Below, in pieces: positions 1 through 64,000 of a stretch of DNA of 64,000 nucleotides. Positions within the stretch are counted from its first letter, which is position 1. Every line of letters begins with the position of its first letter. Made by a program: the position numbers and the translations under genes. Origin of the DNA: Nitrospira sp. (GTDB lineage: Bacteria > Nitrospirota > Nitrospiria > Nitrospirales > Nitrospiraceae); assembly GCA_029881435.1 (NCBI GenBank), contig JAOUMR010000001.1, positions 1-64,000 of the forward strand, in the 5' to 3' direction. The notes beneath the pieces were generated by a model. That model was not told the origin of the DNA. It worked only from the letters and a program-made list of their open reading frames with translations, and ran no database searches.

Positions 1-154
1 AAAAACGTGAAAAATGACCCACACGACTTCACGAAGACCCTGTAAGTGATTGAGAAGAAACTGATTGAGCTGTATAGGGATCTATGGTCTCGGTAACACA
101 GGGGTTTTCAAATCTCGCAGCCTCTGTCTTGCTGGCAGGCAGCCGCCTTCTCCT

Positions 155-1558
155 CTACTCTCCCTGAATCGGGATATACATGACATTCCCCTGGCGATTG
201 ACGAGCAGGAGGGCCAGATCGGTGGGCTTGAGTGGATCGGCCAGGCGCTGAAAGTTTGCGAAGCTGTTCACATATTGCCGGTTGAGTTCCAATACGACGT
301 CGCCTGGCTGCAGGCCGGAGGCTTCGGCGAGACTGCCTTCCTCGATATCCGTCACAACCACCCCGTTATTCACCGGCAAATCCATCTGGCGCGCCAACGG
401 CGGAGTCACATCGTCGAAGACCACGCCGGCAAGTGGATGAACGGTGGACGCAGTTGAGGCTGGCTGAGCCTTCTTCGTCCGCTCACGCGGGGCTTCCTGA
501 ATCACCAGCTCAGCCTGATACAGTTTCCCGTCTCGAATGAGATCCAGGCGATGCTTGCTGCTGATCGACGCTTGCGCCACCAGATTCCGCAGATGGCCGC
601 TGTCCATCACGTCTCCCCCATCAAACCGCACCACGACATCGCCTCGTTTCAGACCGGCTCGCTCAGCAGACCCTTTCGCTTGCACATCCGTGACGATCGC
701 CCCTTTGACGTCCGGCAAGCGGAAAATTTTCCCCAGTGAAGGGCTCACATCCTGCGTCGAAGCACCCAGAAACCCTCGGACCACGCGACCCGTCTTGATG
801 AGGCTCTGCATGGCAGCACGGGCCATGTTGCTCGGTATGGCAAATCCGACCCCCACGCTTCCACCGGTCGGACTCGCGATCGCCGTATTGATCCCAACCA
901 GCTCGCCCTGGATATTGACCAGCGCGCCGCCTGAATTCCCAGGATTGATTGGCGCATCCGTTTGAATAAAATCTTCAAAGTCCGCCACACCCACATCCGC
1001 CCGCCCGACCGCGCTCACGATGCCGAATGTGACCGTGCGGCTTAATCCCAGTGGATTGCCGATGGCCAGCACGAAGTCGCCGACGGCCAGTTGGCTCGAA
1101 TCGCCCCACGCGGCAGTGGGGAGTTTCGTTGCCTGAATCTTCACCACCGCAACGTCGGTCTTCGGGTCGGTGGCGACGACTCTTCCTTTGTATTGACGAC
1201 GATCCGCCAGGACCACCTCCACATCGACGGCATCGGCGACAACATGGTTATTGGTCACGATGTAGCCATCCGGCGACACAATCACTCCGGATCCCTGCCC
1301 ATATTGCCGACGAGTCGGCGGCTCTTTGAACAGGCCGAACGGCAGCGCTTCATCGCTGAAGGCTTGATCACGCACCATCACCGTGGATGCGATACTCACG
1401 ACTGCCGGAATGACCTTATTGGCAGTGCCTCTGACTTGGCGCTGCAAATCGTGCCCGCTTGTCTTCGGAACGTGTTGAGTCGCAGCCAAACCTGAAATCG
1501 GAACCGTCAGACAGCCGACGATTCCCCACACGACGATTCTGAGTCTACTGAGCTTCAC
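155..1558 (-). CDS. HtrA/DegP-family periplasmic serine protease with two PDZ domains
   Basis: Trypsin-like envelope quality-control protease that degrades or refolds damaged periplasmic proteins. A hydrophobic N-terminal export segment is followed by a protease domain with all three catalytic motifs: His in TNNHVV, Asp in KTDVAVVKI and Ser in GNSGGALVN. Two PDZ domains follow, the second ending near the C-terminus. The length (about 467 aa) is normal for DegP/DegQ. The reading frame extends to a GTG at 1585, but the GTG at 1558 is preferred because AGGAGA lies about 9 nt upstream of it. The gene is divergent from the secreted protein at 1823. Family assignment is firm; which of DegP, DegQ or DegS it corresponds to cannot be told. 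Confidence 0.93.
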   Translation of the reverse strand: MKLSRLRIVVWGIVGCLTVPISGLAATQHVPKTSGHDLQRQVRGTANKVIPAVVSIASTVMVRDQAFSDEALPFGLFKEPPTRRQYGQGSGVIVSPDGYIVTNNHVVADAVDVEVVLADRRQYKGRVVATDPKTDVAVVKIQATKLPTAAWGDSSQLAVGDFVLAIGNPLGLSRTVTFGIVSAVGRADVGVADFEDFIQTDAPINPGNSGGALVNIQGELVGINTAIASPTGGSVGVGFAIPSNMARAAMQSLIKTGRVVRGFLGASTQDVSPSLGKIFRLPDVKGAIVTDVQAKGSAERAGLKRGDVVVRFDGGDVMDSGHLRNLVAQASISSKHRLDLIRDGKLYQAELVIQEAPRERTKKAQPASTASTVHPLAGVVFDDVTPPLARQMDLPVNNGVVVTDIEEGSLAEASGLQPGDVVLELNRQYVNSFANFQRLADPLKPTDLALLLVNRQGNVMYIPIQGE

Positions 1559-1822
1559 AAGAGGGCCTCTCCTACGGTGTGTCACAATTCTTCTGTAGGC
1601 CCGAGCCTACCACGCGGACCCAATCACACGCATTCATAATTCGATATGACGTATGCTACATTGTGCAGGCAACCGCTTTCTAGCCAGCTCATGTGGCCTT
1701 CAATGGGCAAGACAGCGCCGGGCCAGATTGGTCGGCAAGCATACTGTTATGTTACGACCCAGCATGACGGTCTCTTCCTTCATCCATTCCTGAACGACAT
1801 AAAACCATACGCAAAGGGTGAC

Positions 1823-2563
1823 ATGATGACACGTTTCACGAAATTCATAGCCTTAATCCTGCTCACAACGGCTTCAGGAATTCTTGTCTCTCTGGGGCAT
1901 GCCGAAGAGAGCAAGTTTGGAACCCCTAGGGGAGATGAAGGCACCAAGATTTTCACAGCGCCTGAGCACCCTTTTTATAGTGGTGAATTTCGACTCAAGG
2001 GTGATCGCGCGTTCCTCGTTGGAAGTATGAGCGATGCGGCGCCCTGGGATCATCTGGACTATGCGGGAAAGCACTTGAATACGGTAAAGGGATCGATTGA
2101 GATTGAGGTGAACGAACGCACCAACACGGGGCGGGTGGTAGCCGAGTTCGTTGAAGGGAATAACCGGTATCGAATCGTCTTTGATCGGTTTGCCGCGAAA
2201 GCTCCGTTTCAGGATGGCGGCATTGCGACCAGAATCTATGAGCATGGTGATTCAAACAATGGCGATTCGCTGTATCCCAAAACCTGGTTGTACCTGGGTG
2301 GCTGGGGCACCGCGACGATGTATAAGGATAACCAGGTGCTCTACAAGGACTATGACGCGCACTTCATGGTGATGGAGCGGTCGCGCGATCCCAAGACGCA
2401 TGAAGTCCGCTACCCAGTCACACGCCGCTTGCCTGGTGGCGAAACCGATCCAGCTGGCATGGAAATCGACCTGTGGGTGCGCTCAAAAAAACAAAACAGC
2501 AATAACTTTCCTCCCTTTGAAACGTTTGTCCATCTCTGTTGGGAAGAAGTGACCTGGCGATAG
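1823..2563 (+). CDS. secreted protein of unknown function
   Basis: I do not recognise the family. The protein begins MMTRFTKFIALILLTTASG, a typical signal peptide with cleavage likely after SLGHA. The mature part is about 220 aa, rich in Gly, Tyr and Trp and without cysteines except one near the end (HLCWEE), consistent with a periplasmic beta-rich domain. The frame is open back to 1646, but ATG 1823 is chosen because it starts the signal peptide and follows the purine-rich GCAAAGGGTGAC. The next secreted gene starts 3 nt after the stop codon, so the two are almost certainly cotranscribed. No metal-binding motif stands out. Confidence 0.7.
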   Translation: MMTRFTKFIALILLTTASGILVSLGHAEESKFGTPRGDEGTKIFTAPEHPFYSGEFRLKGDRAFLVGSMSDAAPWDHLDYAGKHLNTVKGSIEIEVNERTNTGRVVAEFVEGNNRYRIVFDRFAAKAPFQDGGIATRIYEHGDSNNGDSLYPKTWLYLGGWGTATMYKDNQVLYKDYDAHFMVMERSRDPKTHEVRYPVTRRLPGGETDPAGMEIDLWVRSKKQNSNNFPPFETFVHLCWEEVTWR

Positions 2564-2566
2564 ACA

Positions 2567-3241
2567 ATGGGGAGTTCTTTCCAACGTGTCCTTCTACTCG
2601 TTCTTCTGGCTATAGCTGCGCCGGTGGATGGGCAAGCCCTTGAGAGCGCGAAGAGCGCACCCCACATGTGGACGTTTGACAATGAGCCACCGAAGACTCT
2701 TCCTTCTGAGTTCAAGATAGGCACCTTGTTTGATGGAAGGCCTGCTGGGGAATGGAAGGTGCTTCAAACCGATCGGGCGAAAAGCCCGTCCCACGTGCTC
2801 GGGCAGTTCATGGCAAAGGGCGCGGAGCATGCGTATAAGAACGTGCTCATCGATGGAACTAAGTCATCAGACATTGAGCTTGAAGTCTCCTTCTTACCGA
2901 TCGATGGCAAAGCCGATATGGGCGGGGGTCTGATCTGGCGTGCCACAGACGATCGCAACTACTACCTGATAAGGGCCAATCCGCTGGAGCAGAATGTTCG
3001 GATCTATAGGGTTGTGAAGGGTGTCCGGCAGATGCTCAGGAACTTCGACCAGATCATTGATGTTCGGCAGTGGCATACCCTCCGCGTTATCACGAACGAA
3101 TGCCGGGTCCAAGTCTACTTTGACGAACAACAGGTATTTGATCTCTGTGATGAAACCTTCTCAACCGGACTGGTTGGCCTCTGGACTAAATCCGATGCCG
3201 TCACCTATTTCGATGACCTCAACCTGCGGATTGTGCGCTGA
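2567..3241 (+). CDS. secreted LamG/DUF1080-like beta-sandwich protein
   Basis: Signal peptide ([19 protein letters not shown]) followed by about 200 residues with the pattern of concanavalin-like, laminin-G or 3-keto-glycoside-hydrolase-like sandwich domains. Visible family-like elements are GGGLIWRATDDRNYYLIRA, then WHTLRV, and the closing GLVGLWTKSDAVTYFDDL. Such domains usually bind or cleave carbohydrate at the cell surface, but no catalytic residue can be assigned and the substrate is unknown. It starts 3 nt after the preceding secreted protein and forms a two-gene unit with it. The downstream YnfA gene is convergent. Confidence 0.7.
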   Translation: MGSSFQRVLLLVLLAIAAPVDGQALESAKSAPHMWTFDNEPPKTLPSEFKIGTLFDGRPAGEWKVLQTDRAKSPSHVLGQFMAKGAEHAYKNVLIDGTKSSDIELEVSFLPIDGKADMGGGLIWRATDDRNYYLIRANPLEQNVRIYRVVKGVRQMLRNFDQIIDVRQWHTLRVITNECRVQVYFDEQQVFDLCDETFSTGLVGLWTKSDAVTYFDDLNLRIVR

Positions 3242-3277
3242 GAAGCGTTAGCAGTGTTCCTCGGTGAGATCAACTCT

Positions 3278-3291
3278 GGTTATATATAACC
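3278..3291. repeat. perfect 14-bp palindrome between convergent genes
   Basis: GGTTATATATAACC is its own reverse complement and is flanked by short complementary arms (TCGGTG at 3261, CACCGA at 3290). It sits between the convergent genes ending at 3241 and 3336. No T-tract follows, so it is not a classical terminator. It could be a weak bidirectional stop or a protein-binding site. Confidence 0.35.
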
Positions 3292-3335
3292 ACCGATCCC
3301 AGCCCAGCGCATCCATGACATCCTACGGCGTTCCC

Positions 3336-3665
3336 TCATGTCCTAGGAGCGTATATCATGACAATCATGCCGCCCAGACAGAGCATGGCTCCCATCGCGT
3401 CATAGCGATCCGGCCGATCTCCGTCGACCCCCCAGCCCCACAAGAGGGACAACACGATAAACATTCCACCGTACGCAGCATAAACACGCCCAAAGTGCGC
3501 CTGCTGGAGGGTTGGAATAATTCCGTACAGAATGAGAATGGTTGCTCCAACAATTCCGTAAGCAAGTGGTCGTCCCTCACGGAACCAAAGCCACACAAGA
3601 TACCCACCTCCAATTTCGCACAAACCAGCGAGCACAAAAAGCCCAAGAGAAAGCGGAAGTGACAT
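3336..3665 (-). CDS. YnfA/UPF0060 family small multidrug-type membrane protein
   Basis: About 109 aa with four hydrophobic segments, the typical UPF0060 size. Family landmarks are [14 protein letters not shown] at the N-terminus, GRVYAAYGG in the middle and [17 protein letters not shown] before the last helix. YnfA proteins resemble small multidrug resistance transporters and are inner-membrane proteins. The frame is open upstream to 3797, but the ATG at 3665 ([10 protein letters not shown]) matches the family start. It lies downstream of, and in the same direction as, copB, with about 175 nt between them, so cotranscription is possible but not certain. Confidence 0.85.
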
Positions 3666-3840
3666 GCATGCCTCCCTCGCTGCAGGTGTTGCTATCCTAG
3701 GAACAGGGTCCTGCAGGCTATCATGAAGCGAGCAACCTACGCTGAGGAGCTCGACCACGTCTTCGACCGTCCTGAGATTCTCTTTGGCTGACTGCACATC
3801 CTCTGGAGGCCGCTCTCGTTTTGATCTGTGGGTTGTCCAA

Positions 3841-4710
3841 TCAGAACCACATCCTCACGCCGACGGCGAATCGGATCTGGCTCGGGTCGCCACCCTGTTG
3901 TCGCACCAAGGTAGCCGTTTCACCGAAGCTTCGGTCGAACGACAGCCCAATATAAGGAGCGAACTCCCGCTGTATCTCGTAGCGCAGGCGGGCGCCGAAT
4001 TCCAGATTGTTCAACCCTGACCCGGTCGTAAATTCTTCAACCCGCTGGATCGCCAGATTTGTTTGAAAACGGCCTTGCAAGACGAGTCGTTGGGTCAGCA
4101 AGAAATCCTTCGTGTACGAAAGGCGAGCGGAGACCGCCCCACTCTGATCAATGAATAGTGCCGATTCAAACTCATAGTTGTACGGGATGATTCCCTGTAG
4201 CCCGATCACCCCCATCCCACGCGCCACATTCCCGCCACGAAACGACTGTGTTTCCATTCTGCCGCCGATTTGAATGTCGTAATGCTTCCAAAGGAACCGG
4301 CCATAGAGCAATTGGAAGTCCACATCATAGTCCGCTTTGAATGCGGTATCTTGCTGTCCTTCGCTCTTGAACCAGAGTCGGTTGTAATCCCCTCCGTACC
4401 AGCCTTCGAGATCCCATCGGTAGTCACTGTTGCTTCCGTCGCCGCTAGTGCGAGGGCGATATTCAAGGACGTCAACAAGCGTGAACAGGCGATGCTCCCG
4501 GTCATTCACTGGGCTGGGCCAGTCTTGTTGGGGAACGAGGTTGGGATGAGTCTGGTCTCGTTTCGGTAAAGGCTCGGCCATGGAGGCGCTGTCTGAAACG
4601 GTGGCCATGCCCGCTTGCGGGAATTCGCCCAAAGCACCTGTTGCACCGATACCGGTGCTCAGCACGCAGGCTGCGATCATCACACAGCAGGTCCGGAGCA
4701 CCGCATTCAC
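3841..4710 (-). CDS. copB: copper resistance protein B, outer-membrane beta-barrel
   Basis: CopB-family outer-membrane protein that works with the multicopper oxidase CopA to limit copper entry. A signal-like N-terminus is followed by a short acidic/proline-rich stretch and then the CopB barrel with the landmarks [46 protein letters not shown] and AVGVRMWF at the C-terminus, which ends in Phe as barrels usually do. The frame extends into copA, but a GTG at 4710 with GAGTGGGA 8 nt upstream gives a sensible signal peptide and starts only 17 nt past the copA stop. The copA-copB order matches known copper operons. Confidence 0.88.
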
Positions 4711-4727
4711 AGGCGCATTCCCACTCG

Positions 4728-6575
4728 TTATGTAAAGACCTGAACAACCCGAAACATGCCCGCTTCCATGTGGAGGAGGAGGTGGCAGTGAAAGGCCCAA
4801 GGTCCATTGGCATCGGGGCTGATCAAGACGGACAGCCGTTCAGCCGGTTTAACCACGACCGTATGTTTTCTCGGAAGGTACGCACCCGAACCGTTTTCAA
4901 GGTGCATCCACATTCCATGCAGGTGAAGCGGATGCTCCATCATCGTATCGTTGACGAACATGATCCGGAGGCGCTCACCATATCGAACACGAATCGGTTC
5001 CGGCGCATCTGAATACTTCTTGCCATCGAACGACCACATGTAGCGTTGCATATGGCCGGTAAGATGGAGCTCTATCTCTCGCTCCGGCGCTCGCTGGTCT
5101 TGCGAGGGAACGAGACTTTTCAAGTCGGTATACACGAGGACACGCCGCGAGTCCTGCCCAAGCCCTCCACCTGGTTCTTGCATTCTATTCCTGGAATACT
5201 CGGCGACCGTCTGATTTCCGGCACCATGATGGTCTGGACCATGCCTGACCGGCGTGGCCCCTGGGGTCGGTGATTGGCGTGGAACCTCCATCTCTTCCCT
5301 CAGCACCTCATGCATGGTGTCCCCATGAGCCATGTCATGACCGCCTCCCTGGCCGTGAGACGGGTCTCTGACCGGCTCCACGGAATGGTCTCTGTGACCG
5401 TGGCCATGATCCATCATCCCCATATCTTCCATGGTTCGAAGCGGACGGGTACGGAGCTCAGGAATCTCTCCTTCCATCGCAGGCCGAGGGGCAAGTGTCC
5501 CACGAGCATACCCGCTCCGGTCCATGGTTTCGGCAAAGATCGTGTAGGCCTGATCGTCACTCGGGTGGACAATGACGTCGTAGGTTTCTGCCGGACCGAA
5601 GCGAAACTCCTCAACGGCAACTGGCTGCACATTCTGGCCATCAGCCTGTACCACGGTCATGGTCAGTCCAGGGATACGAACATCATAAAAAGTCATTGCG
5701 GCAGCATTGATGAACCGCAGCCGCACCCGTTCGCCAGGACGAAACAGACCGGTCCAATTGCCGGCAGGCGGCAGACCGTTCATCAGAAACGTGAAGGTCG
5801 AGCCCGTCACGTCGGCAAAATCGGTCGGATCCATCCTCATCTCGTCCCACATCACGTAGTCGCGCAGGGTGGACCATGCTCCTCGAAGAACCGCGTCGGG
5901 AAAAAACTCTCGAGCATCGCGTTTCTGGTAGTTGTAATAGCCGGAGAATTTCTTGAGGTTGTCGAGCATGGCTTCAGCCGACCCAACGCTCCACTCAGAA
6001 AGCATCACGACATAGTCTCGATCGTACTGAAACGGATCCGGCTCGATGGGGTCTAGAATCATCGGTGCGTACATGCCTTGCAATTCCTGACCACCTGAAT
6101 GGCTGTGATACCAATAGGTTCCGCTCTGCTTAACGGGAAATCGATAGGTGAACGTGGCTTCTGGCTCAATGCCGCTGAAGCTGACCCCTGGCACTCCATC
6201 CATAGGAGCAGGTAAGAGCAATCCGTGCCAATGTATCGAGGAAATTTCTTTAAGTTGATTCTTGACACGGAGTGTCACCTCTTGGCCCTCCTTCAAACGA
6301 ATGAGCGGCCCTGGAATCGTCCCGTTGATCGTCATGGCAGCGGCAGTCCTCCCCCCAAGGGTAAAGGCTGCTTCGCTGATGATGAGGTCGATGACCTCAC
6401 CACTCAGCGCCGAGCTCTGTATACCGGTCCGAGTCGTGTGAAAGGCCGTGTTGGGCGCACAAGCAGGGAGAAGCGGTTGTATCGCCGCCAGCACCCCTAA
6501 AGCCCCGGCTCGTTTTAGGAGCACACGTCTGGAAATCAAGTCCGTTTCCGCTTGGACGGTCCATTTGCGTTGCAT
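4728..6575 (-). CDS. copA: CopA-type periplasmic multicopper oxidase
   Basis: Copper-resistance laccase-like oxidase, thought to oxidise Cu(I) in the periplasm. Residues 15-24 (SRRVLLKRAG) are a twin-arginine signal. Copper-ligand motifs appear in order: HWHGLLLP (about 118), WYHSHSGG (about 155), HPLHLHGMWMH (about 548) and HCHLLLHMEAGM (about 596), which supply the type 1, 2 and 3 sites. Between about 385 and 470 there is a His/Met/Asp-rich insertion (MDHGHGHRDH, GGGHDMAHGDTMHE), as in CopA proteins that bind extra copper. The length of 615 aa is normal. copB follows immediately, indicating an operon. Confidence 0.93.
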   Translation of the reverse strand: MQRKWTVQAETDLISRRVLLKRAGALGVLAAIQPLLPACAPNTAFHTTRTGIQSSALSGEVIDLIISEAAFTLGGRTAAAMTINGTIPGPLIRLKEGQEVTLRVKNQLKEISSIHWHGLLLPAPMDGVPGVSFSGIEPEATFTYRFPVKQSGTYWYHSHSGGQELQGMYAPMILDPIEPDPFQYDRDYVVMLSEWSVGSAEAMLDNLKKFSGYYNYQKRDAREFFPDAVLRGAWSTLRDYVMWDEMRMDPTDFADVTGSTFTFLMNGLPPAGNWTGLFRPGERVRLRFINAAAMTFYDVRIPGLTMTVVQADGQNVQPVAVEEFRFGPAETYDVIVHPSDDQAYTIFAETMDRSGYARGTLAPRPAMEGEIPELRTRPLRTMEDMGMMDHGHGHRDHSVEPVRDPSHGQGGGHDMAHGDTMHEVLREEMEVPRQSPTPGATPVRHGPDHHGAGNQTVAEYSRNRMQEPGGGLGQDSRRVLVYTDLKSLVPSQDQRAPEREIELHLTGHMQRYMWSFDGKKYSDAPEPIRVRYGERLRIMFVNDTMMEHPLHLHGMWMHLENGSGAYLPRKHTVVVKPAERLSVLISPDANGPWAFHCHLLLHMEAGMFRVVQVFT

Positions 6576-7244
6576 GATGATGTACTTCTCTTCGTCCCTG
6601 ACATGCTAGACGCCCCGAAGGCTGATTTCAGGTCGTTTGCCACCGGCTTCCTCGTTTGGACCTCGACCCTCCCCCACGATGTTGAAAGGCACAAGAGAAT
6701 CAGAAGATGAGACGAGGAGGATGAAATAAATAACGAGACGCTACGAATAATGTCGATAACACTGACGAATACGGTATTGTAAGGCCAGGACAGATTAAAA
6801 GAAACATGAGGATGAGTAAGTCAATCGGTCTCATGCAGGTGGCACAGGAAACAGAAGCTGGTGATGAAGATAGCCAGCAGTGTTAGGCGCACCTCCTGCT
6901 GGTAGGCCCCACACACAGCTCCAACAGATTGAGGATTATAATGGGTGCACCATGACGCAATTCGCCACAGTTAGGTCGATGCTAACTGTCTAGTAATGCC
7001 TCACTACTTGGATAGAAGGAGATCGAGTTCATCAACTGGGATAGCGGACGTTGATCCATTTTTCAACTTTGTCTGGAGGTGTCGCCATGAGGCCATCTAT
7101 TGCTCCCTCTCAATGGGCGTTGGTTTCCATTGTCGTCTTCCCACTTGAGGACCATGTGATTCGGCTCCGCTCGATCGCCCAGCTGAAGCGGGTCTCTTTC
7201 GATCGATACTTTGTGCCTTGTTGTCCACGGGAGTTGACTCCATC
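6576..7244. other. intergenic region between copA and the GH65 gene
   Basis: About 670 bases with no convincing gene. It must hold the divergent promoters of the copAB operon (minus) and of the HAD/GH65 gene (plus). A TATAAT hexamer lies at 6937-6942 on the plus strand, but I see no matching -35 box at normal spacing. A short frame at 7051-7248 has no recognisable product. I found no clear copper-regulator operator, RNA gene or repeat here. Confidence 0.4.
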
Positions 7245-10200
7245 ATGACTTGCCTCTGTCCTATCATCACACTCTCTCCGCGGGACTATGACGCGGTGTT
7301 GTTCGATCTCGATGGGGTACTGACCAGGACGGCGAGCGTGCATGCCTCGGCCTGGAAAAAACTGTTCGACCGTTTTCTCGAGCAGCGCGCCAAGCAGACA
7401 GGCGAGCCGTTCGTCCCTTTTGATCTCAACACCGACTACCCGCGCTACGTCGACGGCAAGCCGCGCTACGACGGCGTGGCAGCCTTCCTCGAGTCACGCG
7501 GGGTCGCATTACCGATGGGTGTACCCGACGACGGCCCCGACGTGCACAGCGTGCGGGCGCTGGGCAATCTGAAGGATCAGTATTTTCTCGAACATCTCGA
7601 GCGTCATGGTGCCGAGCCCTATGAAGCGGCGATCGCCCTCGTACGCAAGTTCCGGGAGCAAGATATCAAGACCGCCGTCGTCTCATCCAGCAACAACTGC
7701 GCGGCGGTGCTCGAGGCCGCGGGGATCGTGCAGTTGTTCGACGCGCGAGTGGACGGAACAGACGTCACCCACCTCAAGCTCAGAGGCAAACCGGCACCGG
7801 ATGCGTTTGTGGAGGCAGCACGGCGCGTCGGGGCAGACCCGTCGCGTGCCGTCGTCGTGGAGGATGCGATCGCCGGTGTCGAGGCCGGGCGCGCCGGCCG
7901 ATTCGGTTGTGTCATCGGCGTCGATCGCCGTGGGCACGCCAAGGCGCTGCGTGATGCCGGCGCCGATGTCGTGGTGTCCGATCTGACGCAAGTCCTCGTG
8001 GCCGTGGAACCACCGTCCGCGTGGTCATTGGGGTTTGAGGGGTTCGACCCGGCGCGAGAGGGCATTCGGGAAGCGTTGTGCACGCTGGGCAACGGCTATT
8101 TCGCCACGCGCGGTGCCGCTGCGGGGGCAGTCGCCGACGACATGCACTATCCGGGGACCTACCTCGCCGGTGGCTACAATCGGTTGCGCACCGACATCGC
8201 CGGTCGCGTGGTCGAACACGAGGATCTCGTAAATTTCCCCAGCTGGCTCGCACTCGAGGTTCGCATCGCCGGGCAGGACTGGTTCGACGTGCGAACCACC
8301 ACGCTCCTGTCATACCGCCAGGAACTCGATCTGCGGTGCGGCATGCTGTTGCGGAGCATGAGCTTCGAGGACGGCCAGGGGCGGCGCAGCACACTCAAGG
8401 AGCGCCGCCTGGTCTCGATGGCTGACATGCATATCAGTGCGCTGGAACTGACGCTGACCGCCGACAATTGGTCGGCCGGCGTGACGGTGCGCTCGGCGAT
8501 CGACGGGCGCATCGTCAACGCGGGCGCGAAGTTGTACCGCAAGTTCAACAACCAGCACCTGGAGCCGCTGGCAGGCCAGGTTGTAGGCGAGGATCGCGTC
8601 TACCTACTGGTCCGCACGTGTCAGTCGAATATTCACGTCGCGCAGGCAGCGCGAACGCGAGGGTTCCTCGACGGACAGCCGCTCCACGTCCGACGCCGGA
8701 TCATCGAGGAACCGGGATACGTTGGGGAAGAGTTCACCATCGACGTCAAACAAGGCGAGACACTGGTGCTGGAGAAGCTGGTCTCCTTCTATACGTCACG
8801 GGATCACGCCATTTCGGAGTGCGGGTTGGAGGCGCGCAAAACCATTACTCGGGCGGGTCGCTTCGAGGCCGTGATGGGCAATCATGTCCGTGCCTGGAAG
8901 CACCTGTGGCGCCGTTTCGACGTGCATGTCCAGCCCGCCGATCCAGGGTTTAAGTTGAACGTGCCGATGCTGCTTCGGTTGAACATGTTTCACCTCCTGC
9001 AAGCCGTCTCGCCCAACTCCATTGGACTCGATATCGGTGTGCCTGCGCGGGGCTGGACCGGAGAAGCCTATCAGGGTCATATCTTCTGGGATGAACTGTT
9101 CATCTTCCCGTTTTTCAACTATCGCATGCCAGAAATCACCCGATCGCTGCTGATGTATCGCTTCCGTCGCCTGGGCGAGGCGCGCGCGGCCGCCGCAGCC
9201 GCCGGATACAAAGGAGCGATGTTCCCCTGGCAAAGCGGCAGCGATGGTCAGGAGGAAACGCAAGCGCTCAACCTCAACCCACGCTCGCAGCGCTGGGTGC
9301 CCGACCACTCCTACCTGCAGCGCCACGTGGGCAGTGCCATCGCCCATAATGTGTGGGAGTACTTCCAGGTCACGCACGATGTCGAGTTTTTGCACTCCTA
9401 CGGTGCGGAGATGATTCTTGAGATCGCCCACTTCTGGTCGAGCATCGCGAGCTTCAATGACGAGCGTGGGCGTTATGAGATCCGCGGCGTAATGGGCCCA
9501 GACGAGTTTCACGATGGCTATCCGGATTCCGCAACGCCCGGCCTCAACAACAACGCCTATACCAACATCATGGCCGTGTGGGTGCTGTGCCGGGCCTTGG
9601 AGGTACTCGATCTGCTGTCCGACGTGCGTCGCGCCGAGCTCACGACACGGCTGGGCTTGTCGGCGAAGGAGATTGCGCGCTGGGACGATATCAGTCGCAG
9701 GATGTATGTCCCGTTCCATGACGACGGGATTATCAGCCAGTTCGAGGGCTATGACACATTACGTGAGCTCGATTGGGAGGACTACCGAACACGGTATGGC
9801 AATATTCAGCGTCTCGATCTCATCCTCGAGGGGGAGCACGACAGCGCCAACCACTACAAGCTCTCGAAACAGGCCGATGTGCTGATGTTGTTCTACTTGT
9901 TTTCATCCGAGGAACTCGGCGAATTGTTCGCGCGTCTGGGCTATCCGTTCGAGTACGAGACGATCCCGCGCAACATCGCCTACTATGCCGACCGCGCCTC
10001 CCACGGCTCCACGCTGTGCCGTGTGGTGTATGCCTGGGTTCTGGCACGGTCCGACCGGGCGGGCGCGATGAACTTCTTTGCGGAGGCGCTGCAGAGCGAC
10101 GTGAGTGATATCCAGCAAGGCACCACTGCGGAGGGTATCCACCTCGGCGCGATGGCAGGAACGGTCGATCTGGTGCAGCGCGTCTCGACGGGGATTGAAG

Positions 10201-10442
10201 TACGAGGCGATGTGCTGCGACTCAATCCGGAATTACCGCGGGAGATGGAGCGCCTGGACCTGCGTATCCGCTATCGCGGGCATTCACTTGATCTGCGGCT
10301 GACGCGTGACTCGCTCACGGTACGTGGGCGTGACGGGGCGGCGAGGCCGATCGCCTTGTGCGTCGACGGGACGGTCTGCGAATTCGTCAGCGGGACGACC
10401 CGTGTGTTTCGATTGAACGACGAGGCAGCGGATAACGTATAA
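7245..10442 (+). CDS. HAD beta-phosphoglucomutase / GH65 disaccharide phosphorylase fusion
   Basis: Two enzymes in one chain of about 1065 aa. Residues 1-240 are a HAD phosphatase/mutase: DAVLFDLDGVLT (nucleophile and acid/base Asp), then SSSNN, then VVEDAIAGVEAG. Residues from about 260 are a glycoside hydrolase family 65 phosphorylase: GNGYFATRGAA at its start, QGHIFWDELFIFPF, MFPWQSGSDGQEE, the catalytic-acid motif GPDEFHDG, and KQADVLMLFYL. GH65 enzymes split trehalose, maltose or kojibiose with phosphate to give beta-glucose 1-phosphate, which the HAD domain could convert to glucose 6-phosphate. The exact disaccharide is not predictable. ATG 7245 is preferred over TTG 7218 because GGAG lies 11 nt upstream. 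The gene looks richer in GC than its neighbours and may have been acquired. Confidence 0.9.
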   Translation: MTCLCPIITLSPRDYDAVLFDLDGVLTRTASVHASAWKKLFDRFLEQRAKQTGEPFVPFDLNTDYPRYVDGKPRYDGVAAFLESRGVALPMGVPDDGPDVHSVRALGNLKDQYFLEHLERHGAEPYEAAIALVRKFREQDIKTAVVSSSNNCAAVLEAAGIVQLFDARVDGTDVTHLKLRGKPAPDAFVEAARRVGADPSRAVVVEDAIAGVEAGRAGRFGCVIGVDRRGHAKALRDAGADVVVSDLTQVLVAVEPPSAWSLGFEGFDPAREGIREALCTLGNGYFATRGAAAGAVADDMHYPGTYLAGGYNRLRTDIAGRVVEHEDLVNFPSWLALEVRIAGQDWFDVRTTTLLSYRQELDLRCGMLLRSMSFEDGQGRRSTLKERRLVSMADMHISALELTLTADNWSAGVTVRSAIDGRIVNAGAKLYRKFNNQHLEPLAGQVVGEDRVYLLVRTCQSNIHVAQAARTRGFLDGQPLHVRRRIIEEPGYVGEEFTIDVKQGETLVLEKLVSFYTSRDHAISECGLEARKTITRAGRFEAVMGNHVRAWKHLWRRFDVHVQPADPGFKLNVPMLLRLNMFHLLQAVSPNSIGLDIGVPARGWTGEAYQGHIFWDELFIFPFFNYRMPEITRSLLMYRFRRLGEARAAAAAAGYKGAMFPWQSGSDGQEETQALNLNPRSQRWVPDHSYLQRHVGSAIAHNVWEYFQVTHDVEFLHSYGAEMILEIAHFWSSIASFNDERGRYEIRGVMGPDEFHDGYPDSATPGLNNNAYTNIMAVWVLCRALEVLDLLSDVRRAELTTRLGLSAKEIARWDDISRRMYVPFHDDGIISQFEGYDTLRELDWEDYRTRYGNIQRLDLILEGEHDSANHYKLSKQADVLMLFYLFSSEELGELFARLGYPFEYETIPRNIAYYADRASHGSTLCRVVYAWVLARSDRAGAMNFFAEALQSDVSDIQQGTTAEGIHLGAMAGTVDLVQRVSTGIEVRGDVLRLNPELPREMERLDLRIRYRGHSLDLRLTRDSLTVRGRDGAARPIALCVDGTVCEFVSGTTRVFRLNDEAADNV

Positions 10443-10482
10443 ATTATCGAAAAAGACCAGGCCGACAGACGCGAAAGACTTC

Positions 10483-10596
10483 ATGGCCGCGCGGATGAAC
10501 GGCTGGGTTCTGACCATTCCAGTGCTTCAGCTCGTTGTCATCATCGGCCCAGTTGTCTTCTCCGCAGCACAGGAGGGGGCATGGATTGGTACCTAA
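10483..10596 (+). CDS. possible small hydrophobic peptide (37 aa)
   Basis: A 37-residue frame that begins MAARMNGWVLTIPVLQL and ends EGAWIGT, with one strongly hydrophobic segment long enough to span a membrane. It lies 40 nt after the GH65 gene and just before the decayed ATPase. There is no strong ribosome-binding site, and it may be a remnant of a larger membrane protein. I do not recognise it. Confidence 0.25.
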   Translation: MAARMNGWVLTIPVLQLVVIIGPVVFSAAQEGAWIGT

Positions 10597-10622
10597 CGCT
10601 TCGCGCCGAAAACAGGACACGC

Positions 10623-11035
10623 ATGAGCACCGCACCTCCCATGGGCGCACCACCAAAAAACCAGGTCTGGTACAGCGGCAGTCTGCCGAGGAGGTGCTGG
10701 CCCAACTCGGCTCCGCATCAACCGGACTGTCTGCGGCGGAGGTCGCGCGGCGACTCGCCGCCGACGGTCCGAACGAGCTGAAAGAAGGGAAACCCATCAG
10801 CCTGCTCCACATGTTCCTCGCCCAGTTCAACAGTCTCATCATCTGGATTCTCATCGCTGCGGCCGTCACCGTGCGGGACGCGGCGTCATATGTCTCCCCA
10901 ATGTGCCCCGGCGCGGGGGTGCAGTACCCCTTCTTCGGCCTTCTGCTCAGCCTGATCATTGCCGGCGCCGCAATGAGCCTGAGTTCAGTGTCCGTCATCA
11001 ACAACGCCTTGCAGCTACGGAAGGTAAATCTGTGA
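10623..11035 (+). pseudogene. decayed chimeric P-type ATPase: cation-ATPase N-terminus joined to Cu-ATPase C-terminus
   Basis: This stretch keeps only the two ends of P-type ATPases. An ATG at 10623 (MSTAPPMGAPPKNQVWYS) starts in one frame. Translation then continues in another frame with the cation-ATPase N-domain (QSAEEVLAQLG, RRLAADGPNELKEGKPIS, FNSLIIWILIAAA), typical of Ca/Mg-type pumps. After about 16 residues that include YVSPMCPG, it jumps to a heavy-metal ATPase tail (YPFFGLLLSLIIAGAAMSL, then SSVSVINNALQLR). The last part parallels the C-terminus of the intact Cu-ATPase at 17714-20341. The phosphorylation motif DKTGT, the ATP-binding domain and most helices are missing, so it cannot be a pump. 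It reads as a recombination/deletion relic with one frameshift. Confidence 0.8.
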
Positions 11036-11162
11036 TGTCATTGCAGACCATGAGCGCACAAATACAAGCCTTAAATCCGGAACTGGATATGATGTCGATC
11101 GGCTTCTTTTCGCATTGCTGAGAGCGAGGGACTATGGGTTCACTCTCATTGGAGGTGCGACC

Positions 11163-12557
11163 GTGACACACACCATCACCGATTTATTCCTGACTCGGAT
11201 CTTGTCCGCGGTTCTTGTCTCCTGCATGGGTTCGCCGCCACTCCTGGCAAGCGAGACGCAAAAACCGGAGGGGATTGGCTCTGAAGGGATCTCCCTTTCC
11301 ACACACAGCGCATCGCGAATCAGCCTCCCTGCCCTCATCGCAGAATTGGACCGGGCAAGTCCCGAGATCAAGGCAGCCCGTCAACGATGGGAAGCGGCGA
11401 AGGCGATCGTCCCACAAGTGCAAACGCTCCCGGATCCGACGGTAAAGCTGGGCTATCAACGGATGCCGATGAGAGAACCGTTGCAGGGAACCATGTACGG
11501 GATCGGCCAGGAGATTCCCTTTCCTGGCAAACTCCGCCTCAAAGGGGAAGTGGCCCAACGCGAGGCCGACCGGATCGAACAAGAATATTTGGCCGTCCGG
11601 CTTCGCCTCATCGCCCGGCTCAAAGAAGCGTATTTTGATTTGCACTTCATCCATAAGGCGATCGAGATCGTGGAGCGGAATAAGATCCTCCTGATACAGT
11701 TCGAGAAAACGGCGAAGTCTCGCTATGCCGTTGGCCAGGCCGCGCAGCAGGACGTGTTCCGTGCGCAGGTTGAGATTTCCCGGGTCCTGGATCGTCTGGC
11801 AGTGCTTGACCAGCAAAAGGAGAGCCTGCATGCCGCGATCAACCGGCTCTTGAACCAGCCGCCCGCCGGCCCGCTCGGAACGCCGGAGGAGATCCAGGTG
11901 ACGATGTTGACGCTGCCCTTGCCGGAGCTGAGCCAACGAGCGAGGGACTTCTCGCCGATTCTGCAGGCCTCCGCCAAAGGGGTGGAACGGGGTGAACAGG
12001 CCGTGGCCCTCGCCCACCGGGAATACTATCCGGATTTTGACGTGAGTGCCCTCGGCCTGCACAACGACCGCATCAATGAGCATGGCTTTCAGGTGATGCT
12101 CGGCATTCGCCTTCCCCTCTATTACACGACCAAACAACGACAGGCGGTGAGACAGGCGTTGGCCGAAACCACCGAAGCGCGGGAGAGCCTCACCAGCACG
12201 CGGCAAGATCTCCTGTTTCGTGTGAAGGATGACTTCGTCCAGGCGCAACGGGCCGAACGGCTCGTCACAATTTTACGCGACGCGATCATCCCGCAAGCCA
12301 CCCTGGCGCTCCGAGCCTCCCAGTCCGGCTATGGCGTCGGCAAGGTCGATTTCCTGACGCTCCTGAATAGTTTGCTCACCTTGCAGGAGAGCGAATTGGA
12401 ATTACATGGCGAAATGATCGCCCACGAGAAGGCGCTCGCGAGACTGGAGGAAGTGACGGGGGGGCCGCTGACGATCTCCGGTTCCCCTCTGCCCGGCGAT
12501 GGTGCGCGGATGTCGAACGGTGCAGAGCGGATCACAGAAGGAGCACTGCACCCATGA
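11163..12557 (+). CDS. cusC: outer-membrane efflux channel, TolC/CusC-like
   Basis: TolC-superfamily channel of a metal RND pump. It has a signal-like N-terminus followed by two OEP repeats. Landmarks are ELDRASPEIKAARQRWEAAK, LPDPTVKLGYQRMPM, GIGQEIPFPGKLRLK, YAVGQAAQQDVFRAQVE and a second repeat around QSGYGVGKVDFLTLLNSLL. The frame extends back to TTG 11115, but GTG 11163 has GGAGG 7 nt upstream and gives a proper export signal. The length (about 464 aa) is typical. It overlaps the adaptor gene by 4 nt, so the three pump genes form an operon. The name follows operon context; CzcC-like is equally fair. Confidence 0.88.
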   Translation: MTHTITDLFLTRILSAVLVSCMGSPPLLASETQKPEGIGSEGISLSTHSASRISLPALIAELDRASPEIKAARQRWEAAKAIVPQVQTLPDPTVKLGYQRMPMREPLQGTMYGIGQEIPFPGKLRLKGEVAQREADRIEQEYLAVRLRLIARLKEAYFDLHFIHKAIEIVERNKILLIQFEKTAKSRYAVGQAAQQDVFRAQVEISRVLDRLAVLDQQKESLHAAINRLLNQPPAGPLGTPEEIQVTMLTLPLPELSQRARDFSPILQASAKGVERGEQAVALAHREYYPDFDVSALGLHNDRINEHGFQVMLGIRLPLYYTTKQRQAVRQALAETTEARESLTSTRQDLLFRVKDDFVQAQRAERLVTILRDAIIPQATLALRASQSGYGVGKVDFLTLLNSLLTLQESELELHGEMIAHEKALARLEEVTGGPLTISGSPLPGDGARMSNGAERITEGALHP

Positions 12558-13789
12558 CGCGCCCAACGGTTGTCGCCGGCGTGGCGCTCGTGGTTGTGAT
12601 TGGCTTCGCGGCCGCGTTCTGGGTCGTGACCCGCGAACAGGGGCCACCGTCAACTGAACTGCCGAAGGAATCCAGCTCCGGCATGCCTGCCATGGAGCAA
12701 TCCGTCGAGAGGCCGATGCCGGCTCCAAAGGGGCATGACGAGCATGCCGCGCAGGACATGCCGGGTGCGGATGCAAACCTGATGACGATCGCTCCGGAAC
12801 GGCTCCAAACCATCGGCGTGAAATTCCAAGAAGCGACTCGCCGCCCGCTCGACAAGATCATTCGCACTGTGGGGCGTGTTGAGATCGACGAGCGCTTGGT
12901 GGGGCGCGTGAATCTCAAATTCGAGGGATGGATCGAGGAACTGCGGGTGAGCGCGATCGGTGATCATGTGAAAAAGGGACAGCGGTTGTTCACGATTTAC
13001 AGTCCAGACTTGGTGGCGACCCAAGAGGAATATTTATTGTCGCTGCAGAGCTATCGGGAATTGGGACAAAGCGAATTCCCCGAGGTGGCCAGAGGTGCCA
13101 AGGAGCTACTGGACGCCACCCGCCGTCGGCTTCAGTTGTGGGACATTCGGAAAAACCACATTCAGGATTTGGAGCGGACCGGCACGGTCTTGCGGACGCT
13201 GCCGATCCACTCGCCCGCCACGGGAACCGTGATTCGAATGGAGGCCAGAACCGGTACCTTCGTGACGCCGGGCACGGAGCTCTACTTCATCGCCGATCTC
13301 TCCCGCATCTGGATTCAGGCCGACATCTACGAGTACGAGTTGCCCTACATCAAGGAGGGTCAGAGTGCCACCGTGACCCTCTCCTATGACCCGAACACGA
13401 AACTGCATGGTCACGTGGGATTTATCTATCCGACGCTCGATCCCAAGACGCGCACGGTGAAGGTGCGGTTCGAGCTGGACAATCCGGGCGAGAAGCTCAA
13501 GCCCGGGATGTATGCCAACGTCGAACTGAAGAATCCGCTTGGCACCAAACTCGTCGTCCCGAGGGATGCCATCCTGGAAACGGGAGAACGCCATCTGCTC
13601 TTCATTCACCATGGAGGCGGCCAACTGGAATGGCGGAGCGTCAAACTAGGCGTGAAGGCCGGGGACTGGCTGGAAGTGACCGAGGGCCTAAAGGAAGGGG
13701 AGCACGTCGTGACGGGGGCCAACTTCCTGATCGATTCCGAAAGTCAACTGAAGGCCGCGGTCGGCGGCATGGCGGGCATGAAACGTTGA
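12554..13789 (+). CDS. cusB: periplasmic adaptor of Cu/Ag RND efflux, CusB-like
   Basis: Membrane-fusion protein joining the RND pump to the outer-membrane channel. It starts with one membrane anchor (VVAGVALVVVIGFAAAFWVV). Residues 35-75 are rich in Met and His (SGMPAMEQSVERPMPAPKGH), as expected for a CusB that binds Cu(I)/Ag(I) through methionines. Adaptor domains follow: the barrel-sandwich hybrid around VNLKFEGWIEELRV, GDHVKKGQRLFTIYSP, the helical hairpin, then YIADLSRIWIQADIYEYEL-like beta-barrel strands. It overlaps the channel gene by 4 nt and precedes the pump gene by about 80 nt. Confidence 0.9.
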   Translation: MTRPTVVAGVALVVVIGFAAAFWVVTREQGPPSTELPKESSSGMPAMEQSVERPMPAPKGHDEHAAQDMPGADANLMTIAPERLQTIGVKFQEATRRPLDKIIRTVGRVEIDERLVGRVNLKFEGWIEELRVSAIGDHVKKGQRLFTIYSPDLVATQEEYLLSLQSYRELGQSEFPEVARGAKELLDATRRRLQLWDIRKNHIQDLERTGTVLRTLPIHSPATGTVIRMEARTGTFVTPGTELYFIADLSRIWIQADIYEYELPYIKEGQSATVTLSYDPNTKLHGHVGFIYPTLDPKTRTVKVRFELDNPGEKLKPGMYANVELKNPLGTKLVVPRDAILETGERHLLFIHHGGGQLEWRSVKLGVKAGDWLEVTEGLKEGEHVVTGANFLIDSESQLKAAVGGMAGMKR

Positions 13790-13868
13790 GGGGTGAACGT
13801 GCCAGGTAATGATCCGGACACGGAGAGCCCGCGATGGTTGAAACACATCACGCATCACAGGTTTGACC

Positions 13869-16800
13869 ATGGTTGAACGCATCATCGAATTCAGCGCGCG
13901 GAACCGATTCATCGTCTTCCTGCTGGTCTTCGGTCTGGCTGCGGCCGGACTCTGGGCCATGAAGAACACACCGGTGGATGCGATTCCAGATCTCTCTGAC
14001 ACGCAGGTCATCATCTATTCGAAGTGGCCGGGCCGCTCTCCCGACCTCGTCGAAGATCAGATCACCTATCCGATCGTCACGGCCTTGCTGTCCGCGCCCA
14101 ACGTTACGGTCGTACGCGGACTCTCCGACTTCGGTTTCTCGTATGTCTATGTCCTTTTCAAGGATGGGACGGACATCTATTGGGGTAGAAGCCGCGTTCT
14201 CGAATATATGAACCAGCTCGCGGACCGGCTGCCTGACGGCGTGACGCCGCAGTTGGGACCGGATGCCACGTCGGTCGGCTGGGTGTTCGAATATGCCCTG
14301 GTCGATGAAACTGGGCAGCACGATCTGGCCGAGTTGCGCTCGTTCCAAGATTGGTACCTGCGCTACTGGCTCCTCAGCGTGGACGGCGTGGCCGAGGTGG
14401 CCGGCGTGGGTGGCTTCGTGCGCCAATATCAGATCCACCTCGATCCAACCAAAGTTCTCGCCTACAAACTCTCGCTTCCGCACATTATCGAGACCATCCG
14501 ACAGAGCAACGAAGATGTCGGAGGGCGTGTCGTGGAATTTTCCGGCATCGAATACATGATTCGCGGCCGCGGCTATATCAAGTCGGTCGGCGACATTGAG
14601 AAGATCGCGATCGGCGTCAATCAGAACGGAACGCCCATTCTCCTGCGTGATGTCGCGACGGTCCGGCTCGGCCCCGACATGCGACGAGGGCTCGTCGAAC
14701 TGGACGGGAAGGGCGAGGTGGTCGGCGGGATCGTCATCATGCGGTTCGGGGAGAATGCCCTCGCGGTCATCGATCGGATCAAAGCGAAGCTCACAGAACT
14801 GGAGCCCTCGATGCCCAAGGGGGTCAAAGTTTTCACGACATATGACCGGAGCGACCTCATTCAGGAATCGATTGCCACGGCCACGGAGAATCTCGTCGAA
14901 GAACTGGTCGTCGTCAGTGTGTTGATCATCGGCTTTCTGCTGCACCTCCGCTCTGCGTTGCTGCCGATTGTGACCTTGCCGCTGGCCGTGCTGATTTCGT
15001 TCATCCCGATGTATCTCATGGGGATCGGCCTGAACATCATGTCCATCGGCGGGATCATCGTGGCGATCGGCGACATGGTGGACGCGGCGATCATCATGGT
15101 GGACAACGCGCACAAACGGCTGGAGGAGTGGGACCTCGGCGGCCGCGTTGGGGACCGGACACAGGTCCTGATCGATTCGGCGAAGGAGGTCGGCCCCGCG
15201 ATTTTCGCCTCGCTGCTGGTCATCGCCATTGCCTTCATGCCGGTCTTTACGCTGGAGGGACAGGAGGGCCGTCTCTTCAAGCCGCTTGCTTGGACCAAAA
15301 ATCTGGCCATTGCCATGAGCGCGCTCCTCGCGATTACGTTGATTCCGGCTCTGCTGGCCTTTCTCATTCGGGGGAGGATTATCACCGAGCAGCGTCACCC
15401 CGTCAGCCGTCTCTTGCAACGCCTCTATGCGCCTGTATTGCGCCTGGCGTTACGGTATCGGGTGGCGGTCGTGATTCTGGCGCTCGGATTGACGGTCACA
15501 ATCATTCCCGCGTTCCAGCGCATGGGGACGGAATTTATGCCGCCGCTGTACGAAGGCACCATCCTGTATATGCCGACGACATTGCCCGGCATTTCGGTCA
15601 CCCAAGCCTCCATGTTGCTCCAGCAGATGGACCGCAAACTGAAATCGTTTCCGGAAGTAGAGTGGGTGTTCGGCAAGGCTGGCCGGGCCGACACCTCTAC
15701 CGATCCGGCTCCCTTCAGCATGATCGAAACGGTCATTGAGCTGAAGCCGAAGGAACAATGGAGGCCCGGGGTCACCTATGAGCGTTTGATTGATGAGATG
15801 GATCAGGCCCTCCAATTCCCTGGCGTGACCAATTCCTGGACGATGCCCATCAAGGCCCGAACCGATATGCTCACAACCGGGATCCGGACGCCGGTGGGCA
15901 TTAAGATCTTTGGTCCGGATCTGAAGCAGATTGAGGAGATCGGGAAACACCTCGAAATGTCCTTGAGGGATGTCCCTGGAACGAGGAGCGTCTACGCGGA
16001 GCGGGTGGCGGGCGGCTACTTCCTCGATTTCGAGATCAACCGAGATGAGATCGCCCGTTATGGGCTGACGGTAAGGGACGTCGGCCAGATCATCGAGACC
16101 GCGATCGGCGGCGAGAACATCGATACCACGATCGAAGGGCGGGAACGCTATCCCATCAACGTGCGGTATCTCCGCGAACTGCGGGATGATCCAGAAAAGC
16201 TGCGTCGCGTGCTCGTAGTCACGCCGTCCGGCGTGCAGGTACCCATCGCACAGCTGGCCACGCTCCGGTTTGTGCAAGGGCCGCCGATGATCCGCGATGA
16301 GGACGGCATGTTGACCGGCTACGTATTCGTTGACATGACCGGCCGGGACGTCGGGAGTTATGTGGAGGATCTCAAACAGGTGGTACGGGACACCATCACC
16401 TTGCCGCCCGGCTACACCATCGCCTGGTCCGGCCAGTACGAGTTTATGGAACGGGTTCGTGACCGGCTGACCATCTTCGTGCCGCTCACCATCGCGATCA
16501 TCTTCGTCCTGTTCTACTTCACGTTTCGTTCCGTGGCAGAAACTCTCATGGTCATGCTGGGCGTACCGCTCTCCCTAGTCGGGGGCCTGTGGTACATGGT
16601 CTGGCTCGACTACAACATGAGCATTGCGGTGTGGGTGGGGATCATTGCCTTGGCCGGTGTCGCGGCCGAAACCAGCGCGGTGATGCTCGCCTATCTCGAT
16701 GAAGCCTGTAAACGCCGCAAAGCGGCGGGACATCTGCGAACCCTTGAAGATCTCATCCACACCGTGCATGCCGGCGCGGTGGAACGGATCCGTCCGATGG

Positions 16801-17009
16801 CGATGGCCGGGTCGGCCAACATTCTGGGCCTGATTCCGGTCATGTGGGCGGCGGGGACGGGGGCGGATGTGATGAAACGCCTAGCGGCACCGATGGTCGG
16901 CGGGGTGGCGTCGGCTATGCTGCTGACACTGTTTGTGATTCCGTCCGTCTATGTCATGTGGCGGTGGTGGATGGAAGGCAAGGAAGACAGTGTGAGGGAG
17001 ACAGGATAG
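13869..17009 (+). CDS. cusA: HME-RND heavy-metal efflux pump, CusA-like
   Basis: Inner-membrane proton-driven pump of about 1046 aa, normal for CusA/CzcA. The N-terminal motif AIPDLSDTQVIIYSKWPGRS and VRGLSDFGFSYVYVLF are hallmarks of the heavy-metal subfamily. The TM4 proton-relay region reads GGIIVAIGDMVDAAIIMVDN. In the second half, TDMLTTGIRTPVGIKIFGPD matches the monovalent-cation (CusA) rather than the Zn/Co/Cd (CzcA) pattern, which supports Cu+/Ag+ as substrate. Twelve membrane helices are expected. The frame begins at TTG 13863; ATG 13869 is taken as the start. Confidence 0.93.
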   Translation: MVERIIEFSARNRFIVFLLVFGLAAAGLWAMKNTPVDAIPDLSDTQVIIYSKWPGRSPDLVEDQITYPIVTALLSAPNVTVVRGLSDFGFSYVYVLFKDGTDIYWGRSRVLEYMNQLADRLPDGVTPQLGPDATSVGWVFEYALVDETGQHDLAELRSFQDWYLRYWLLSVDGVAEVAGVGGFVRQYQIHLDPTKVLAYKLSLPHIIETIRQSNEDVGGRVVEFSGIEYMIRGRGYIKSVGDIEKIAIGVNQNGTPILLRDVATVRLGPDMRRGLVELDGKGEVVGGIVIMRFGENALAVIDRIKAKLTELEPSMPKGVKVFTTYDRSDLIQESIATATENLVEELVVVSVLIIGFLLHLRSALLPIVTLPLAVLISFIPMYLMGIGLNIMSIGGIIVAIGDMVDAAIIMVDNAHKRLEEWDLGGRVGDRTQVLIDSAKEVGPAIFASLLVIAIAFMPVFTLEGQEGRLFKPLAWTKNLAIAMSALLAITLIPALLAFLIRGRIITEQRHPVSRLLQRLYAPVLRLALRYRVAVVILALGLTVTIIPAFQRMGTEFMPPLYEGTILYMPTTLPGISVTQASMLLQQMDRKLKSFPEVEWVFGKAGRADTSTDPAPFSMIETVIELKPKEQWRPGVTYERLIDEMDQALQFPGVTNSWTMPIKARTDMLTTGIRTPVGIKIFGPDLKQIEEIGKHLEMSLRDVPGTRSVYAERVAGGYFLDFEINRDEIARYGLTVRDVGQIIETAIGGENIDTTIEGRERYPINVRYLRELRDDPEKLRRVLVVTPSGVQVPIAQLATLRFVQGPPMIRDEDGMLTGYVFVDMTGRDVGSYVEDLKQVVRDTITLPPGYTIAWSGQYEFMERVRDRLTIFVPLTIAIIFVLFYFTFRSVAETLMVMLGVPLSLVGGLWYMVWLDYNMSIAVWVGIIALAGVAAETSAVMLAYLDEACKRRKAAGHLRTLEDLIHTVHAGAVERIRPMAMAGSANILGLIPVMWAAGTGADVMKRLAAPMVGGVASAMLLTLFVIPSVYVMWRWWMEGKEDSVRETG

Positions 17010-17161
17010 GCAGCTTGAGGAGTATTAAACCCATGAGGTTCTCGATGGTGCCGTCCAATCCGGCATCGCCCAACTCGAGAAATCCCATGAGCCTCGATGA
17101 GAAGCAGGCCACATTGAGAGAGGCACCGGACGTTGCGAATTTAAGCACCGTCTGATGTTGA

Positions 17162-17637
17162 GTGCGTGGCTTCTCGGAAAGGCGGAGGGAGAGCGGCTTG
17201 CTTGATCGACAGCTTATCGTTCTCTTCGTTCTTGCCATGACCGTCAACTATCCGTGGGAACGGGCCCAGTCCAGCCTGTACGTCCTGCCTGGCGGGGTAG
17301 AGGTTGAATGGTGGATGTGCCCGCGGCGGCAAGTGTCGCAGACGGCCTGGTGGTTCTCCTGATCTTCCAAATCGGCAGGCTGGTAATCGGGCAGCGCGAC
17401 TGGTATCTCCAACCGGGAGCGCGAGGGTATGCCGTAATGCTGCTGTCGGGAGCGGTCGTCAGCATCGCGGGGGAGTGGAGCACGATCCATGCGGCGCATT
17501 GGTGGGCGTACAGTCCGCGCATGCCTCTCCTGCGGGGGTTTGATATCGGATTGGCGCCACTAGCGCAGATGCTGGTGCTGCCCCCGATGATTTTTTCGCT
17601 GCTGGCGTGGTGGCACCGCAAGATAATTGGGGAATGA
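17162..17637 (+). pseudogene. frameshifted integral membrane protein
   Basis: Two overlapping frames together make one membrane protein. The first (from about 17162, possibly truly starting near 17200) contains LIVLFVLAMTVNYPWERAQSS and ends at 17362. The second begins near 17308 with ASVADGLVVLLIFQIGRLVI, continues through YAVMLLSGAVVSIAGEWST and ends LAQMLVLPPMIFSLLAWW. The join expected from this fold falls in the sequence around 17305-17340, so a single-base indel breaks the gene. The protein has at least four hydrophobic helices; I recall uncharacterised membrane proteins with this pattern but cannot name a function. It lies between cusA and the convergent Cu-ATPase gene. Confidence 0.6.
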
Positions 17638-17713
17638 CATACTTTATGCCTCCACACTCTGAACGATCGAGCACATCATTCAGATCGAGGAAGTTGCCTA
17701 TCTTGGGACGTTG

Positions 17714-20341
17714 TTACAGAGCAAGCCGGCGCAGGCGAAGCGCATTCGCGATCACCGACACGGAACTAAACGTCATCGCGGCACTGGCGATCATGGGGCT
17801 TAAGAGCACCCCGACGAACGGGTAGAGGATCCCAGCGGCAATGGGAACCCCGAGGATGTTGTAGATGAACGCAAAGAACATATTCTGCCGGATGTTGCGC
17901 ATCGTCCCTCGACTCAACCGGCGCGCCCGTACAATGGCTCGGAGATCTCCCTTGACCAGCGTCACTCCCGCGCTTTCCATCGCTACGTCGGTCCCCGTCC
18001 CCATGGCAATCCCCACATGGGCTTGCGCCAAAGCCGGTGCATCGTTGATCCCGTCGCCCGCCATCGCCACAACATGTCCTTCTGATTGGAACTGTTTGAT
18101 AACCGCCGTCTTCTGCTCAGGCAACACCTCGGCATGGACATCATCGATATGAAGCCGCCGCGCCACCGCCTCTGCAGTCGTCTGATTGTCGCCTGTCAGC
18201 ATCACAATCCGCAGACCTTCCTTGTGCAACAAGTCGATGGCCTCCGGCGTGGACGCCTTCACAGGGTCGGCCACCCCTAATAACCCTGCCGGCTTACCGT
18301 CGATCGCTGCGAACATCACGGTCTGGCCCTCACGTCTCAATGGTTCAGCCTGCGCGGACAAGGCCGTGGTCTCGATATTCGATTCGTCCAGAAACCGCGC
18401 AGTCCCCACAGAGACCACACGACCCTCAACCGTCCCCGTGACTCCTTTCCCTGTGAGGGAACGAAAATCCTGTGCCATCGCGGGGACGATTCCCTTGTCT
18501 CGGGCGCCGGACACAATCGCCGCCGCTAAGGGGTGCTCGCTGCTTTGCTCCAACCCAGCTACTAACTTCAGAAGCTCCGTCTCGCTGAAGTCCGGTAACG
18601 GAGCGACCGTCAGGAGACGAGGCTTACCCTCCGTCAGCGTGCCGGTCTTGTCCACGACGAGAATATCTACCTTTGCCAAGGTCTCCAGCGCTTCCGCGTT
18701 TCGGATCAACACCCCTGCCGTCGCGCCACGCCCGGTGCCGACCATGATCGACATGGGCGTCGCAAGCCCCAATGCACAAGGACAGGCGATGATCAACACC
18801 GCAACCGCATTCAATAACGCATAGGCCATACGCGGTTCGGGGCCAAGGAACGCCCAAATCGTGAAAGTGACGATGGCGACCGCGATGACGATCGGCACGA
18901 AGTAGGCTGCGACAAGATCCGCGAGCCGTTGAATCGGCGCGCGCGTACGTTGCGCCTCGCTGACCATTCGTACGATTTGCGCGAGCAGCGTCTCTCGGCC
19001 GATTCGCTCAGCCCGCATCACAAAACTACCGGTTCCGTTGACCGTCGCCCCGACGACCTTGTGACCCGATTGCTTTTCCACAGGGATCGACTCTCCGGTG
19101 ACCATCGATTCATCGACGGCACTCGAACCCTCCAGCACCACCCCATCCACCGGAATCTTTTCGCCAGGTCGCACACGCAACCGATCGCCGACCTGCACCT
19201 GTTCTAACGGGATATCCTCTTCGCGAGCATCGTTTCGAACCACACGGGCCGTTTTTGGTGCCAGCCCTAAGAGGGCTTTGAGAGCGCTGCTGGTCCGACT
19301 TCTGGCTCGCAGCTCCAACACCTGTCCCAACAACACGAGGGCGATGATGGCCACCGCTGGTTCGAAGTAGACGGCAAGCTCCCCTCCGTGCACACGGAAG
19401 GAGTCGGGAAACATCTCCGGAACCAGCGTGGCGGCAACGCTGTAGAGGTACGCCGCGCCGGTCCCTAGTCCGATGAGGGTGAACATGTTCAGATGGCGAC
19501 TGACGATCGATGCCCAGGCTCGCTCGAAAAGCGGTCGACCAATCCAGAGCACTACCGGCGTGGCCAGCAAGAACTGAAACCAGACCAGCGCTCGTCCAGA
19601 AACAAGTTGTTGCAATGGCTGGCCCGGCAGCATTTCAGAAATCATCAGTGCGAAGATGGGTGAGCCGAGGACCACGCTCTGCCAAAACCGGCGCGTCATG
19701 TCCACCAGTTCCGGGTTGACTTCCTCCACTGTCACCGTGCGTGCTTCCAATGCCATTCCGCAAATCGGGCATGCACCTGGCGCCGACTGTACGATCTCCG
19801 GATGCATGGGACAGGTATATTCGGTGCGAGTCGGCAGTACCGTCACGTCCGCCGGCTCCAGCGCCATCCCACAGATAGGACAGGCCCCGGGCTTGGATTC
19901 AGAAACCTCAGGGTCCATCGGGCAAATGTATTGGACGTTGGCGCCGGATGGAGTAGGCGTTGGTTTTAGAACGCGCTGCTCAAGCGGGGTCAAATAATAC
20001 TCAGGATCGGCTCGGAACTTATCAAGACACCTGGTGGCACAGAAGTAGTACGTTTTGTCGCGATAGTTGTATGAACCGGCCGCCGTGGCAGGCTGCACCG
20101 TCATCCCACAGACGGGGTCGATCTCACCCTGACTAGCCGGCTGCATCATCGGCAGCGGTTTCCGCGGGGCAGGCATCGTGACCAAATTTAGCGGCTTCTT
20201 GCTCAGCGCCCGTTCTGGATCAGTGCGAAAGCGTTCCAGGCAAGACGTCGCACAGAAATAGTACGTCGTGCCTTGATGGTCGAACTGCCCCGCCGCCTTG
20301 GCGGGATCAACGGTCATACCGCAGATGGGATCGATAGCCAT
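17714..20341 (-). CDS. copA: Cu+-exporting P1B-type ATPase with duplicated YHS and metal-binding domains
   Basis: Copper-exporting ATPase of 875 aa. Instead of the usual ferredoxin-like HMA domains it has two YHS domains (IDPICGMTV at 2-11, IDPVCGMTV at about 73) and two CxxC heavy-metal-binding motifs (YICPMDPEV...[15 protein letters not shown]...CPICGM) before the first helix. Core motifs are complete: TGES, the transport site [37 protein letters not shown] and [14 protein letters not shown]. The tail reads [15 protein letters not shown]. The start has GAGG 5 nt upstream. It likely moves Cu+ from cytoplasm to periplasm, handing it to CusCBA and the multicopper oxidase. The symbol copA is shared in the literature with the oxidase; both occur in this window. 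Confidence 0.94.
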
Positions 20342-20364
20342 AGTACCTCGGGAGGCAAATATTG

Positions 20365-21021
20365 TTACTTCTTGGCGTCCGCCTCAAGGATGCTCCGGAC
20401 GATGGTCACCACATTCTCCGGTGTCATATTCACCCCATCGACCTTGATATTCCCGTCCAGCAATAGCGACGGCGTGGATGAGACCTTGATCCGCTCTCCC
20501 AATCGACGTCCTTCTTCAAACAGCTTGGCCGGCTTACCGCTCTCCAGCCCGGCTTCGAACGCGCTCACATCCAAACCCACTTCTTTGATCAAGAGTGACC
20601 GAATCGAACGATCCAGCACCCCATCGAGCTTCTCTTTGTGGATGGTGCGAAAGAGCACGGCTTTCATCTGATTACCCTTGCCCATCAACTTCGCCTGCTC
20701 ATGCATATCGAAAGGAGTGGGGAGCTTCCCAGGAATGACAGGAAATCCGACCATGGTGATTTCGACCTTATCCCCGAACTCTTTTAGCAGCAGAGGCACC
20801 CCCGTCTCCTCGAAGTGATGGCAATGCGGACAGTAGAAGTCGGCGAACTCGAGCACTTTCACTTTACCAGGCTGATGGGTTGACGGCTCATCCTTGAGTA
20901 TTTCGAACTTGCCCTTGAGTTCGGGCTTAGCTGCCTGTGCGCTGAACGGCGCACTGAACAACCCGATCACTCCCACCACCAGAAGCATCTCCTTCCACAT
21001 CAACATCGTTCGACCACCCAT
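20365..21021 (-). CDS. DsbA-family periplasmic thiol:disulfide protein
   Basis: Thioredoxin-fold protein of 218 aa with a signal peptide ([19 protein letters not shown]). The active site is in [17 protein letters not shown], a CPHC motif as in DsbA, with a cis-Pro loop near [10 protein letters not shown]. It probably introduces or isomerises disulfides in exported proteins, perhaps in the cysteine-containing metal proteins nearby. ATG 21021 is preceded by AAAGGAG about 7 nt upstream. It ends about 340 nt... 24 nt before the Cu-ATPase gene start in the same direction, so the two are probably cotranscribed, with this gene first. Confidence 0.87.
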
Positions 21022-21109
21022 CTCTAGACTCCTTTCACAGATAAATGCCTAACACTCACGCCCATTATAACGGATGGAGCGCCTCCTTGCGCTTTGTTAT
21101 AATCAGGTG

Positions 21110-21652
21110 ATGGAAAAGTTCTGGACCATCTCTCTCATCTCAGGATTAGCCCTCCTGTCCGGCTGTGCGACAACGGATGATCGAGCCGATAGCCTCCCAT
21201 CCGGCGCTCCCCAGATCAGCTATGCGCAGGTGAAGGCGACCCCCGAATCCTATAGCGGGCAATCAGTCACATTCGGTGGAAAAGTATTGGGAGCACGGCG
21301 GCTCAAGGAGGGGACGAGAATTGAAATCTTACAGCTGCCCCTGACGTCTTCTCTCCAGCCGACGATGGACCTCAGCAGGTCCGAAGGCCGGTTCGTGGCT
21401 CTGCAGAAGGACTTTCTCGATCCAGCGACGGTCCCGCCCGGCACGTTCCTCACCGTGACAGGAGCCATAGCCGGCACTGTTGTTATGCCGTTGGATGAAA
21501 CGGAGTATACCTACCCGCTCGTACACATCACCAATCTTCGCGTGTGGACTGAGGACGAAGAAGCACCTCGCATCCGCCGCCCCATCGGCCCTGGTCCCTA
21601 TTGGGGACCCTACTGGTCTCCGTACTGGCACCCCTGGCCTTATTATTGGTAA
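21110..21652 (+). CDS. Slp-family outer-membrane lipoprotein
   Basis: About 180 aa beginning MEKFWTISLISGLALLSGC, a lipoprotein signal with the lipobox LLSGC, so the mature protein starts at Cys19. The Slp pattern follows: ISYAQVKATPESYSGQSVTF, GGKVLGARRLKEGTRIEI, LPLTSSLQP, and PGTFLTVTGAI. The C-terminus ends in an aromatic Trp/Tyr/Pro-rich tail (YWGPYWSPYWHPWPYYW), which is unusual in composition. Slp proteins are starvation or stress lipoproteins of unknown mechanism. The frame opens at 21074, but 21110 gives the signal peptide. It is divergent from the DsbA-like gene. Confidence 0.8.
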   Translation: MEKFWTISLISGLALLSGCATTDDRADSLPSGAPQISYAQVKATPESYSGQSVTFGGKVLGARRLKEGTRIEILQLPLTSSLQPTMDLSRSEGRFVALQKDFLDPATVPPGTFLTVTGAIAGTVVMPLDETEYTYPLVHITNLRVWTEDEEAPRIRRPIGPGPYWGPYWSPYWHPWPYYW

Positions 21653-21711
21653 GCACCTCAAGTGTGAAACCCATCATCCCTCGTTCACATCATTTCACTT
21701 TCCTCGGCACT

Positions 21712-22593
21712 CTAATTCCCTAGGCTATACACGATCGGCAGGCTCACGACGATTTGCGGCTTGCCGATCGCACGTTTCATGTGAAGCGGACAGGCGAGTT
21801 TCACCACCTCCATCGCTGCCATATCGAGAGCCGCGTACCCTGAGCTCTTCTGGATGGACACATCGGCAAGCTGTCCATCGGATCGGATGACGGCTTTCAA
21901 AATCACTTTGCCTTCTTGGCCATTCATGCGAGCCGAATTCGGATAGCGCTTGAGTTCCGCCACTCGCCGCCAGAGCGACTCTGCCAACCATCGGTTATCC
22001 GCTTTCGTCTCCGGACCAGAGGCCTGAGATTCGGCCATCCTCACTGGAGCGGCATCCATTCGACTGGTATGCGTCTCAGCCTGGGCAGGAGCCTCTTGGA
22101 ACACAGCAACATCCGGAGCCGATGCGACCGCAACCGCTTCATGTTCAATAGATTGTGTCTCGTCCAACTCGGACGAGGGCGCCGCCAAAACAGGCTCAGG
22201 CTCCTTCGTCTCTACTACCGACTCTTCGCGTAGCTCAGGAACCTCCACCTTCTGTTCAATCGGCGGCACCTGCTCGATCATGGGTTGCGGGGGCTCGATC
22301 TTCCGTTCCGTCGGCATGACCGGTTGGGAAGTCTCCGGCACTGGCTTGGTCCGTGACGGAAGGAGCTTCCTCACCGGCGGTTGCACCGATGCAACAACCG
22401 ATTCGGCTTGCTCTAATTTGGAATCGAGCCTCGCCTCTTCCACCAATGACACGTCCCATTGGAACGTGTCGCCTTGGAGGACAGGTTTGACTTGTGCGAC
22501 AAATATGAACGCTAAGCCGACCACCGCTCCATGCAGAACCAGTGAAATACCCCAAGCAGGGAGGCAGAACCGACCGTCATCTTTCGAAGTCAT
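21712..22593 (-). CDS. TonB-family energy-transducing protein
   Basis: TonB-like protein of about 293 aa. One N-terminal membrane anchor (AWGISLVLHGAVVGLAFIFV) is followed by a long Pro/Glu/Val-rich periplasmic linker and a C-terminal TonB domain: LKRYPNSARMNGQEGKVILK, SDGQLADVSIQKSSG, LDMAAMEVVK. It would couple the proton gradient to outer-membrane receptors, although no TonB-dependent receptor or ExbB/ExbD is in the window. The frame extends to a GTG at 22635. The ATG at 22593 was chosen because it starts just before the anchor and has AGGTG and GAGGAG close upstream; this choice is uncertain. Confidence 0.85.
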   Translation of the reverse strand: MTSKDDGRFCLPAWGISLVLHGAVVGLAFIFVAQVKPVLQGDTFQWDVSLVEEARLDSKLEQAESVVASVQPPVRKLLPSRTKPVPETSQPVMPTERKIEPPQPMIEQVPPIEQKVEVPELREESVVETKEPEPVLAAPSSELDETQSIEHEAVAVASAPDVAVFQEAPAQAETHTSRMDAAPVRMAESQASGPETKADNRWLAESLWRRVAELKRYPNSARMNGQEGKVILKAVIRSDGQLADVSIQKSSGYAALDMAAMEVVKLACPLHMKRAIGKPQIVVSLPIVYSLGN

Positions 22594-22651
22594 TCTCCTC
22601 GCAACACCTATGTAGCGAACAGCAAACCGAAGCACTCACACTGCAGACATT

Positions 22652-22700
22652 AAAAAAAGTGCGAGGCAGAGGTCAAGGGAGGAACCCTCTGCCTCGCACT
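22652..22700 (-). terminator. strong intrinsic terminator ending the 22.8-28.4 kb minus-strand operon
   Basis: A perfect 15-bp stem (AGTGCGAGGCAGAGG at 22658-22672 pairing with 22686-22700) encloses a 13-nt loop. Read on the minus strand it is followed directly by a run of T. It lies about 130 nt past the stop of the lipoprotein gene at 22832 and just before the tonB-like gene, separating the two transcription units. Confidence 0.9.
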
Positions 22701-22831
22701 GGTCCGAGCCGGAGGCAGCCTGCTCAGACACGTTCATTCTTCAACTCAGGCACAAGACTCATCCGAGAGTTGATGGGTGACCCACGAGTGGTTTCTGTCC
22801 TCTGAGAGGCCACCCGATCACATCTCCTCGC

Positions 22832-24334
22832 CTAATTGCTCGCCTGGTTTCCGGCATCTGCCGCACCAGACTGATACACCAGCACAGCTCCGGGGCTTGT
22901 CCCGACCTGCACGGTTTGTTTGATCACATTGTCGATGGCATTGATGATCGAGACCGATTGAGCCGCCCTATTCGACACAACGATGTACTTGGCCTCACCG
23001 GCTCCTTGTGCCAAGACGTCCATGCCATGTGCCGCATTAAATCCCTGGCTATCTCCACCCGGGATCAACTGGATCTCACTGAGGAGGGTAAGCGCTGGAG
23101 GTGTTGCCGTGAGTGTCGATGCGTCAAATGCGAACAGAAGGTCTTTCTTCGTCGATGCAGCGGCATTTCCCGCCAGAATATAGAACCGCTTCCCATCCGA
23201 GGAGAACTTGAACGCGCCGGTCGACGTGCCGTCCAGTTCCGGAATGGTGAAATCCGTCCGCGGAGTCCCGGCGGTGCCGAGGTCGATCACTCCCAGCTTC
23301 GTTCCCGTCGGAGGAGTGGTGTCTCCGCGCAGGAGAAGAAACCGCCCATCAGGAGAAATTCCGAATCCCGCATACGGGGTTCCTGCGAGGTCAAAAGTCT
23401 GGATGACCGTCAATGAGTCAGGATCGATCTCAGCAATTTCTCCGTATCCCTCTTGGAAGCTGTAAACCTTCTTCGTCAGTTTAGACCAACGAATGCCGTG
23501 AGGCTCAGAGCTGTTCGGTGTGAACGGAGTCGTCAAAGCAGTGAGTGATTCATCATTGCAAGGAGTTGTTTCCTTGGCCGAGTTGCACAGATCGATGCGG
23601 TGGGTCATCTGGAGGTAGGTCGGCGAGCCCTCCTGGTCGTCAATTACAGCGATCTCACCAGCGGTCGTGCTCGACACAAATGCCCGCTTGGGGACTCCAG
23701 CTCCCGAAGAAAACGCCGCAACTTTGTGACCATCGGCCAATATACAAGTCGTTCGCAGTACCGTGGGTGGGGTTGCGCCTGGCCCGAGATGGGAGTTGTG
23801 CATCACAGTCACCGATCCGCCTCCCTGCGCCGCACAATTCACCAGATCATCGCCTGGTGTAGTGGTGCCCGATGCATTGTCTCCATCGTTCATAGTCCAG
23901 ATGACTTCTCCATTGTTTGTATCGCGGTAGATATGGACCGGTCGCGTACCGGCGGGCAGATTTACCTCATGCAGCGGAGTGGCTGCGGTCAAGGGATCAA
24001 TCGTGGCCACTTTGTTGGCGGCTCCGAGATTCATAAAGACCCAATCTCCACTGGAGAACTGCATATCGCCCAAAGCCACATTCTCAAATTCAGCCGCGTC
24101 GATCGTGTTGACTACGGCGTTGCCGGAATCCCCCTTCACCACGACACTCGACAATGTTTTGTCTCCTGTATTGTTCACAAACGCAATCGGCCCGCTGAGG
24201 CCAGCACTCCCACCTGGAGCCGGCGTGCCCGTCGTGTCATCGCCCGAGCTGCAGGCGGCCAGACCGATCAGCGCAAGTCCTAAGGCGCTTGTTGTGACAT
24301 ATGATGCATACATTCGTCTCTTCATCGTTTCCAT
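22832..24334 (-). CDS. beta-propeller-like lipoprotein, unknown function
   Basis: About 500 aa. The N-terminus has a lipoprotein signal with LIGLAACSSGDDT, lipidated at the Cys. The rest shows repeated blades of the YVTN/cytochrome-cd1-like type, with patterns such as KVATIDPLTAATPLHEVNLP, AGEIAVIDDQEGSPTYLQ, AEIDPDSLTVIQTFDLAG, FGISPDGRFLLLRGD, FKFSSDGKRFYILAG and VSIINAIDNVIKQTVQVGTS. Several cysteines occur in loops (VNCAAQ, TTCILADG, IDLCNSAKETTPCND). ATG 24334 has AGGAAGGA upstream. It is the last gene before a strong terminator and follows the third small His/Cys protein in the same direction. Role unknown. Confidence 0.75.
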   Translation of the reverse strand: METMKRRMYASYVTTSALGLALIGLAACSSGDDTTGTPAPGGSAGLSGPIAFVNNTGDKTLSSVVVKGDSGNAVVNTIDAAEFENVALGDMQFSSGDWVFMNLGAANKVATIDPLTAATPLHEVNLPAGTRPVHIYRDTNNGEVIWTMNDGDNASGTTTPGDDLVNCAAQGGGSVTVMHNSHLGPGATPPTVLRTTCILADGHKVAAFSSGAGVPKRAFVSSTTAGEIAVIDDQEGSPTYLQMTHRIDLCNSAKETTPCNDESLTALTTPFTPNSSEPHGIRWSKLTKKVYSFQEGYGEIAEIDPDSLTVIQTFDLAGTPYAGFGISPDGRFLLLRGDTTPPTGTKLGVIDLGTAGTPRTDFTIPELDGTSTGAFKFSSDGKRFYILAGNAAASTKKDLLFAFDASTLTATPPALTLLSEIQLIPGGDSQGFNAAHGMDVLAQGAGEAKYIVVSNRAAQSVSIINAIDNVIKQTVQVGTSPGAVLVYQSGAADAGNQASN

Positions 24335-24414
24335 TGACCGTTCCTTCCTCGTTGATTATCGTCGTCTTAACTTTGCTTGGAAGGGAGCGCAGCCGGCTCC
24401 CAGACCAATTCGTC

Positions 24415-24759
24415 TCATGCAACCTGAAAAATAACTCGCGGTGGGCCACGTGGGGGAAATTGACCATCAACAGCAGCGTCCTGTACAAGGATGGTGCCGA
24501 GACTCCAGACGAGACTCACCTGAACGTCTGCAGTCGTTTCACCTCGTCCGCCACCACTCTGGATATCAAGACCACCGCAGTGCCATGCACAATGATTGTG
24601 GCGATGTTGACCGTTTTGCGTTTGTCCCTGCGGGCAGTGCGGCGCCACCCACTGAGTCGTCAGATTCCCTTGCCCGACCGACAAGAATCCTGCCAGCCAG
24701 AGCACGGCGCAGCACGCAGTCAGAGCCTGAGAAACTTGTTGTCGCATCTTCTTCAACAT
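24415..24759 (-). CDS. small exported His/Cys protein, third paralogue
   Basis: A 114-aa protein with an N-terminal export signal (QALTACCAVLWLAGFLSVGQG). The core carries HCPQGQTQNGQHRHNHCAWH, immediately followed by CGG, so the HxHxxCxWxC signature of the copies at 25964 and 28119 is present. It also ends with an RGPP motif. It is the most diverged of the three copies and has a longer spacer. The arrangement suggests metal binding through His and Cys, but function is unknown; a DUF2946-like relationship is possible. It lies 33 nt downstream of the beta-barrel gene at 24793. Confidence 0.6.
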   Translation of the reverse strand: MLKKMRQQVSQALTACCAVLWLAGFLSVGQGNLTTQWVAPHCPQGQTQNGQHRHNHCAWHCGGLDIQSGGGRGETTADVQVSLVWSLGTILVQDAAVDGQFPPRGPPRVIFQVA

Positions 24760-24792
24760 GGCGGATTCGATACCACTGTTCCCACCCTCTCC

Positions 24793-25863
24793 CTACGAGG
24801 ACCCACCAAATAATTGGAAGGACTTCGTCACCCCAAAGATGTAGCTGATCTGTTGCTCCAGATTGCCGTTGAAGTCTCGATAGATGGGAATCTGTGCGAT
24901 GAAGTAGGCAGACGCAAAGTTGAACACATTCACCATGATGCCCGGTGAATAGGCCACATAGGTCGAGCCGGTTGTTGGTATTGCCCGAAACCTTACCGCC
25001 GGATCGAGCAGGATGGGCGCTCCTCCCGGGTTGAATTGAAACAGTGATGCGTCCATGGCGTCGTTTTGCATCCATCGGAAATTAAACTGCTGCGTCAGTA
25101 CCAACCAGGGGGTCTGTTCGAGCGGAATCACATTGACTCCCACGGCCGCGCTCACTTCATCGCCAAACTTGTACCCATCGCTGTTCTTCGCCGTGTACCG
25201 ATAGCTCGCCGAGGCAAACTGATTCAGCCGGTGGGGGATTAGTTCATACGTTTGATAGATCATCGGGACGATACCGAAGTTGCCTCGACCGATTTGGAGC
25301 GTTGATTCCGCCAAGGTGGATCCCTGCGCAAATCGCCCATAGCTGCCGGTCGGAAAATCAACGCCCACACCCAGCACGACCATGCTCCGCAGAGTGGGCA
25401 GCACGTTGTACTTCAATGTGGCACGGATATCGCCGAGCCCTCTCTCGCTATACGGCACCGGCGTCAGGCCCCCGATCTGCGCGTCCGACTCCACATGCTT
25501 GTAGGGAATCGCCACTTGGATGCCCAGACGGTCGGTCAGGCCATAGTTAAGATCCAGCGTGGCGGTGCGTGTCCTCGTCTCGATGCGGTTCACGTCCAAG
25601 TTAGCCAGCGTGAGGGTCCTGTCGCCCTGACTGGCGAAGGGAATACGTCCACCTTCACCTGGAGGCGCCTCCATCGGTGTGAAGTTGTAGATGGCGTTGA
25701 TGGTCAGTAGACCTTTCATCGGCACTTGTTGTTGAGACCCGATCACCACAAAGCAACTGACCGAGCCGCATGACGCCTCAACCTGAGATGGGTTGAGCAT
25801 CGAGCACACCATACCGACGACACCACCGATAACGATGACAATGGACGAGATCGTACGCAGCAT
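24793..25863 (-). CDS. outer-membrane beta-barrel protein, paralogue B
   Basis: 356 aa with an N-terminal signal. The mature N-terminus carries ASCGSVSCFVVIGSQQQVP, a two-cysteine motif shared with the protein at 26877-28010. The body alternates hydrophobic strands typical of 'transporter' or phenol-degradation-type barrels: TLDLNYGLTDRLGIQVAIPY, GLGDIRATLKYNVLPTLRSM, YQTYELIPHRLNQFASASYR, and it ends SYIFGVTKSFQLF. Several blocks are nearly identical to the paralogue, so this is a gene duplication. No substrate can be predicted. The CGSVSC motif near the membrane entrance could bind metal or form a disulfide. Confidence 0.8.
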   Translation of the reverse strand: MLRTISSIVIVIGGVVGMVCSMLNPSQVEASCGSVSCFVVIGSQQQVPMKGLLTINAIYNFTPMEAPPGEGGRIPFASQGDRTLTLANLDVNRIETRTRTATLDLNYGLTDRLGIQVAIPYKHVESDAQIGGLTPVPYSERGLGDIRATLKYNVLPTLRSMVVLGVGVDFPTGSYGRFAQGSTLAESTLQIGRGNFGIVPMIYQTYELIPHRLNQFASASYRYTAKNSDGYKFGDEVSAAVGVNVIPLEQTPWLVLTQQFNFRWMQNDAMDASLFQFNPGGAPILLDPAVRFRAIPTTGSTYVAYSPGIMVNVFNFASAYFIAQIPIYRDFNGNLEQQISYIFGVTKSFQLFGGSS

Positions 25864-25963
25864 GATTCCACACTCTTTCTGTTGAGTGACACGACAGGGC
25901 CCGCACAGCGGAGCCCGCCATGAGACACGATTGTAATAAGAACGCGCCTGCCGATCGTTGGCG

Positions 25964-26263
25964 CTAGGCTAGAACGCTGGGAGGCCCGCGGAAGAAGTAT
26001 GAAAGCGAGACCACACTGAAGACTGTTTCCAAGGGAGAACTGTTGAGGGATTCAAGGAGCTGCAGATGCGAAGTAAACTGAACAACAGACGACGCAATCC
26101 CAACACCACCCGCACATAACCATGCACAGATGCCTGTTGAATGAGTTCCTGCCTGATGGTTGGCATGGTGTTCGGCATGACTGACGCTCGGGGCAACCAT
26201 CGCCCCGTTTACCAGTACGATACAGAACAACAAGGCCCAGATGAATGCAGATCGTTTCTTCAC
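25964..26263 (-). CDS. small exported His/Cys protein, second paralogue
   Basis: 99 aa with a signal peptide (WALLFCIVLVNGAMVAPSVS) and a mature start HAEHHANHQAGTHSTGICAW followed by LCAGG. Five histidines precede a CAWLC motif, and the C-terminus has FFRGPP. The gene uses a GTG start with GTAGAGGA close upstream. It lies between the TlpA-like thioredoxin and beta-barrel B, all on the minus strand. The His cluster plus CxWxC is consistent with copper binding and with oxidation by the neighbouring thioredoxin-like protein; both are inferences. Confidence 0.65.
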   Translation of the reverse strand: MKKRSAFIWALLFCIVLVNGAMVAPSVSHAEHHANHQAGTHSTGICAWLCAGGVGIASSVVQFTSHLQLLESLNSSPLETVFSVVSLSYFFRGPPSVLA

Positions 26264-26291
26264 TTCCTCTACCTACTACCTACAAACTCTT

Positions 26292-26849
26292 CTATTGAAG
26301 AGACGCAGCCTTTATTGGCTCTGCCTTTTGAATACGTGCGACGGTATCGAGAATGATCTGCTCGGTCAGGAGCCCGCCTTTGATGTATTCCCGGACTACG
26401 CCCTTTTCATCGATGAACACGCTGACCGGCAGGCCGAAGACTCCAAACTGATTCGCAATTTTGTTATCCCGATCCATAAGGACCGGGAACGTATGGCCAT
26501 GTTGTTGGATGTGCTCACGCACCTTGGCCTCGTCTTCCAATTCATTGATGGCCAGGACCACGAAACCCTTGTCATGGAGTTTGTCATAGGTCGCCTGCAT
26601 GGCCGGCATTTCCGTTGTGCAGGGCTTGCACCAGGTGGCCCAAAAATTCACCAGCACAACCTTGCCGCGATATTGACTCAAACTCTGTGGTTTGCCTGCC
26701 AGGTCAAGCAGACGAAAATCCTCGGCGGTCGTACCCACCGTCGGCACTCGTGAGCCCATCCCCCACACCAAGCTGCTGCTGACAAGGAACATCACACACA
26801 GAGCCACCATTCCAACCGTCGTCACGGAATCTGTTTTCTTCACGTCCAT
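26292..26849 (-). CDS. TlpA/ResA-like thioredoxin-fold protein
   Basis: 185 aa with an N-terminal membrane anchor or signal (TTVGMVALCVMFLVSSSLVW). The redoxin domain shows KVVLVNFWATWCKPCTTEMP, with active-site WCKPC, the central insert typical of TlpA/ResA, and the cis-Pro loop GLPVSVFIDEKG. Such proteins reduce cysteines in exported metalloproteins, for example apocytochromes or CuA sites. GAGGAGG lies about 6 nt upstream of the ATG. Its position between two His/Cys proteins that carry CxWxC motifs suggests it keeps those cysteines reduced. Confidence 0.87.
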   Translation of the reverse strand: MDVKKTDSVTTVGMVALCVMFLVSSSLVWGMGSRVPTVGTTAEDFRLLDLAGKPQSLSQYRGKVVLVNFWATWCKPCTTEMPAMQATYDKLHDKGFVVLAINELEDEAKVREHIQQHGHTFPVLMDRDNKIANQFGVFGLPVSVFIDEKGVVREYIKGGLLTEQIILDTVARIQKAEPIKAASLQ

Positions 26850-26876
26850 CGCATCCTCCTCGTGGCTCGCAGTGTC

Positions 26877-28010
26877 CTACAAACCACTCTTCGTCAACTG
26901 AAATGATCTGGTTACCCCGAAGATGTAACTGATTCCCTGAGCCAAGTTATTGTTGGAGTCCCTCATAATCGGAATTTGCGAATGGAAATACACGGACGTC
27001 CACTTGGTCCATGGCGAATCGATCAGCCCATTCAGGCTGACCTGAAAGCCCGGCGAAAATGCAAAATATGTGGAGCCAGTAGTCGGCACCCGGCGGTTGG
27101 TGATCGCAGGGTCAAGGACGATCGTCTCACCGGGAAAATCCGGAGCATCAGCCGGCGTAGCCGATCGTTCCAGCGACGCGCTGATATTGTCATGGACCAA
27201 ATACCGCCAATGGAATTGCCCCGTCAGCACTAGCCAAGGAGCGCGCTCCAAAGGCACACCGCTCGCGCCCAGGTTAAGGTTGTACTCGTCACCAAACTGA
27301 TAGCCATCATTGTTACGAAACGTATGGCGATAGCTGCCATAGAAGAACTGATTGAGCCGGTGTGGAATCAGCTCATAGGTTTGATAGACCGACCCAATGA
27401 GCCCGACGTTACCTCTCCCCAATTGAGTTGGTGACTCCATCAGCTCACCGGCGGCATCCCTGGCACTGGTACTGCCGGTCGGTACTTGCACACCGAACCC
27501 AGCGACGATCATGCTTCGCAGCGTTGGAAGCACGTTGTATTTGGCGGTAATGATCATGTCTCCGATCCCGTTGTCCCGAAACGGGACCAGTTCGCCCTCA
27601 CCGTTTGCTCCTTCTTCCCCCAATCCATCGATATGTTTATGCGTCCGCCACAGATACGGAATCGAGACCTGCACACCCAGCCGATCCGTAATGCCGTAGT
27701 TCAAGTCAAAGTTGACGGTTTGCGTAATGGTCCGCACCTCTTGATGGTGATCCAGAATGAGGCGGCGTCCGGCTTGATCGATCGCGGGAATCACCCCGTT
27801 CGTTCCATCCAGTAAGCGCATCGGCGTGTAATTGTACATGGTGTTGAACGTCAGGATGCCGGCCTGCGGCACCTGCTGCTGGGAACCAATCACCACAAAG
27901 CAGGTCACCGACCCGCAGGCTGCTTCAGCCGGTTGGACGACAGGCCATAGCCCGGGAAACAAGCAGAGTCCCAACATGCTACATCCAAGTATGAAACGTT
28001 TCAGCGACAT
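26877..28010 (-). CDS. outer-membrane beta-barrel protein, paralogue A
   Basis: About 377 aa; paralogue of the protein at 24793-25863. After a signal peptide the mature start reads EAACGSVTCFVVIGSQQQVP, the same two-cysteine motif. Shared barrel blocks include FDLNYGITDRLGVQVSIPY, YNVLPTLRSMIVAGFGVQVP, YQTYELIPHRLNQFFYGSYR and the end SYIFGVTRSFQLT. ATG 28010 is preferred over 28040 because AAGGAG lies 11 nt upstream. It follows the first small His/Cys protein by about 110 nt. The barrel likely sits in the outer membrane; what it passes is unknown. Confidence 0.82.
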   Translation of the reverse strand: MSLKRFILGCSMLGLCLFPGLWPVVQPAEAACGSVTCFVVIGSQQQVPQAGILTFNTMYNYTPMRLLDGTNGVIPAIDQAGRRLILDHHQEVRTITQTVNFDLNYGITDRLGVQVSIPYLWRTHKHIDGLGEEGANGEGELVPFRDNGIGDMIITAKYNVLPTLRSMIVAGFGVQVPTGSTSARDAAGELMESPTQLGRGNVGLIGSVYQTYELIPHRLNQFFYGSYRHTFRNNDGYQFGDEYNLNLGASGVPLERAPWLVLTGQFHWRYLVHDNISASLERSATPADAPDFPGETIVLDPAITNRRVPTTGSTYFAFSPGFQVSLNGLIDSPWTKWTSVYFHSQIPIMRDSNNNLAQGISYIFGVTRSFQLTKSGL

Positions 28011-28118
28011 AATGACGGGGACTCCTTCCCGTAAAAGCAATATTGAACTGCCTACAGAGTTAGGACATCTCGAATGGTCACATCCAACAAGATGGCCCTG
28101 ACGAGCACAAAGTAAAGT

Positions 28119-28415
28119 TTAGAAGGAGCAGGATGGGGGCGCCCGGCTAGAACAGATGCGAGAAGGCTGAGGAATCGGATCACTCGAACGCTGAGTCGGA
28201 ATAAGCGCAATATGACTTCGGTGTGCCCGGATCACTACCACTTCGCTATCAAGCACCGTACCGGCGGCACACATCCACGAGCAGAGCAGGGTCCCATGGG
28301 TAGCCGCTTGATGCTGTGCATGGTGCCCTGCGTGCTCGGCCGCTTGAGCCTGAGCCAAGCCACCAACTGCCAACACACATAGGACCAACACAATTGAAAA
28401 GAACTTACGAAACAT
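28119..28415 (-). CDS. small exported His/Cys protein, first paralogue
   Basis: 98 aa with a signal peptide (FFSIVLVLCVLAVGGLAQA) and mature start EHAGHHAQHQAATHGTLLCS continuing WMCAAG. It shares the His-cluster, CxWxC and C-terminal RAPP pattern with the copies at 25964 and 24415. It is the first gene after the promoter at 28470-28499 and therefore probably heads the operon. The C-terminal RGPP/RAPP ending and size recall DUF2946-type proteins seen near copper genes, which is a recollection that I could not verify. Function unknown. Confidence 0.65.
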   Translation of the reverse strand: MFRKFFSIVLVLCVLAVGGLAQAQAAEHAGHHAQHQAATHGTLLCSWMCAAGTVLDSEVVVIRAHRSHIALIPTQRSSDPIPQPSRICSSRAPPSCSF

Positions 28416-28469
28416 GGGAATCTACTTCCTGCACCTACCAAGAAACCTAGAGCTGATTCTTTGGCTCGG

Positions 28470-28499
28470 ATACTAGGCGACAGGAACGTAACCTGTCAA
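28470..28499 (-). promoter_or_regulatory. sigma-70-type promoter with an overlapping dyad, reading into the His/Cys operon
   Basis: On the minus strand TTGACA (28499-28494) is separated by 18 nt from TAGTAT (28475-28470), placing a start near 28463, about 48 nt before the first codon at 28415. A dyad GACAGG-N7-CCTGTC (28479-28497) overlaps the -35 box and half of the spacer. That geometry suits a repressor or a MerR-type activator that needs a slightly long spacer. The regulator is not identified. Confidence 0.6.
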
Positions 28500-28618
28500 G
28501 CCGCCGTGATGCGAGCTGAGGATCGAGTAGGATTCATTGAAGGGATGCTGTATACTGCCGACCCTATTGGGATAGTAACGCTCATTACACAACGGCTTTT
28601 CTCATTTCGTACTACGCT

Positions 28619-30703
<2,085 letters not shown>

Positions 30704-30772
30704 TCGTGGACGGTCTACTGCCCACCCGATCAGTATCCGGAAGAGTGGGATGTCAAAGGACTGACCGAGGTC

Positions 30773-31342
30773 ATGCAGAGTCAGTTCGGCTTGGATGTCA
30801 CTCAGGGCAAAGACGACGGTGGAGATTCACTGCGCGATGTTGGGCGAGATGCGCTGCTCGAAGACCTCCGAACCCATGCCCGGGAAGCCTATACGAAAAA
30901 GGAACAAGAATTAGGGCCGGAATTGATGCGCTTTCTGGAGAAGACATTTATGTTACAGGTGATCGATCACCACTGGAAAGATCACCTGCTGGGGATGGAC
31001 CACCTGCGAGACGGCATCGGTCTTCGCGGGTACGGCCAGAAAGATCCGTTGATCGAGTATAAACGTGAAGGGTTCGACCTCTTTGCCGGCTTGATGGAAC
31101 GCATCAAATCCGACACCCTCGATCGACTCTTTCACGTCCAGGCCGTCCGTCAGGAAGGAGAACACCAGGCTCCTCCGCCCCAGTCCATCCTGTCACATCC
31201 GCAGCCCAGAATGACATTGAACCGAGGCGACGAACCGGCTACCCCAACGACTCCCACCCAACGAACCGACAGCAAGGTCGGTCGCAATGACCCCTGTCCG
31301 TGCGGCAGCGGAAAGAAGTACAAGAAGTGCCATGGGTCATAG
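30773..31342 (+). CDS. secA: SecA C-terminal part (continuation of the interrupted gene)
   Basis: In the same frame as the upstream part and unmistakably Sec[41 protein letters not shown], and the C-terminal SEC-C zinc motif [18 protein letters not shown]. The first in-frame ATG is at 30773 (MQSQFGLDV), but homology begins earlier at about 30716 ([12 protein letters not shown]). Without the N-terminal motor it cannot function alone. Independent expression from 30773 is not supported by a clear ribosome-binding site. Confidence 0.8.
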
Positions 31343-31613
31343 GTGATGCTCGGCTGACAAAAAGGCCTACACCTTTGCCGTGATCTCAATCCTGAGACTT
31401 TCAACCACCACTGACCGCAACGAATCCGGTTAGCCGTGGAACTAGCTCCTGTGGCGTACGCTTAAGACTCCATTCCTCCTTATTTCGCCTTGACTTAACG
31501 CAGTTCCGAGGACTACGCTATGCCCCTTTCGACGCCTGGGTTTATGGGCAGGCACTGCCCATAATTTACGGGTGTCACTTTTTCCATTGATGACGGTAAA
31601 TTTGGAGCTTTCT

Positions 31614-32789
31614 GTGAGCGCAGGGCATCCAGAACTCATCGCCGCCATTGCTGCTGAAATCGCTGCCTCAGGACCGATTCCGTTCGCTCGGTTCATGGAG
31701 TTGGCCCTCTATCATCCGCAGTTCGGCTACTACATGCGCGCACCGGAACAACCGGTTGAACGAATCGGTTGGCGTGGCGATTTCTATACGAGTTCGGACG
31801 TCCATCCTATTCTTGGGCAAGCCCTCGCAACACAAGCTGAACAGGTAGACCGGTTACTTGGACAACCTGACCCTTTTATCGTAGTCGAAATGGGGCCCGG
31901 CAAAGGGTTGCTGGCAAGACACTTTCTCTCTGCCTGCCAGAGGCATCGTGGGTCGTTGTTCGAGCGCCTTCACTATGTCTTGATTGAACGAAGCCCGGCC
32001 ATGCAGGTGTTACAACGCGAGAACGTAGCTCGCTGGTTCGATTGCCCGAACCGCCTCACCTGGGTGAACGATCTTGAGAATTTGGCCCTGGAAGGGGTGA
32101 ACGGGCTCTTCCTGAGCAATGAACTCATCGATTCATTTCCCGTCCACCGCATTCAAGTCACGGCGAACGGAACTGAAGAGTTGTGGGTGGACTATCAAAG
32201 CGGACAATTCATTGAATGTTTGAGACCGCTGTCGTCCGAAGCCTTATCCAATCACGTGCGCCGAATCAACACCGATTGGCCGGAGGGCTATCGAACCGAA
32301 ATCAATGTTCACGCGTTGAGTTGGATGCGGCAGGTCGCTCAGCTCCTCAATCGAGGGATCGTACTCACGATCGATTACGGCCACACGGCCCAGGATCTCT
32401 ATCGACCTGACCGGAAAGGCGGCACATTCCTCTGTTATTCACGACACTCCGTCAACGAGGAGCCGTTCCTCCACGTAGGGGATCAGGACATGACTGCGCA
32501 TGTGGATTTCACGAGTCTGGCTCTTACCGGGGAAGCATATGGTCTCCGCACGACCGGCTTCACCAATCAACTGAGTTTTCTGATGGGGCTTGGCGTCGAA
32601 CACATGATACAGGAGCTGGAACCAGACAGCCCGACGTTCAAAGCTGCTAGTCACTTGCTCAGGCCAAACGGCATGGGAACCACCTTCAAGGTCCTTGTTC
32701 AGCACAAGGGAATTTTGAGTCCCGAACTGGATGGCCTGAAGTATAAGCCATTTTTTGATTCTGCACTCACGACACGGTCGGCTGCTTGA
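31614..32789 (+). CDS. SAM-dependent methyltransferase, MidA/NDUFAF7 family
   Basis: About 391 aa. The family start GPIPFARFMELALYHPQFGY is followed by GDFYTSSDVHPILGQALA, the SAM-binding VEMGPGKGLLARHF, LSNELIDSFPVHR and TIDYGHTAQDLY. Mitochondrial NDUFAF7 dimethylates an arginine of the complex I 49-kDa subunit (the NuoD counterpart) during assembly, and this gene lies directly upstream of nuoA, which supports the same role here. The frame extends to GTG 31572, with an ATG at 31590. GTG 31614 is preferred because GGAG lies 6 nt upstream. The gap to nuoA is about 60 nt, so it probably leads the nuo operon. Confidence 0.85.
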   Translation: MSAGHPELIAAIAAEIAASGPIPFARFMELALYHPQFGYYMRAPEQPVERIGWRGDFYTSSDVHPILGQALATQAEQVDRLLGQPDPFIVVEMGPGKGLLARHFLSACQRHRGSLFERLHYVLIERSPAMQVLQRENVARWFDCPNRLTWVNDLENLALEGVNGLFLSNELIDSFPVHRIQVTANGTEELWVDYQSGQFIECLRPLSSEALSNHVRRINTDWPEGYRTEINVHALSWMRQVAQLLNRGIVLTIDYGHTAQDLYRPDRKGGTFLCYSRHSVNEEPFLHVGDQDMTAHVDFTSLALTGEAYGLRTTGFTNQLSFLMGLGVEHMIQELEPDSPTFKAASHLLRPNGMGTTFKVLVQHKGILSPELDGLKYKPFFDSALTTRSAA

Positions 32790-32850
32790 GGAATAGAGCA
32801 TGCGTGCATCTCCAAAGAATCACCAGCTGGCAACGAGGTTCTAAGGTCTC

Positions 32851-33222
32851 ATGGGAAACATCACTGCTCCAGAGAGCTATGTACCGATCCTCATCTTCAT
32901 CGGTGTCGCCATTGCTCTAGGGACCGTCACGCTTCTACTCGGCAGCTTTGTGCGTCCTAACCAACCCTATCGGGCAAAGTTGGCGCCGTATGAAAGCGGA
33001 AGCCCGCTGTTTCAGGACGCCAGGGTGCAGTTCCCGATCCGGTATTACATCATTGCCATGCTCTTCGTGATTTTTGATATCGAGATCGTCTTTATGTTTC
33101 CGTGGGCTGTTGCATTCAACGATCTTGGGCTGGTTGGATTGGTGGAGATGGTCCTGTTCATTGCCATCCTGGTGGTCGGGTTTTGGTACGCATGGAAAAA
33201 AGGAGCGCTGGAGTGGGATTGA
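32851..33222 (+). CDS. nuoA: NADH-quinone oxidoreductase subunit A
   Basis: Small complex I membrane subunit of 123 aa with three helices. The conserved loop reads KLAPYESGSPLFQDARVQFP, where the family has a YECG-type cysteine; here that position is Ser (YESG). The second helix contains YYIIAMLFVIFDIEIVFMFP, with the conserved acidic pair. Start ATG 32851. Its stop overlaps the left arm of a 119-bp inverted-repeat element that separates it from nuoB. Confidence 0.93.
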   Translation: MGNITAPESYVPILIFIGVAIALGTVTLLLGSFVRPNQPYRAKLAPYESGSPLFQDARVQFPIRYYIIAMLFVIFDIEIVFMFPWAVAFNDLGLVGLVEMVLFIAILVVGFWYAWKKGALEWD

Positions 33223-33338
33223 AGGGCGGTGGGCCTACCCTTCGTGCTCGCCCACCGCGCACACAAGATCGATTGGGAATAGATAACGGGCGGTGCTCGG
33301 TGGATGCGCGCAGTGAAGGCCAGCCCCACCGCCCTTCA
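33220..33338. repeat. 119-bp imperfect palindromic element between nuoA and nuoB
   Basis: The ends are a perfect 14-bp inverted repeat: TGAAGGGCGGTGGG at 33220-33233 pairs with 33325-33338, and the similarity continues imperfectly inward. Inside are two further hairpins, GCGGTGGGC/GCCCACCGC (33226-33234 with 33250-33258) and GGGCGGTG/CACCGCCC (33288-33295 with 33327-33334). The left arm includes the nuoA stop codon. It could be a small palindromic mobile element (MITE/REP-like) or a structured RNA that tunes nuoB translation. No second copy was noticed in the window. Confidence 0.65.
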
Positions 33339-33361
33339 TCCGGGAAAGGGTGTGGGAACAC

Positions 33362-33841
<480 letters not shown>

Positions 33842-33912
33842 GGCCTGACCCGTCAACGGTCGAGAGTCAATGAAAGATGTGCGAAGCCGATCTGAACAAC
33901 GGATGACAGCTG

Positions 33913-35679
33913 ATGAGTGACGATCACATGCAATCTCTCACTGAAACTCTGCTGAATACGTTCCCGGAGGCAGTGCTCGCCGTCGACGTCGATACGGCTC
34001 GATCTGAAACGACGGTTCATGTCGCGGCGTCCCATATTTTAGAGGTTGCTCGTTTTCTGCATGACGCTCCCGAAGCGAGTTTTGACCATATCACCGATAT
34101 CTGCTCCGCCGACTATCCAACTGATCAGCAACGGTTTGAAGTTATCTACTTCTTGTTGTCGCTTCCTCACGGCAAGCGCATTCGCCTGAAGGCCAGGGTT
34201 ACCGAAGACAACCCCACCCTTGATTCGGTCACCAGCGTGTGGCGGGGGGCGACATTCTTGGAGCGGGAAGTCTACGACATGATGGGGATCCGATTCTCAG
34301 GCCACCCGGATCTGCGCCGCATCCTCCTGCCGGAGGACTATGCCGAAGGCTACCCGCTGCGCAAGGATTTCCCGACTGAAGGTCGCGGGTGGCGCAGTCA
34401 ATTCGACTTTATCCCGCGCCTGGACGAACCGCCGATCGAGCAGATCGAAAGCGAGGTCCCAGCGGCTGAAAAGAAAGTATTTCTTTCCGAGCCGAACGGC
34501 TCCTCATCGAACAGACGGGAAGAGCTCTTGTTGAACATGGGCCCACAGCATCCAAGCACACATGGCGTCGTGCGAGTTGTTCTTGAATTGGACGGAGAGC
34601 GGATTATCAAAGCCACGCCTGATCTGGGGTACCTTCACCGGGGGGTCGAGAAACTGGCCGAGGGTCTTGCCTACATGCAGATTATCCCACATACCGACCG
34701 GCTCGACTATGTCTGTGCCATGGCGAACAACTACGCCTATGTGCGAGCCGTCGAAAAGCTGCTTGGTATCACGGTGCCTGAACGAGCCGAGTATATCCGC
34801 ACCATCGTCGCGGAGATGCAACGAATCCTCGGACACCTGTTCTGGCTGGGAGCTCAGGCTCTGGATATCGGGGCGATGACTATTTTCTTTTGGACCTTTC
34901 GCGAGCGCGAGACGCTGCTCGACATGTTTGAAAAGCTTTGCGGGGCCAGACTGACATTGAACTATTACCGGATCGGCGGCGTGGACAGCGACTTCACTCC
35001 TGAGTTAGTGGCCGACCTCAAGACCTTCCTGGACACGTTTCCCCAGAAGGTCAACGAATATGATTCGCTGCTCGCAGGCAACCGGATTTGGCTAGGGCGT
35101 ACGAAACATGTCGCAGTGATCTCCGGGGAAGATGCGATCAATTTCGGTATGACCGGTCCTACCTTGCGGGGATCCGGTGTGGCGTATGACGTGCGTAAAC
35201 TCGAACCCTATGGGGTCTACCATAAGGTGGATTGGGACGTGCCGGTCGGAAAGAACGGCGACACCTATGATCGCTATTGGATTCGTGTTGAAGAGATGCG
35301 GCAGAGCGCACGGATCATCGCACAATGTCTGGATCAGCTGCCACCTGGACAGATCATCGCTGATGTGCCGCAATACATTCCGCCGCCGAAGCAGCAAGTG
35401 ATGCGTGACATGGAGAGCTTGATTCACCATTTCATCATCTTCACGCAGGGCTTTAAACCACCGAAAGGCGAGACCTATTGCGCGACCGAAGCACCGAAAG
35501 GTGAATTGGGATTTTTTATCATCAGCGACGGGAGCCCTCGCCCCTATCGACTGAAGATCCGATCGCCTTCCTTCATCCACATGGGCGCGTTCGACCACAT
35601 GGCTCGGGGTTACTTGATTTCCGACATCATCACGATTTTTGGCACATATGACGTCGTCATGGGAGAGTGCGACCGGTGA
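33913..35679 (+). CDS. nuoCD: NADH-quinone oxidoreductase subunits C and D, fused
   Basis: A 588-aa fusion. Residues 1-190 are NuoC (30-kDa type): DICSADYPTDQQRFEVIYFL, GATFLEREVYDMMGIRFSGH and RILLPEDYAEGYPLRKDFP. After a linker of about 30 residues, NuoD (49-kDa) begins at LLLNMGPQHPSTHGVVRVVL and runs to FGTYDVVMGECDR. The quinone-site residues HPSTHG and TDRLDYV are present. The NuoCD fusion also occurs in enterobacteria. An arginine in NuoD would be the expected target of the MidA-type methylase upstream. Confidence 0.95.
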   Translation: MSDDHMQSLTETLLNTFPEAVLAVDVDTARSETTVHVAASHILEVARFLHDAPEASFDHITDICSADYPTDQQRFEVIYFLLSLPHGKRIRLKARVTEDNPTLDSVTSVWRGATFLEREVYDMMGIRFSGHPDLRRILLPEDYAEGYPLRKDFPTEGRGWRSQFDFIPRLDEPPIEQIESEVPAAEKKVFLSEPNGSSSNRREELLLNMGPQHPSTHGVVRVVLELDGERIIKATPDLGYLHRGVEKLAEGLAYMQIIPHTDRLDYVCAMANNYAYVRAVEKLLGITVPERAEYIRTIVAEMQRILGHLFWLGAQALDIGAMTIFFWTFRERETLLDMFEKLCGARLTLNYYRIGGVDSDFTPELVADLKTFLDTFPQKVNEYDSLLAGNRIWLGRTKHVAVISGEDAINFGMTGPTLRGSGVAYDVRKLEPYGVYHKVDWDVPVGKNGDTYDRYWIRVEEMRQSARIIAQCLDQLPPGQIIADVPQYIPPPKQQVMRDMESLIHHFIIFTQGFKPPKGETYCATEAPKGELGFFIISDGSPRPYRLKIRSPSFIHMGAFDHMARGYLISDIITIFGTYDVVMGECDR

Positions 35680-35769
35680 TACACGAGCGGTTGACAAGAA
35701 GGAGCGCCGACGGGCCGACATCCGGAACTTGTCAGCTTGCGCACTTGTCAGCACCAGGGCTATGGAAGC

Positions 35770-36315
35770 ATGACTTTTTCAGAAACATATAAAGACGAAA
35801 TCGTCGACATCTTATCGCGCTATCCGGTCAAGCGGTCTGCCTTGATCCCGCTTCTCTACGTCGCCCAACGTGATCAGGGTTATGTGACAGAGTCGGCCAT
35901 GAAAGAAATCGCACAGCTTCTCAGACTCACGCCTCCGCAGGTGTACGAGACGATCACCTTCTACACCATGTTTAATCTCAAGCCGGTAGGGAAGTTCCAC
36001 TTGCAGGTCTGCAAATCTCTCATGTGCGCCCTCGTGGGGTCAGACACGCTGATTGAGTGGATCAACGCGAAGCTGGGGATTGCGCCGGGCGAAACCACAG
36101 CAGATGGACTGTTTAGCCTCAGCGTGGTGGAGTGTTTGGCGGCTTGCGGGACCGGTCCAATGATGCAAGTCAATGATGACTACTATGAGCAACTGACTGA
36201 GGACAAACTTGATCGCATTGTATCCGATCTGCGCTCAACGGGGACCAGTCCCCTCAAGAGCGGGCCCTTCATGTGGCCCGAACCGCTGAGGTCTACAGAT
36301 AAAGTGACAGGATGA
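35770..36315 (+). CDS. nuoE: NADH-quinone oxidoreductase subunit E (2Fe-2S)
   Basis: 24-kDa subunit of the NADH dehydrogenase module, about 181 aa. N-terminal helix bundle ILSRYPVKRSALIPLLYVAQ, then VYETITFYTMFNLKPVGKFH. The thioredoxin-like 2Fe-2S site uses CKSLMC and CLAACGTGP. ATG 35770 is preferred over the upstream 35737 because MTFSETYKDEI begins the conserved region and GGAAG lies just before it. nuoF follows after 28 nt. Confidence 0.93.
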   Translation: MTFSETYKDEIVDILSRYPVKRSALIPLLYVAQRDQGYVTESAMKEIAQLLRLTPPQVYETITFYTMFNLKPVGKFHLQVCKSLMCALVGSDTLIEWINAKLGIAPGETTADGLFSLSVVECLAACGTGPMMQVNDDYYEQLTEDKLDRIVSDLRSTGTSPLKSGPFMWPEPLRSTDKVTG

Positions 36316-36343
36316 ATCCGACACTTGTCAGCGTGGAAAACCA

Positions 36344-37651
36344 ATGCCTAGACACGAACTGATCTTGCTCAAAAATATGTCAGAGCCCGGCTACACGGGG
36401 TCTCTGGTGGACTATGAAAAGACGGGAGGCTATCAAGCCTTGCGCAAGACGCTCGGCAAGATTGCTCCGGCAGATGTCACGGCCATGGTTCGAAAATCAG
36501 GCTTGCGCGGACGCGGCGGCGCAGGCTTCCCGACCGGCGTAAAGTGGGGGTTCCTACCGAAAGATTATCAAGGCCCCCGTTACCTGTGTTGCAACGCGGA
36601 CGAGAGCGAACCCGGCACGTTCAAAGACCGGCAATTGATGGAACGCGACCCTCACCAAGTGCTGGAAGGAATCGTGTTGTCCTGCTATGCGATTGGTGCG
36701 GAAACCGCCTACATCTATATCCGCGGCGAAATGGTCTTGGGTTCCAAGATTTTAGAACAAGCCATCGGCGAAGCACGAGCCGCCGGCTATATCGGGAAGA
36801 ATATTCTCGGCACAGGTCTGCACGTGGACGTCTGGGTGCATCGAGGGGCGGGCGCGTACATTTGCGGTGAGGAAACAGCGCTGTTGGAATCGCTTGAAGG
36901 TAAACGAGGACTTCCACGCATTAAGCCCCCGTTTCCAGCCACGCATGGGCTCTATAATAAACCGACCGTGGTCAACAATGTCGAAACGCTGGCCAACCTG
37001 CCACACATCATAAGCCGAGGCCCTGAATGGTTTGCCGCAATCGGTTCGCCCCCCAAAAGCACGGGCACCAGAGTCTTCTGTGTCAGCGGACATGTGAAAC
37101 GCCCGGGCAATTATGAAGTCCCGATGGGCGTGGCGGTACGCGAGTTGGTGTACGAACATGCCGGGGGCATGCGTTCAGATAAACCGATCAAAGCCTTCAT
37201 CCCCGGAGGAGCTTCAGCGCCGTTTCTGACGCCGGCGCATCTGGATGTAAAGCTAGATTTCGAATCGGTCGCCGCGGCAGGATCGATGCTGGGATCCGGC
37301 GGCGTGACTGTGATGGAAGAAGGGACGAGCATGGTCTGGGCGGCACTCAGACTCATGGAATTTTTCTACCATGAGTCCTGCGGGAAATGTAGTCCCTGCC
37401 GAGAAGGTAGCGCCTGGCTCGTCCAGACGCTCCGTCGAATCTTGGCGAAACGTGGTCGGATGGAGGACCTTGAAACCTTACTGGATCTATGTAAAAACAT
37501 CGCAGGCCGCACAATCTGTGCCTTCGGCGACGCTGAAGTTGCGCCGATCCAAAGCACGCTGAAGTATTGGCGGCAGGAGTATGTCGACCTCATCAATGAA
37601 GCAGCGACTGCCAATCTAATCAAACTTGAGCCGGTGGGAACGAAGCCTTGA
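36344..37651 (+). CDS. nuoF: NADH-quinone oxidoreductase subunit F (NADH/FMN site)
   Basis: Binds NADH, FMN and cluster N3. RGRGGAGFPTGVKWGFLPKD is the glycine-rich nucleotide loop, YLCCNADESEPGTFKDR the FMN site, and ESCGKCSPCREGSAW with a later CAFGD supplies the 4Fe-4S ligands. The 435-aa length is standard. Its presence together with nuoE and nuoG shows a complete NADH-oxidising complex I rather than the 11-subunit ferredoxin type. Confidence 0.95.
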   Translation: MPRHELILLKNMSEPGYTGSLVDYEKTGGYQALRKTLGKIAPADVTAMVRKSGLRGRGGAGFPTGVKWGFLPKDYQGPRYLCCNADESEPGTFKDRQLMERDPHQVLEGIVLSCYAIGAETAYIYIRGEMVLGSKILEQAIGEARAAGYIGKNILGTGLHVDVWVHRGAGAYICGEETALLESLEGKRGLPRIKPPFPATHGLYNKPTVVNNVETLANLPHIISRGPEWFAAIGSPPKSTGTRVFCVSGHVKRPGNYEVPMGVAVRELVYEHAGGMRSDKPIKAFIPGGASAPFLTPAHLDVKLDFESVAAAGSMLGSGGVTVMEEGTSMVWAALRLMEFFYHESCGKCSPCREGSAWLVQTLRRILAKRGRMEDLETLLDLCKNIAGRTICAFGDAEVAPIQSTLKYWRQEYVDLINEAATANLIKLEPVGTKP

Positions 37652-37706
37652 AATCACGTCATTCGTCATTGGCCAATCATGCAAGACTCAGAATATCTAC
37701 CACTTT

Positions 37707-37747
37707 TGACCATTGACTGTTGACCAGTGACTGTTTGACCATTGCCC
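37707..37747 (+). repeat. short degenerate tandem repeat upstream of nuoG
   Basis: Three consecutive units: TGACCATTGACTGT (37707-37720), TGACCAGTGACTGT (37721-37734) and TTGACCATTGCCC (37735-37747). They occupy the last 40 nt before the nuoG start, where a ribosome-binding site would be expected, and none is obvious. The units contain repeated TTGAC strings. Function unknown. Confidence 0.55.
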
Positions 37748-37748
37748 A

Positions 37749-40412
37749 ATGACTACCACTGCCAAAACCGTGCGCCTCACGATCGATGGGATGACGGTCA
37801 AGGTCCCAAAAGGGACATTGGTCATCGAAGCGGCACGTCGCGTCGGCGTCATGATTCCGCATTTCTGCTATCATCCGAAGCTCAAACCGGATGCCAATTG
37901 CCGCATGTGCCTGGTCGAAATCGAAAAGATGCCCAAACTCCAGACCGCCTGTAGCACACTGGTCGACGAAGGAATGAGCGTGCGCACCGCTACGACCGTG
38001 GTCAATGATGCCCATCGCTCGGTGCTCGAGTTCATCCTCGCCAATCACCCACTCGATTGCCCGGTCTGCGATCAAGGGGGAAAATGCGATCTTCAAGATT
38101 TCTCCCATCAATACACAGCCACCAGCCGGTTCGTAGAAACCAAACGCATCTTCCCAAAGGATTATTTCAGCCCACTTATCGAGACGCAAATGAATCGCTG
38201 CGTGCAGTGCCTCCGCTGTGTCCGTTACTGCGACGAGGTCATGGATGTGAAGGCGTTGGCACCGGTTGGCCGCGGGACTATGACCGAGATCAAGCACTTC
38301 GGCCCACATCCGCTGAATTGCGAATTCTGCGGTGGCTGCGTGCAAATCTGCCCGGTCGGGGCGATTACCAGCCGGCTCTCGATGTACGAGTATCGGCCCT
38401 GGATGTTGAAACGAGCCGACACCATCTGCGGATACTGCGGGGACGGATGTCAGATGACCGTCCAGACGAAGGACCAGGAACTCATCGAGGTAAACTCCGC
38501 GCATGGAGCCGGTCGAAATAATGGGGACCTCTGTGCGCGTGGGTTTTTTGGATTCCATGCGGCCAGCCACCCCGACCGCTTAACCCACCCGCTGATCCGG
38601 AGAAACGGCGCACTCGTGCAAGCGACATGGGAAGAAGCCCTCGAATACGTCGCCAGCCGTGTCAGCGAGCTTAAGGACATGCATGGGGGCCAGGGTTTCG
38701 GAGGATTGATCTCCGGCCGTTGTACGAACGAAGAATTGTACGTCTTTCAGAAATTTATGCGCGGGGCCATCGGCACCAACAATATCGACAGCAGCGCCCG
38801 GTACGGCCACGTCAATGGTCTGCAGGCCATGCGACTCGTCCAGGGGACGCATCGGTGGACCGTCACCTTCGACGACGTCCTAGATGCCGATGTGCTGCTA
38901 CTCGTCGGCACGAACATCACAGAGACTAATCCCATCACGGGACTCAAAGTCAAAGAAGCGGTGAAAAAGCGCGGGGCAACGTTGATCACAATTGAATCGC
39001 TGGAGCCCGTCATCGACACGATGAGTAACATCGCCAATCTCTCCCATCATCATTTTCGCATCCCACCCAGCGAGATGCAGAATGGTATCCTTGGTCTCTT
39101 GAAAGCCGTCCTTGAGGAAAATCTGATCCCGCCGGACATCTCACAGCGATATCCCGCGTATGTGAAGGCCGTCACGACCGCCCTGCGAGCGTTCTCGTGG
39201 CAAGATCTTCAGAGGGCCAGCGGCATCGAGCCTGATTCGTTCATCCAAGCCGCCAAGGCCCTGGCCGCGGGACGCCGAGTGATTGCTCTGACAGGTCAAG
39301 TGCTCCTACGCAAGGAGCACGGGTACGCCGCCTCCTTGACCCTTCTCGATCTGCTTATTCTGACAGGCAAATTGGACCAGCCTGGTTGCGGGTTTGCCCC
39401 ACTGGCAGAGGAAAACAATGACCAAGGTGCCGTCGAAATGGGCGCCATTGCCGAGTTCCTGCCGGGGCCCTGTCTCGCCGACAGTGCTGCGGACCGCGAG
39501 AGATTCATGCAGCTATGGAAGACAGACCTGCCGCTCGCCGTCGGAGCCTCCCTCGTCGACATGGTACATCGTGCCCACGCAGGATCCCTTAAAGCGATGT
39601 TCATTGTGGGGGAGAATCCCGTGGCCAGTCTTCCCGCACCGATACGCGCAGAGGATTCGTTACGAAAGTTGGATCTTCTCGTCTGCCAGGAACTGTTTTT
39701 GACTGAGACGGCTGCCCTGGCCCACGTTGTGTTGCCTGCCGCTTCTTCGATGGAAAAGACCGGAACGTTTACAAATACTGAAGGACATGTGCAAGCCGTT
39801 CGTCCTTCGATTGAGCCGATCGGAGAAAGCCGCCCCGATTGGGAGGTGTTTGCCGCTCTGTCCATCCTGTTAGGCATTCCGATGGAGTACGCAGAGAGCA
39901 AAGACATCCTGAAGGAAATCCGAGGTGCCATTTCCGGCTATACATCGTTTGGACCGACACCGTTGCCTCCTAAAGTCGATCCTATCGCCATGGACCGTTA
40001 CCTCAGCGAGGGGTACGAGCCGGATCTCACGACGCGCTACCGACTCATGGCGCCGCATTCCAGACCGGACGGCACCCTACAGTTGGAGATGGCACAGAGC
40101 TTGTTCCACTCCGGAAAGCTTTCGACACGATCGAAAGGCCTGCTACAGCTGGAAGGCAGTGGCCGGCTCCGGATCAATCCGGTTGACGCCGCCCGCTTTG
40201 CCTTGATGGATGGAGATCGCGTGCGCCTCTCCAGTACTTCCGGAGAGATGACAACCGAGGTAAAGATCATGGAACGGGTGCCTCAAGGAACGGCGTGGTT
40301 TCCGGATCACTTCGGCCAGGCTGCCGTCGGCCTGTTCGAGTGTGCGATAGATCCAATTACACACGTGCCATCGTTCCGGACGGCAACGGTGTCTATGATG
40401 AAGGTTGCGTGA
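37749..40412 (+). CDS. nuoG: NADH-quinone oxidoreductase subunit G
   Basis: 75-kDa-type subunit, 887 aa, carrying several Fe-S clusters of the peripheral arm. N-terminal 2Fe-2S: FCYHPKLKPDANCRMCLVE. His-Cys3 4Fe-4S: HPLDCPVCDQGGKCDL. Further 4Fe-4S sites: CVQCLRCVRYC and CEFCGGCVQICPVGA, then CGYCGDGCQ of the extra N7-type/molybdopterin-domain cluster. The rest is a molybdopterin-oxidoreductase-like domain (HVVLPAASSMEKTGTFTNTE). Length and cluster set are normal for bacterial NuoG. Confidence 0.94.
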   Translation: MTTTAKTVRLTIDGMTVKVPKGTLVIEAARRVGVMIPHFCYHPKLKPDANCRMCLVEIEKMPKLQTACSTLVDEGMSVRTATTVVNDAHRSVLEFILANHPLDCPVCDQGGKCDLQDFSHQYTATSRFVETKRIFPKDYFSPLIETQMNRCVQCLRCVRYCDEVMDVKALAPVGRGTMTEIKHFGPHPLNCEFCGGCVQICPVGAITSRLSMYEYRPWMLKRADTICGYCGDGCQMTVQTKDQELIEVNSAHGAGRNNGDLCARGFFGFHAASHPDRLTHPLIRRNGALVQATWEEALEYVASRVSELKDMHGGQGFGGLISGRCTNEELYVFQKFMRGAIGTNNIDSSARYGHVNGLQAMRLVQGTHRWTVTFDDVLDADVLLLVGTNITETNPITGLKVKEAVKKRGATLITIESLEPVIDTMSNIANLSHHHFRIPPSEMQNGILGLLKAVLEENLIPPDISQRYPAYVKAVTTALRAFSWQDLQRASGIEPDSFIQAAKALAAGRRVIALTGQVLLRKEHGYAASLTLLDLLILTGKLDQPGCGFAPLAEENNDQGAVEMGAIAEFLPGPCLADSAADRERFMQLWKTDLPLAVGASLVDMVHRAHAGSLKAMFIVGENPVASLPAPIRAEDSLRKLDLLVCQELFLTETAALAHVVLPAASSMEKTGTFTNTEGHVQAVRPSIEPIGESRPDWEVFAALSILLGIPMEYAESKDILKEIRGAISGYTSFGPTPLPPKVDPIAMDRYLSEGYEPDLTTRYRLMAPHSRPDGTLQLEMAQSLFHSGKLSTRSKGLLQLEGSGRLRINPVDAARFALMDGDRVRLSSTSGEMTTEVKIMERVPQGTAWFPDHFGQAAVGLFECAIDPITHVPSFRTATVSMMKVA

Positions 40413-40458
40413 CGAGGCGATTACATGCTGATGACTATGCTAATCCAGGAGTCTTATC

Positions 40459-41535
40459 GTGAGTGAATTCGGATTGCGTCTTGCCATATCTCTTACCCAA
40501 ATCGCCGCCGTCATGGGCATCGTCGTTGTCACGGTGCTGCTCCTCACCTTGGCCGAGCGAAAAGTGTTGGGATGGATGCAGGACCGCATGGGACCAATGG
40601 AAGTGGGACCCTATGGCATTCTCCAGCCGTTTGCGGATGCGATCAAACTCTTCTTCAAGGAAGACATCATCCCTGCCGGCGCTAATAAATTTCTGTTCAC
40701 GATGGCGCCCATACTTTGCTTGATTCCTGCATTCATTGGGTTCGCGGTCATTCCCTGGGGTCCGAACTGGACGCTCGAGATCGGCGGCATCACCGTCAAA
40801 CCCTTCGTGATCAGCGATATCAACATCGGCATCCTGTACATCCTGGCCTTCGCCTCGATCGGTGCCTACGGCATCATCCTCGGAGGGTGGGCATCCAACA
40901 GCAAATACTCCTTGCTCGGAGGGTTGCGCTCGGCTGCACAGATCATCAGTTATGAGCTCAACGTCGGGCTGTCCATTATCGGCGTGGTCATCCTCACCGG
41001 CTCACTCAGCCTCGTACAAATCACCGATGCCCAAGCAGGATGGTTTTGGAACTGGTACCTTTTTGCCCTTCCGGCCCCTCAGATTTTCGCCTTTGTCGTC
41101 TATGTGATCTCATCAGTAGCCGAGACGAACCGCGTTCCGTTCGATTTGCCCGAGGCGGAAAGCGAACTCGTCGCCGGATTCTTTACCGAATACAGTGGTC
41201 TCCGATTCGCGTTCTTCTTTCTCGCAGAATACGCAAACATGGTGTTGGTGTCCTGTGTGGCAGCCGCACTATTTCTCGGTGGCTGGCAGGCGCCGTATCC
41301 AGGGACGATTCTGGAGCTCCTCGGCCTACCATCGTTATCCTGGATCGAGAGCACGATGTGGTTTGCCATCAAGACCTACTCATTTCTGTTCCTCTTTTTC
41401 TGGCTCAGAGCCACTTTACCGAGACTACGATACGATCAGCTGATGAAGTTTGGCTGGAAAGTACTGCTGCCGATCGCATTGGCGAACATTGTCGCCACAT
41501 CAATCGCAGTATTTGTTTCTCAACAAATGAAATAA
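40459..41535 (+). CDS. nuoH: NADH-quinone oxidoreductase subunit H
   Basis: Membrane subunit at the junction of the arms, forming much of the quinone tunnel. Landmarks are LTLAERKVLGWMQDRMGPME, GILQPFADAIKLFFKEDIIP, the loop ETNRVPFDLPEAESELVAGF and FWLRATLPRLRYDQLMKFGW. Eight helices are expected. Start GTG 40459 has AGGAG upstream. Length 358 aa, typical. Confidence 0.95.
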   Translation: MSEFGLRLAISLTQIAAVMGIVVVTVLLLTLAERKVLGWMQDRMGPMEVGPYGILQPFADAIKLFFKEDIIPAGANKFLFTMAPILCLIPAFIGFAVIPWGPNWTLEIGGITVKPFVISDINIGILYILAFASIGAYGIILGGWASNSKYSLLGGLRSAAQIISYELNVGLSIIGVVILTGSLSLVQITDAQAGWFWNWYLFALPAPQIFAFVVYVISSVAETNRVPFDLPEAESELVAGFFTEYSGLRFAFFFLAEYANMVLVSCVAAALFLGGWQAPYPGTILELLGLPSLSWIESTMWFAIKTYSFLFLFFWLRATLPRLRYDQLMKFGWKVLLPIALANIVATSIAVFVSQQMK

Positions 41536-41548
41536 CTCACGAACCGAT

Positions 41549-42115
41549 ATGGCCTCACCCACCCACTCAACACGTCTTCGCCTCTCCGAATGGCTGAAGA
41601 CCATTACGTTCTATGAGATCCTCGTCGGCATGAAGGCGACCTTGTCGCACTTGCTCAACTACCAACCGGTCACACTGCAATATCCTCATGAGAAACGCAC
41701 ACTGCCGGACAACTATCGCGGCATGCTCGCCCTGCTCCGATACGACGATGGAACTGAGAAGTGCGTGGGGTGCGACCTCTGTGAAGCGGCCTGTCCTTCA
41801 CGGGTCATTCGTGTCGTGAGCGCCGAGGTGCCCGGCGAACCGACGAAGCGCTACTCGAAAGAATATTATATGGACATGACCCGATGTTTGTTCTGCGGGA
41901 TGTGCGTCGATGCCTGTCCCGTCGACGCCTTGGGCATGACGAGAGAATTTGAATGGGCGGTGTATGACAAGCGGCAACTCCACTTGAATAAGCAGCAACT
42001 CCTCGCGATCGGCGACCGATCGTTCCCGATCCGTGAGAAACGCTTGGAACTTCAACATCCGAACGTTGCGTTCTTCAACGTGCCCTTCAAGCACGTTCCG
42101 CCCAAACCGAACTGA
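41549..42115 (+). CDS. nuoI: NADH-quinone oxidoreductase subunit I (2 x 4Fe-4S)
   Basis: 188-aa ferredoxin-like subunit with two 4Fe-4S binding motifs, CVGCDLCEAACPSRVI and CLFCGMCVDACPVDALGMT, holding clusters N6a and N6b. The N-terminal helix precedes the NYRGMLALLRY block. It begins 13 nt after nuoH. Confidence 0.95.
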   Translation: MASPTHSTRLRLSEWLKTITFYEILVGMKATLSHLLNYQPVTLQYPHEKRTLPDNYRGMLALLRYDDGTEKCVGCDLCEAACPSRVIRVVSAEVPGEPTKRYSKEYYMDMTRCLFCGMCVDACPVDALGMTREFEWAVYDKRQLHLNKQQLLAIGDRSFPIREKRLELQHPNVAFFNVPFKHVPPKPN

Positions 42116-42201
42116 CCCGGATGGAACGCATTGGGGTGCCGATGACGGCCACACCGTGGCATGAGTTTGGTCCGATCGACCGCTAATCCAGGGACTGTAT
42201 C

Positions 42202-42747
42202 GTGGCGCACTTGTTTTTTGGATATTTTGCCGGGATGATTACCATCACCTCCATTCTCGTGGTGGCACTCAGGAATCCTGTCTACAGCGCGCTGTCTCTC
42301 CTGATCATGTTTTTTCACGTCGCAGGACTCTTTATCACGCTCCATGCCGAGTTTCTTGCCGCCGTGCAAGTCATCGTCTATGCCGGGGCTATCCTCGTAC
42401 TGTATCTATTTGTCGTCATGCTGCTCAACGTCAACCGCGACGATCGGTACCACAGCCAATGGCGAGTCGTCGCCTTTGTCTGCGTTCCGTTGTCGATCGA
42501 ATTTCTCGTCCTACTCTCAGGCACCATGGGTGCAGCCAATCGCCAACCGGCCTCGCTTCCTGTCGAGCCTCACACCGCAGACAATACATTGGCCATTGGT
42601 CGGACGCTCTTCTCGACGTATTTATTCCCATTTGAAGTGGCATCCTTGATTCTCTTGGTTGCCATGATTGGCGCCATCTTCCTTGCAAAACGCGACATCG
42701 GCGAGAACGAGGCAAAGGACGTAACCCGCGTGCCAGGTGCCCAATGA
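42202..42747 (+). CDS. nuoJ: NADH-quinone oxidoreductase subunit J
   Basis: Membrane subunit of 181 aa with about five helices. The conserved region [40 protein letters not shown] includes the pi-bulge helix seen in complex I structures. GTG start at 42202. Overlaps nuoK by 4 nt (ATGA), which suggests translational coupling. Confidence 0.94.
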
Positions 42748-43049
42748 CAGTCCCCGTTTCCTACTACATAATTTTGAGCGCCATCGTGTTCCTGACGGGT
42801 GTGGTCGGCGTGCTGATCCGGCGCAACATCATCGCCATTCTGCTGTCCGTGGAGTTGATGCTGAACGCCACCAACATCAATTTCGTCGCATTCTCCGACC
42901 ACCTGCAGGATCTCGGCGGGCAGGTGTTCGTTTTTTTTGCCTTGACGGTAGCAGCGGCAGAAGTCGCGGTCGGTCTGGCCATCATCATCGCCTTGCACCG
43001 ATCTAGATCTACGATCAATATCGAGGAGTTCAACCTACTCAAGTGGTAA
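42744..43049 (+). CDS. nuoK: NADH-quinone oxidoreductase subunit K
   Basis: 101-aa, three-helix antiporter-related subunit. [20 protein letters not shown] contains the key membrane glutamate, and the third helix [17 protein letters not shown] carries the second. Overlaps the nuoJ stop by 4 nt. Confidence 0.95.
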
Positions 43050-43148
43050 ACATACCCGTGACGCCTCATCACCCCTCACACGCTAAGCTCCTCAGTGTCC
43101 TTCTTGAGGCTTCTGTGAGACTGACGGCCATCGATTGATACCTTCACC

Positions 43149-45044
43149 ATGCTGTACGCACTCATTCCACTCCTTCCACTGGCCGCCTTTCTTGTCTTAG
43201 GATTAGGAGGATCCCGGATCAAGGACCGGGCTCACCTGGTTGCAGTCCCGGCAGTCTTGTTATCGCTCACGCTCGCCCTGACCGCTTTTTTTGAGGTTGC
43301 CTCTGGTTCCGTTATTTCAGTACCACTCTATACCTGGCTCACTTCGGGCGATCTCGATATTCACATCGGCCTCCATATCGATCGTCTCACCGCCGTCATG
43401 TTGTTACTGGTCACCGGCGTCAGTTCGCTCGTGCACATTTACACGATCGGTTACATGCACGGCGATTCAGGCTATGCCCGTTTCTTCAGTTATATTGCCC
43501 TCTTCACCTTCTCCATGCTGATGCTTGTGCTCGCCGACAATTTGCTCCAGCTCTTCATATTTTGGGAAGCTGTCGGTCTGTGCTCCTATCTCTTGATCGG
43601 ACATTGGTACGAGCGCGCGTCGGCCTGCGCCGCGGCGACCAAGGCCTTTCTCGTGAATCGCGTAGGCGATTTCGGCTTCATGCTGGGCCTGCTGTTGGTC
43701 TGGTACCATTTTGGATCACTGAACTACCTCGACATCTTCCCTGCCATCCATGAAGCAACTGACTTGACGATGAATCTGCTCGGTCCGTTTGGAGGAGTGT
43801 GGGACGTGTCCGTATTCACGCTCATCGCCCTCTTACTGTTCACCGGCGCGGTGGGGAAATCAGCACAAGTCCCTCTTCACGTCTGGTTGCCTGATGCCAT
43901 GGAAGGCCCCACACCGATTTCGGCTCTCATTCACGCTGCCACGATGGTGACAGCCGGTGTGTTCATGGTCGCACGGCTTGCTCCCATCTATAACTTGTCC
44001 CCCACCGCCATGAGCGTCGTCGCCGTGACCGGCGCTGTGACCATGCTTCTTGGCGCGACGATTGCGCTGACTCAAACAGACATCAAACGTGTGGTGGCCT
44101 ATTCGACCGTGAGCCAGCTCGGCTACATGATCATGGCCTGTGGACTCGGCGCGTATGCTTCCGGCATGTACCATCTGTTAACCCACGGTGCCTTCAAAGC
44201 CTTGCTGTTCCTTGGCTGTGGCTCGGTAATCATCGCCCTTCACCATGAGCAGGACATGCGGCATATGGGTGGTCTCAAAGATAAACTCCCGATTACCTAT
44301 TGGACGTTTGTGGTGGGTTCACTGGCCCTTGCCGGCTTTCCACTCACGGCTGGATTTTTCAGTAAGGATGATATTCTGGTGTCCGCCTGGTCGTCGGGAA
44401 CATTGGGGCAGGTACTGAGCATCTTAGGCCTGTTGACGGCGCTATTGACCGCCTTCTATAGCTTTAGGCTGGTGTTCGCGACATTTTGGGGGCCGTCGCA
44501 TGTCGAACCGCACCATGCGACGCACATCCAGGAACCTTCACGAACAATGACCACACCGCTCCTTATACTGGCAGTCTTCAGCGTACTGACGGGATACCTC
44601 GGCATCCCGTCATTTTTGGAGCCCGTGTTTTCTACCGGACAGGATACCGCTACGCAGCATGGTTCCGACGCGCTCATGATTATGCTTGCCGCTACGGCGA
44701 TGGGGTTACTCGGCATCGCATCGGCCTACTATGTCTACGTGCTGAATCCTGATCTACCTGAGCGCCTCGCTACGCGATGGAAGGTCCTCTACCAAGCCTC
44801 GTTGAATAAGTGGTATGTCGATGAACTGTATGACTATCTTTTCGTGCGACCAACGTTGAAGACAGCCTCAGAACTTTGGAAACGAGTCGATGTCGAGGTG
44901 ATCGATGGAGCTGTTAATGGAATCGCACGGGCCATCGCGTGGGGAGGATGGTTGTTGCGGCTCATCCAGAGCGGCCAAACCCAACACTATGCCCTGGCCA
45001 TGGCCCTGGGTATCGTCGTGTTAACGGCGTATCTACTTCTTTGA
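43149..45044 (+). CDS. nuoL: NADH-quinone oxidoreductase subunit L (antiporter-like)
   Basis: Distal proton-pumping subunit of 631 aa with the long lateral helix at its C-terminus. Motifs: FFSYIALFTFSMLMLVLADN, FWEAVGLCSYLLIGHWYER, HVWLPDAMEGPTPISALIHA, TQTDIKRVVAYSTVSQLGYM and GGLKDKLPITYW. The pumping Glu and Lys residues are present in these motifs. Confidence 0.95.
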   Translation: MLYALIPLLPLAAFLVLGLGGSRIKDRAHLVAVPAVLLSLTLALTAFFEVASGSVISVPLYTWLTSGDLDIHIGLHIDRLTAVMLLLVTGVSSLVHIYTIGYMHGDSGYARFFSYIALFTFSMLMLVLADNLLQLFIFWEAVGLCSYLLIGHWYERASACAAATKAFLVNRVGDFGFMLGLLLVWYHFGSLNYLDIFPAIHEATDLTMNLLGPFGGVWDVSVFTLIALLLFTGAVGKSAQVPLHVWLPDAMEGPTPISALIHAATMVTAGVFMVARLAPIYNLSPTAMSVVAVTGAVTMLLGATIALTQTDIKRVVAYSTVSQLGYMIMACGLGAYASGMYHLLTHGAFKALLFLGCGSVIIALHHEQDMRHMGGLKDKLPITYWTFVVGSLALAGFPLTAGFFSKDDILVSAWSSGTLGQVLSILGLLTALLTAFYSFRLVFATFWGPSHVEPHHATHIQEPSRTMTTPLLILAVFSVLTGYLGIPSFLEPVFSTGQDTATQHGSDALMIMLAATAMGLLGIASAYYVYVLNPDLPERLATRWKVLYQASLNKWYVDELYDYLFVRPTLKTASELWKRVDVEVIDGAVNGIARAIAWGGWLLRLIQSGQTQHYALAMALGIVVLTAYLLL

Positions 45045-45135
45045 TGACTACGTATGGAACGAACCCTGGCAAACTCAGCATGATCCATTGGAAATCTCGT
45101 ATTCTGGGATTCGCATTTGCAGATTTGGAGTGCTG

Positions 45136-46743
45136 ATGACTGGCTTTCCTTGGCTTACGGTATTGATCTTTCTGCCCTTGATTGGAGCAGTGGTCCTCTT
45201 TGCCGTCAAGGACGCCTCTGTCAGACTGGTCGCCCTAGGTATGACCGTTGCCGACTTACTGATCTCGCTCCCTCTCTGGTGGCTCTTCGATGCATCCTCC
45301 GGTCAGATGCAATTCGTAGAATCGGCCAGATGGATCCCCACACTCTCAATCAATTACAAGCTTGGTCTCGACGGTATCAGCTTGCCTCTGATTATCATGA
45401 CGACGGTCCTGATGCCGCTCTGCGTCTTGATCTCCTGGCACGCCATAGAAACGAAGGTTCGGAGCTTCATGGCCATGCTGTTGATCATGGAAAGTGCGAT
45501 GATCGGAGTGTTCTGCGCGCTGGATTTCGTACTCTTCTACGTGTTTTGGGAAGCGATGCTGATCCCGATGTACCTCCTGATCGGAGTCTGGGGCGGGCCG
45601 AATCGCCTCTACGCCGCAATTAAATTCTTTCTCTACACCCTCGCCGGCAGCGTCTTGCTGCTGGTCGGAATCCTGGTCCTATATTTCCAGGGTGGCCACA
45701 CCTTCGACATTCTTCAACTGAGCCAGAGAAGCTACGGAGTGGCGCTTCAGATCTGGCTCTTCTTCGCATTTTTCGCGGCGTTCGCCGTCAAGGTTCCTAT
45801 GTTCCCCTTCCACACCTGGCTGCCAGACGCACATGTAGAAGCTCCCACAGCCGGCAGCGTGATTCTCGCCAGCGTCCTACTCAAAATGGGGACCTATGGT
45901 TTTTTACGCTTTAGTCTTCCCATGTTGCCAGATGCATCACGGCTGTTCACTCCGTTGATGGTGGTGCTCTCGATTGTGGCCATTATCTACGGCGCCTACA
46001 TGGCCTTAGCCCAGGCCGATCTTAAGAAACTCATCGCCTACTCCAGCGTGAGCCATATGGGGTTCGTAACGCTCGGCCTCTTCATGTTCAATATTCAGGG
46101 GATTGAAGGCGCCGTCATGCAGATGGTGAACCACGGCATCACCACGGGTGGGCTCTTTCTCTGCGTCGGAATGATCTACGAACGAACGCACAGCCGACAG
46201 ATCACCGACAATATCGGTCTCACGAAGCCGATGCCTCGCTATGCCACACTCCTCGTCATTTTTGCGCTGTCTTCGCTTGGACTTCCCGGCACCAACAGTT
46301 TCGTGGGTGAGTTCATGGTACTCGTAGGCACGTTCCTCTGGAGCAAGATCGCCGCAGCGTTTGCGTCATTGGGTATTATCCTGGCCGCTGCCTACCTACT
46401 CTGGATGATTCAGCGGGTTGCCTTCGGCGTCCCCGCCGCGCATGTACTTCCGAAACTTCGTGACCTCAACCTTCGTGAAATGGTGACTCTCGTGCCGCTG
46501 GCAGTGCTGATTTTCTTGATTGGCCTGTTTCCTAATCCCGTGTTGACTCGCATGCACATGAGCGTGGAGAAAGTTATCGCACGTGTCATTCCGCTTCCCC
46601 AGGAAGAGAGTTCAGCGCTGAACCAGCAGGTTCCGCCCTCCACTCAACAGGGGCTCACCACGAATGTCGACCTCACGATCTCACGAGAGGGCCCACACAC
46701 TCCACGTTTCAGCGATATCGCGACAAAGGAACGCCGGCCATGA
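45136..46743 (+). CDS. nuoM: NADH-quinone oxidoreductase subunit M (antiporter-like)
   Basis: Proton-pumping subunit, about 535 aa. Motifs: NYKLGLDGISLPLI, FWEAMLIPMYLLIGVWGG, PFHTWLPDAHVEAPTAGSVI, LAQADLKKLIAYSSVSHMGF and LPGTNSFVGEFM. The frame extends to 45088; ATG 45136 is preferred because GGAG lies 5 nt upstream. Overlaps nuoN by 4 nt. The C-terminal tail of about 45 polar residues after the last helix is longer than usual. Confidence 0.94.
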   Translation: MTGFPWLTVLIFLPLIGAVVLFAVKDASVRLVALGMTVADLLISLPLWWLFDASSGQMQFVESARWIPTLSINYKLGLDGISLPLIIMTTVLMPLCVLISWHAIETKVRSFMAMLLIMESAMIGVFCALDFVLFYVFWEAMLIPMYLLIGVWGGPNRLYAAIKFFLYTLAGSVLLLVGILVLYFQGGHTFDILQLSQRSYGVALQIWLFFAFFAAFAVKVPMFPFHTWLPDAHVEAPTAGSVILASVLLKMGTYGFLRFSLPMLPDASRLFTPLMVVLSIVAIIYGAYMALAQADLKKLIAYSSVSHMGFVTLGLFMFNIQGIEGAVMQMVNHGITTGGLFLCVGMIYERTHSRQITDNIGLTKPMPRYATLLVIFALSSLGLPGTNSFVGEFMVLVGTFLWSKIAAAFASLGIILAAAYLLWMIQRVAFGVPAAHVLPKLRDLNLREMVTLVPLAVLIFLIGLFPNPVLTRMHMSVEKVIARVIPLPQEESSALNQQVPPSTQQGLTTNVDLTISREGPHTPRFSDIATKERRP

Positions 46744-48206
46744 CTTTCGCTGTGGGCGACCTTTTCCTCATTTTACCGGAATTGCTCGTCATCACAGCGG
46801 CCTGCGTCGTGCTTGTGCTTGACCCTGTACTGCGTGGGCCTCGCAAGGACGTCTTGGTGTGGTTCAGTCTTGGAACCCTCGCCATATGCATGGGAGTGAC
46901 GGCGTCCCAGGTGAGCGGTCCGACCGCGATCTTTAGCGGTCTCGTCATCATCGATGCCTATGGCGCCTTCTGGAAATTGCTCCTGTACTTCGTCACCGGC
47001 CTTACCATCCTTCTTTCCTATTCATACCTCAAGGAAGAACGGCTGTATTTCGGCGAATATTATGGTTTCGTTCTGCTCGCGCTCGCCGGGATGATGGTGA
47101 TGGTGTCGGCGGACGATCTGTTGACGATCTATCTCGGCACCGAGCTCATGTCCCTCTCGCTGTACGTGTTGGCGGGACTCAAGCGCGCAGAGCCGCGTTC
47201 CCTCGAGGCCTCCGCAAAGTACTTCGTCTTGGGCGCATTCTCATCCGGCATTCTCCTCTATGGCATATCGCTTCTGTATGGAGCGACCGGTAGTACAAGG
47301 CTGCCGGAAATCGCCACGGCGATCGCAAGCCAAGGATTGAGTGATCCATTACTGTTGCTCTCCACGATCTTGCTCGCGGTTGGGTTTGGCTTCAAGCTCG
47401 CCGTTGTTCCGTTCCACATGTGGACCCCCGATGTCTACCAGGGTGCCCCGACCTCCGTGACGGCTTTTATGGCGGTGGCCTCTAAAGCCGCCAGCTTCGG
47501 CGCTTTTCTGAGGGTATTTATTGAGGGCCTGGGGGGGCTCAAAGCGAACTGGTCCGCGATCTTTCTCTTGCTCTGCATCGCCACGCTCTTGATCGGTAAC
47601 ATCGTTGCGCTGGTCCAAACGAACGTCAAGCGCATGCTGGCCTACTCAAGCATCGCCCATGCGGGCTATGCCTTGATCGGAGTCGTGGCCGCCGGTCGGA
47701 TGGAGGGTTCTTCCGGGATCGCCAGCGTCTTACTCTATCTGGCGCTGTATACCTTCATGACCTTCGGAGCGTTTGCGATCGTGGCGATGCTCCGCAAAGG
47801 CGACATCGAAGGAGAAGAGATCGAAGACTTTACTGGTCTGTCGAAACGCCACCCTCTGGCTGCACTCTTAATGCTGATCTTTATGGTTTCACTGGCAGGA
47901 ATTCCTCCGACTGCCGGCTTTGTCGGGAAATTGTATATCTTTAAGTCAGCGGTGGAAGCCGGCATGACGTGGTTGGCGGCGCTTGGTCTGATCTTTGCCG
48001 CCATTTCAGCCTACTTCTACCTGCGACTCGTCATGGTCATGTACATGCGGGAGCCGATCGATCATTCAGACACCGCTCCTCATTTGGTCATGTCTCCGAC
48101 TCTCTCCATCGTGCTCGCCTGTACGGTCGCCGGGGTCGTCATCTTCGGGGTCTACCCCAACCCGCTCGTGAGCTTCGCCATGCAGGCCGTGTTGATACTA
48201 AAATAA
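46740..48206 (+). CDS. nuoN: NADH-quinone oxidoreductase subunit N (antiporter-like)
   Basis: Third antiporter-like proton pump, 488 aa. Motifs: YLGTELMSLSLYVLAGLKR, AVVPFHMWTPDVYQGAPTSV, QTNVKRMLAYSSIAHAGYAL and SLAGIPPTAGFVGKLYIF. It closes the complete nuo set. No clear terminator was found before the next gene. Confidence 0.95.
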   Translation: MTFAVGDLFLILPELLVITAACVVLVLDPVLRGPRKDVLVWFSLGTLAICMGVTASQVSGPTAIFSGLVIIDAYGAFWKLLLYFVTGLTILLSYSYLKEERLYFGEYYGFVLLALAGMMVMVSADDLLTIYLGTELMSLSLYVLAGLKRAEPRSLEASAKYFVLGAFSSGILLYGISLLYGATGSTRLPEIATAIASQGLSDPLLLLSTILLAVGFGFKLAVVPFHMWTPDVYQGAPTSVTAFMAVASKAASFGAFLRVFIEGLGGLKANWSAIFLLLCIATLLIGNIVALVQTNVKRMLAYSSIAHAGYALIGVVAAGRMEGSSGIASVLLYLALYTFMTFGAFAIVAMLRKGDIEGEEIEDFTGLSKRHPLAALLMLIFMVSLAGIPPTAGFVGKLYIFKSAVEAGMTWLAALGLIFAAISAYFYLRLVMVMYMREPIDHSDTAPHLVMSPTLSIVLACTVAGVVIFGVYPNPLVSFAMQAVLILK

Positions 48207-48244
48207 GCCGTCGTATCCTTTTAACGATCTCTGTGCGGGGCATC

Positions 48245-49096
48245 ATGAGTGTCCTCCGCTTTCTCCTTGACGCGTTGAGAGCTTTCCTGCGGCAGGGTTG
48301 TCCCAGCTTGGCAGCAGCCCTAGCCTTTTTCTCGCTGCTTTCACTCTTTCCACTTGTCTTTCTTCTCCTCTACGGCATCAGTTTTCTTGTAAGCCAAGAT
48401 ATCATCGGTGAACAGTTCATGCTGAGCTTCCTCAAAGGCTTCCTCCCCTCACTTGGCGAACGCCTGGCCGAAGAGCTCCATCGGATCAGTGTCTTGGAAA
48501 GCGTGCGCTGGCTCGTATTTCTCTCTTTCTTCTGGTTTGGTGGCCTCGTCTTCTACGAACTCGACTACGCGCTCAACGTGGTTTTTAAGAGCGCCCAGAA
48601 GCGGCATCCCTTGATTTCCACCGCGGTCTCCATCGCCCTCTTAGGGTCCACCGGTCTCCTTCTTTTCATTTCCTATGTCGCGACACAAGCCATCACATTC
48701 TTAACTACCTATGCCCCTCGACTCTGGGGACTCGATCTTGTCGCCCTAGCCGCACACGATTTTCATCTGACATACACCCTTCCCTTTGCGCTCGCATTCC
48801 TGGCAGTGAGCCTGTTGTATCGCCTGGTTCCTCGACGCAGCCCACGATGGAGAGACGCCATGGCCGGCGCGCTGACGTTTGGCGTACTCTGGGTCTCCAC
48901 AAAGGTCTTATTCCTCAGTTATGGCAGTTATGCCACCGTTTACGTACGGCTCTATGGATCGTTACTGGAAGTCGTGCTCTTACTCCTGTGGGTCTATTAT
49001 TCAGCGGGGCTCCTACTATTCGGTGGGGTTATCGCGCACAAGCTTCAACAACTTGCCCGCATTTCGCGATCAACTTCGGCCGATCAGATCTCATAA
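48245..49096 (+). CDS. YihY/BrkB (virulence factor BrkB) family membrane protein
   Basis: About 283 aa with six hydrophobic helices. Family landmarks: QGCPSLAAALAFFSLLSLFP, YELDYALNVVFKS, YRLVPRRSPRWRDAMAGALT and LLLWVYYSAGLLLFGGVIAH. These proteins were once mis-annotated as ribonuclease BN; their function is uncertain (possible transport). ATG 48245 opens the conserved region 38 nt after nuoN; an upstream extension of the frame inside nuoN is not coding. Confidence 0.87.
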   Translation: MSVLRFLLDALRAFLRQGCPSLAAALAFFSLLSLFPLVFLLLYGISFLVSQDIIGEQFMLSFLKGFLPSLGERLAEELHRISVLESVRWLVFLSFFWFGGLVFYELDYALNVVFKSAQKRHPLISTAVSIALLGSTGLLLFISYVATQAITFLTTYAPRLWGLDLVALAAHDFHLTYTLPFALAFLAVSLLYRLVPRRSPRWRDAMAGALTFGVLWVSTKVLFLSYGSYATVYVRLYGSLLEVVLLLLWVYYSAGLLLFGGVIAHKLQQLARISRSTSADQIS

Positions 49097-49203
49097 GCAC
49101 AACGTGGGAGGAAACGCGGCTGAGCAGGAAAGCATTGACCCGCGAGGTGGAAACAAGGAGGACCTGCCGGAAGTTTCTGTGGGTTGCTTACCTCCTCACG
49201 GCC

Positions 49204-50364
49204 TTACGCGCGACGTAATTGCAGAACATGCACAATGGCCGACTGTGTCACGAGGCCCACAATCTCTCCGTCTTGCATGACCACCAATCGATCCCATCCT
49301 CCGCGAGCCATTCGCTCCATGGCATGAATCACCGGAACCTCCGGTGTGATCACCAATGACTCTGAAACAGGGCGCATCACTTGCTCAACTTGACGCCACG
49401 CCCAGAGTGCCGAAGCCACACTCTGTACCTCAACGACTGTCACAAGCCCTACCAACCGCCGATCTTCCACGACTGGAAACCCTCCGTAGCCATAGGCCTG
49501 GAAGTACTGATTCACCGCTACATGAAGCGTGCACTGCGCAGGGATCGAGACCACGGTCGTCACCATCATGTCTCGAATAGGGATCGTCGCTAAGGACTGC
49601 CGCAGCACGGCTTGGCGTCGACTGGCCAGTGCGGCAGCGAAGAGAAACATCCCGATAAAGACGACCCATCCTCCGTTCGACATCATGGAGGCAGGTAGCT
49701 CCCCGCTGGCGGCCCCATAGACGACGAGAAGGCCGACAAGACCGAAGATCGCCCCAAACGCCAGTCCAACCACCGCGGCTTGCCTCGTGGCCCGATAAAA
49801 GTCCTTTCCCCATGCCCACAATCCAGCACGCAGCACTCGTCCGCCATCGAGTGGAAAACCAGGGATCAAGTTGAAAAGCCCGAGCTGAATATTGACCATG
49901 CCCAACAAGACTCCGAGCATGATCACTCCCTGTAGCCCCTGTTGCCGTTGAACGGCTTCAGCCAGTACCACGAGCAGAAAACAGATCCCACCGATCACGA
50001 AACTCACGGCCGGTCCGGCGACGGCGATGAGAAACTCCGCCTTTGGTGACGGCGCTTCCCTGCGCATATGCGCCACTCCTCCGAAAATGAACAAAGTGAT
50101 CTGCTCAATCGGGATACGGTAGTAGAGCGCCACATAGGAGTGCCCAAGTTCGTGCAACAACACAGAGCAAAACAAGAGAATCGCTGCGATGGCGCCCATG
50201 GCCCAATAGCGCTCAGGTGAGAGGCCAGGCAAACTATCCGGCAGGTAACCCGTCGAGAGGCTCCATGTTGCCAGGAAAAAGACCAGAAACCAGGATGCAT
50301 GGACGCGAATCGGAATTCCCAACGCCCGCCCAATTTTCCAGGACGGCATGTGCATGGGGAACAC
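49204..50364 (-). CDS. M50 site-2-type membrane metalloprotease with CBS pair
   Basis: Intramembrane zinc protease of the Rip1/S2P type. HELGHSYVALYY supplies two zinc His and the Glu; NLIPGFPLDGGRVLR supplies the third zinc ligand. About six helices, followed by a pair of CBS domains (PIRDMMVTTVVSIPAQCTLH and VMRPVSESLVITPEVPVIHA) that may sense adenylates. Target unknown. The frame starts at GTG 50364; ATGs at 50355 and 50349 are equally plausible. It runs convergent with yihY. Confidence 0.88.
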   Translation of the reverse strand: MFPMHMPSWKIGRALGIPIRVHASWFLVFFLATWSLSTGYLPDSLPGLSPERYWAMGAIAAILLFCSVLLHELGHSYVALYYRIPIEQITLFIFGGVAHMRREAPSPKAEFLIAVAGPAVSFVIGGICFLLVVLAEAVQRQQGLQGVIMLGVLLGMVNIQLGLFNLIPGFPLDGGRVLRAGLWAWGKDFYRATRQAAVVGLAFGAIFGLVGLLVVYGAASGELPASMMSNGGWVVFIGMFLFAAALASRRQAVLRQSLATIPIRDMMVTTVVSIPAQCTLHVAVNQYFQAYGYGGFPVVEDRRLVGLVTVVEVQSVASALWAWRQVEQVMRPVSESLVITPEVPVIHAMERMARGGWDRLVVMQDGEIVGLVTQSAIVHVLQLRRA

Positions 50365-50425
50365 CGTAACAGCTGTATACTCAGAGGGTCAATTCAACCT
50401 CGCCGGATCAGGTATACTCACTCGT

Positions 50426-50605
50426 ATGCAACGATACTTGCTTGGGATCCTCTTGACTGGGAGTTCGTGGCTGTTCCTTGCCGTAGACAGTGCTGTTCAA
50501 GTCATCACGTCCGGCCCACCAACCTGTTCCGGTGTCGCATTGACATTCGATCTCTGCCCTGTGAGGCCTCAAGCCTCTCACGATCAGCGCGCTGTTGAAT
50601 GGTAG
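50426..50605 (+). pseudogene. truncated polysaccharide-deacetylase-like gene
   Basis: A 59-residue frame with a signal peptide (LLGILLTGSSWLFLAV) followed by CSGVALTFDLCPVR, which resembles the first catalytic motif of NodB-type deacetylases (LTFDxxP). The homology stops there and the frame ends 11 residues later; the His-containing second motif and the rest of the roughly 200-residue domain are missing. A GNAT gene begins 12 nt later. Most likely a deletion remnant. Confidence 0.5.
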
Positions 50606-50617
50606 GCCCCCAAGCCC

Positions 50618-51094
50618 ATGACTGATTCACGTATCAGAACCATGCATCCGGACGATCGCGCCACGGTCATTCAGCTGCTCGGTGAATCAAACCCTTGGAA
50701 AACGCTCGGGTTCACAGTGAACGATTGGAGCCGCATCTTTTGTCCGACCCCTCAAGGTCGTGACTGCTATGTAGCCGAACTTGATGGACAAGTAGCAGGG
50801 GTAGCCATCGTAAAACAGAAGTTTCTTCTGGGCGACTACCTAGAACTCTTGGCTGTGGCCGAATGGGTTCGTCACAAGGGAGTTGGTAGTCGGCTCTTAA
50901 AGCATATCGAACAGCTCGTGTTCGAGCGAACCAAGAACCTCTTTGCCTGTGTATCGGATTTCAACGAGTCCGCGAGGGCCTTCTACAAGAAACACGGCTA
51001 TCAAGAAATCGGCCCTATGCCTAACTTCCTAATCCCTGACAGCGCTGAAATACTTCTACGAAAGACGGCGGGACCGGCCAGAGCCTCGAAATAA
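50618..51094 (+). CDS. GNAT-family N-acetyltransferase
   Basis: 158 aa with the GNAT fold: an N-terminal RTMHPDDRATVIQLL strand-helix, central strands VAGVAIVKQKFLLGDYLELL, the acetyl-CoA P-loop HKGVGSRLLKHIEQ (a V/G-x-G-x-G/A variant), and the terminal NESARAFYKKHGYQEIGPMP. The acceptor cannot be predicted. Confidence 0.83.
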   Translation: MTDSRIRTMHPDDRATVIQLLGESNPWKTLGFTVNDWSRIFCPTPQGRDCYVAELDGQVAGVAIVKQKFLLGDYLELLAVAEWVRHKGVGSRLLKHIEQLVFERTKNLFACVSDFNESARAFYKKHGYQEIGPMPNFLIPDSAEILLRKTAGPARASK

Positions 51095-51188
51095 ATCGTC
51101 GACAGGTAGATATGAATAGAACCACCTGGCCGTACGCGGTCGTCCCTTGAGTTGACGTGTACCGAATCATGGTGGTAGGAAGGCTATT

Positions 51189-51587
51189 ATGAAGGTCAAA
51201 AAGCTGCTCCATACGAGAATGCGAGTCAGCGATTTAGACGAGACTATCCGGTTCTACACGACCGTGCTGGGGCTGGAAGTTATCGAAAGAAAGACTTCGC
51301 CGCGCGGGTCGCAGCTGGCGTTCCTCAAAGTTCCCAATAGCGACGAACTTATCGAACTGACCAGTTTCCCTCCCAGCGGACCGGTCAAGGTCCAAGAGGA
51401 TCTCGTCCATCTGGCTTTCCAAGTTGAACGTCTCGACGAGACGATCGCGGCACTCACTGCTCAAGGGGTTACGATCACGGATGGCCCGACGAAGACTTCT
51501 TCCGGGAGCCGATTCATCTTCATCGATGCGCCGGACGGCTACGAGATTGAGTTAATCGAACGGCCAGCAGGCGTGAAAATCGTGTAA
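51189..51587 (+). CDS. VOC-superfamily (glyoxalase I-like) protein
   Basis: 132 aa. Starts LLHTRMRVSDLDETIRFYTT with a metal-ligand His, continues LGLEVIERKTSPRGSQLAFL, LIELTS (Glu ligand), DLVHLAFQVE (His ligand) and ends APDGYEIELIER (Glu ligand). The four metal ligands of glyoxalase I are therefore in place, so lactoylglutathione lyase activity on methylglyoxal adducts is plausible, but other VOC activities cannot be excluded. A purine-rich GGTAGGAAGG precedes the ATG. Confidence 0.82.
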   Translation: MKVKKLLHTRMRVSDLDETIRFYTTVLGLEVIERKTSPRGSQLAFLKVPNSDELIELTSFPPSGPVKVQEDLVHLAFQVERLDETIAALTAQGVTITDGPTKTSSGSRFIFIDAPDGYEIELIERPAGVKIV

Positions 51588-51601
51588 TCTGTGAAGCGTC
51601 G

Positions 51602-51723
51602 CTCGTCGTTCGATGCTCGTGAAAACGGCCTGACGGGATTCCGATCGTAGGCTTCTTCGCCCCATTGACGATTCTGAGGCGCCACAGTATCGTTCCTCCA
51701 CTTCACGCTTCACGAACGACGAG
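51602..51723. repeat. intergenic inverted repeat upstream of the dapF-like gene
   Basis: CTCGTCGTTCG (51602-51612) recurs inverted as CGAACGACGAG (51713-51723). Nearby are related shorter strings (GTGAAGCGT at about 51591; CTTCACGCTTCACG at about 51701). The pattern resembles recurrent intergenic sequence blocks I associate with Nitrospira genomes, which is a recollection only. Confidence 0.4.
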
Positions 51724-51740
51724 ATACGAAGGAGCAGAGA

Positions 51741-52610
51741 ATGAAGAATGGATTTTTCCGCGGGCATGGGCTTGGCAACGACTACCTCGTGATGGATCCC
51801 GATGATCTGACCTTTAAGTTGACACCAAGGACTATCACGTCGATTTGCGACCGAAATTGGGGGCTAGGCAGTGACGGCATTTTAGCGTTAGCCCCATCGA
51901 AGAAGGCCGATTTTGGCCTGCGCATCTTCAACCCGGACGGCAGTGAGGCGGAAAAATCAGGAAATGGGCTTCGAATCTTTGCCCGGTATCTCCACGCCAC
52001 AGGCAGAACGAAAAAGAAGCATTTCACGGTTGAGACAAAGGGCGGATTGGTCACCATCGATCTACATGTGGACCGACATGGGGACGCCAGCACCGTTACG
52101 GTCGAGATGGGGCAGGCTACATTCGCTCCAGAGTCGCTCCCCTGTTCGCTTGAGGTGCCGGAGTTGATTCAGCAGCCCATTGATGCTGCGGGACATTCGC
52201 TGATTTTCACCGGCGTGAGTGTCGGCAATCCTCACTGCGTGGTCTTTCGACCGGCCGGCAAGTCCTGGTCGCGGGAAGAACTGTTGACGCTGGGCCCGGC
52301 CTTAGAGAACCATGCCCTGTTTCCGAAGCGAACTAACGTGCAACTGGCTGTCCCAACCGGGCCGAAGGAAATCTTCATCTTGATTTGGGAACGAGGCGCT
52401 GGAGAGACGCAGGCCTCCGGCTCATCCTCTTGCGCAACAGCCAGCGCTGCAGTGCGTTTAGGATTGGTCAAGAGTCCAGTCACCGTGAAGATGCCGGGTG
52501 GTGTCTTGAGCATCCGCGTGGGTCACGACTTCAGCCTGACTATGAAAGGGCCGGTAGCTGAAGTCGCCCGTGGTGCATTAAGCCTATCATTCGTCCGTGG
52601 GCTGAAGTAG
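51741..52610 (+). CDS. DapF-fold epimerase with both catalytic cysteines replaced by serine
   Basis: 289 aa, clearly related to diaminopimelate epimerase: FRGHGLGNDYLVMD, NPDGSEAEKSGNGLRIFARY, VSVGNPHCV, ALFPKRTNVQ and WERGAGETQASGSSSCATAS. In DapF, Cys73 and Cys217 act as the two acid/bases (motifs QCGNG and ACGTG). Here the equivalent positions are Ser73 (KSGNG) and Ser226 (ASGSS). It is either a noncanonical DapF subfamily or an enzyme with a different activity. ATG 51741 has AAGGAG upstream. Downstream is uvrC. Confidence 0.85.
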   Translation: MKNGFFRGHGLGNDYLVMDPDDLTFKLTPRTITSICDRNWGLGSDGILALAPSKKADFGLRIFNPDGSEAEKSGNGLRIFARYLHATGRTKKKHFTVETKGGLVTIDLHVDRHGDASTVTVEMGQATFAPESLPCSLEVPELIQQPIDAAGHSLIFTGVSVGNPHCVVFRPAGKSWSREELLTLGPALENHALFPKRTNVQLAVPTGPKEIFILIWERGAGETQASGSSSCATASAAVRLGLVKSPVTVKMPGGVLSIRVGHDFSLTMKGPVAEVARGALSLSFVRGLK

Positions 52611-52702
52611 AACTTCGCCGGTCGCCATCTGTGATTCGTTAACTGGAAGAAGGGTTGTGCCTACTCCTGCTATCTTTATGCGTAGCGAACGACGGTTGAC
52701 GC

Positions 52703-54532
52703 ATGACTCCTGACACGCTTCGTTCCAAGCTAGACCATCTTCCCCATACTCCCGGTGTGTACTTGTTCAAGAACTCGCAGGGGGAGATTCTCTACATCGG
52801 AAAAGCGGCTGTACTGGCTGATCGTATCCGATCCTACTTCCAGAAAGGCACAGACCAAACCGCTAAGACCAACCTGCTCGTCGGCCAGGTAACCGACCTA
52901 GAGACAATGGTAACCAGGTCCGAGCTCGAAGCGCTGATACTGGAGAGCAACCTGGTCAAACGCCACAAACCACGCTTCAACATCTTGTTGAGGGATGACA
53001 AGCAATACCCCTATGTACGACTGCCGATCAAGGAAGATTTTCCACGGCTTTCCATCGTCCGTCGCGTCCAAAAAGATGGCGCTCTGTACTACGGCCCGTA
53101 TACGCCGGCGAACGCCCTGCGCGAGACGTTGAAAGTGATCAAACATGTCTTCCCCCTAGCCACCTGCACCATCGACATCAACGGGACTGCCGAACGGGCC
53201 TGTCTTGAGTTTGAAATCAAGCGCTGCATGGCCCCCTGCACGGGTAACCAATCGAGGGACGAGTACCATCAGATCGTCAAACAGGTTCGCCAATTCCTGG
53301 AGGGGCGTGACCATGAGCTGCTCGACGACCTTCGCGCGAAGATGGAACGGGCGGCTGAACGGGAAGAGTTTGAGGAAGCGGCGCGATTGCGAGATCGCCT
53401 CTTCAAGATCGAACGGATGCTGGAGAAACAGCGGATTACACAGACCTCCGCCACCGATCAGGACGTGCTTGGGCTTGCGCGGCGAGGAGCCGCCGTGGAC
53501 CTCCAGATCCTGTTCGTGCGGGGAGGATTGCTGATCGGACGGAAGGATTTCTTCTGGCCCCAATCGGCGGATGCCTCGGATCACGAACTCATCCGATCGG
53601 CGATCGAGCAATTTTACAACAAAGATGGCCAGCCTCCTCGAGAAGTCCTGGTCCCGGCCGACTTGGAGGACATCGCGCTGATCGAACAATGGTTGTCGGA
53701 TAAACGTGGAGAGGCCGTCCGCGTCCTGGCACCCGTACGCGGTGCAAAGCATGAATTGGTCCTGCTGGCTGAAGAAAATGCGGCGTCGGCCGTCGCAGAT
53801 CATCTGCGCGATGAAGAGCTCGGGCGGCAAGCCTGTGACGAGCTCAAGCGGTTGCTCCGTCTCGATCACCCTCCTCGTCGGATTGAAGGATTCGACATCT
53901 CCAATACGATGGGAAACCAATCTGTCGCTTCGATGGTCGTGTGGGAAGCCGGAGAAATGAAAAAGTCGGACTACCGTCGGTTCAAAATTCAGACGGTCCA
54001 GGGGGCCAATGACTTCGCCAGTATGAAGGAGGTCGTCACGCGTCGTTACGGAGGGGCCAATTGTGAGCCACATCGAACCACGGAGGACTTGGCTCGGCCG
54101 GATTTAGTCTTAATCGATGGAGGCCTCGGGCAACTGGCCGCAGCCATTGAGGGGCTGAAGGAAGTTGGGCAACAGGATCTCCCGATTCTTGGTTTGGCCA
54201 AGGCCCGAGGAGAGAAGGAGGAACGGGTCTTTCTTGCTGGAAGAAAAAACCCGATCTCGCTCACAGCCACCGCTCCAGCCACTCACCTGTTGCAGCACAT
54301 CCGCGATGAAGCCCATCGTTTTGCGATTACGTTCCATCGAAAGCTTCGTGGTCAATCGCTGATCGCCTCAAAACTGGATCAGGTCATCGGAATCGGAGAG
54401 ATTAGGCGTAATCGACTCCTGAGCCGGTTCGGCAGTCTAGACAAGCTGAGTTCAGCTAGTGACGACGCGCTACAGGACGCCGGACTCAGCGCGGAAACCA
54501 TCATGAATCTTCGCAAGACCCTCTCCCAATAG
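52703..54532 (+). CDS. uvrC: excinuclease ABC subunit C
   Basis: 609-aa nucleotide-excision-repair nuclease. The N-terminal GIY-YIG domain reads HTPGVYLFKNSQGEILYIGK; the UVR coiled coil is EREEFEEAARLRDRLFKIER; the RNase H-like C-domain has IEGFDISNTMGNQSVASMVV (catalytic Asp), LVLIDGGLGQLAAA and IRDEAHRFAITFHRKLR. The C-terminal helix-hairpin-helix is GIGEIRRNRLLSRFGSLDKL. Complete. Confidence 0.96.
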   Translation: MTPDTLRSKLDHLPHTPGVYLFKNSQGEILYIGKAAVLADRIRSYFQKGTDQTAKTNLLVGQVTDLETMVTRSELEALILESNLVKRHKPRFNILLRDDKQYPYVRLPIKEDFPRLSIVRRVQKDGALYYGPYTPANALRETLKVIKHVFPLATCTIDINGTAERACLEFEIKRCMAPCTGNQSRDEYHQIVKQVRQFLEGRDHELLDDLRAKMERAAEREEFEEAARLRDRLFKIERMLEKQRITQTSATDQDVLGLARRGAAVDLQILFVRGGLLIGRKDFFWPQSADASDHELIRSAIEQFYNKDGQPPREVLVPADLEDIALIEQWLSDKRGEAVRVLAPVRGAKHELVLLAEENAASAVADHLRDEELGRQACDELKRLLRLDHPPRRIEGFDISNTMGNQSVASMVVWEAGEMKKSDYRRFKIQTVQGANDFASMKEVVTRRYGGANCEPHRTTEDLARPDLVLIDGGLGQLAAAIEGLKEVGQQDLPILGLAKARGEKEERVFLAGRKNPISLTATAPATHLLQHIRDEAHRFAITFHRKLRGQSLIASKLDQVIGIGEIRRNRLLSRFGSLDKLSSASDDALQDAGLSAETIMNLRKTLSQ

Positions 54533-54542
54533 TGCGATTGGC

Positions 54543-55916
54543 CTAGAACAGATATCGCAGGCTGAAGGTCCCTAAATGCACGAAGGCATGATAGGTCCCG
54601 TCGACCGTCGGGTTGAGATTGCCGACCACCGTGCGGGACTCATAAAACCATTCCTGATAGGCAAGGTCGAGCCCAATGCCTTTGGGCCACAAAGCCGACT
54701 CTCCACTGCAAGGGATCAGCCCAAGAAATCGTCCTGCCCCCTTACAGAGAAATCCCACGCCAAGGGACAGGGTATGAGCGGGTAAAGAAATGATGCCAGG
54801 ATTAAAGGTCCGATCGGGAACGGGATCTTCCGTGTACGTGTAGCCGGACCGAGCGGCAATCTCCCAGTACGGCATCCAGCGTGGGTTGAGCCACTTATAC
54901 TCGGTCCCCACTGCAATCACCGTAACATTCTTCCACTGTTGAGGCTGGGGAATCGCCGCCCCGTTCGAAAGACGGACATCCAGATGTTTATTCAAACTCC
55001 AGCCTACATACTCGACATCAAGCTCCACCTTCCACTCCCTCTCGCTGGTACGCACCGGCCAGATAGCGACGGCTCCCGTAAACTTTTGCGGCAGCACAAG
55101 ATCGGTGGAGGCATCGGCCACCTTTGCCCCGTTGACGAGCAACACCCCCTTCAACGGCAATACTGCTTGACTGCGATAGACCAACCCGATCGAGACAATC
55201 GGTTTACCGGCTTCATTTCTCAAGGGAGCATAAAGCATGCTGGCCGTCACGCCCGCTCCAGTCCCTGTACCATTCAGTTCAATGGGCGCCCCCGCTGGGA
55301 TTCCAAGGGTGCCAGCACTCACCTGTTTCTGCTCCACATGCCCTTCGCCAAGAAAGCTGGCGAAGGTATAAATATCGGCGCTCACACCTACAGAAAGCTG
55401 ATCGTTAATTTTATAGGCAATCGTTGGCTGGATGGCGAGTAACGGAAGTGCCGCCGACGTCACCGCCGTCCTGAAAGGACCATCGAGTGGATAGCGTGTA
55501 TTGAGACCGAACGGTGATGCGAGCCCGATCCCGGCGGTCACCGAAGACAGGAGCGGCAATCCAACGGTTGCAAGATTGGCACTAAGATAGAAATTACTGG
55601 GAGGGGGCCAGTTTACGCTGCCATTGAAATCGCCACGACTATCTACTCCCGTCGGGCTCTTGTACTTAACCGATCCCCCCAGCAAATTGGTCCCCAGCAC
55701 ACTTTGGATACCTTCTACTTGAGTCAACCCAGCCGGGTTGTACTGGATGGCCGACGGATCATCGGCTTGTGCGGCGAATGCATTGCCCTGTCCGACTGCT
55801 CGTGCTCCCTGAGGTTGAAAGCGAAGGGCCTGAGCACCCGCAGCCGTCTGCCATAAGAGAAGACCTAAAAGGGTAAGTACTGCAGCTATCCAACCCATGC
55901 ACGATGTTGGCCTCAT
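54543..55916 (-). CDS. FadL/OmpP1-family outer-membrane hydrophobe transporter
   Basis: 457 aa. A signal peptide is followed by the FadL family start: QGARAVGQGNAFAAQADDPS and AIQYNPAGLTQ. It continues with barrel strands and ends in Phe (FSLRYLF), as expected for BAM-inserted proteins. Such channels import fatty acids or aromatic hydrocarbons. It is convergent with uvrC, with only 10 nt between the stops. Confidence 0.88.
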   Translation of the reverse strand: MRPTSCMGWIAAVLTLLGLLLWQTAAGAQALRFQPQGARAVGQGNAFAAQADDPSAIQYNPAGLTQVEGIQSVLGTNLLGGSVKYKSPTGVDSRGDFNGSVNWPPPSNFYLSANLATVGLPLLSSVTAGIGLASPFGLNTRYPLDGPFRTAVTSAALPLLAIQPTIAYKINDQLSVGVSADIYTFASFLGEGHVEQKQVSAGTLGIPAGAPIELNGTGTGAGVTASMLYAPLRNEAGKPIVSIGLVYRSQAVLPLKGVLLVNGAKVADASTDLVLPQKFTGAVAIWPVRTSEREWKVELDVEYVGWSLNKHLDVRLSNGAAIPQPQQWKNVTVIAVGTEYKWLNPRWMPYWEIAARSGYTYTEDPVPDRTFNPGIISLPAHTLSLGVGFLCKGAGRFLGLIPCSGESALWPKGIGLDLAYQEWFYESRTVVGNLNPTVDGTYHAFVHLGTFSLRYLF

Positions 55917-56157
55917 GACCCTGCCTCATGACCCTGATGTTCGGCTACACTGCTTCTAAGGTGTTGCGGTCAGTGCAATCGCCCTCCCTATCACTCAGCA
56001 AATGCATCCTTTCGGAGAAGCGTAAATTGTCGATGAACAGACCGCATAGAGACAATCGGCCCTAGCGCATACAATAAAAGCCCCTGCCATTTTTTCTGTT
56101 GTTTTCGCGAGCTTGTATGGTAGAGTAGTTACCCTTATCAGCCTAGGAGGTTCATCC

Positions 56158-56976
56158 ATGGCACATGCACTAGCCACGCAAACCTTTCCACGCAACACTT
56201 TCGATGCCCTTTCTAAATCCGAATGCCAGAGCTTCATCGAAATTCTCCATTATGTGATGCAGGCGGAGACTCCCGATCATATACGAGATGTACTCGTTCG
56301 ATTCCAGAACCATTTCTCATTCACGAAAGCCTTAGGGGGTCTTGTCCGCCTCGGACCGGGGCAGACATTTGCCGGATTCGGGAATGTCATCAATGCCAAT
56401 TATCCGGATGAATGGTTATATATGTACTGGAAAAACGGGTTTGCTGACATCGATCCGGTATTCACATCAGCCCTGAAATCCCCAGGCACTCAGCATTGGC
56501 AAGAGATTTATCAAAACATGTCCTCAGAGAAGGAACGAGAGTTTATCGCTGCCGCGGGCCAATTCGGTCTCTGCGATGGGATCACCACAGGTTCTGTTGA
56601 TGAGGCATGCGGAGTTGCCACATTTTGTTCCTTCGCGAGCGAAGAAATAATCGATGCAAAACGACTGGTTCCACTCGTTGAATACCTAGGGTACTACATT
56701 CACATGGCCCTTCTGCGGACCGCATCAAGGACCGCCCCGCAAACAGATCGATGCGTCAAGGAGCTGTCCTCTCGAGAAGTCACGATCCTCAATTGGATGA
56801 AGAACGGAAAAACCAATTGGGAGATTGGGAAGATCCTCGGGGTCAGTGAACGAACCGTACGATTCCACATCGAGAGCATCTTTGCCAAGCTAGAGGTGAC
56901 TTCCCGTTCTCAGGCCGTTGCAACCGCCATCGAACACGGTCTCCCGGCACTCCACGGCTTGCCATCCGCCATGTAG
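56158..56976 (+). CDS. luxR: LuxR-type AHL-responsive transcription regulator
   Basis: 272 aa. Residues about 20-180 form the autoinducer-binding domain, with the AHL-contact residues Trp86, Tyr90 and Asp99-Pro100 (NYPDEWLYMYWKNGFADIDP) in the exact spacing of TraR/LuxR, and GLCDGITTGSVD further on. The C-terminal LuxR helix-turn-helix is LSSREVTILNWMKNGKTNWE to TVRFHIESIFAKL. ATG 56158 has AGGAGG 6 nt upstream, so the frame extension to 56113 is not used. It is convergent with luxI. The likely targets are the palindromes at 57931, 58370 and 58441. Confidence 0.92.
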   Translation: MAHALATQTFPRNTFDALSKSECQSFIEILHYVMQAETPDHIRDVLVRFQNHFSFTKALGGLVRLGPGQTFAGFGNVINANYPDEWLYMYWKNGFADIDPVFTSALKSPGTQHWQEIYQNMSSEKEREFIAAAGQFGLCDGITTGSVDEACGVATFCSFASEEIIDAKRLVPLVEYLGYYIHMALLRTASRTAPQTDRCVKELSSREVTILNWMKNGKTNWEIGKILGVSERTVRFHIESIFAKLEVTSRSQAVATAIEHGLPALHGLPSAM

Positions 56977-57005
56977 GCCTGCACCTCATGTACCCAGTGC
57001 AGGCC
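56976..57005. terminator. hairpin between convergent luxR and luxI
   Basis: GGCCTGCAC (56976-56984) pairs perfectly with GTGCAGGCC (56997-57005) across a 12-nt loop, immediately after the luxR stop. There is no clear T-run on either strand, so it may be a weak bidirectional terminator. A second small stem CCGCTG/CAGCGG follows at about 57019-57041. Confidence 0.45.
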
Positions 57006-57042
57006 CCGCTCTAGGACGCCCGCTGCCGGTGTGCAACAGCGG

Positions 57043-57798
57043 CTACGCGGCACGTACAAGGTGTCGATCTTCTGCCAATTCAGCATACTCCACCATATCG
57101 TTCTCTTGGCTCTCGCGTGGAGGTTGTAGTTGCTCTTGGCCGAGGACGGGAGTCGTTGTTGTCAGCCAATCCAGCATAGCAGGACGATGCATCAGGGCTT
57201 GGTGGCGAAACTCTTCCAGATCGAGTAACCCTACGATAGAGAGTACTTCAGCCGGTGGTAACGCAACAGGCGCCCCTATGGCATGGCATGGCCATCCCAT
57301 ACGCTGAACAACCCGCAGCAGTCTGTGTTCCACCACCATATAGGTGTAGCGGACTTCATGAAGAAGACACCATAGATACATCCCTTTGAAGATCGTCTTC
57401 ATCAGCTTTGCGGAAAGGCCACGATCAACGATCGCCGGGTCAACGGCCAGCCGCGTAATCTCCGCCGTATCGGTTTCCTTCCGGACGCGATGACTCCCGA
57501 CGAGGCAAGCACTGAACTCACTCTCCAGCATGAAAGGGACCGGCGCATGGGTCATGCGGACCAATCCCAGCAACTTCGTGTCGTCGGCGAATACGCCAAT
57601 CGAGGAACTCCACGCATCATACAGATCGGCTTCGAGGCGATCTGCCCGTTCAGGGACCCACTTCAGCCGTTCAGCAAATACTCGATGCCGCAATTGATAA
57701 GCCTGAGTCAGGTCCTCCTTTGTTTCGAGCGTCTTGACGAGAAACTCTCCTTCGTAGAACTCAACTCCTCTCCCCTCTCTGACTGCTGTTACTTGCAT
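57043..57798 (-). CDS. luxI: LuxI-type acyl-homoserine-lactone synthase
   Basis: 251 aa. All invariant LuxI residues are visible with correct spacing: Arg37 and Phe41 (LRHRVFAERL), Trp47, Asp58 and Asp61 (ADLYDAW), Arg81 (LGLVRM), Glu113 and Arg116 (AEITRLAV). It makes AHL signals from SAM and acyl-ACP; the acyl chain is not predictable. The protein is about 40-50 residues longer than classical LuxI, with a Gln/Glu-rich C-terminal tail. AAGGAGG lies 5 nt upstream of the ATG. A lux-box-like palindrome is centred about 142 nt upstream of the start codon. Confidence 0.93.
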   Translation of the reverse strand: MQVTAVREGRGVEFYEGEFLVKTLETKEDLTQAYQLRHRVFAERLKWVPERADRLEADLYDAWSSSIGVFADDTKLLGLVRMTHAPVPFMLESEFSACLVGSHRVRKETDTAEITRLAVDPAIVDRGLSAKLMKTIFKGMYLWCLLHEVRYTYMVVEHRLLRVVQRMGWPCHAIGAPVALPPAEVLSIVGLLDLEEFRHQALMHRPAMLDWLTTTTPVLGQEQLQPPRESQENDMVEYAELAEDRHLVRAA

Positions 57799-57930
57799 GG
57801 CTGCCTCCTTTTAGGCTAGTGGCGATTTGACCCGATTTGGGGACGACTTGGGGCCTCGTTATGGGATCAACTTACGATCGATTACTTACAATTGAGAGGC
57901 GGATCGCTTCAAATTTGTGTCTAGTGCGTC

Positions 57931-57950
57931 ACCTGGCGTATCAGCCAGGT
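57931..57950. promoter_or_regulatory. lux-box-like operator upstream of luxI
   Basis: ACCTGGCGTATCAGCCAGGT, with the ACCTG-N10-CAGGT architecture of classical LuxR operators, 133 nt upstream of the luxI start codon. It differs from the two other copies at one central position, giving 7-bp rather than 8-bp arms. It suggests autoinduction of luxI. Confidence 0.8.
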
Positions 57951-58369
57951 GCTTCCCTAGGCTGACGATTGCCTAGCTATTACCATCTACAATAATTGGT
58001 ATTTTCCCCTGGGGCCAAGAACGGTTCGGCCCTAGAAGGCTGCTTATATGGGCCCCCCTTTGGCTGCACGGTCACGAGTCATGGCATTGAGGTCTGACTG
58101 CACGCATAGATGCCTCCAGGTTTGGCCCCGTATGGAAATCCGCACTGCGGGTCCTCATCAGAAACCTCGGCCTGCTAATGGCCAGCCCCCAAAAAAAACA
58201 ACCTGTTAAGGGGAGCAAGCGGGAAAGGAGGATGGACCATCAACTTCCGCCGAGCTGTTTTGGATGGAGAGGGACGTACTATTCGCTTGGTCTAAACGGT
58301 GAAGCCGGAATGGTACCGTGTTGACTTATTATCCGTAGAATGGACGTTCTCTCTACAGAGTATGGTGTT

Positions 58370-58389
58370 ACCTGGCGTATCCGCCAGGT
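58370..58389. promoter_or_regulatory. lux-box-like operator 1 upstream of the kinase operon
   Basis: ACCTGGCGTATCCGCCAGGT, a near-perfect 8+4+8 palindrome with the ACCTG-N10-CAGGT form. It is identical to the copy at 58441, and the shared block extends to GATTTC after the palindrome. TAAAAG at 58411 lies where a -10 box would be for a class-II lux promoter. Confidence 0.8.
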
Positions 58390-58440
58390 GATTTCTTGAT
58401 CGTTCTGACGTAAAAGCGTTGGCGTACGCTGTGCAGTGCT

Positions 58441-58460
58441 ACCTGGCGTATCCGCCAGGT
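58441..58460. promoter_or_regulatory. lux-box-like operator 2 upstream of the kinase operon
   Basis: Second identical copy of ACCTGGCGTATCCGCCAGGT, 71 nt after the first and 98 nt before the kinase start codon. A TATTAA (58475) or CATACA (58481) could serve as -10, but neither is strong. Two sites about seven helical turns apart would allow cooperative LuxR binding on one DNA face. Confidence 0.8.
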
Positions 58461-58558
58461 GATTTCCATGGGGGTATTAACATACAAGTGTTTTATAGAA
58501 TCCATTGCCCCGTAATTGCTTGGCTTCAGAGTAAAGAAACAGGAAAGGAGAAAAGAAC

Positions 58559-59362
58559 GTGATGGACGGTAGAACGCGGTTCCAATTGTTGGAAGGAGGA
58601 CTTGGCGCAACCCCGGCATTATTATTCCGCCAGCCGATGCAGCCACCGCGAGAATCCTTCAGCGCACATCATGTGGGGCCTTGTGCAGGCGAGCTCACGA
58701 TGGCCTACAACGCGACTGAACGACGGCTTCACACACTGCTAGAAGATCGCACCCGTATCGGCCGAGATCTTCATGACAGTGTGTTGCAATCTCTGTATGC
58801 CATCGGGCTCACCATTGAAACATCACGGCGGTCTCATGAACTTCAAACGTTCGAATCTACAAAATCTGACGAGATCACGATCCAGCAAATCAATCAACTG
58901 ATCCAGGAAGTCCGCGAGATGATTCTCGAATTGGAGTCCGGCACCGTCCAGGAATTCGATCTATCTTCTGAGCTGAATAGGTTGCGCACGACTCATGAGC
59001 ACACAGGCCATCTGCGCGTTAAGTTGGATCTTCAGCGCACCGCTCTTGAAATGCTCACAAAAGAGGAGGAACGGGAGATTCTGAATATCGTACGAGAGGC
59101 CCTTAGCAATTGTGCCCGCCATGCCCATGCATCCCGAGCTACAGTCTCGCTTCGCATGAGAGACACGAGAATTCGCGTCCGCATACAGGACGATGGCATT
59201 GGATTATCCATGGCCGTGGGACAGCCCCGCGGATACGGGCTTACCAACATGGAAGCTCGGGCAAAAAAGCTCGGAGGGACGTTACGGGTTCAGTCCAAAA
59301 CCGGGGGAGGCACGCAAGTAACGGCTGAGTTTTCATTGGAACCCCTCTTGGCCCCCGTATGA
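58559..59362 (+). CDS. cytoplasmic NarL-type histidine kinase without a sensor domain
   Basis: 267 aa. After about 45 residues of unclear role comes a HisKA_3 dimerisation domain with the phospho-acceptor His72 in IGRDLHDSVLQSLYAIGLTI, then a HATPase domain: IVREALSNCARHAHA (N box), IQDDGIGLS (G1), YGLTNMEARAKKLGG and GGGTQVTAEF. There is no membrane segment or PAS domain, so input must come from a partner or from its own synthesis level. AAGGAG lies 8 nt before GTG 58559; ATG 58562 is an alternative. The two lux boxes upstream suggest control by AHL level. The regulator gene overlaps its stop by 4 nt. Confidence 0.87.
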   Translation: MMDGRTRFQLLEGGLGATPALLFRQPMQPPRESFSAHHVGPCAGELTMAYNATERRLHTLLEDRTRIGRDLHDSVLQSLYAIGLTIETSRRSHELQTFESTKSDEITIQQINQLIQEVREMILELESGTVQEFDLSSELNRLRTTHEHTGHLRVKLDLQRTALEMLTKEEEREILNIVREALSNCARHAHASRATVSLRMRDTRIRVRIQDDGIGLSMAVGQPRGYGLTNMEARAKKLGGTLRVQSKTGGGTQVTAEFSLEPLLAPV

Positions 59363-60039
59363 AACAGCCACAAACCAGTATCGTTCTCATTGATGACCAC
59401 GAGATGGTGCGTAGAGGACTGCGTGCGCTGCTTCACCTTGAACCGGATATGACGATTGTGGGCGAAGCTGGAACTGTCGCGGATGGTGCCGCGCTCGTTG
59501 AACGCCTCACCCCACACATGGTGCTGCTGGACGTAAAACTTCCTGATGCCACCGTCACCGAGGCTTGCCGACGGCTTCTGGCTGTCGCGCCAAAGCTTCG
59601 TATTCTTGTCCTCACCAGCTATGCCGAAGACGCGACAGTGATGGCCGCCGTCCAGAACGGAGCCCATGGCTATGTCCTCAAGGATGTGCGAATGGATGAC
59701 CTCATACGTGCCATCCGCACTGTGGCCACCGGTCATGGCCACCTCGATCCGCGAGTGACCCAACGAGCGCTTCATTGGATTCGCACCAGTTCGCACCTGG
59801 GCGTGAACCCCCAGGGTGTCACTCGATTGTCACCTCAAGAGCGTCTCATTCTCCCCCTGTTGGCAGAAGGGAAGACAAATAAAGAGATCGCCGTGCATCT
59901 CCGTTTGAGCGACAAGACGATAAAGAACTACCTGGCGAATATCTTCGATAAGCTGCATGTGAAACGCCGGACAGAGGCCGTTGCTTGGTTCATGAAAGAA
60001 AGCCATGTGCCTTCCCCTGCAAGGAGTCCAAAGCTGTAA
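59359..60039 (+). CDS. NarL/FixJ-type response regulator
   Basis: 226 aa. Receiver domain with acidic pocket Asp12-Asp13 and phospho-acceptor Asp58 (MVLLDVKLPD), then LTSYAEDATV (Thr/Ser switch) and GYVLKDV (Lys). The C-terminal LuxR-type helix-turn-helix runs from LSPQERLILPLLAEGKTNKE to NYLANIFDKLHVKRR. It overlaps the kinase gene by 4 nt, so the two form a translationally coupled pair and this is its partner. Targets unknown. Confidence 0.92.
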   Translation: MKQPQTSIVLIDDHEMVRRGLRALLHLEPDMTIVGEAGTVADGAALVERLTPHMVLLDVKLPDATVTEACRRLLAVAPKLRILVLTSYAEDATVMAAVQNGAHGYVLKDVRMDDLIRAIRTVATGHGHLDPRVTQRALHWIRTSSHLGVNPQGVTRLSPQERLILPLLAEGKTNKEIAVHLRLSDKTIKNYLANIFDKLHVKRRTEAVAWFMKESHVPSPARSPKL

Positions 60040-60230
60040 GCCGTTCAAACTTCTCTCGCCCTCGTCCATCGCCATTCCTTTTGGTATGTCCTGATACCTG
60101 CCTCTAGTATTGTAGGATCACTGGACTCTGTGTTATTTCCCTGATTGCCGTCCTAAGTAGTGGCCAGCCTGTACGAGAGAATGGGCTGGTTCCACTGTTT
60201 CATCAGGCCTAACACAGGGGTCCATGCCAC

Positions 60231-63200
60231 ATGAATTCTCCGTCGACTATCGACGGCGCCCTATCCGCTGAGCTGACCCATTTGCGGCAGCAGGTGCGTG
60301 AGCTACAGGAGGCCTTGGCTCACTCCAAACGGGACCGTCGACTCGCACAAGCTTCTGCGCTTGAGGCAGCCCAAGTGGGAACTTGGACGTGGGAAGCCGA
60401 TACGAATCGTGTCAGCTGGTCGGTGGAAACAGAACAGATCTTTGGCCTTCTTCCAGGATCATTCGATGGGACATATGAGGGGTTCTTTGGCCTCGTCCAT
60501 GCCGACGATCGTCAACGGCTCAGTACTGCCATCGCGACGGCCATCGACGAGCGGACTTTCTACCTTATTGAACACCGTATTATCACTCCACACGGGGATA
60601 CCCGATGGGTGGCATGCCGCGGCCGCGCCCTTTGTAGAGAAAATGGATCGCTTTCGGGCATGGTTGGCACCGTGGAAGATATCACTACGCGTAAGCAATC
60701 AGAGCTGGCTCAGCAAGCCATGCACGACACGCTCGAAGCCCAAGTACGCGAGCGAACCACAGGACTCGAACGGGCCGTCATTGAGCTCACACAAGAAGTT
60801 GCGCGGAGGCAGCAGGCGGAGTCAGCGCTCAAGGCAAGTGAACAGCGGTATCACTCCCTCTATGAACACAATCCCTTCATGTATTTCACCCTCGCCTCCG
60901 ACGGAATCGTGTTGTCGGTGAATCGTTTTGGAGCGGAGCAACTCGGGTACCAAGAAGAGGACCTTATCGGTCAATCGATTGTGCAGGTGTTCCATTTGAG
61001 TGATCACCACACCGTGTTGGAACGGCTTACGGCCTGCGTAGCCAGCCCGTACACGCTGTTGGAATGGGAAACTCAAAAGATCCGAAAAGATGGAACCCGG
61101 TTATGGGTGAAGGAGCGAGCGAGAGCTGTTCACGACCACACGGGGATGATCCTCGTGCTAGTGGTCTGCGAAGATATCACGGAACGAAAGCGGACTGAAA
61201 AACAGCTTCAGGAAACCTCTCGGCTACTCCGTACCCTCGTGAATGAGTCGGCGCTCCCACTTGTCAGCCTCGACCGAGAAGGGCGAGTCCTCAGTTGGAA
61301 TCAAGCGGCAACATGCCGCTTCGGCTGGTCTGAAGAGGAAGTGCTCGGACGTGAACTCCCCTATGCTCAAGCGGGCAAAGAGGCCATGGCCGATGCCTTG
61401 TGGGGAAGAGGAATACGTGGGGAATTGATTGGTCCTATAGAATTGCGCCGTCAACGCAAGGACGGTCAAGTGCTCGACCTTCTCCTCTGGCCCGTCTTTG
61501 TCTACGACGAGTTCGAACAAGTTTCGCTTGCCGTCGGCTGCATCATACGGGATGTGACTGAGAGTCGCCTCATCGAGTCACACGTTCGAGAAAATGAGGC
61601 TCGATGGAGAGCGCTGTATGAGCATGCAGGAGTCGGGATCGCTGAGCTCGCGCTCGATGGTCGATTTCTTCGAGTGAATCCCCACTTATGCAAGATCCTA
61701 GGGTACTCATCGGAAGCGATGCTCGAACGGAATTTTCAAGACTTGACCCACCCAGACGACATCCAGACGAATCTTGCCTATCTCGCTGAACTGCTGGCCG
61801 GGAAGCGTCACTCGTTCTCGATGGAAAAGCGCTATCGTCGGATCGACCACACCTGGGTGTGGGTCGACTTGACCGTATCTCTTGTGCATACTGTCTCCAG
61901 CGATCATGCCTATTTGATTGCGGTCATTCAGAACATCGACGATCGGAAGCGCTCCCATTCGCTTCTGCAAGCGGCCATGGACTCCGTCGCAGATGGCCTG
62001 CTCATCGTCGATCGACAAGGGAAGGTCACACGTGCCAATCAACGTTTCTTGGCACTCTGGAACATCCCTGATGAATTGGCCAACTGTCAAGACGACGACG
62101 CCTTGGTGCTCTCTGTTATGGACCAGCTGCAAGATCAGCATGCTTTCTTGGACAAGGTCCGTCAACTGTACGCACACCCCGAAGAGGAAAGTCTTGACGT
62201 GTTGCACTTCAAGGACGGCCGTGTCTTCAAGCGTCACTCACGGCCACAGATTCTCGATAGAGAAATCGTGGGCCGTGTTTGGACGTTCCGAGACGTCACG
62301 AAACACAAACGAGCCGAAGAAGCATTACGCGAGAGCGAACTCATGCTCCAGCGCTTCGTCGCTGAAGCCCCGGTCGGTCTGTGCATCCTCGATAAGAACT
62401 GGCGCGCGATCTGTACCAACAGAGCGTTGTGTGAATTGACGGGGTATGAGGAAGACGAGATTATTGGAAGCACCTACGCACTCTATACGCACCCGGAAGA
62501 TCTTTCCGCCAACATCGTCCTGACAGATGAGTTCTTTCGAGGACTCCGATCGAGCTATACCTATGAAAAGCGCTACATCAGGAAATCTGGAGAAATCATT
62601 TGGGTGGCAGTCAAGGCGACGCGCATCGAGCTATCCGGCCACGAAGGACCGCTTCTCCTGGCAGCTGTTCAGGACATCACCGAGCGCAAGCTGGCGATGG
62701 AAGAACGTGAACAACTAAGTCGCGATCTTCACGATAATCTGCTGCAAGCGCTGTATGCGGTCGGCATGCAACTTGAGGCTGGAAAACTTGCCATGAAGCA
62801 TTCCGCCCGCCGCTCTAAAACCCATATGAGTCGAGCAGTCACCCAACTCAATAATCTCATGGTGGACGTTCGCCGATTTATTGCCTTGCTAACAAGGCGT
62901 CCGCCCACGGAGCTTGATTTTGGACAGGCCCTCAATCAGCTCATTACTTCGATGACGGGAACCGATCAGACTGCGCCGGAACTCGACATCAAGAGTCCCG
63001 TCCTTTCCTTTATTACGCCTCAGCTGGCAGAACAACTTCTCAATATCACGCGAGAAGCCTTGAGCAATAGCATGCGCCACGCTCACGCCTCCCACCGATG
63101 GGTGCAGCTGAGCTTGATCGACAACTCCATCCGTTTAGTCATCGGCGACAATGGTGTCGGCTTTGTCCAAACCCGTAGGCGGCGCACCGGTCATGGGCTC

Positions 63201-63320
63201 AGCAACATGGCCGCTCGAGCCCAACGCATGTTCGGTACCTTTACCCTACAAAGCACTCCGAGACGAGGAACAATGATTACGGTTGACGTGCCATTGAAGA
63301 AGGGAGCCGTGTATGAATAA
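60231..63320 (+). CDS. multi-PAS NarL-type histidine kinase, soluble
   Basis: 1029 aa, with no membrane segment seen. A coiled coil at about 10-35 is followed by about six PAS/PAC units: WTWEADTNRVSWSVETEQIF (about 45), YHSLYEHNPFMYFTLASDGI (about 205), LPLVSLDREGRVLSWNQAAT (about 345), WRALYEHAGVGIAELALDGR (about 460), AAMDSVADGLLIVDRQGKVT (about 580) and EAPVGLCILDKNWRAICTNR (about 710). The HisKA_3 domain has His834 in LSRDLHDNLLQALYAVGMQL, then the HATPase motifs ITREALSNSMRHAHASH and GDNGVGFVQTRRR. The PAS repeats suggest heme, flavin or small-molecule sensing, but no ligand residue is identifiable. It overlaps its regulator gene by 8 nt. Confidence 0.9.
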   Translation: MNSPSTIDGALSAELTHLRQQVRELQEALAHSKRDRRLAQASALEAAQVGTWTWEADTNRVSWSVETEQIFGLLPGSFDGTYEGFFGLVHADDRQRLSTAIATAIDERTFYLIEHRIITPHGDTRWVACRGRALCRENGSLSGMVGTVEDITTRKQSELAQQAMHDTLEAQVRERTTGLERAVIELTQEVARRQQAESALKASEQRYHSLYEHNPFMYFTLASDGIVLSVNRFGAEQLGYQEEDLIGQSIVQVFHLSDHHTVLERLTACVASPYTLLEWETQKIRKDGTRLWVKERARAVHDHTGMILVLVVCEDITERKRTEKQLQETSRLLRTLVNESALPLVSLDREGRVLSWNQAATCRFGWSEEEVLGRELPYAQAGKEAMADALWGRGIRGELIGPIELRRQRKDGQVLDLLLWPVFVYDEFEQVSLAVGCIIRDVTESRLIESHVRENEARWRALYEHAGVGIAELALDGRFLRVNPHLCKILGYSSEAMLERNFQDLTHPDDIQTNLAYLAELLAGKRHSFSMEKRYRRIDHTWVWVDLTVSLVHTVSSDHAYLIAVIQNIDDRKRSHSLLQAAMDSVADGLLIVDRQGKVTRANQRFLALWNIPDELANCQDDDALVLSVMDQLQDQHAFLDKVRQLYAHPEEESLDVLHFKDGRVFKRHSRPQILDREIVGRVWTFRDVTKHKRAEEALRESELMLQRFVAEAPVGLCILDKNWRAICTNRALCELTGYEEDEIIGSTYALYTHPEDLSANIVLTDEFFRGLRSSYTYEKRYIRKSGEIIWVAVKATRIELSGHEGPLLLAAVQDITERKLAMEEREQLSRDLHDNLLQALYAVGMQLEAGKLAMKHSARRSKTHMSRAVTQLNNLMVDVRRFIALLTRRPPTELDFGQALNQLITSMTGTDQTAPELDIKSPVLSFITPQLAEQLLNITREALSNSMRHAHASHRWVQLSLIDNSIRLVIGDNGVGFVQTRRRRTGHGLSNMAARAQRMFGTFTLQSTPRRGTMITVDVPLKKGAVYE

Positions 63321-63996
63321 GGCTCCATCGATCCGGTTGGTCATCGTGGACGATCACGAAGTGGTGCGCATTGGGCTTCGGGCAGTCCTCAATCTGACAC
63401 CGGGAATGAACGTGGTGGGTCAAGGCATGAGGATGGGGGATGCCAAAACACTTTGCTCCCGGTTCAAACCCGATCTTATTCTCCTCGACATTCGATTGCC
63501 TGATGGCAGCGGCGTGGATGCAGCTCGTGAAATTCTTCTGAAATGTCCACAGACCCGCGTGCTCTTCCTGACAAGCTTTGCCGACGATCATACAGTGCTC
63601 GAAGCGATTCTCGCCGGAGCTCATGGGTACATCCTGAAAGACATCGGCTCTCAGGCTCTCATCCGCGCTATTCGTTCAGTGGCCGCCGGCCAGGTATTCA
63701 TCGACTCTCGTTTAACAGGCCAAACATTGGGATGGCTGAAGAACGTGTATCGCGAACCTGGGCATTCGAAACGCCCACTCCTCTCTCCACAAGAGCAACG
63801 TCTTTTGCCGCTGGTCGCTCAAGGTCTCACAAACAAAGAGATCGCTCAAGACTTGCGCCTCAGCGAAAAGACCATCAAGAACTACCTTGCCAATATCTAC
63901 ACGAAGCTGAATGTCGGGCGTCGATCTCAGATTGCGGCGTTCTATGCGGGAAGCTTCAAAGGATCAGGCAGGCACTTATCTGTGGAGTCGGACTAG
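63313..63996 (+). CDS. NarL/FixJ-type response regulator, paralogue of the 59.4-kb regulator
   Basis: 227 aa with receiver residues Asp13-Asp14 and Asp59 (LILLDIRLPD), LTSFADDHTV, GYILKDI, and a LuxR-type helix-turn-helix from LSPQEQRLLPLVAQGLTNKE to NYLANIYTKLNVGRR. Its recognition helix (LSEKTIKNYLANIY) is almost the same as that of the regulator at 59359 (LSDKTIKNYLANIF), so the two may share targets. It ends 4 nt before the window's last bases and appears complete. Confidence 0.92.
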   Translation: MNKAPSIRLVIVDDHEVVRIGLRAVLNLTPGMNVVGQGMRMGDAKTLCSRFKPDLILLDIRLPDGSGVDAAREILLKCPQTRVLFLTSFADDHTVLEAILAGAHGYILKDIGSQALIRAIRSVAAGQVFIDSRLTGQTLGWLKNVYREPGHSKRPLLSPQEQRLLPLVAQGLTNKEIAQDLRLSEKTIKNYLANIYTKLNVGRRSQIAAFYAGSFKGSGRHLSVESD

Positions 63997-64000
63997 TCCA

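What the first reader, a model, noticed from the sequence alone, without database searches (positions are those of the whole stretch)
57931..58460. Three lux-box-like operators link LuxI/LuxR to a histidine-kinase operon
The 20-bp palindrome ACCTG-N10-CAGGT occurs once upstream of luxI and twice, identically, upstream of a divergent kinase/regulator operon, while LuxR sits next door. This matches classical LuxR operator form (established knowledge) and suggests a circuit in which AHL level drives expression of a kinase that has no sensor domain of its own. A quorum-sensing-to-two-component relay of this layout is, to my knowledge, not a standard textbook arrangement.
Basis: partly seen in the sequence, partly recalled or inferred. 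Interest (0 to 1): 0.78.

Follow-up and report, generated by a model that had tools for sequence, protein, structure and literature searches.

The report
Quorum-sensing switch feeding a sensorless kinase
In the nitrifying bacterium Nitrospira, the on/off site for the cell-density signal also sits in front of genes for a relay kinase with no sensor of its own; this wiring is kept across the genus while the signal-making and signal-reading genes beside it have been exchanged again and again.

Summary
Three 20-bp palindromes (57931, 58370, 58441) are the only ACCTGGC-N6-GCCAGGT sites in the 3.72-Mb genome. They match the Nitrospira lux box already tested by reporter and gel shift (PMC8553950). 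In 61 of 61 loci with luxI and the kinase side by side, a box lies between them, usually about 90-110 bp from the kinase start, with a -10-like element at lux-promoter spacing; 62 of 62 in a partly overlapping set of named genomes. Exact boxes occur only in genomes with luxI. Kinase orthologues have HisKA_3 and HATPase but too few upstream codons for a sensor domain.

(1) The luxR-luxI pair exists as several deep allele classes, swapped repeatedly between conserved flanks (2 class changes on the LuxI tree, 18 on the UvrC tree), while the LuxR recognition helix, box and kinase operon stay the same. (2) Five genomes without luxI keep the kinase operon and a short LuxR lacking the signal domain; four keep a one-mismatch box, the fifth a two-mismatch site.

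That AHL works by raising the kinase level is still inference. This is a new variant of LuxI/LuxR quorum sensing, not a new kind.

The parts
57931..57950 (.). lux box 1 (luxI side), ACCTGGCGTATCAGCCAGGT, 132 bp from the luxI start
58370..58389 (.). lux box 2 (kinase side, upstream copy), ACCTGGCGTATCCGCCAGGT
   Evidence: shares 31 bp at 97% with box 3
58441..58460 (.). lux box 3 (kinase side, proximal), 98 bp from the GTG start of the kinase: the spacing kept across the genus
58411..58416 (+). -10-like TAAAAG at +22 to +27 after box 2, the position of the conserved TA in orthologues
   Evidence: and direct reading
58483..58488 (+). -10-like TACAAG at +23 to +28 after box 3
   Evidence: and direct reading
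57043..57798 (-). LuxI-type AHL synthase, allele class I
   Evidence: Pfam Autoind_synth 1.7e-21; invariant synthase residues; class by tree
56158..56976 (+). LuxR-type AHL receptor/activator
   Evidence: Pfam Autoind_bind 3.6e-17 and GerE 5.9e-21; hallmark residues W86, Y90, D99, P100, W114 kept in at least 97% of 66 relatives
58559..59362 (+). soluble histidine kinase without sensor domain (HisKA_3 + HATPase), GTG start
59359..60039 (+). NarL/LuxR-type response regulator, overlaps the kinase stop (same operon)
   Evidence: and ORF overlap
60231..63320 (+). multi-PAS histidine kinase, HisKA_3 type
   Evidence: conserved downstream in most loci
63313..63996 (+). second NarL-type response regulator, overlaps the PAS kinase
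54543..55916 (-). FadL/Toluene_X outer-membrane channel next to luxR, conserved in the luxI loci
   Evidence: Pfam 3.2e-32; conservation
58033..58188 (.). remnant of an IS110-family (IS1111-like) element end lying between boxes 1 and 2
   Evidence: about 68-71% identity to ends of intact elements in relatives; their transposase is Transposase_20/DEDD_Tnp_IS110

Best explanation
The palindromes are LuxR operators. LuxI makes an acyl-homoserine lactone (AHL); AHL-bound LuxR binds the box next to each promoter and activates both luxI (positive feedback) and the divergent kinase/response-regulator operon. Because the kinase has no sensor domain, the most likely mode is that AHL sets its amount, and so the phosphorylation state of its partner regulator(s), which then act on the rest of the genome. 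LuxR has essentially no other perfect site, so this operon is probably the main direct output of quorum sensing. The signal half (luxR-luxI) is exchangeable between species; the DNA-binding helix, box and kinase operon are constant. Shown here: sequence, spacing, conservation, co-occurrence, allele exchange. Shown by others in Nitrospira: LuxR and C8-HSL-dependent activation in both directions from such a box. Inferred: kinase dosage as the relay, and what the regulators control.
For: Only three sites in the genome, all here. Exact box only in luxI-bearing genomes: 61 of 66 with a clear luxI, 0 of 80 without any; of the other five, three have 1-mismatch boxes, one lacks upstream sequence, one (G070) has lost box and kinase together. 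A box between luxI and kinase in 61 of 61 adjacent pairs, replicated 62 of 62. Kinase-side spacing is mostly 88-106 bp to the start, whether the intergenic region is 200 or 1000 bp; long intergenic regions usually carry a separate box for each promoter. Conserved TA at +22/+23 after the box on the kinase side, as expected for a lux box centred near -42.5. Recognition-helix residues ERTxRFH invariant in 66 LuxR proteins. Published reporter and EMSA data: of 61 candidate promoters only the two flanking this box responded strongly. Where the cassette has lost luxI, the LuxR HTH and the kinase operon are retained, with a 1-mismatch box in four of five.
Against: No binding or expression data exist for this strain. 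The published divergent gene was called GGDEF/EAL, not kinase, and its distances (81 and 125 bp) are close to but not identical with any locus read here. In that study binding needed RNA polymerase. Whether the kinase or the regulators act positively, and on what, is unknown. A second sensor kinase downstream could feed the same regulators. In G080, G130 and G070 luxI lies without the kinase beside it.
Confidence: 0.78

Rival explanations
1. The palindromes are autoregulatory sites of the NarL-type response regulator(s) of the operon, not LuxR operators.
For: NarL-type regulators share the GerE fold and often autoregulate; the boxes lie upstream of the operon.
Against: Boxes track luxI: loci with luxI but no adjacent kinase still have a perfect box (G080, G130), and the three luxI-less or broken loci with a kinase operon but no LuxR-HTH gene seen beside it (G002, G073 and the G049 fragment; at contig ends) have none. 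Published EMSA/reporter evidence names LuxR.
Confidence: 0.06
2. Only luxI is regulated; the kinase-side boxes are by-products of sharing an intergenic region.
For: In most genomes a single box serves both genes.
Against: When the intergenic region grows, a box usually stays about 90-110 bp from the kinase start, with a -10 element at fixed distance; L061 and L063 keep only the kinase-side box; the published reporter was active in both directions; four of five genomes without luxI keep a 1-mismatch box before the kinase.
Confidence: 0.08
3. The perfect inverted repeat acts as RNA (terminator or attenuator hairpin) rather than as operator.
For: Box 2 scores as terminator-like.
Against: Terminator-like count equals shuffles (4 against 3.8); the box lies upstream of the promoter-like element; arms are invariant at 11 of 14 positions in 85 boxes (selected at 1 mismatch or less), with no compensating changes; not in Rfam.
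Confidence: 0.03
4. The box activates the kinase, but kinase level is not the relay: the unphosphorylated regulator or the downstream PAS kinase carries the output, and the short kinase acts as a phosphatase or brake.
For: A multi-PAS kinase and a second regulator follow the operon in most loci; HisKA_3 kinases can act as phosphatases (general knowledge).
Against: H-, N- and G-box motifs are intact by inspection; no data separate the two modes.
Confidence: 0.25

Closest known systems
NspI/NspR1 of an activated-sludge Nitrospira (PMC8553950)
   Same: Same genus type of LuxI/LuxR pair, near-identical 20-bp box shared by luxI and a divergent gene; LuxR and C8-HSL-dependent activation both ways
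   Different: The divergent gene was reported as a GGDEF/EAL hypothetical protein; kinase, genus-wide conservation, extra kinase-side boxes and allele exchange were not described in the passages read. Whether that gene is the kinase orthologue could not be checked
Vibrio fischeri lux box / LuxI-LuxR
   Same: 20-bp box of the form ACCTG-N10-CAGGT, divergent arrangement, positive feedback on luxI (general knowledge)
   Different: Output is a structural operon (luciferase), not a two-component system
Pectobacterium QS classes I/II (ExpI/ExpR; PMC6934387)
   Same: Strains of close kin carry alternative synthase/receptor alleles with different AHLs, differences concentrated in the synthase C-terminus
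   Different: Two classes at about 70-75% identity; here at least four clades down to about 45%, and LuxI-class changes across conserved flanks were counted on trees
agr/com-type pherotypes of Firmicutes (general knowledge)
   Same: Signal and receptor polymorphic and exchanged as a block next to a constant output module
   Different: Peptide signals read by a sensor kinase; here AHL is read by LuxR and a sensorless kinase lies downstream

Membership tests
LuxI AHL synthase | Autoind_synth domain with conserved catalytic residues | tested here: met
   Pfam 1.7e-21; R37, F41, W47, D58, D61, R81, E113, R116 invariant in 9 aligned classes
LuxI AHL synthase | makes AHL | not testable with these tools
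   AHLs reported for N. japonica (PMC5767232) and for NspI (PMC8553950)
LuxR AHL receptor | Autoind_bind plus GerE domains with hallmark residues | tested here: met
lux box | 20-bp dyad, CT-N12-AG core, upstream of luxI | tested here: met
lux box | bound by the cognate LuxR | not testable with these tools
   shown for the near-identical NspR1 box, not for this strain
LuxR class-II promoter | box centred near -42.5 with a -10 element at matching distance (kinase side) | tested here: met
   TA conserved at +22/+23 after the box in most of 61 loci; no mapped start
LuxR class-II promoter | same geometry on the luxI side | tested here: inconclusive
   conserved GACGT and GGAACCATCC after the box but no canonical -10
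HisKA_3/NarL-type two-component pair | HisKA_3 + HATPase kinase with receiver-GerE regulator | tested here: met
HisKA_3/NarL-type two-component pair | kinase carries an input domain (typical, not obligatory) | tested here: not met
   no other Pfam domain; usually 70-130 codons, stop to H-box, in orthologues

The most novel reading that the evidence does not exclude
Nitrospira quorum sensing is a one-output circuit whose whole response is relayed through a sensorless kinase, with an exchangeable signal cassette plugged into a constant LuxR-HTH/box/kinase core; in luxI-less lineages the cassette is replaced by a ketosynthase-P450 operon that may supply a different, non-AHL input or leave the short LuxR constitutively active.
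Probability: 0.3. Interest if true: 0.82.

Novelty: new variant of a known kind. Interest (0 to 1): 0.62.

Why it matters
Nitrospira are major nitrite oxidisers and comammox organisms, hard to grow and largely without genetics, and what their quorum sensing controls is an open question. The data point to one conserved direct target, a kinase/regulator operon, so the question becomes testable: find the regulon of that regulator. The repeated exchange of luxR-luxI alleles against a constant output is an AHL counterpart of peptide pherotypes and predicts that close species cannot hear each other.

Tried and rejected
Looser matches in the own genome (2-3 mismatches) are at control level, so no wider regulon can be claimed. 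A scan of viral contigs for the box gave 110 scattered hits that were not examined further. No Rfam family in the window. The segment between boxes 1 and 2 first looked like a possible RNA; it is the decayed end of an IS110-family element. An HK-fragment duplication as source of the extra box was found in five other loci (L047, L048, L049, L051, L082) but not in the window. I tried to show that the published GGDEF/EAL neighbour is this kinase by matching the 81/125-bp spacing: several loci come close (79-88 and 103-130 bp) but none is exact, so it stays a suspicion. The Mellbye 2017 survey was not held. Literature searches for a LuxR lux-box-controlled kinase found no such case in the titles and abstracts listed.

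Full report
WHAT IS THERE. The window is from a Nitrospira genome (its luxI relatives are nearly all records named Nitrospira). Three palindromes of the form ACCTGGC-N6-GCCAGGT lie at 57931, 58370 and 58441. They are the only exact copies in 3.72 Mb and no 1-mismatch copies exist; looser matches are at the level of the reversed control. Gene order: fadL (-), luxR (+), luxI (-), box 1, boxes 2 and 3, kinase (+), response regulator (+), multi-PAS kinase (+), second regulator (+).

IS IT A LUX BOX? A metagenomic study of a Nitrospira LuxI/LuxR pair tested 61 candidate promoters; [quoted passage not shown]). The boxes here differ only in the inner bases. In 147 relatives the box is found in 61 genomes, all with luxI, and in none of the 80 without. 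Of 79 hits, 74 are at the luxI locus, by position or by reading the locus. The other five: one before mtnB-mtnC, methionine-salvage genes that recycle the by-product of AHL synthesis (G080); one near a gene for a VTT-domain protein, target unclear (G080); one 47 bp before a PilZ gene (G079); one before a hypothetical gene (G051); one inside a gene (G052).

IS THE KINASE REALLY A TARGET? Of 68 luxI loci read, 61 have the kinase as divergent neighbour within 1.5 kb, and all 61 have a box between the genes. The same count on named genomes, partly the same organisms, is 62 of 62. With short intergenic regions one box serves both sides; in 16 loci, most with long regions, there are two or three, one about 94-132 bp from luxI and one near the kinase, typically 88-106 bp from its probable start. 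After the kinase-side box a TA dinucleotide is conserved at +22/+23, where the -10 element of a lux-type promoter should be. In the window both kinase-side boxes have such an element, so there may be two tandem promoters. The luxI side has other conserved bases but no clear -10. In G070 the box and the kinase-regulator pair are missing together.

THE KINASE. HisKA_3 and HATPase domains only. In orthologues the stretch from the preceding stop to the H-box is usually 70-130 codons, too little for a PAS or GAF domain, with a short conserved motif near the start (RxFQLLDGG and variants; 53 of 64 by a loose pattern). A level-controlled kinase is therefore the simplest reading, but this is inference.

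SIGNAL HALF SWAPPED, OUTPUT HALF CONSTANT. LuxI falls into classes I and II, two further supported clades and a pair of long rows (IIIa-c). The label needs 2 changes on the LuxI tree but 18 on the tree of the flanking UvrC and 23 (least possible 3, four classes) on the tree of RR1, the regulator on the other side. AU tests reject LuxI trees that keep close kin together (p 1.3e-5 or less) and RR1 trees that keep class I or class II together (p 4.8e-6, 3.5e-96). Example: the window and G061 share 95% in UvrC and 96% in RR1 but 52% in LuxI. In pairwise DNA comparison of 12 pairs, similarity typically stops near the 5' end of fadL and resumes between the start-proximal part of luxI and the kinase. 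LuxR ligand domains are 38-58% identical between classes (medians), HTH domains 65-81%, and the recognition helix residues ERTxRFH are invariant in 66 proteins. This predicts different AHLs per class; the chemistry was not tested. N. moscoviensis (NZ_CP011801.1, L305) carries class IIIb.

WHERE LUXI IS LOST. G020, G025, G029, G032 and G043 have no luxI but keep the kinase operon next to uvrC, preceded by a nitroreductase-like gene, a FabF-like ketosynthase, in four a P450, and a 180-187-aa LuxR with the HTH but no AHL domain. Four have a 1-mismatch box before the kinase; in G020 the site has 2 mismatches. Four of the five also lack fadL at the locus. N. moscoviensis has the nitroreductase-like and ketosynthase genes and an intact luxR-luxI, and looks like an intermediate. 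The short LuxR may work without a signal, or with another one.

FADL. The channel gene beside luxR is conserved. FadL takes up long-chain AHL in rhizobia (PMC9938287), so it may import AHL here; untested.

HISTORY OF THE EXTRA BOX. The window's intergenic region is long (764 bp) and contains the decayed end of an IS110-family element between boxes 1 and 2. Boxes 2 and 3 share 31 bp at 97%, a local duplication. In five other multi-box loci the region holds a remnant of the kinase N-terminus, so extra boxes arose more than once.

LIMITS. Genomes are one per species and many are fragmented; class III is not one clade; the trees are quick searches. Nothing here measures binding or expression. The published GGDEF/EAL label for the divergent gene conflicts with what these loci show and was not resolved.

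Noticed in passing
L117:5001-5020 (G080): Perfect lux box just upstream of mtnB-mtnC (methionine salvage), which would recycle the MTA made by AHL synthesis.
   Followed up: partly
L116:5001-5020 (G079): Perfect lux box 47 bp upstream of a PilZ-domain gene.
   Followed up: partly
L118:5001-5020 (G080): Third lux box of this genome, in a region with a VTT-domain gene; target unclear.
   Followed up: partly
L114:5001-5020 (G051): Perfect lux box between secA and a 390-aa gene without Pfam match.
   Followed up: partly
L108:157-4702, also L107 and L109-L111: Conserved operon of a nitroreductase-like protein, FabF-like ketosynthase, P450 (in four of five) and HTH-only LuxR in luxI-less Nitrospira; product unknown.
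   Followed up: partly
window 58033-58188: Decayed end of an IS110/IS1111-type element in the intergenic region; non-coding ends of this family can encode a bridge RNA (own knowledge).
   Followed up: partly
L123 (G070): Box and kinase-regulator pair missing together; luxI abuts the PAS kinase.
   Followed up: partly
G047, G069: Two luxI loci of different classes in one assembly; could be two systems or mixed bins.
   Followed up: no
window 58562-58650 and orthologues: Short conserved motif (RxFQLLDGG-like) at the N-terminus of the sensorless kinase, possible docking peptide.
   Followed up: partly
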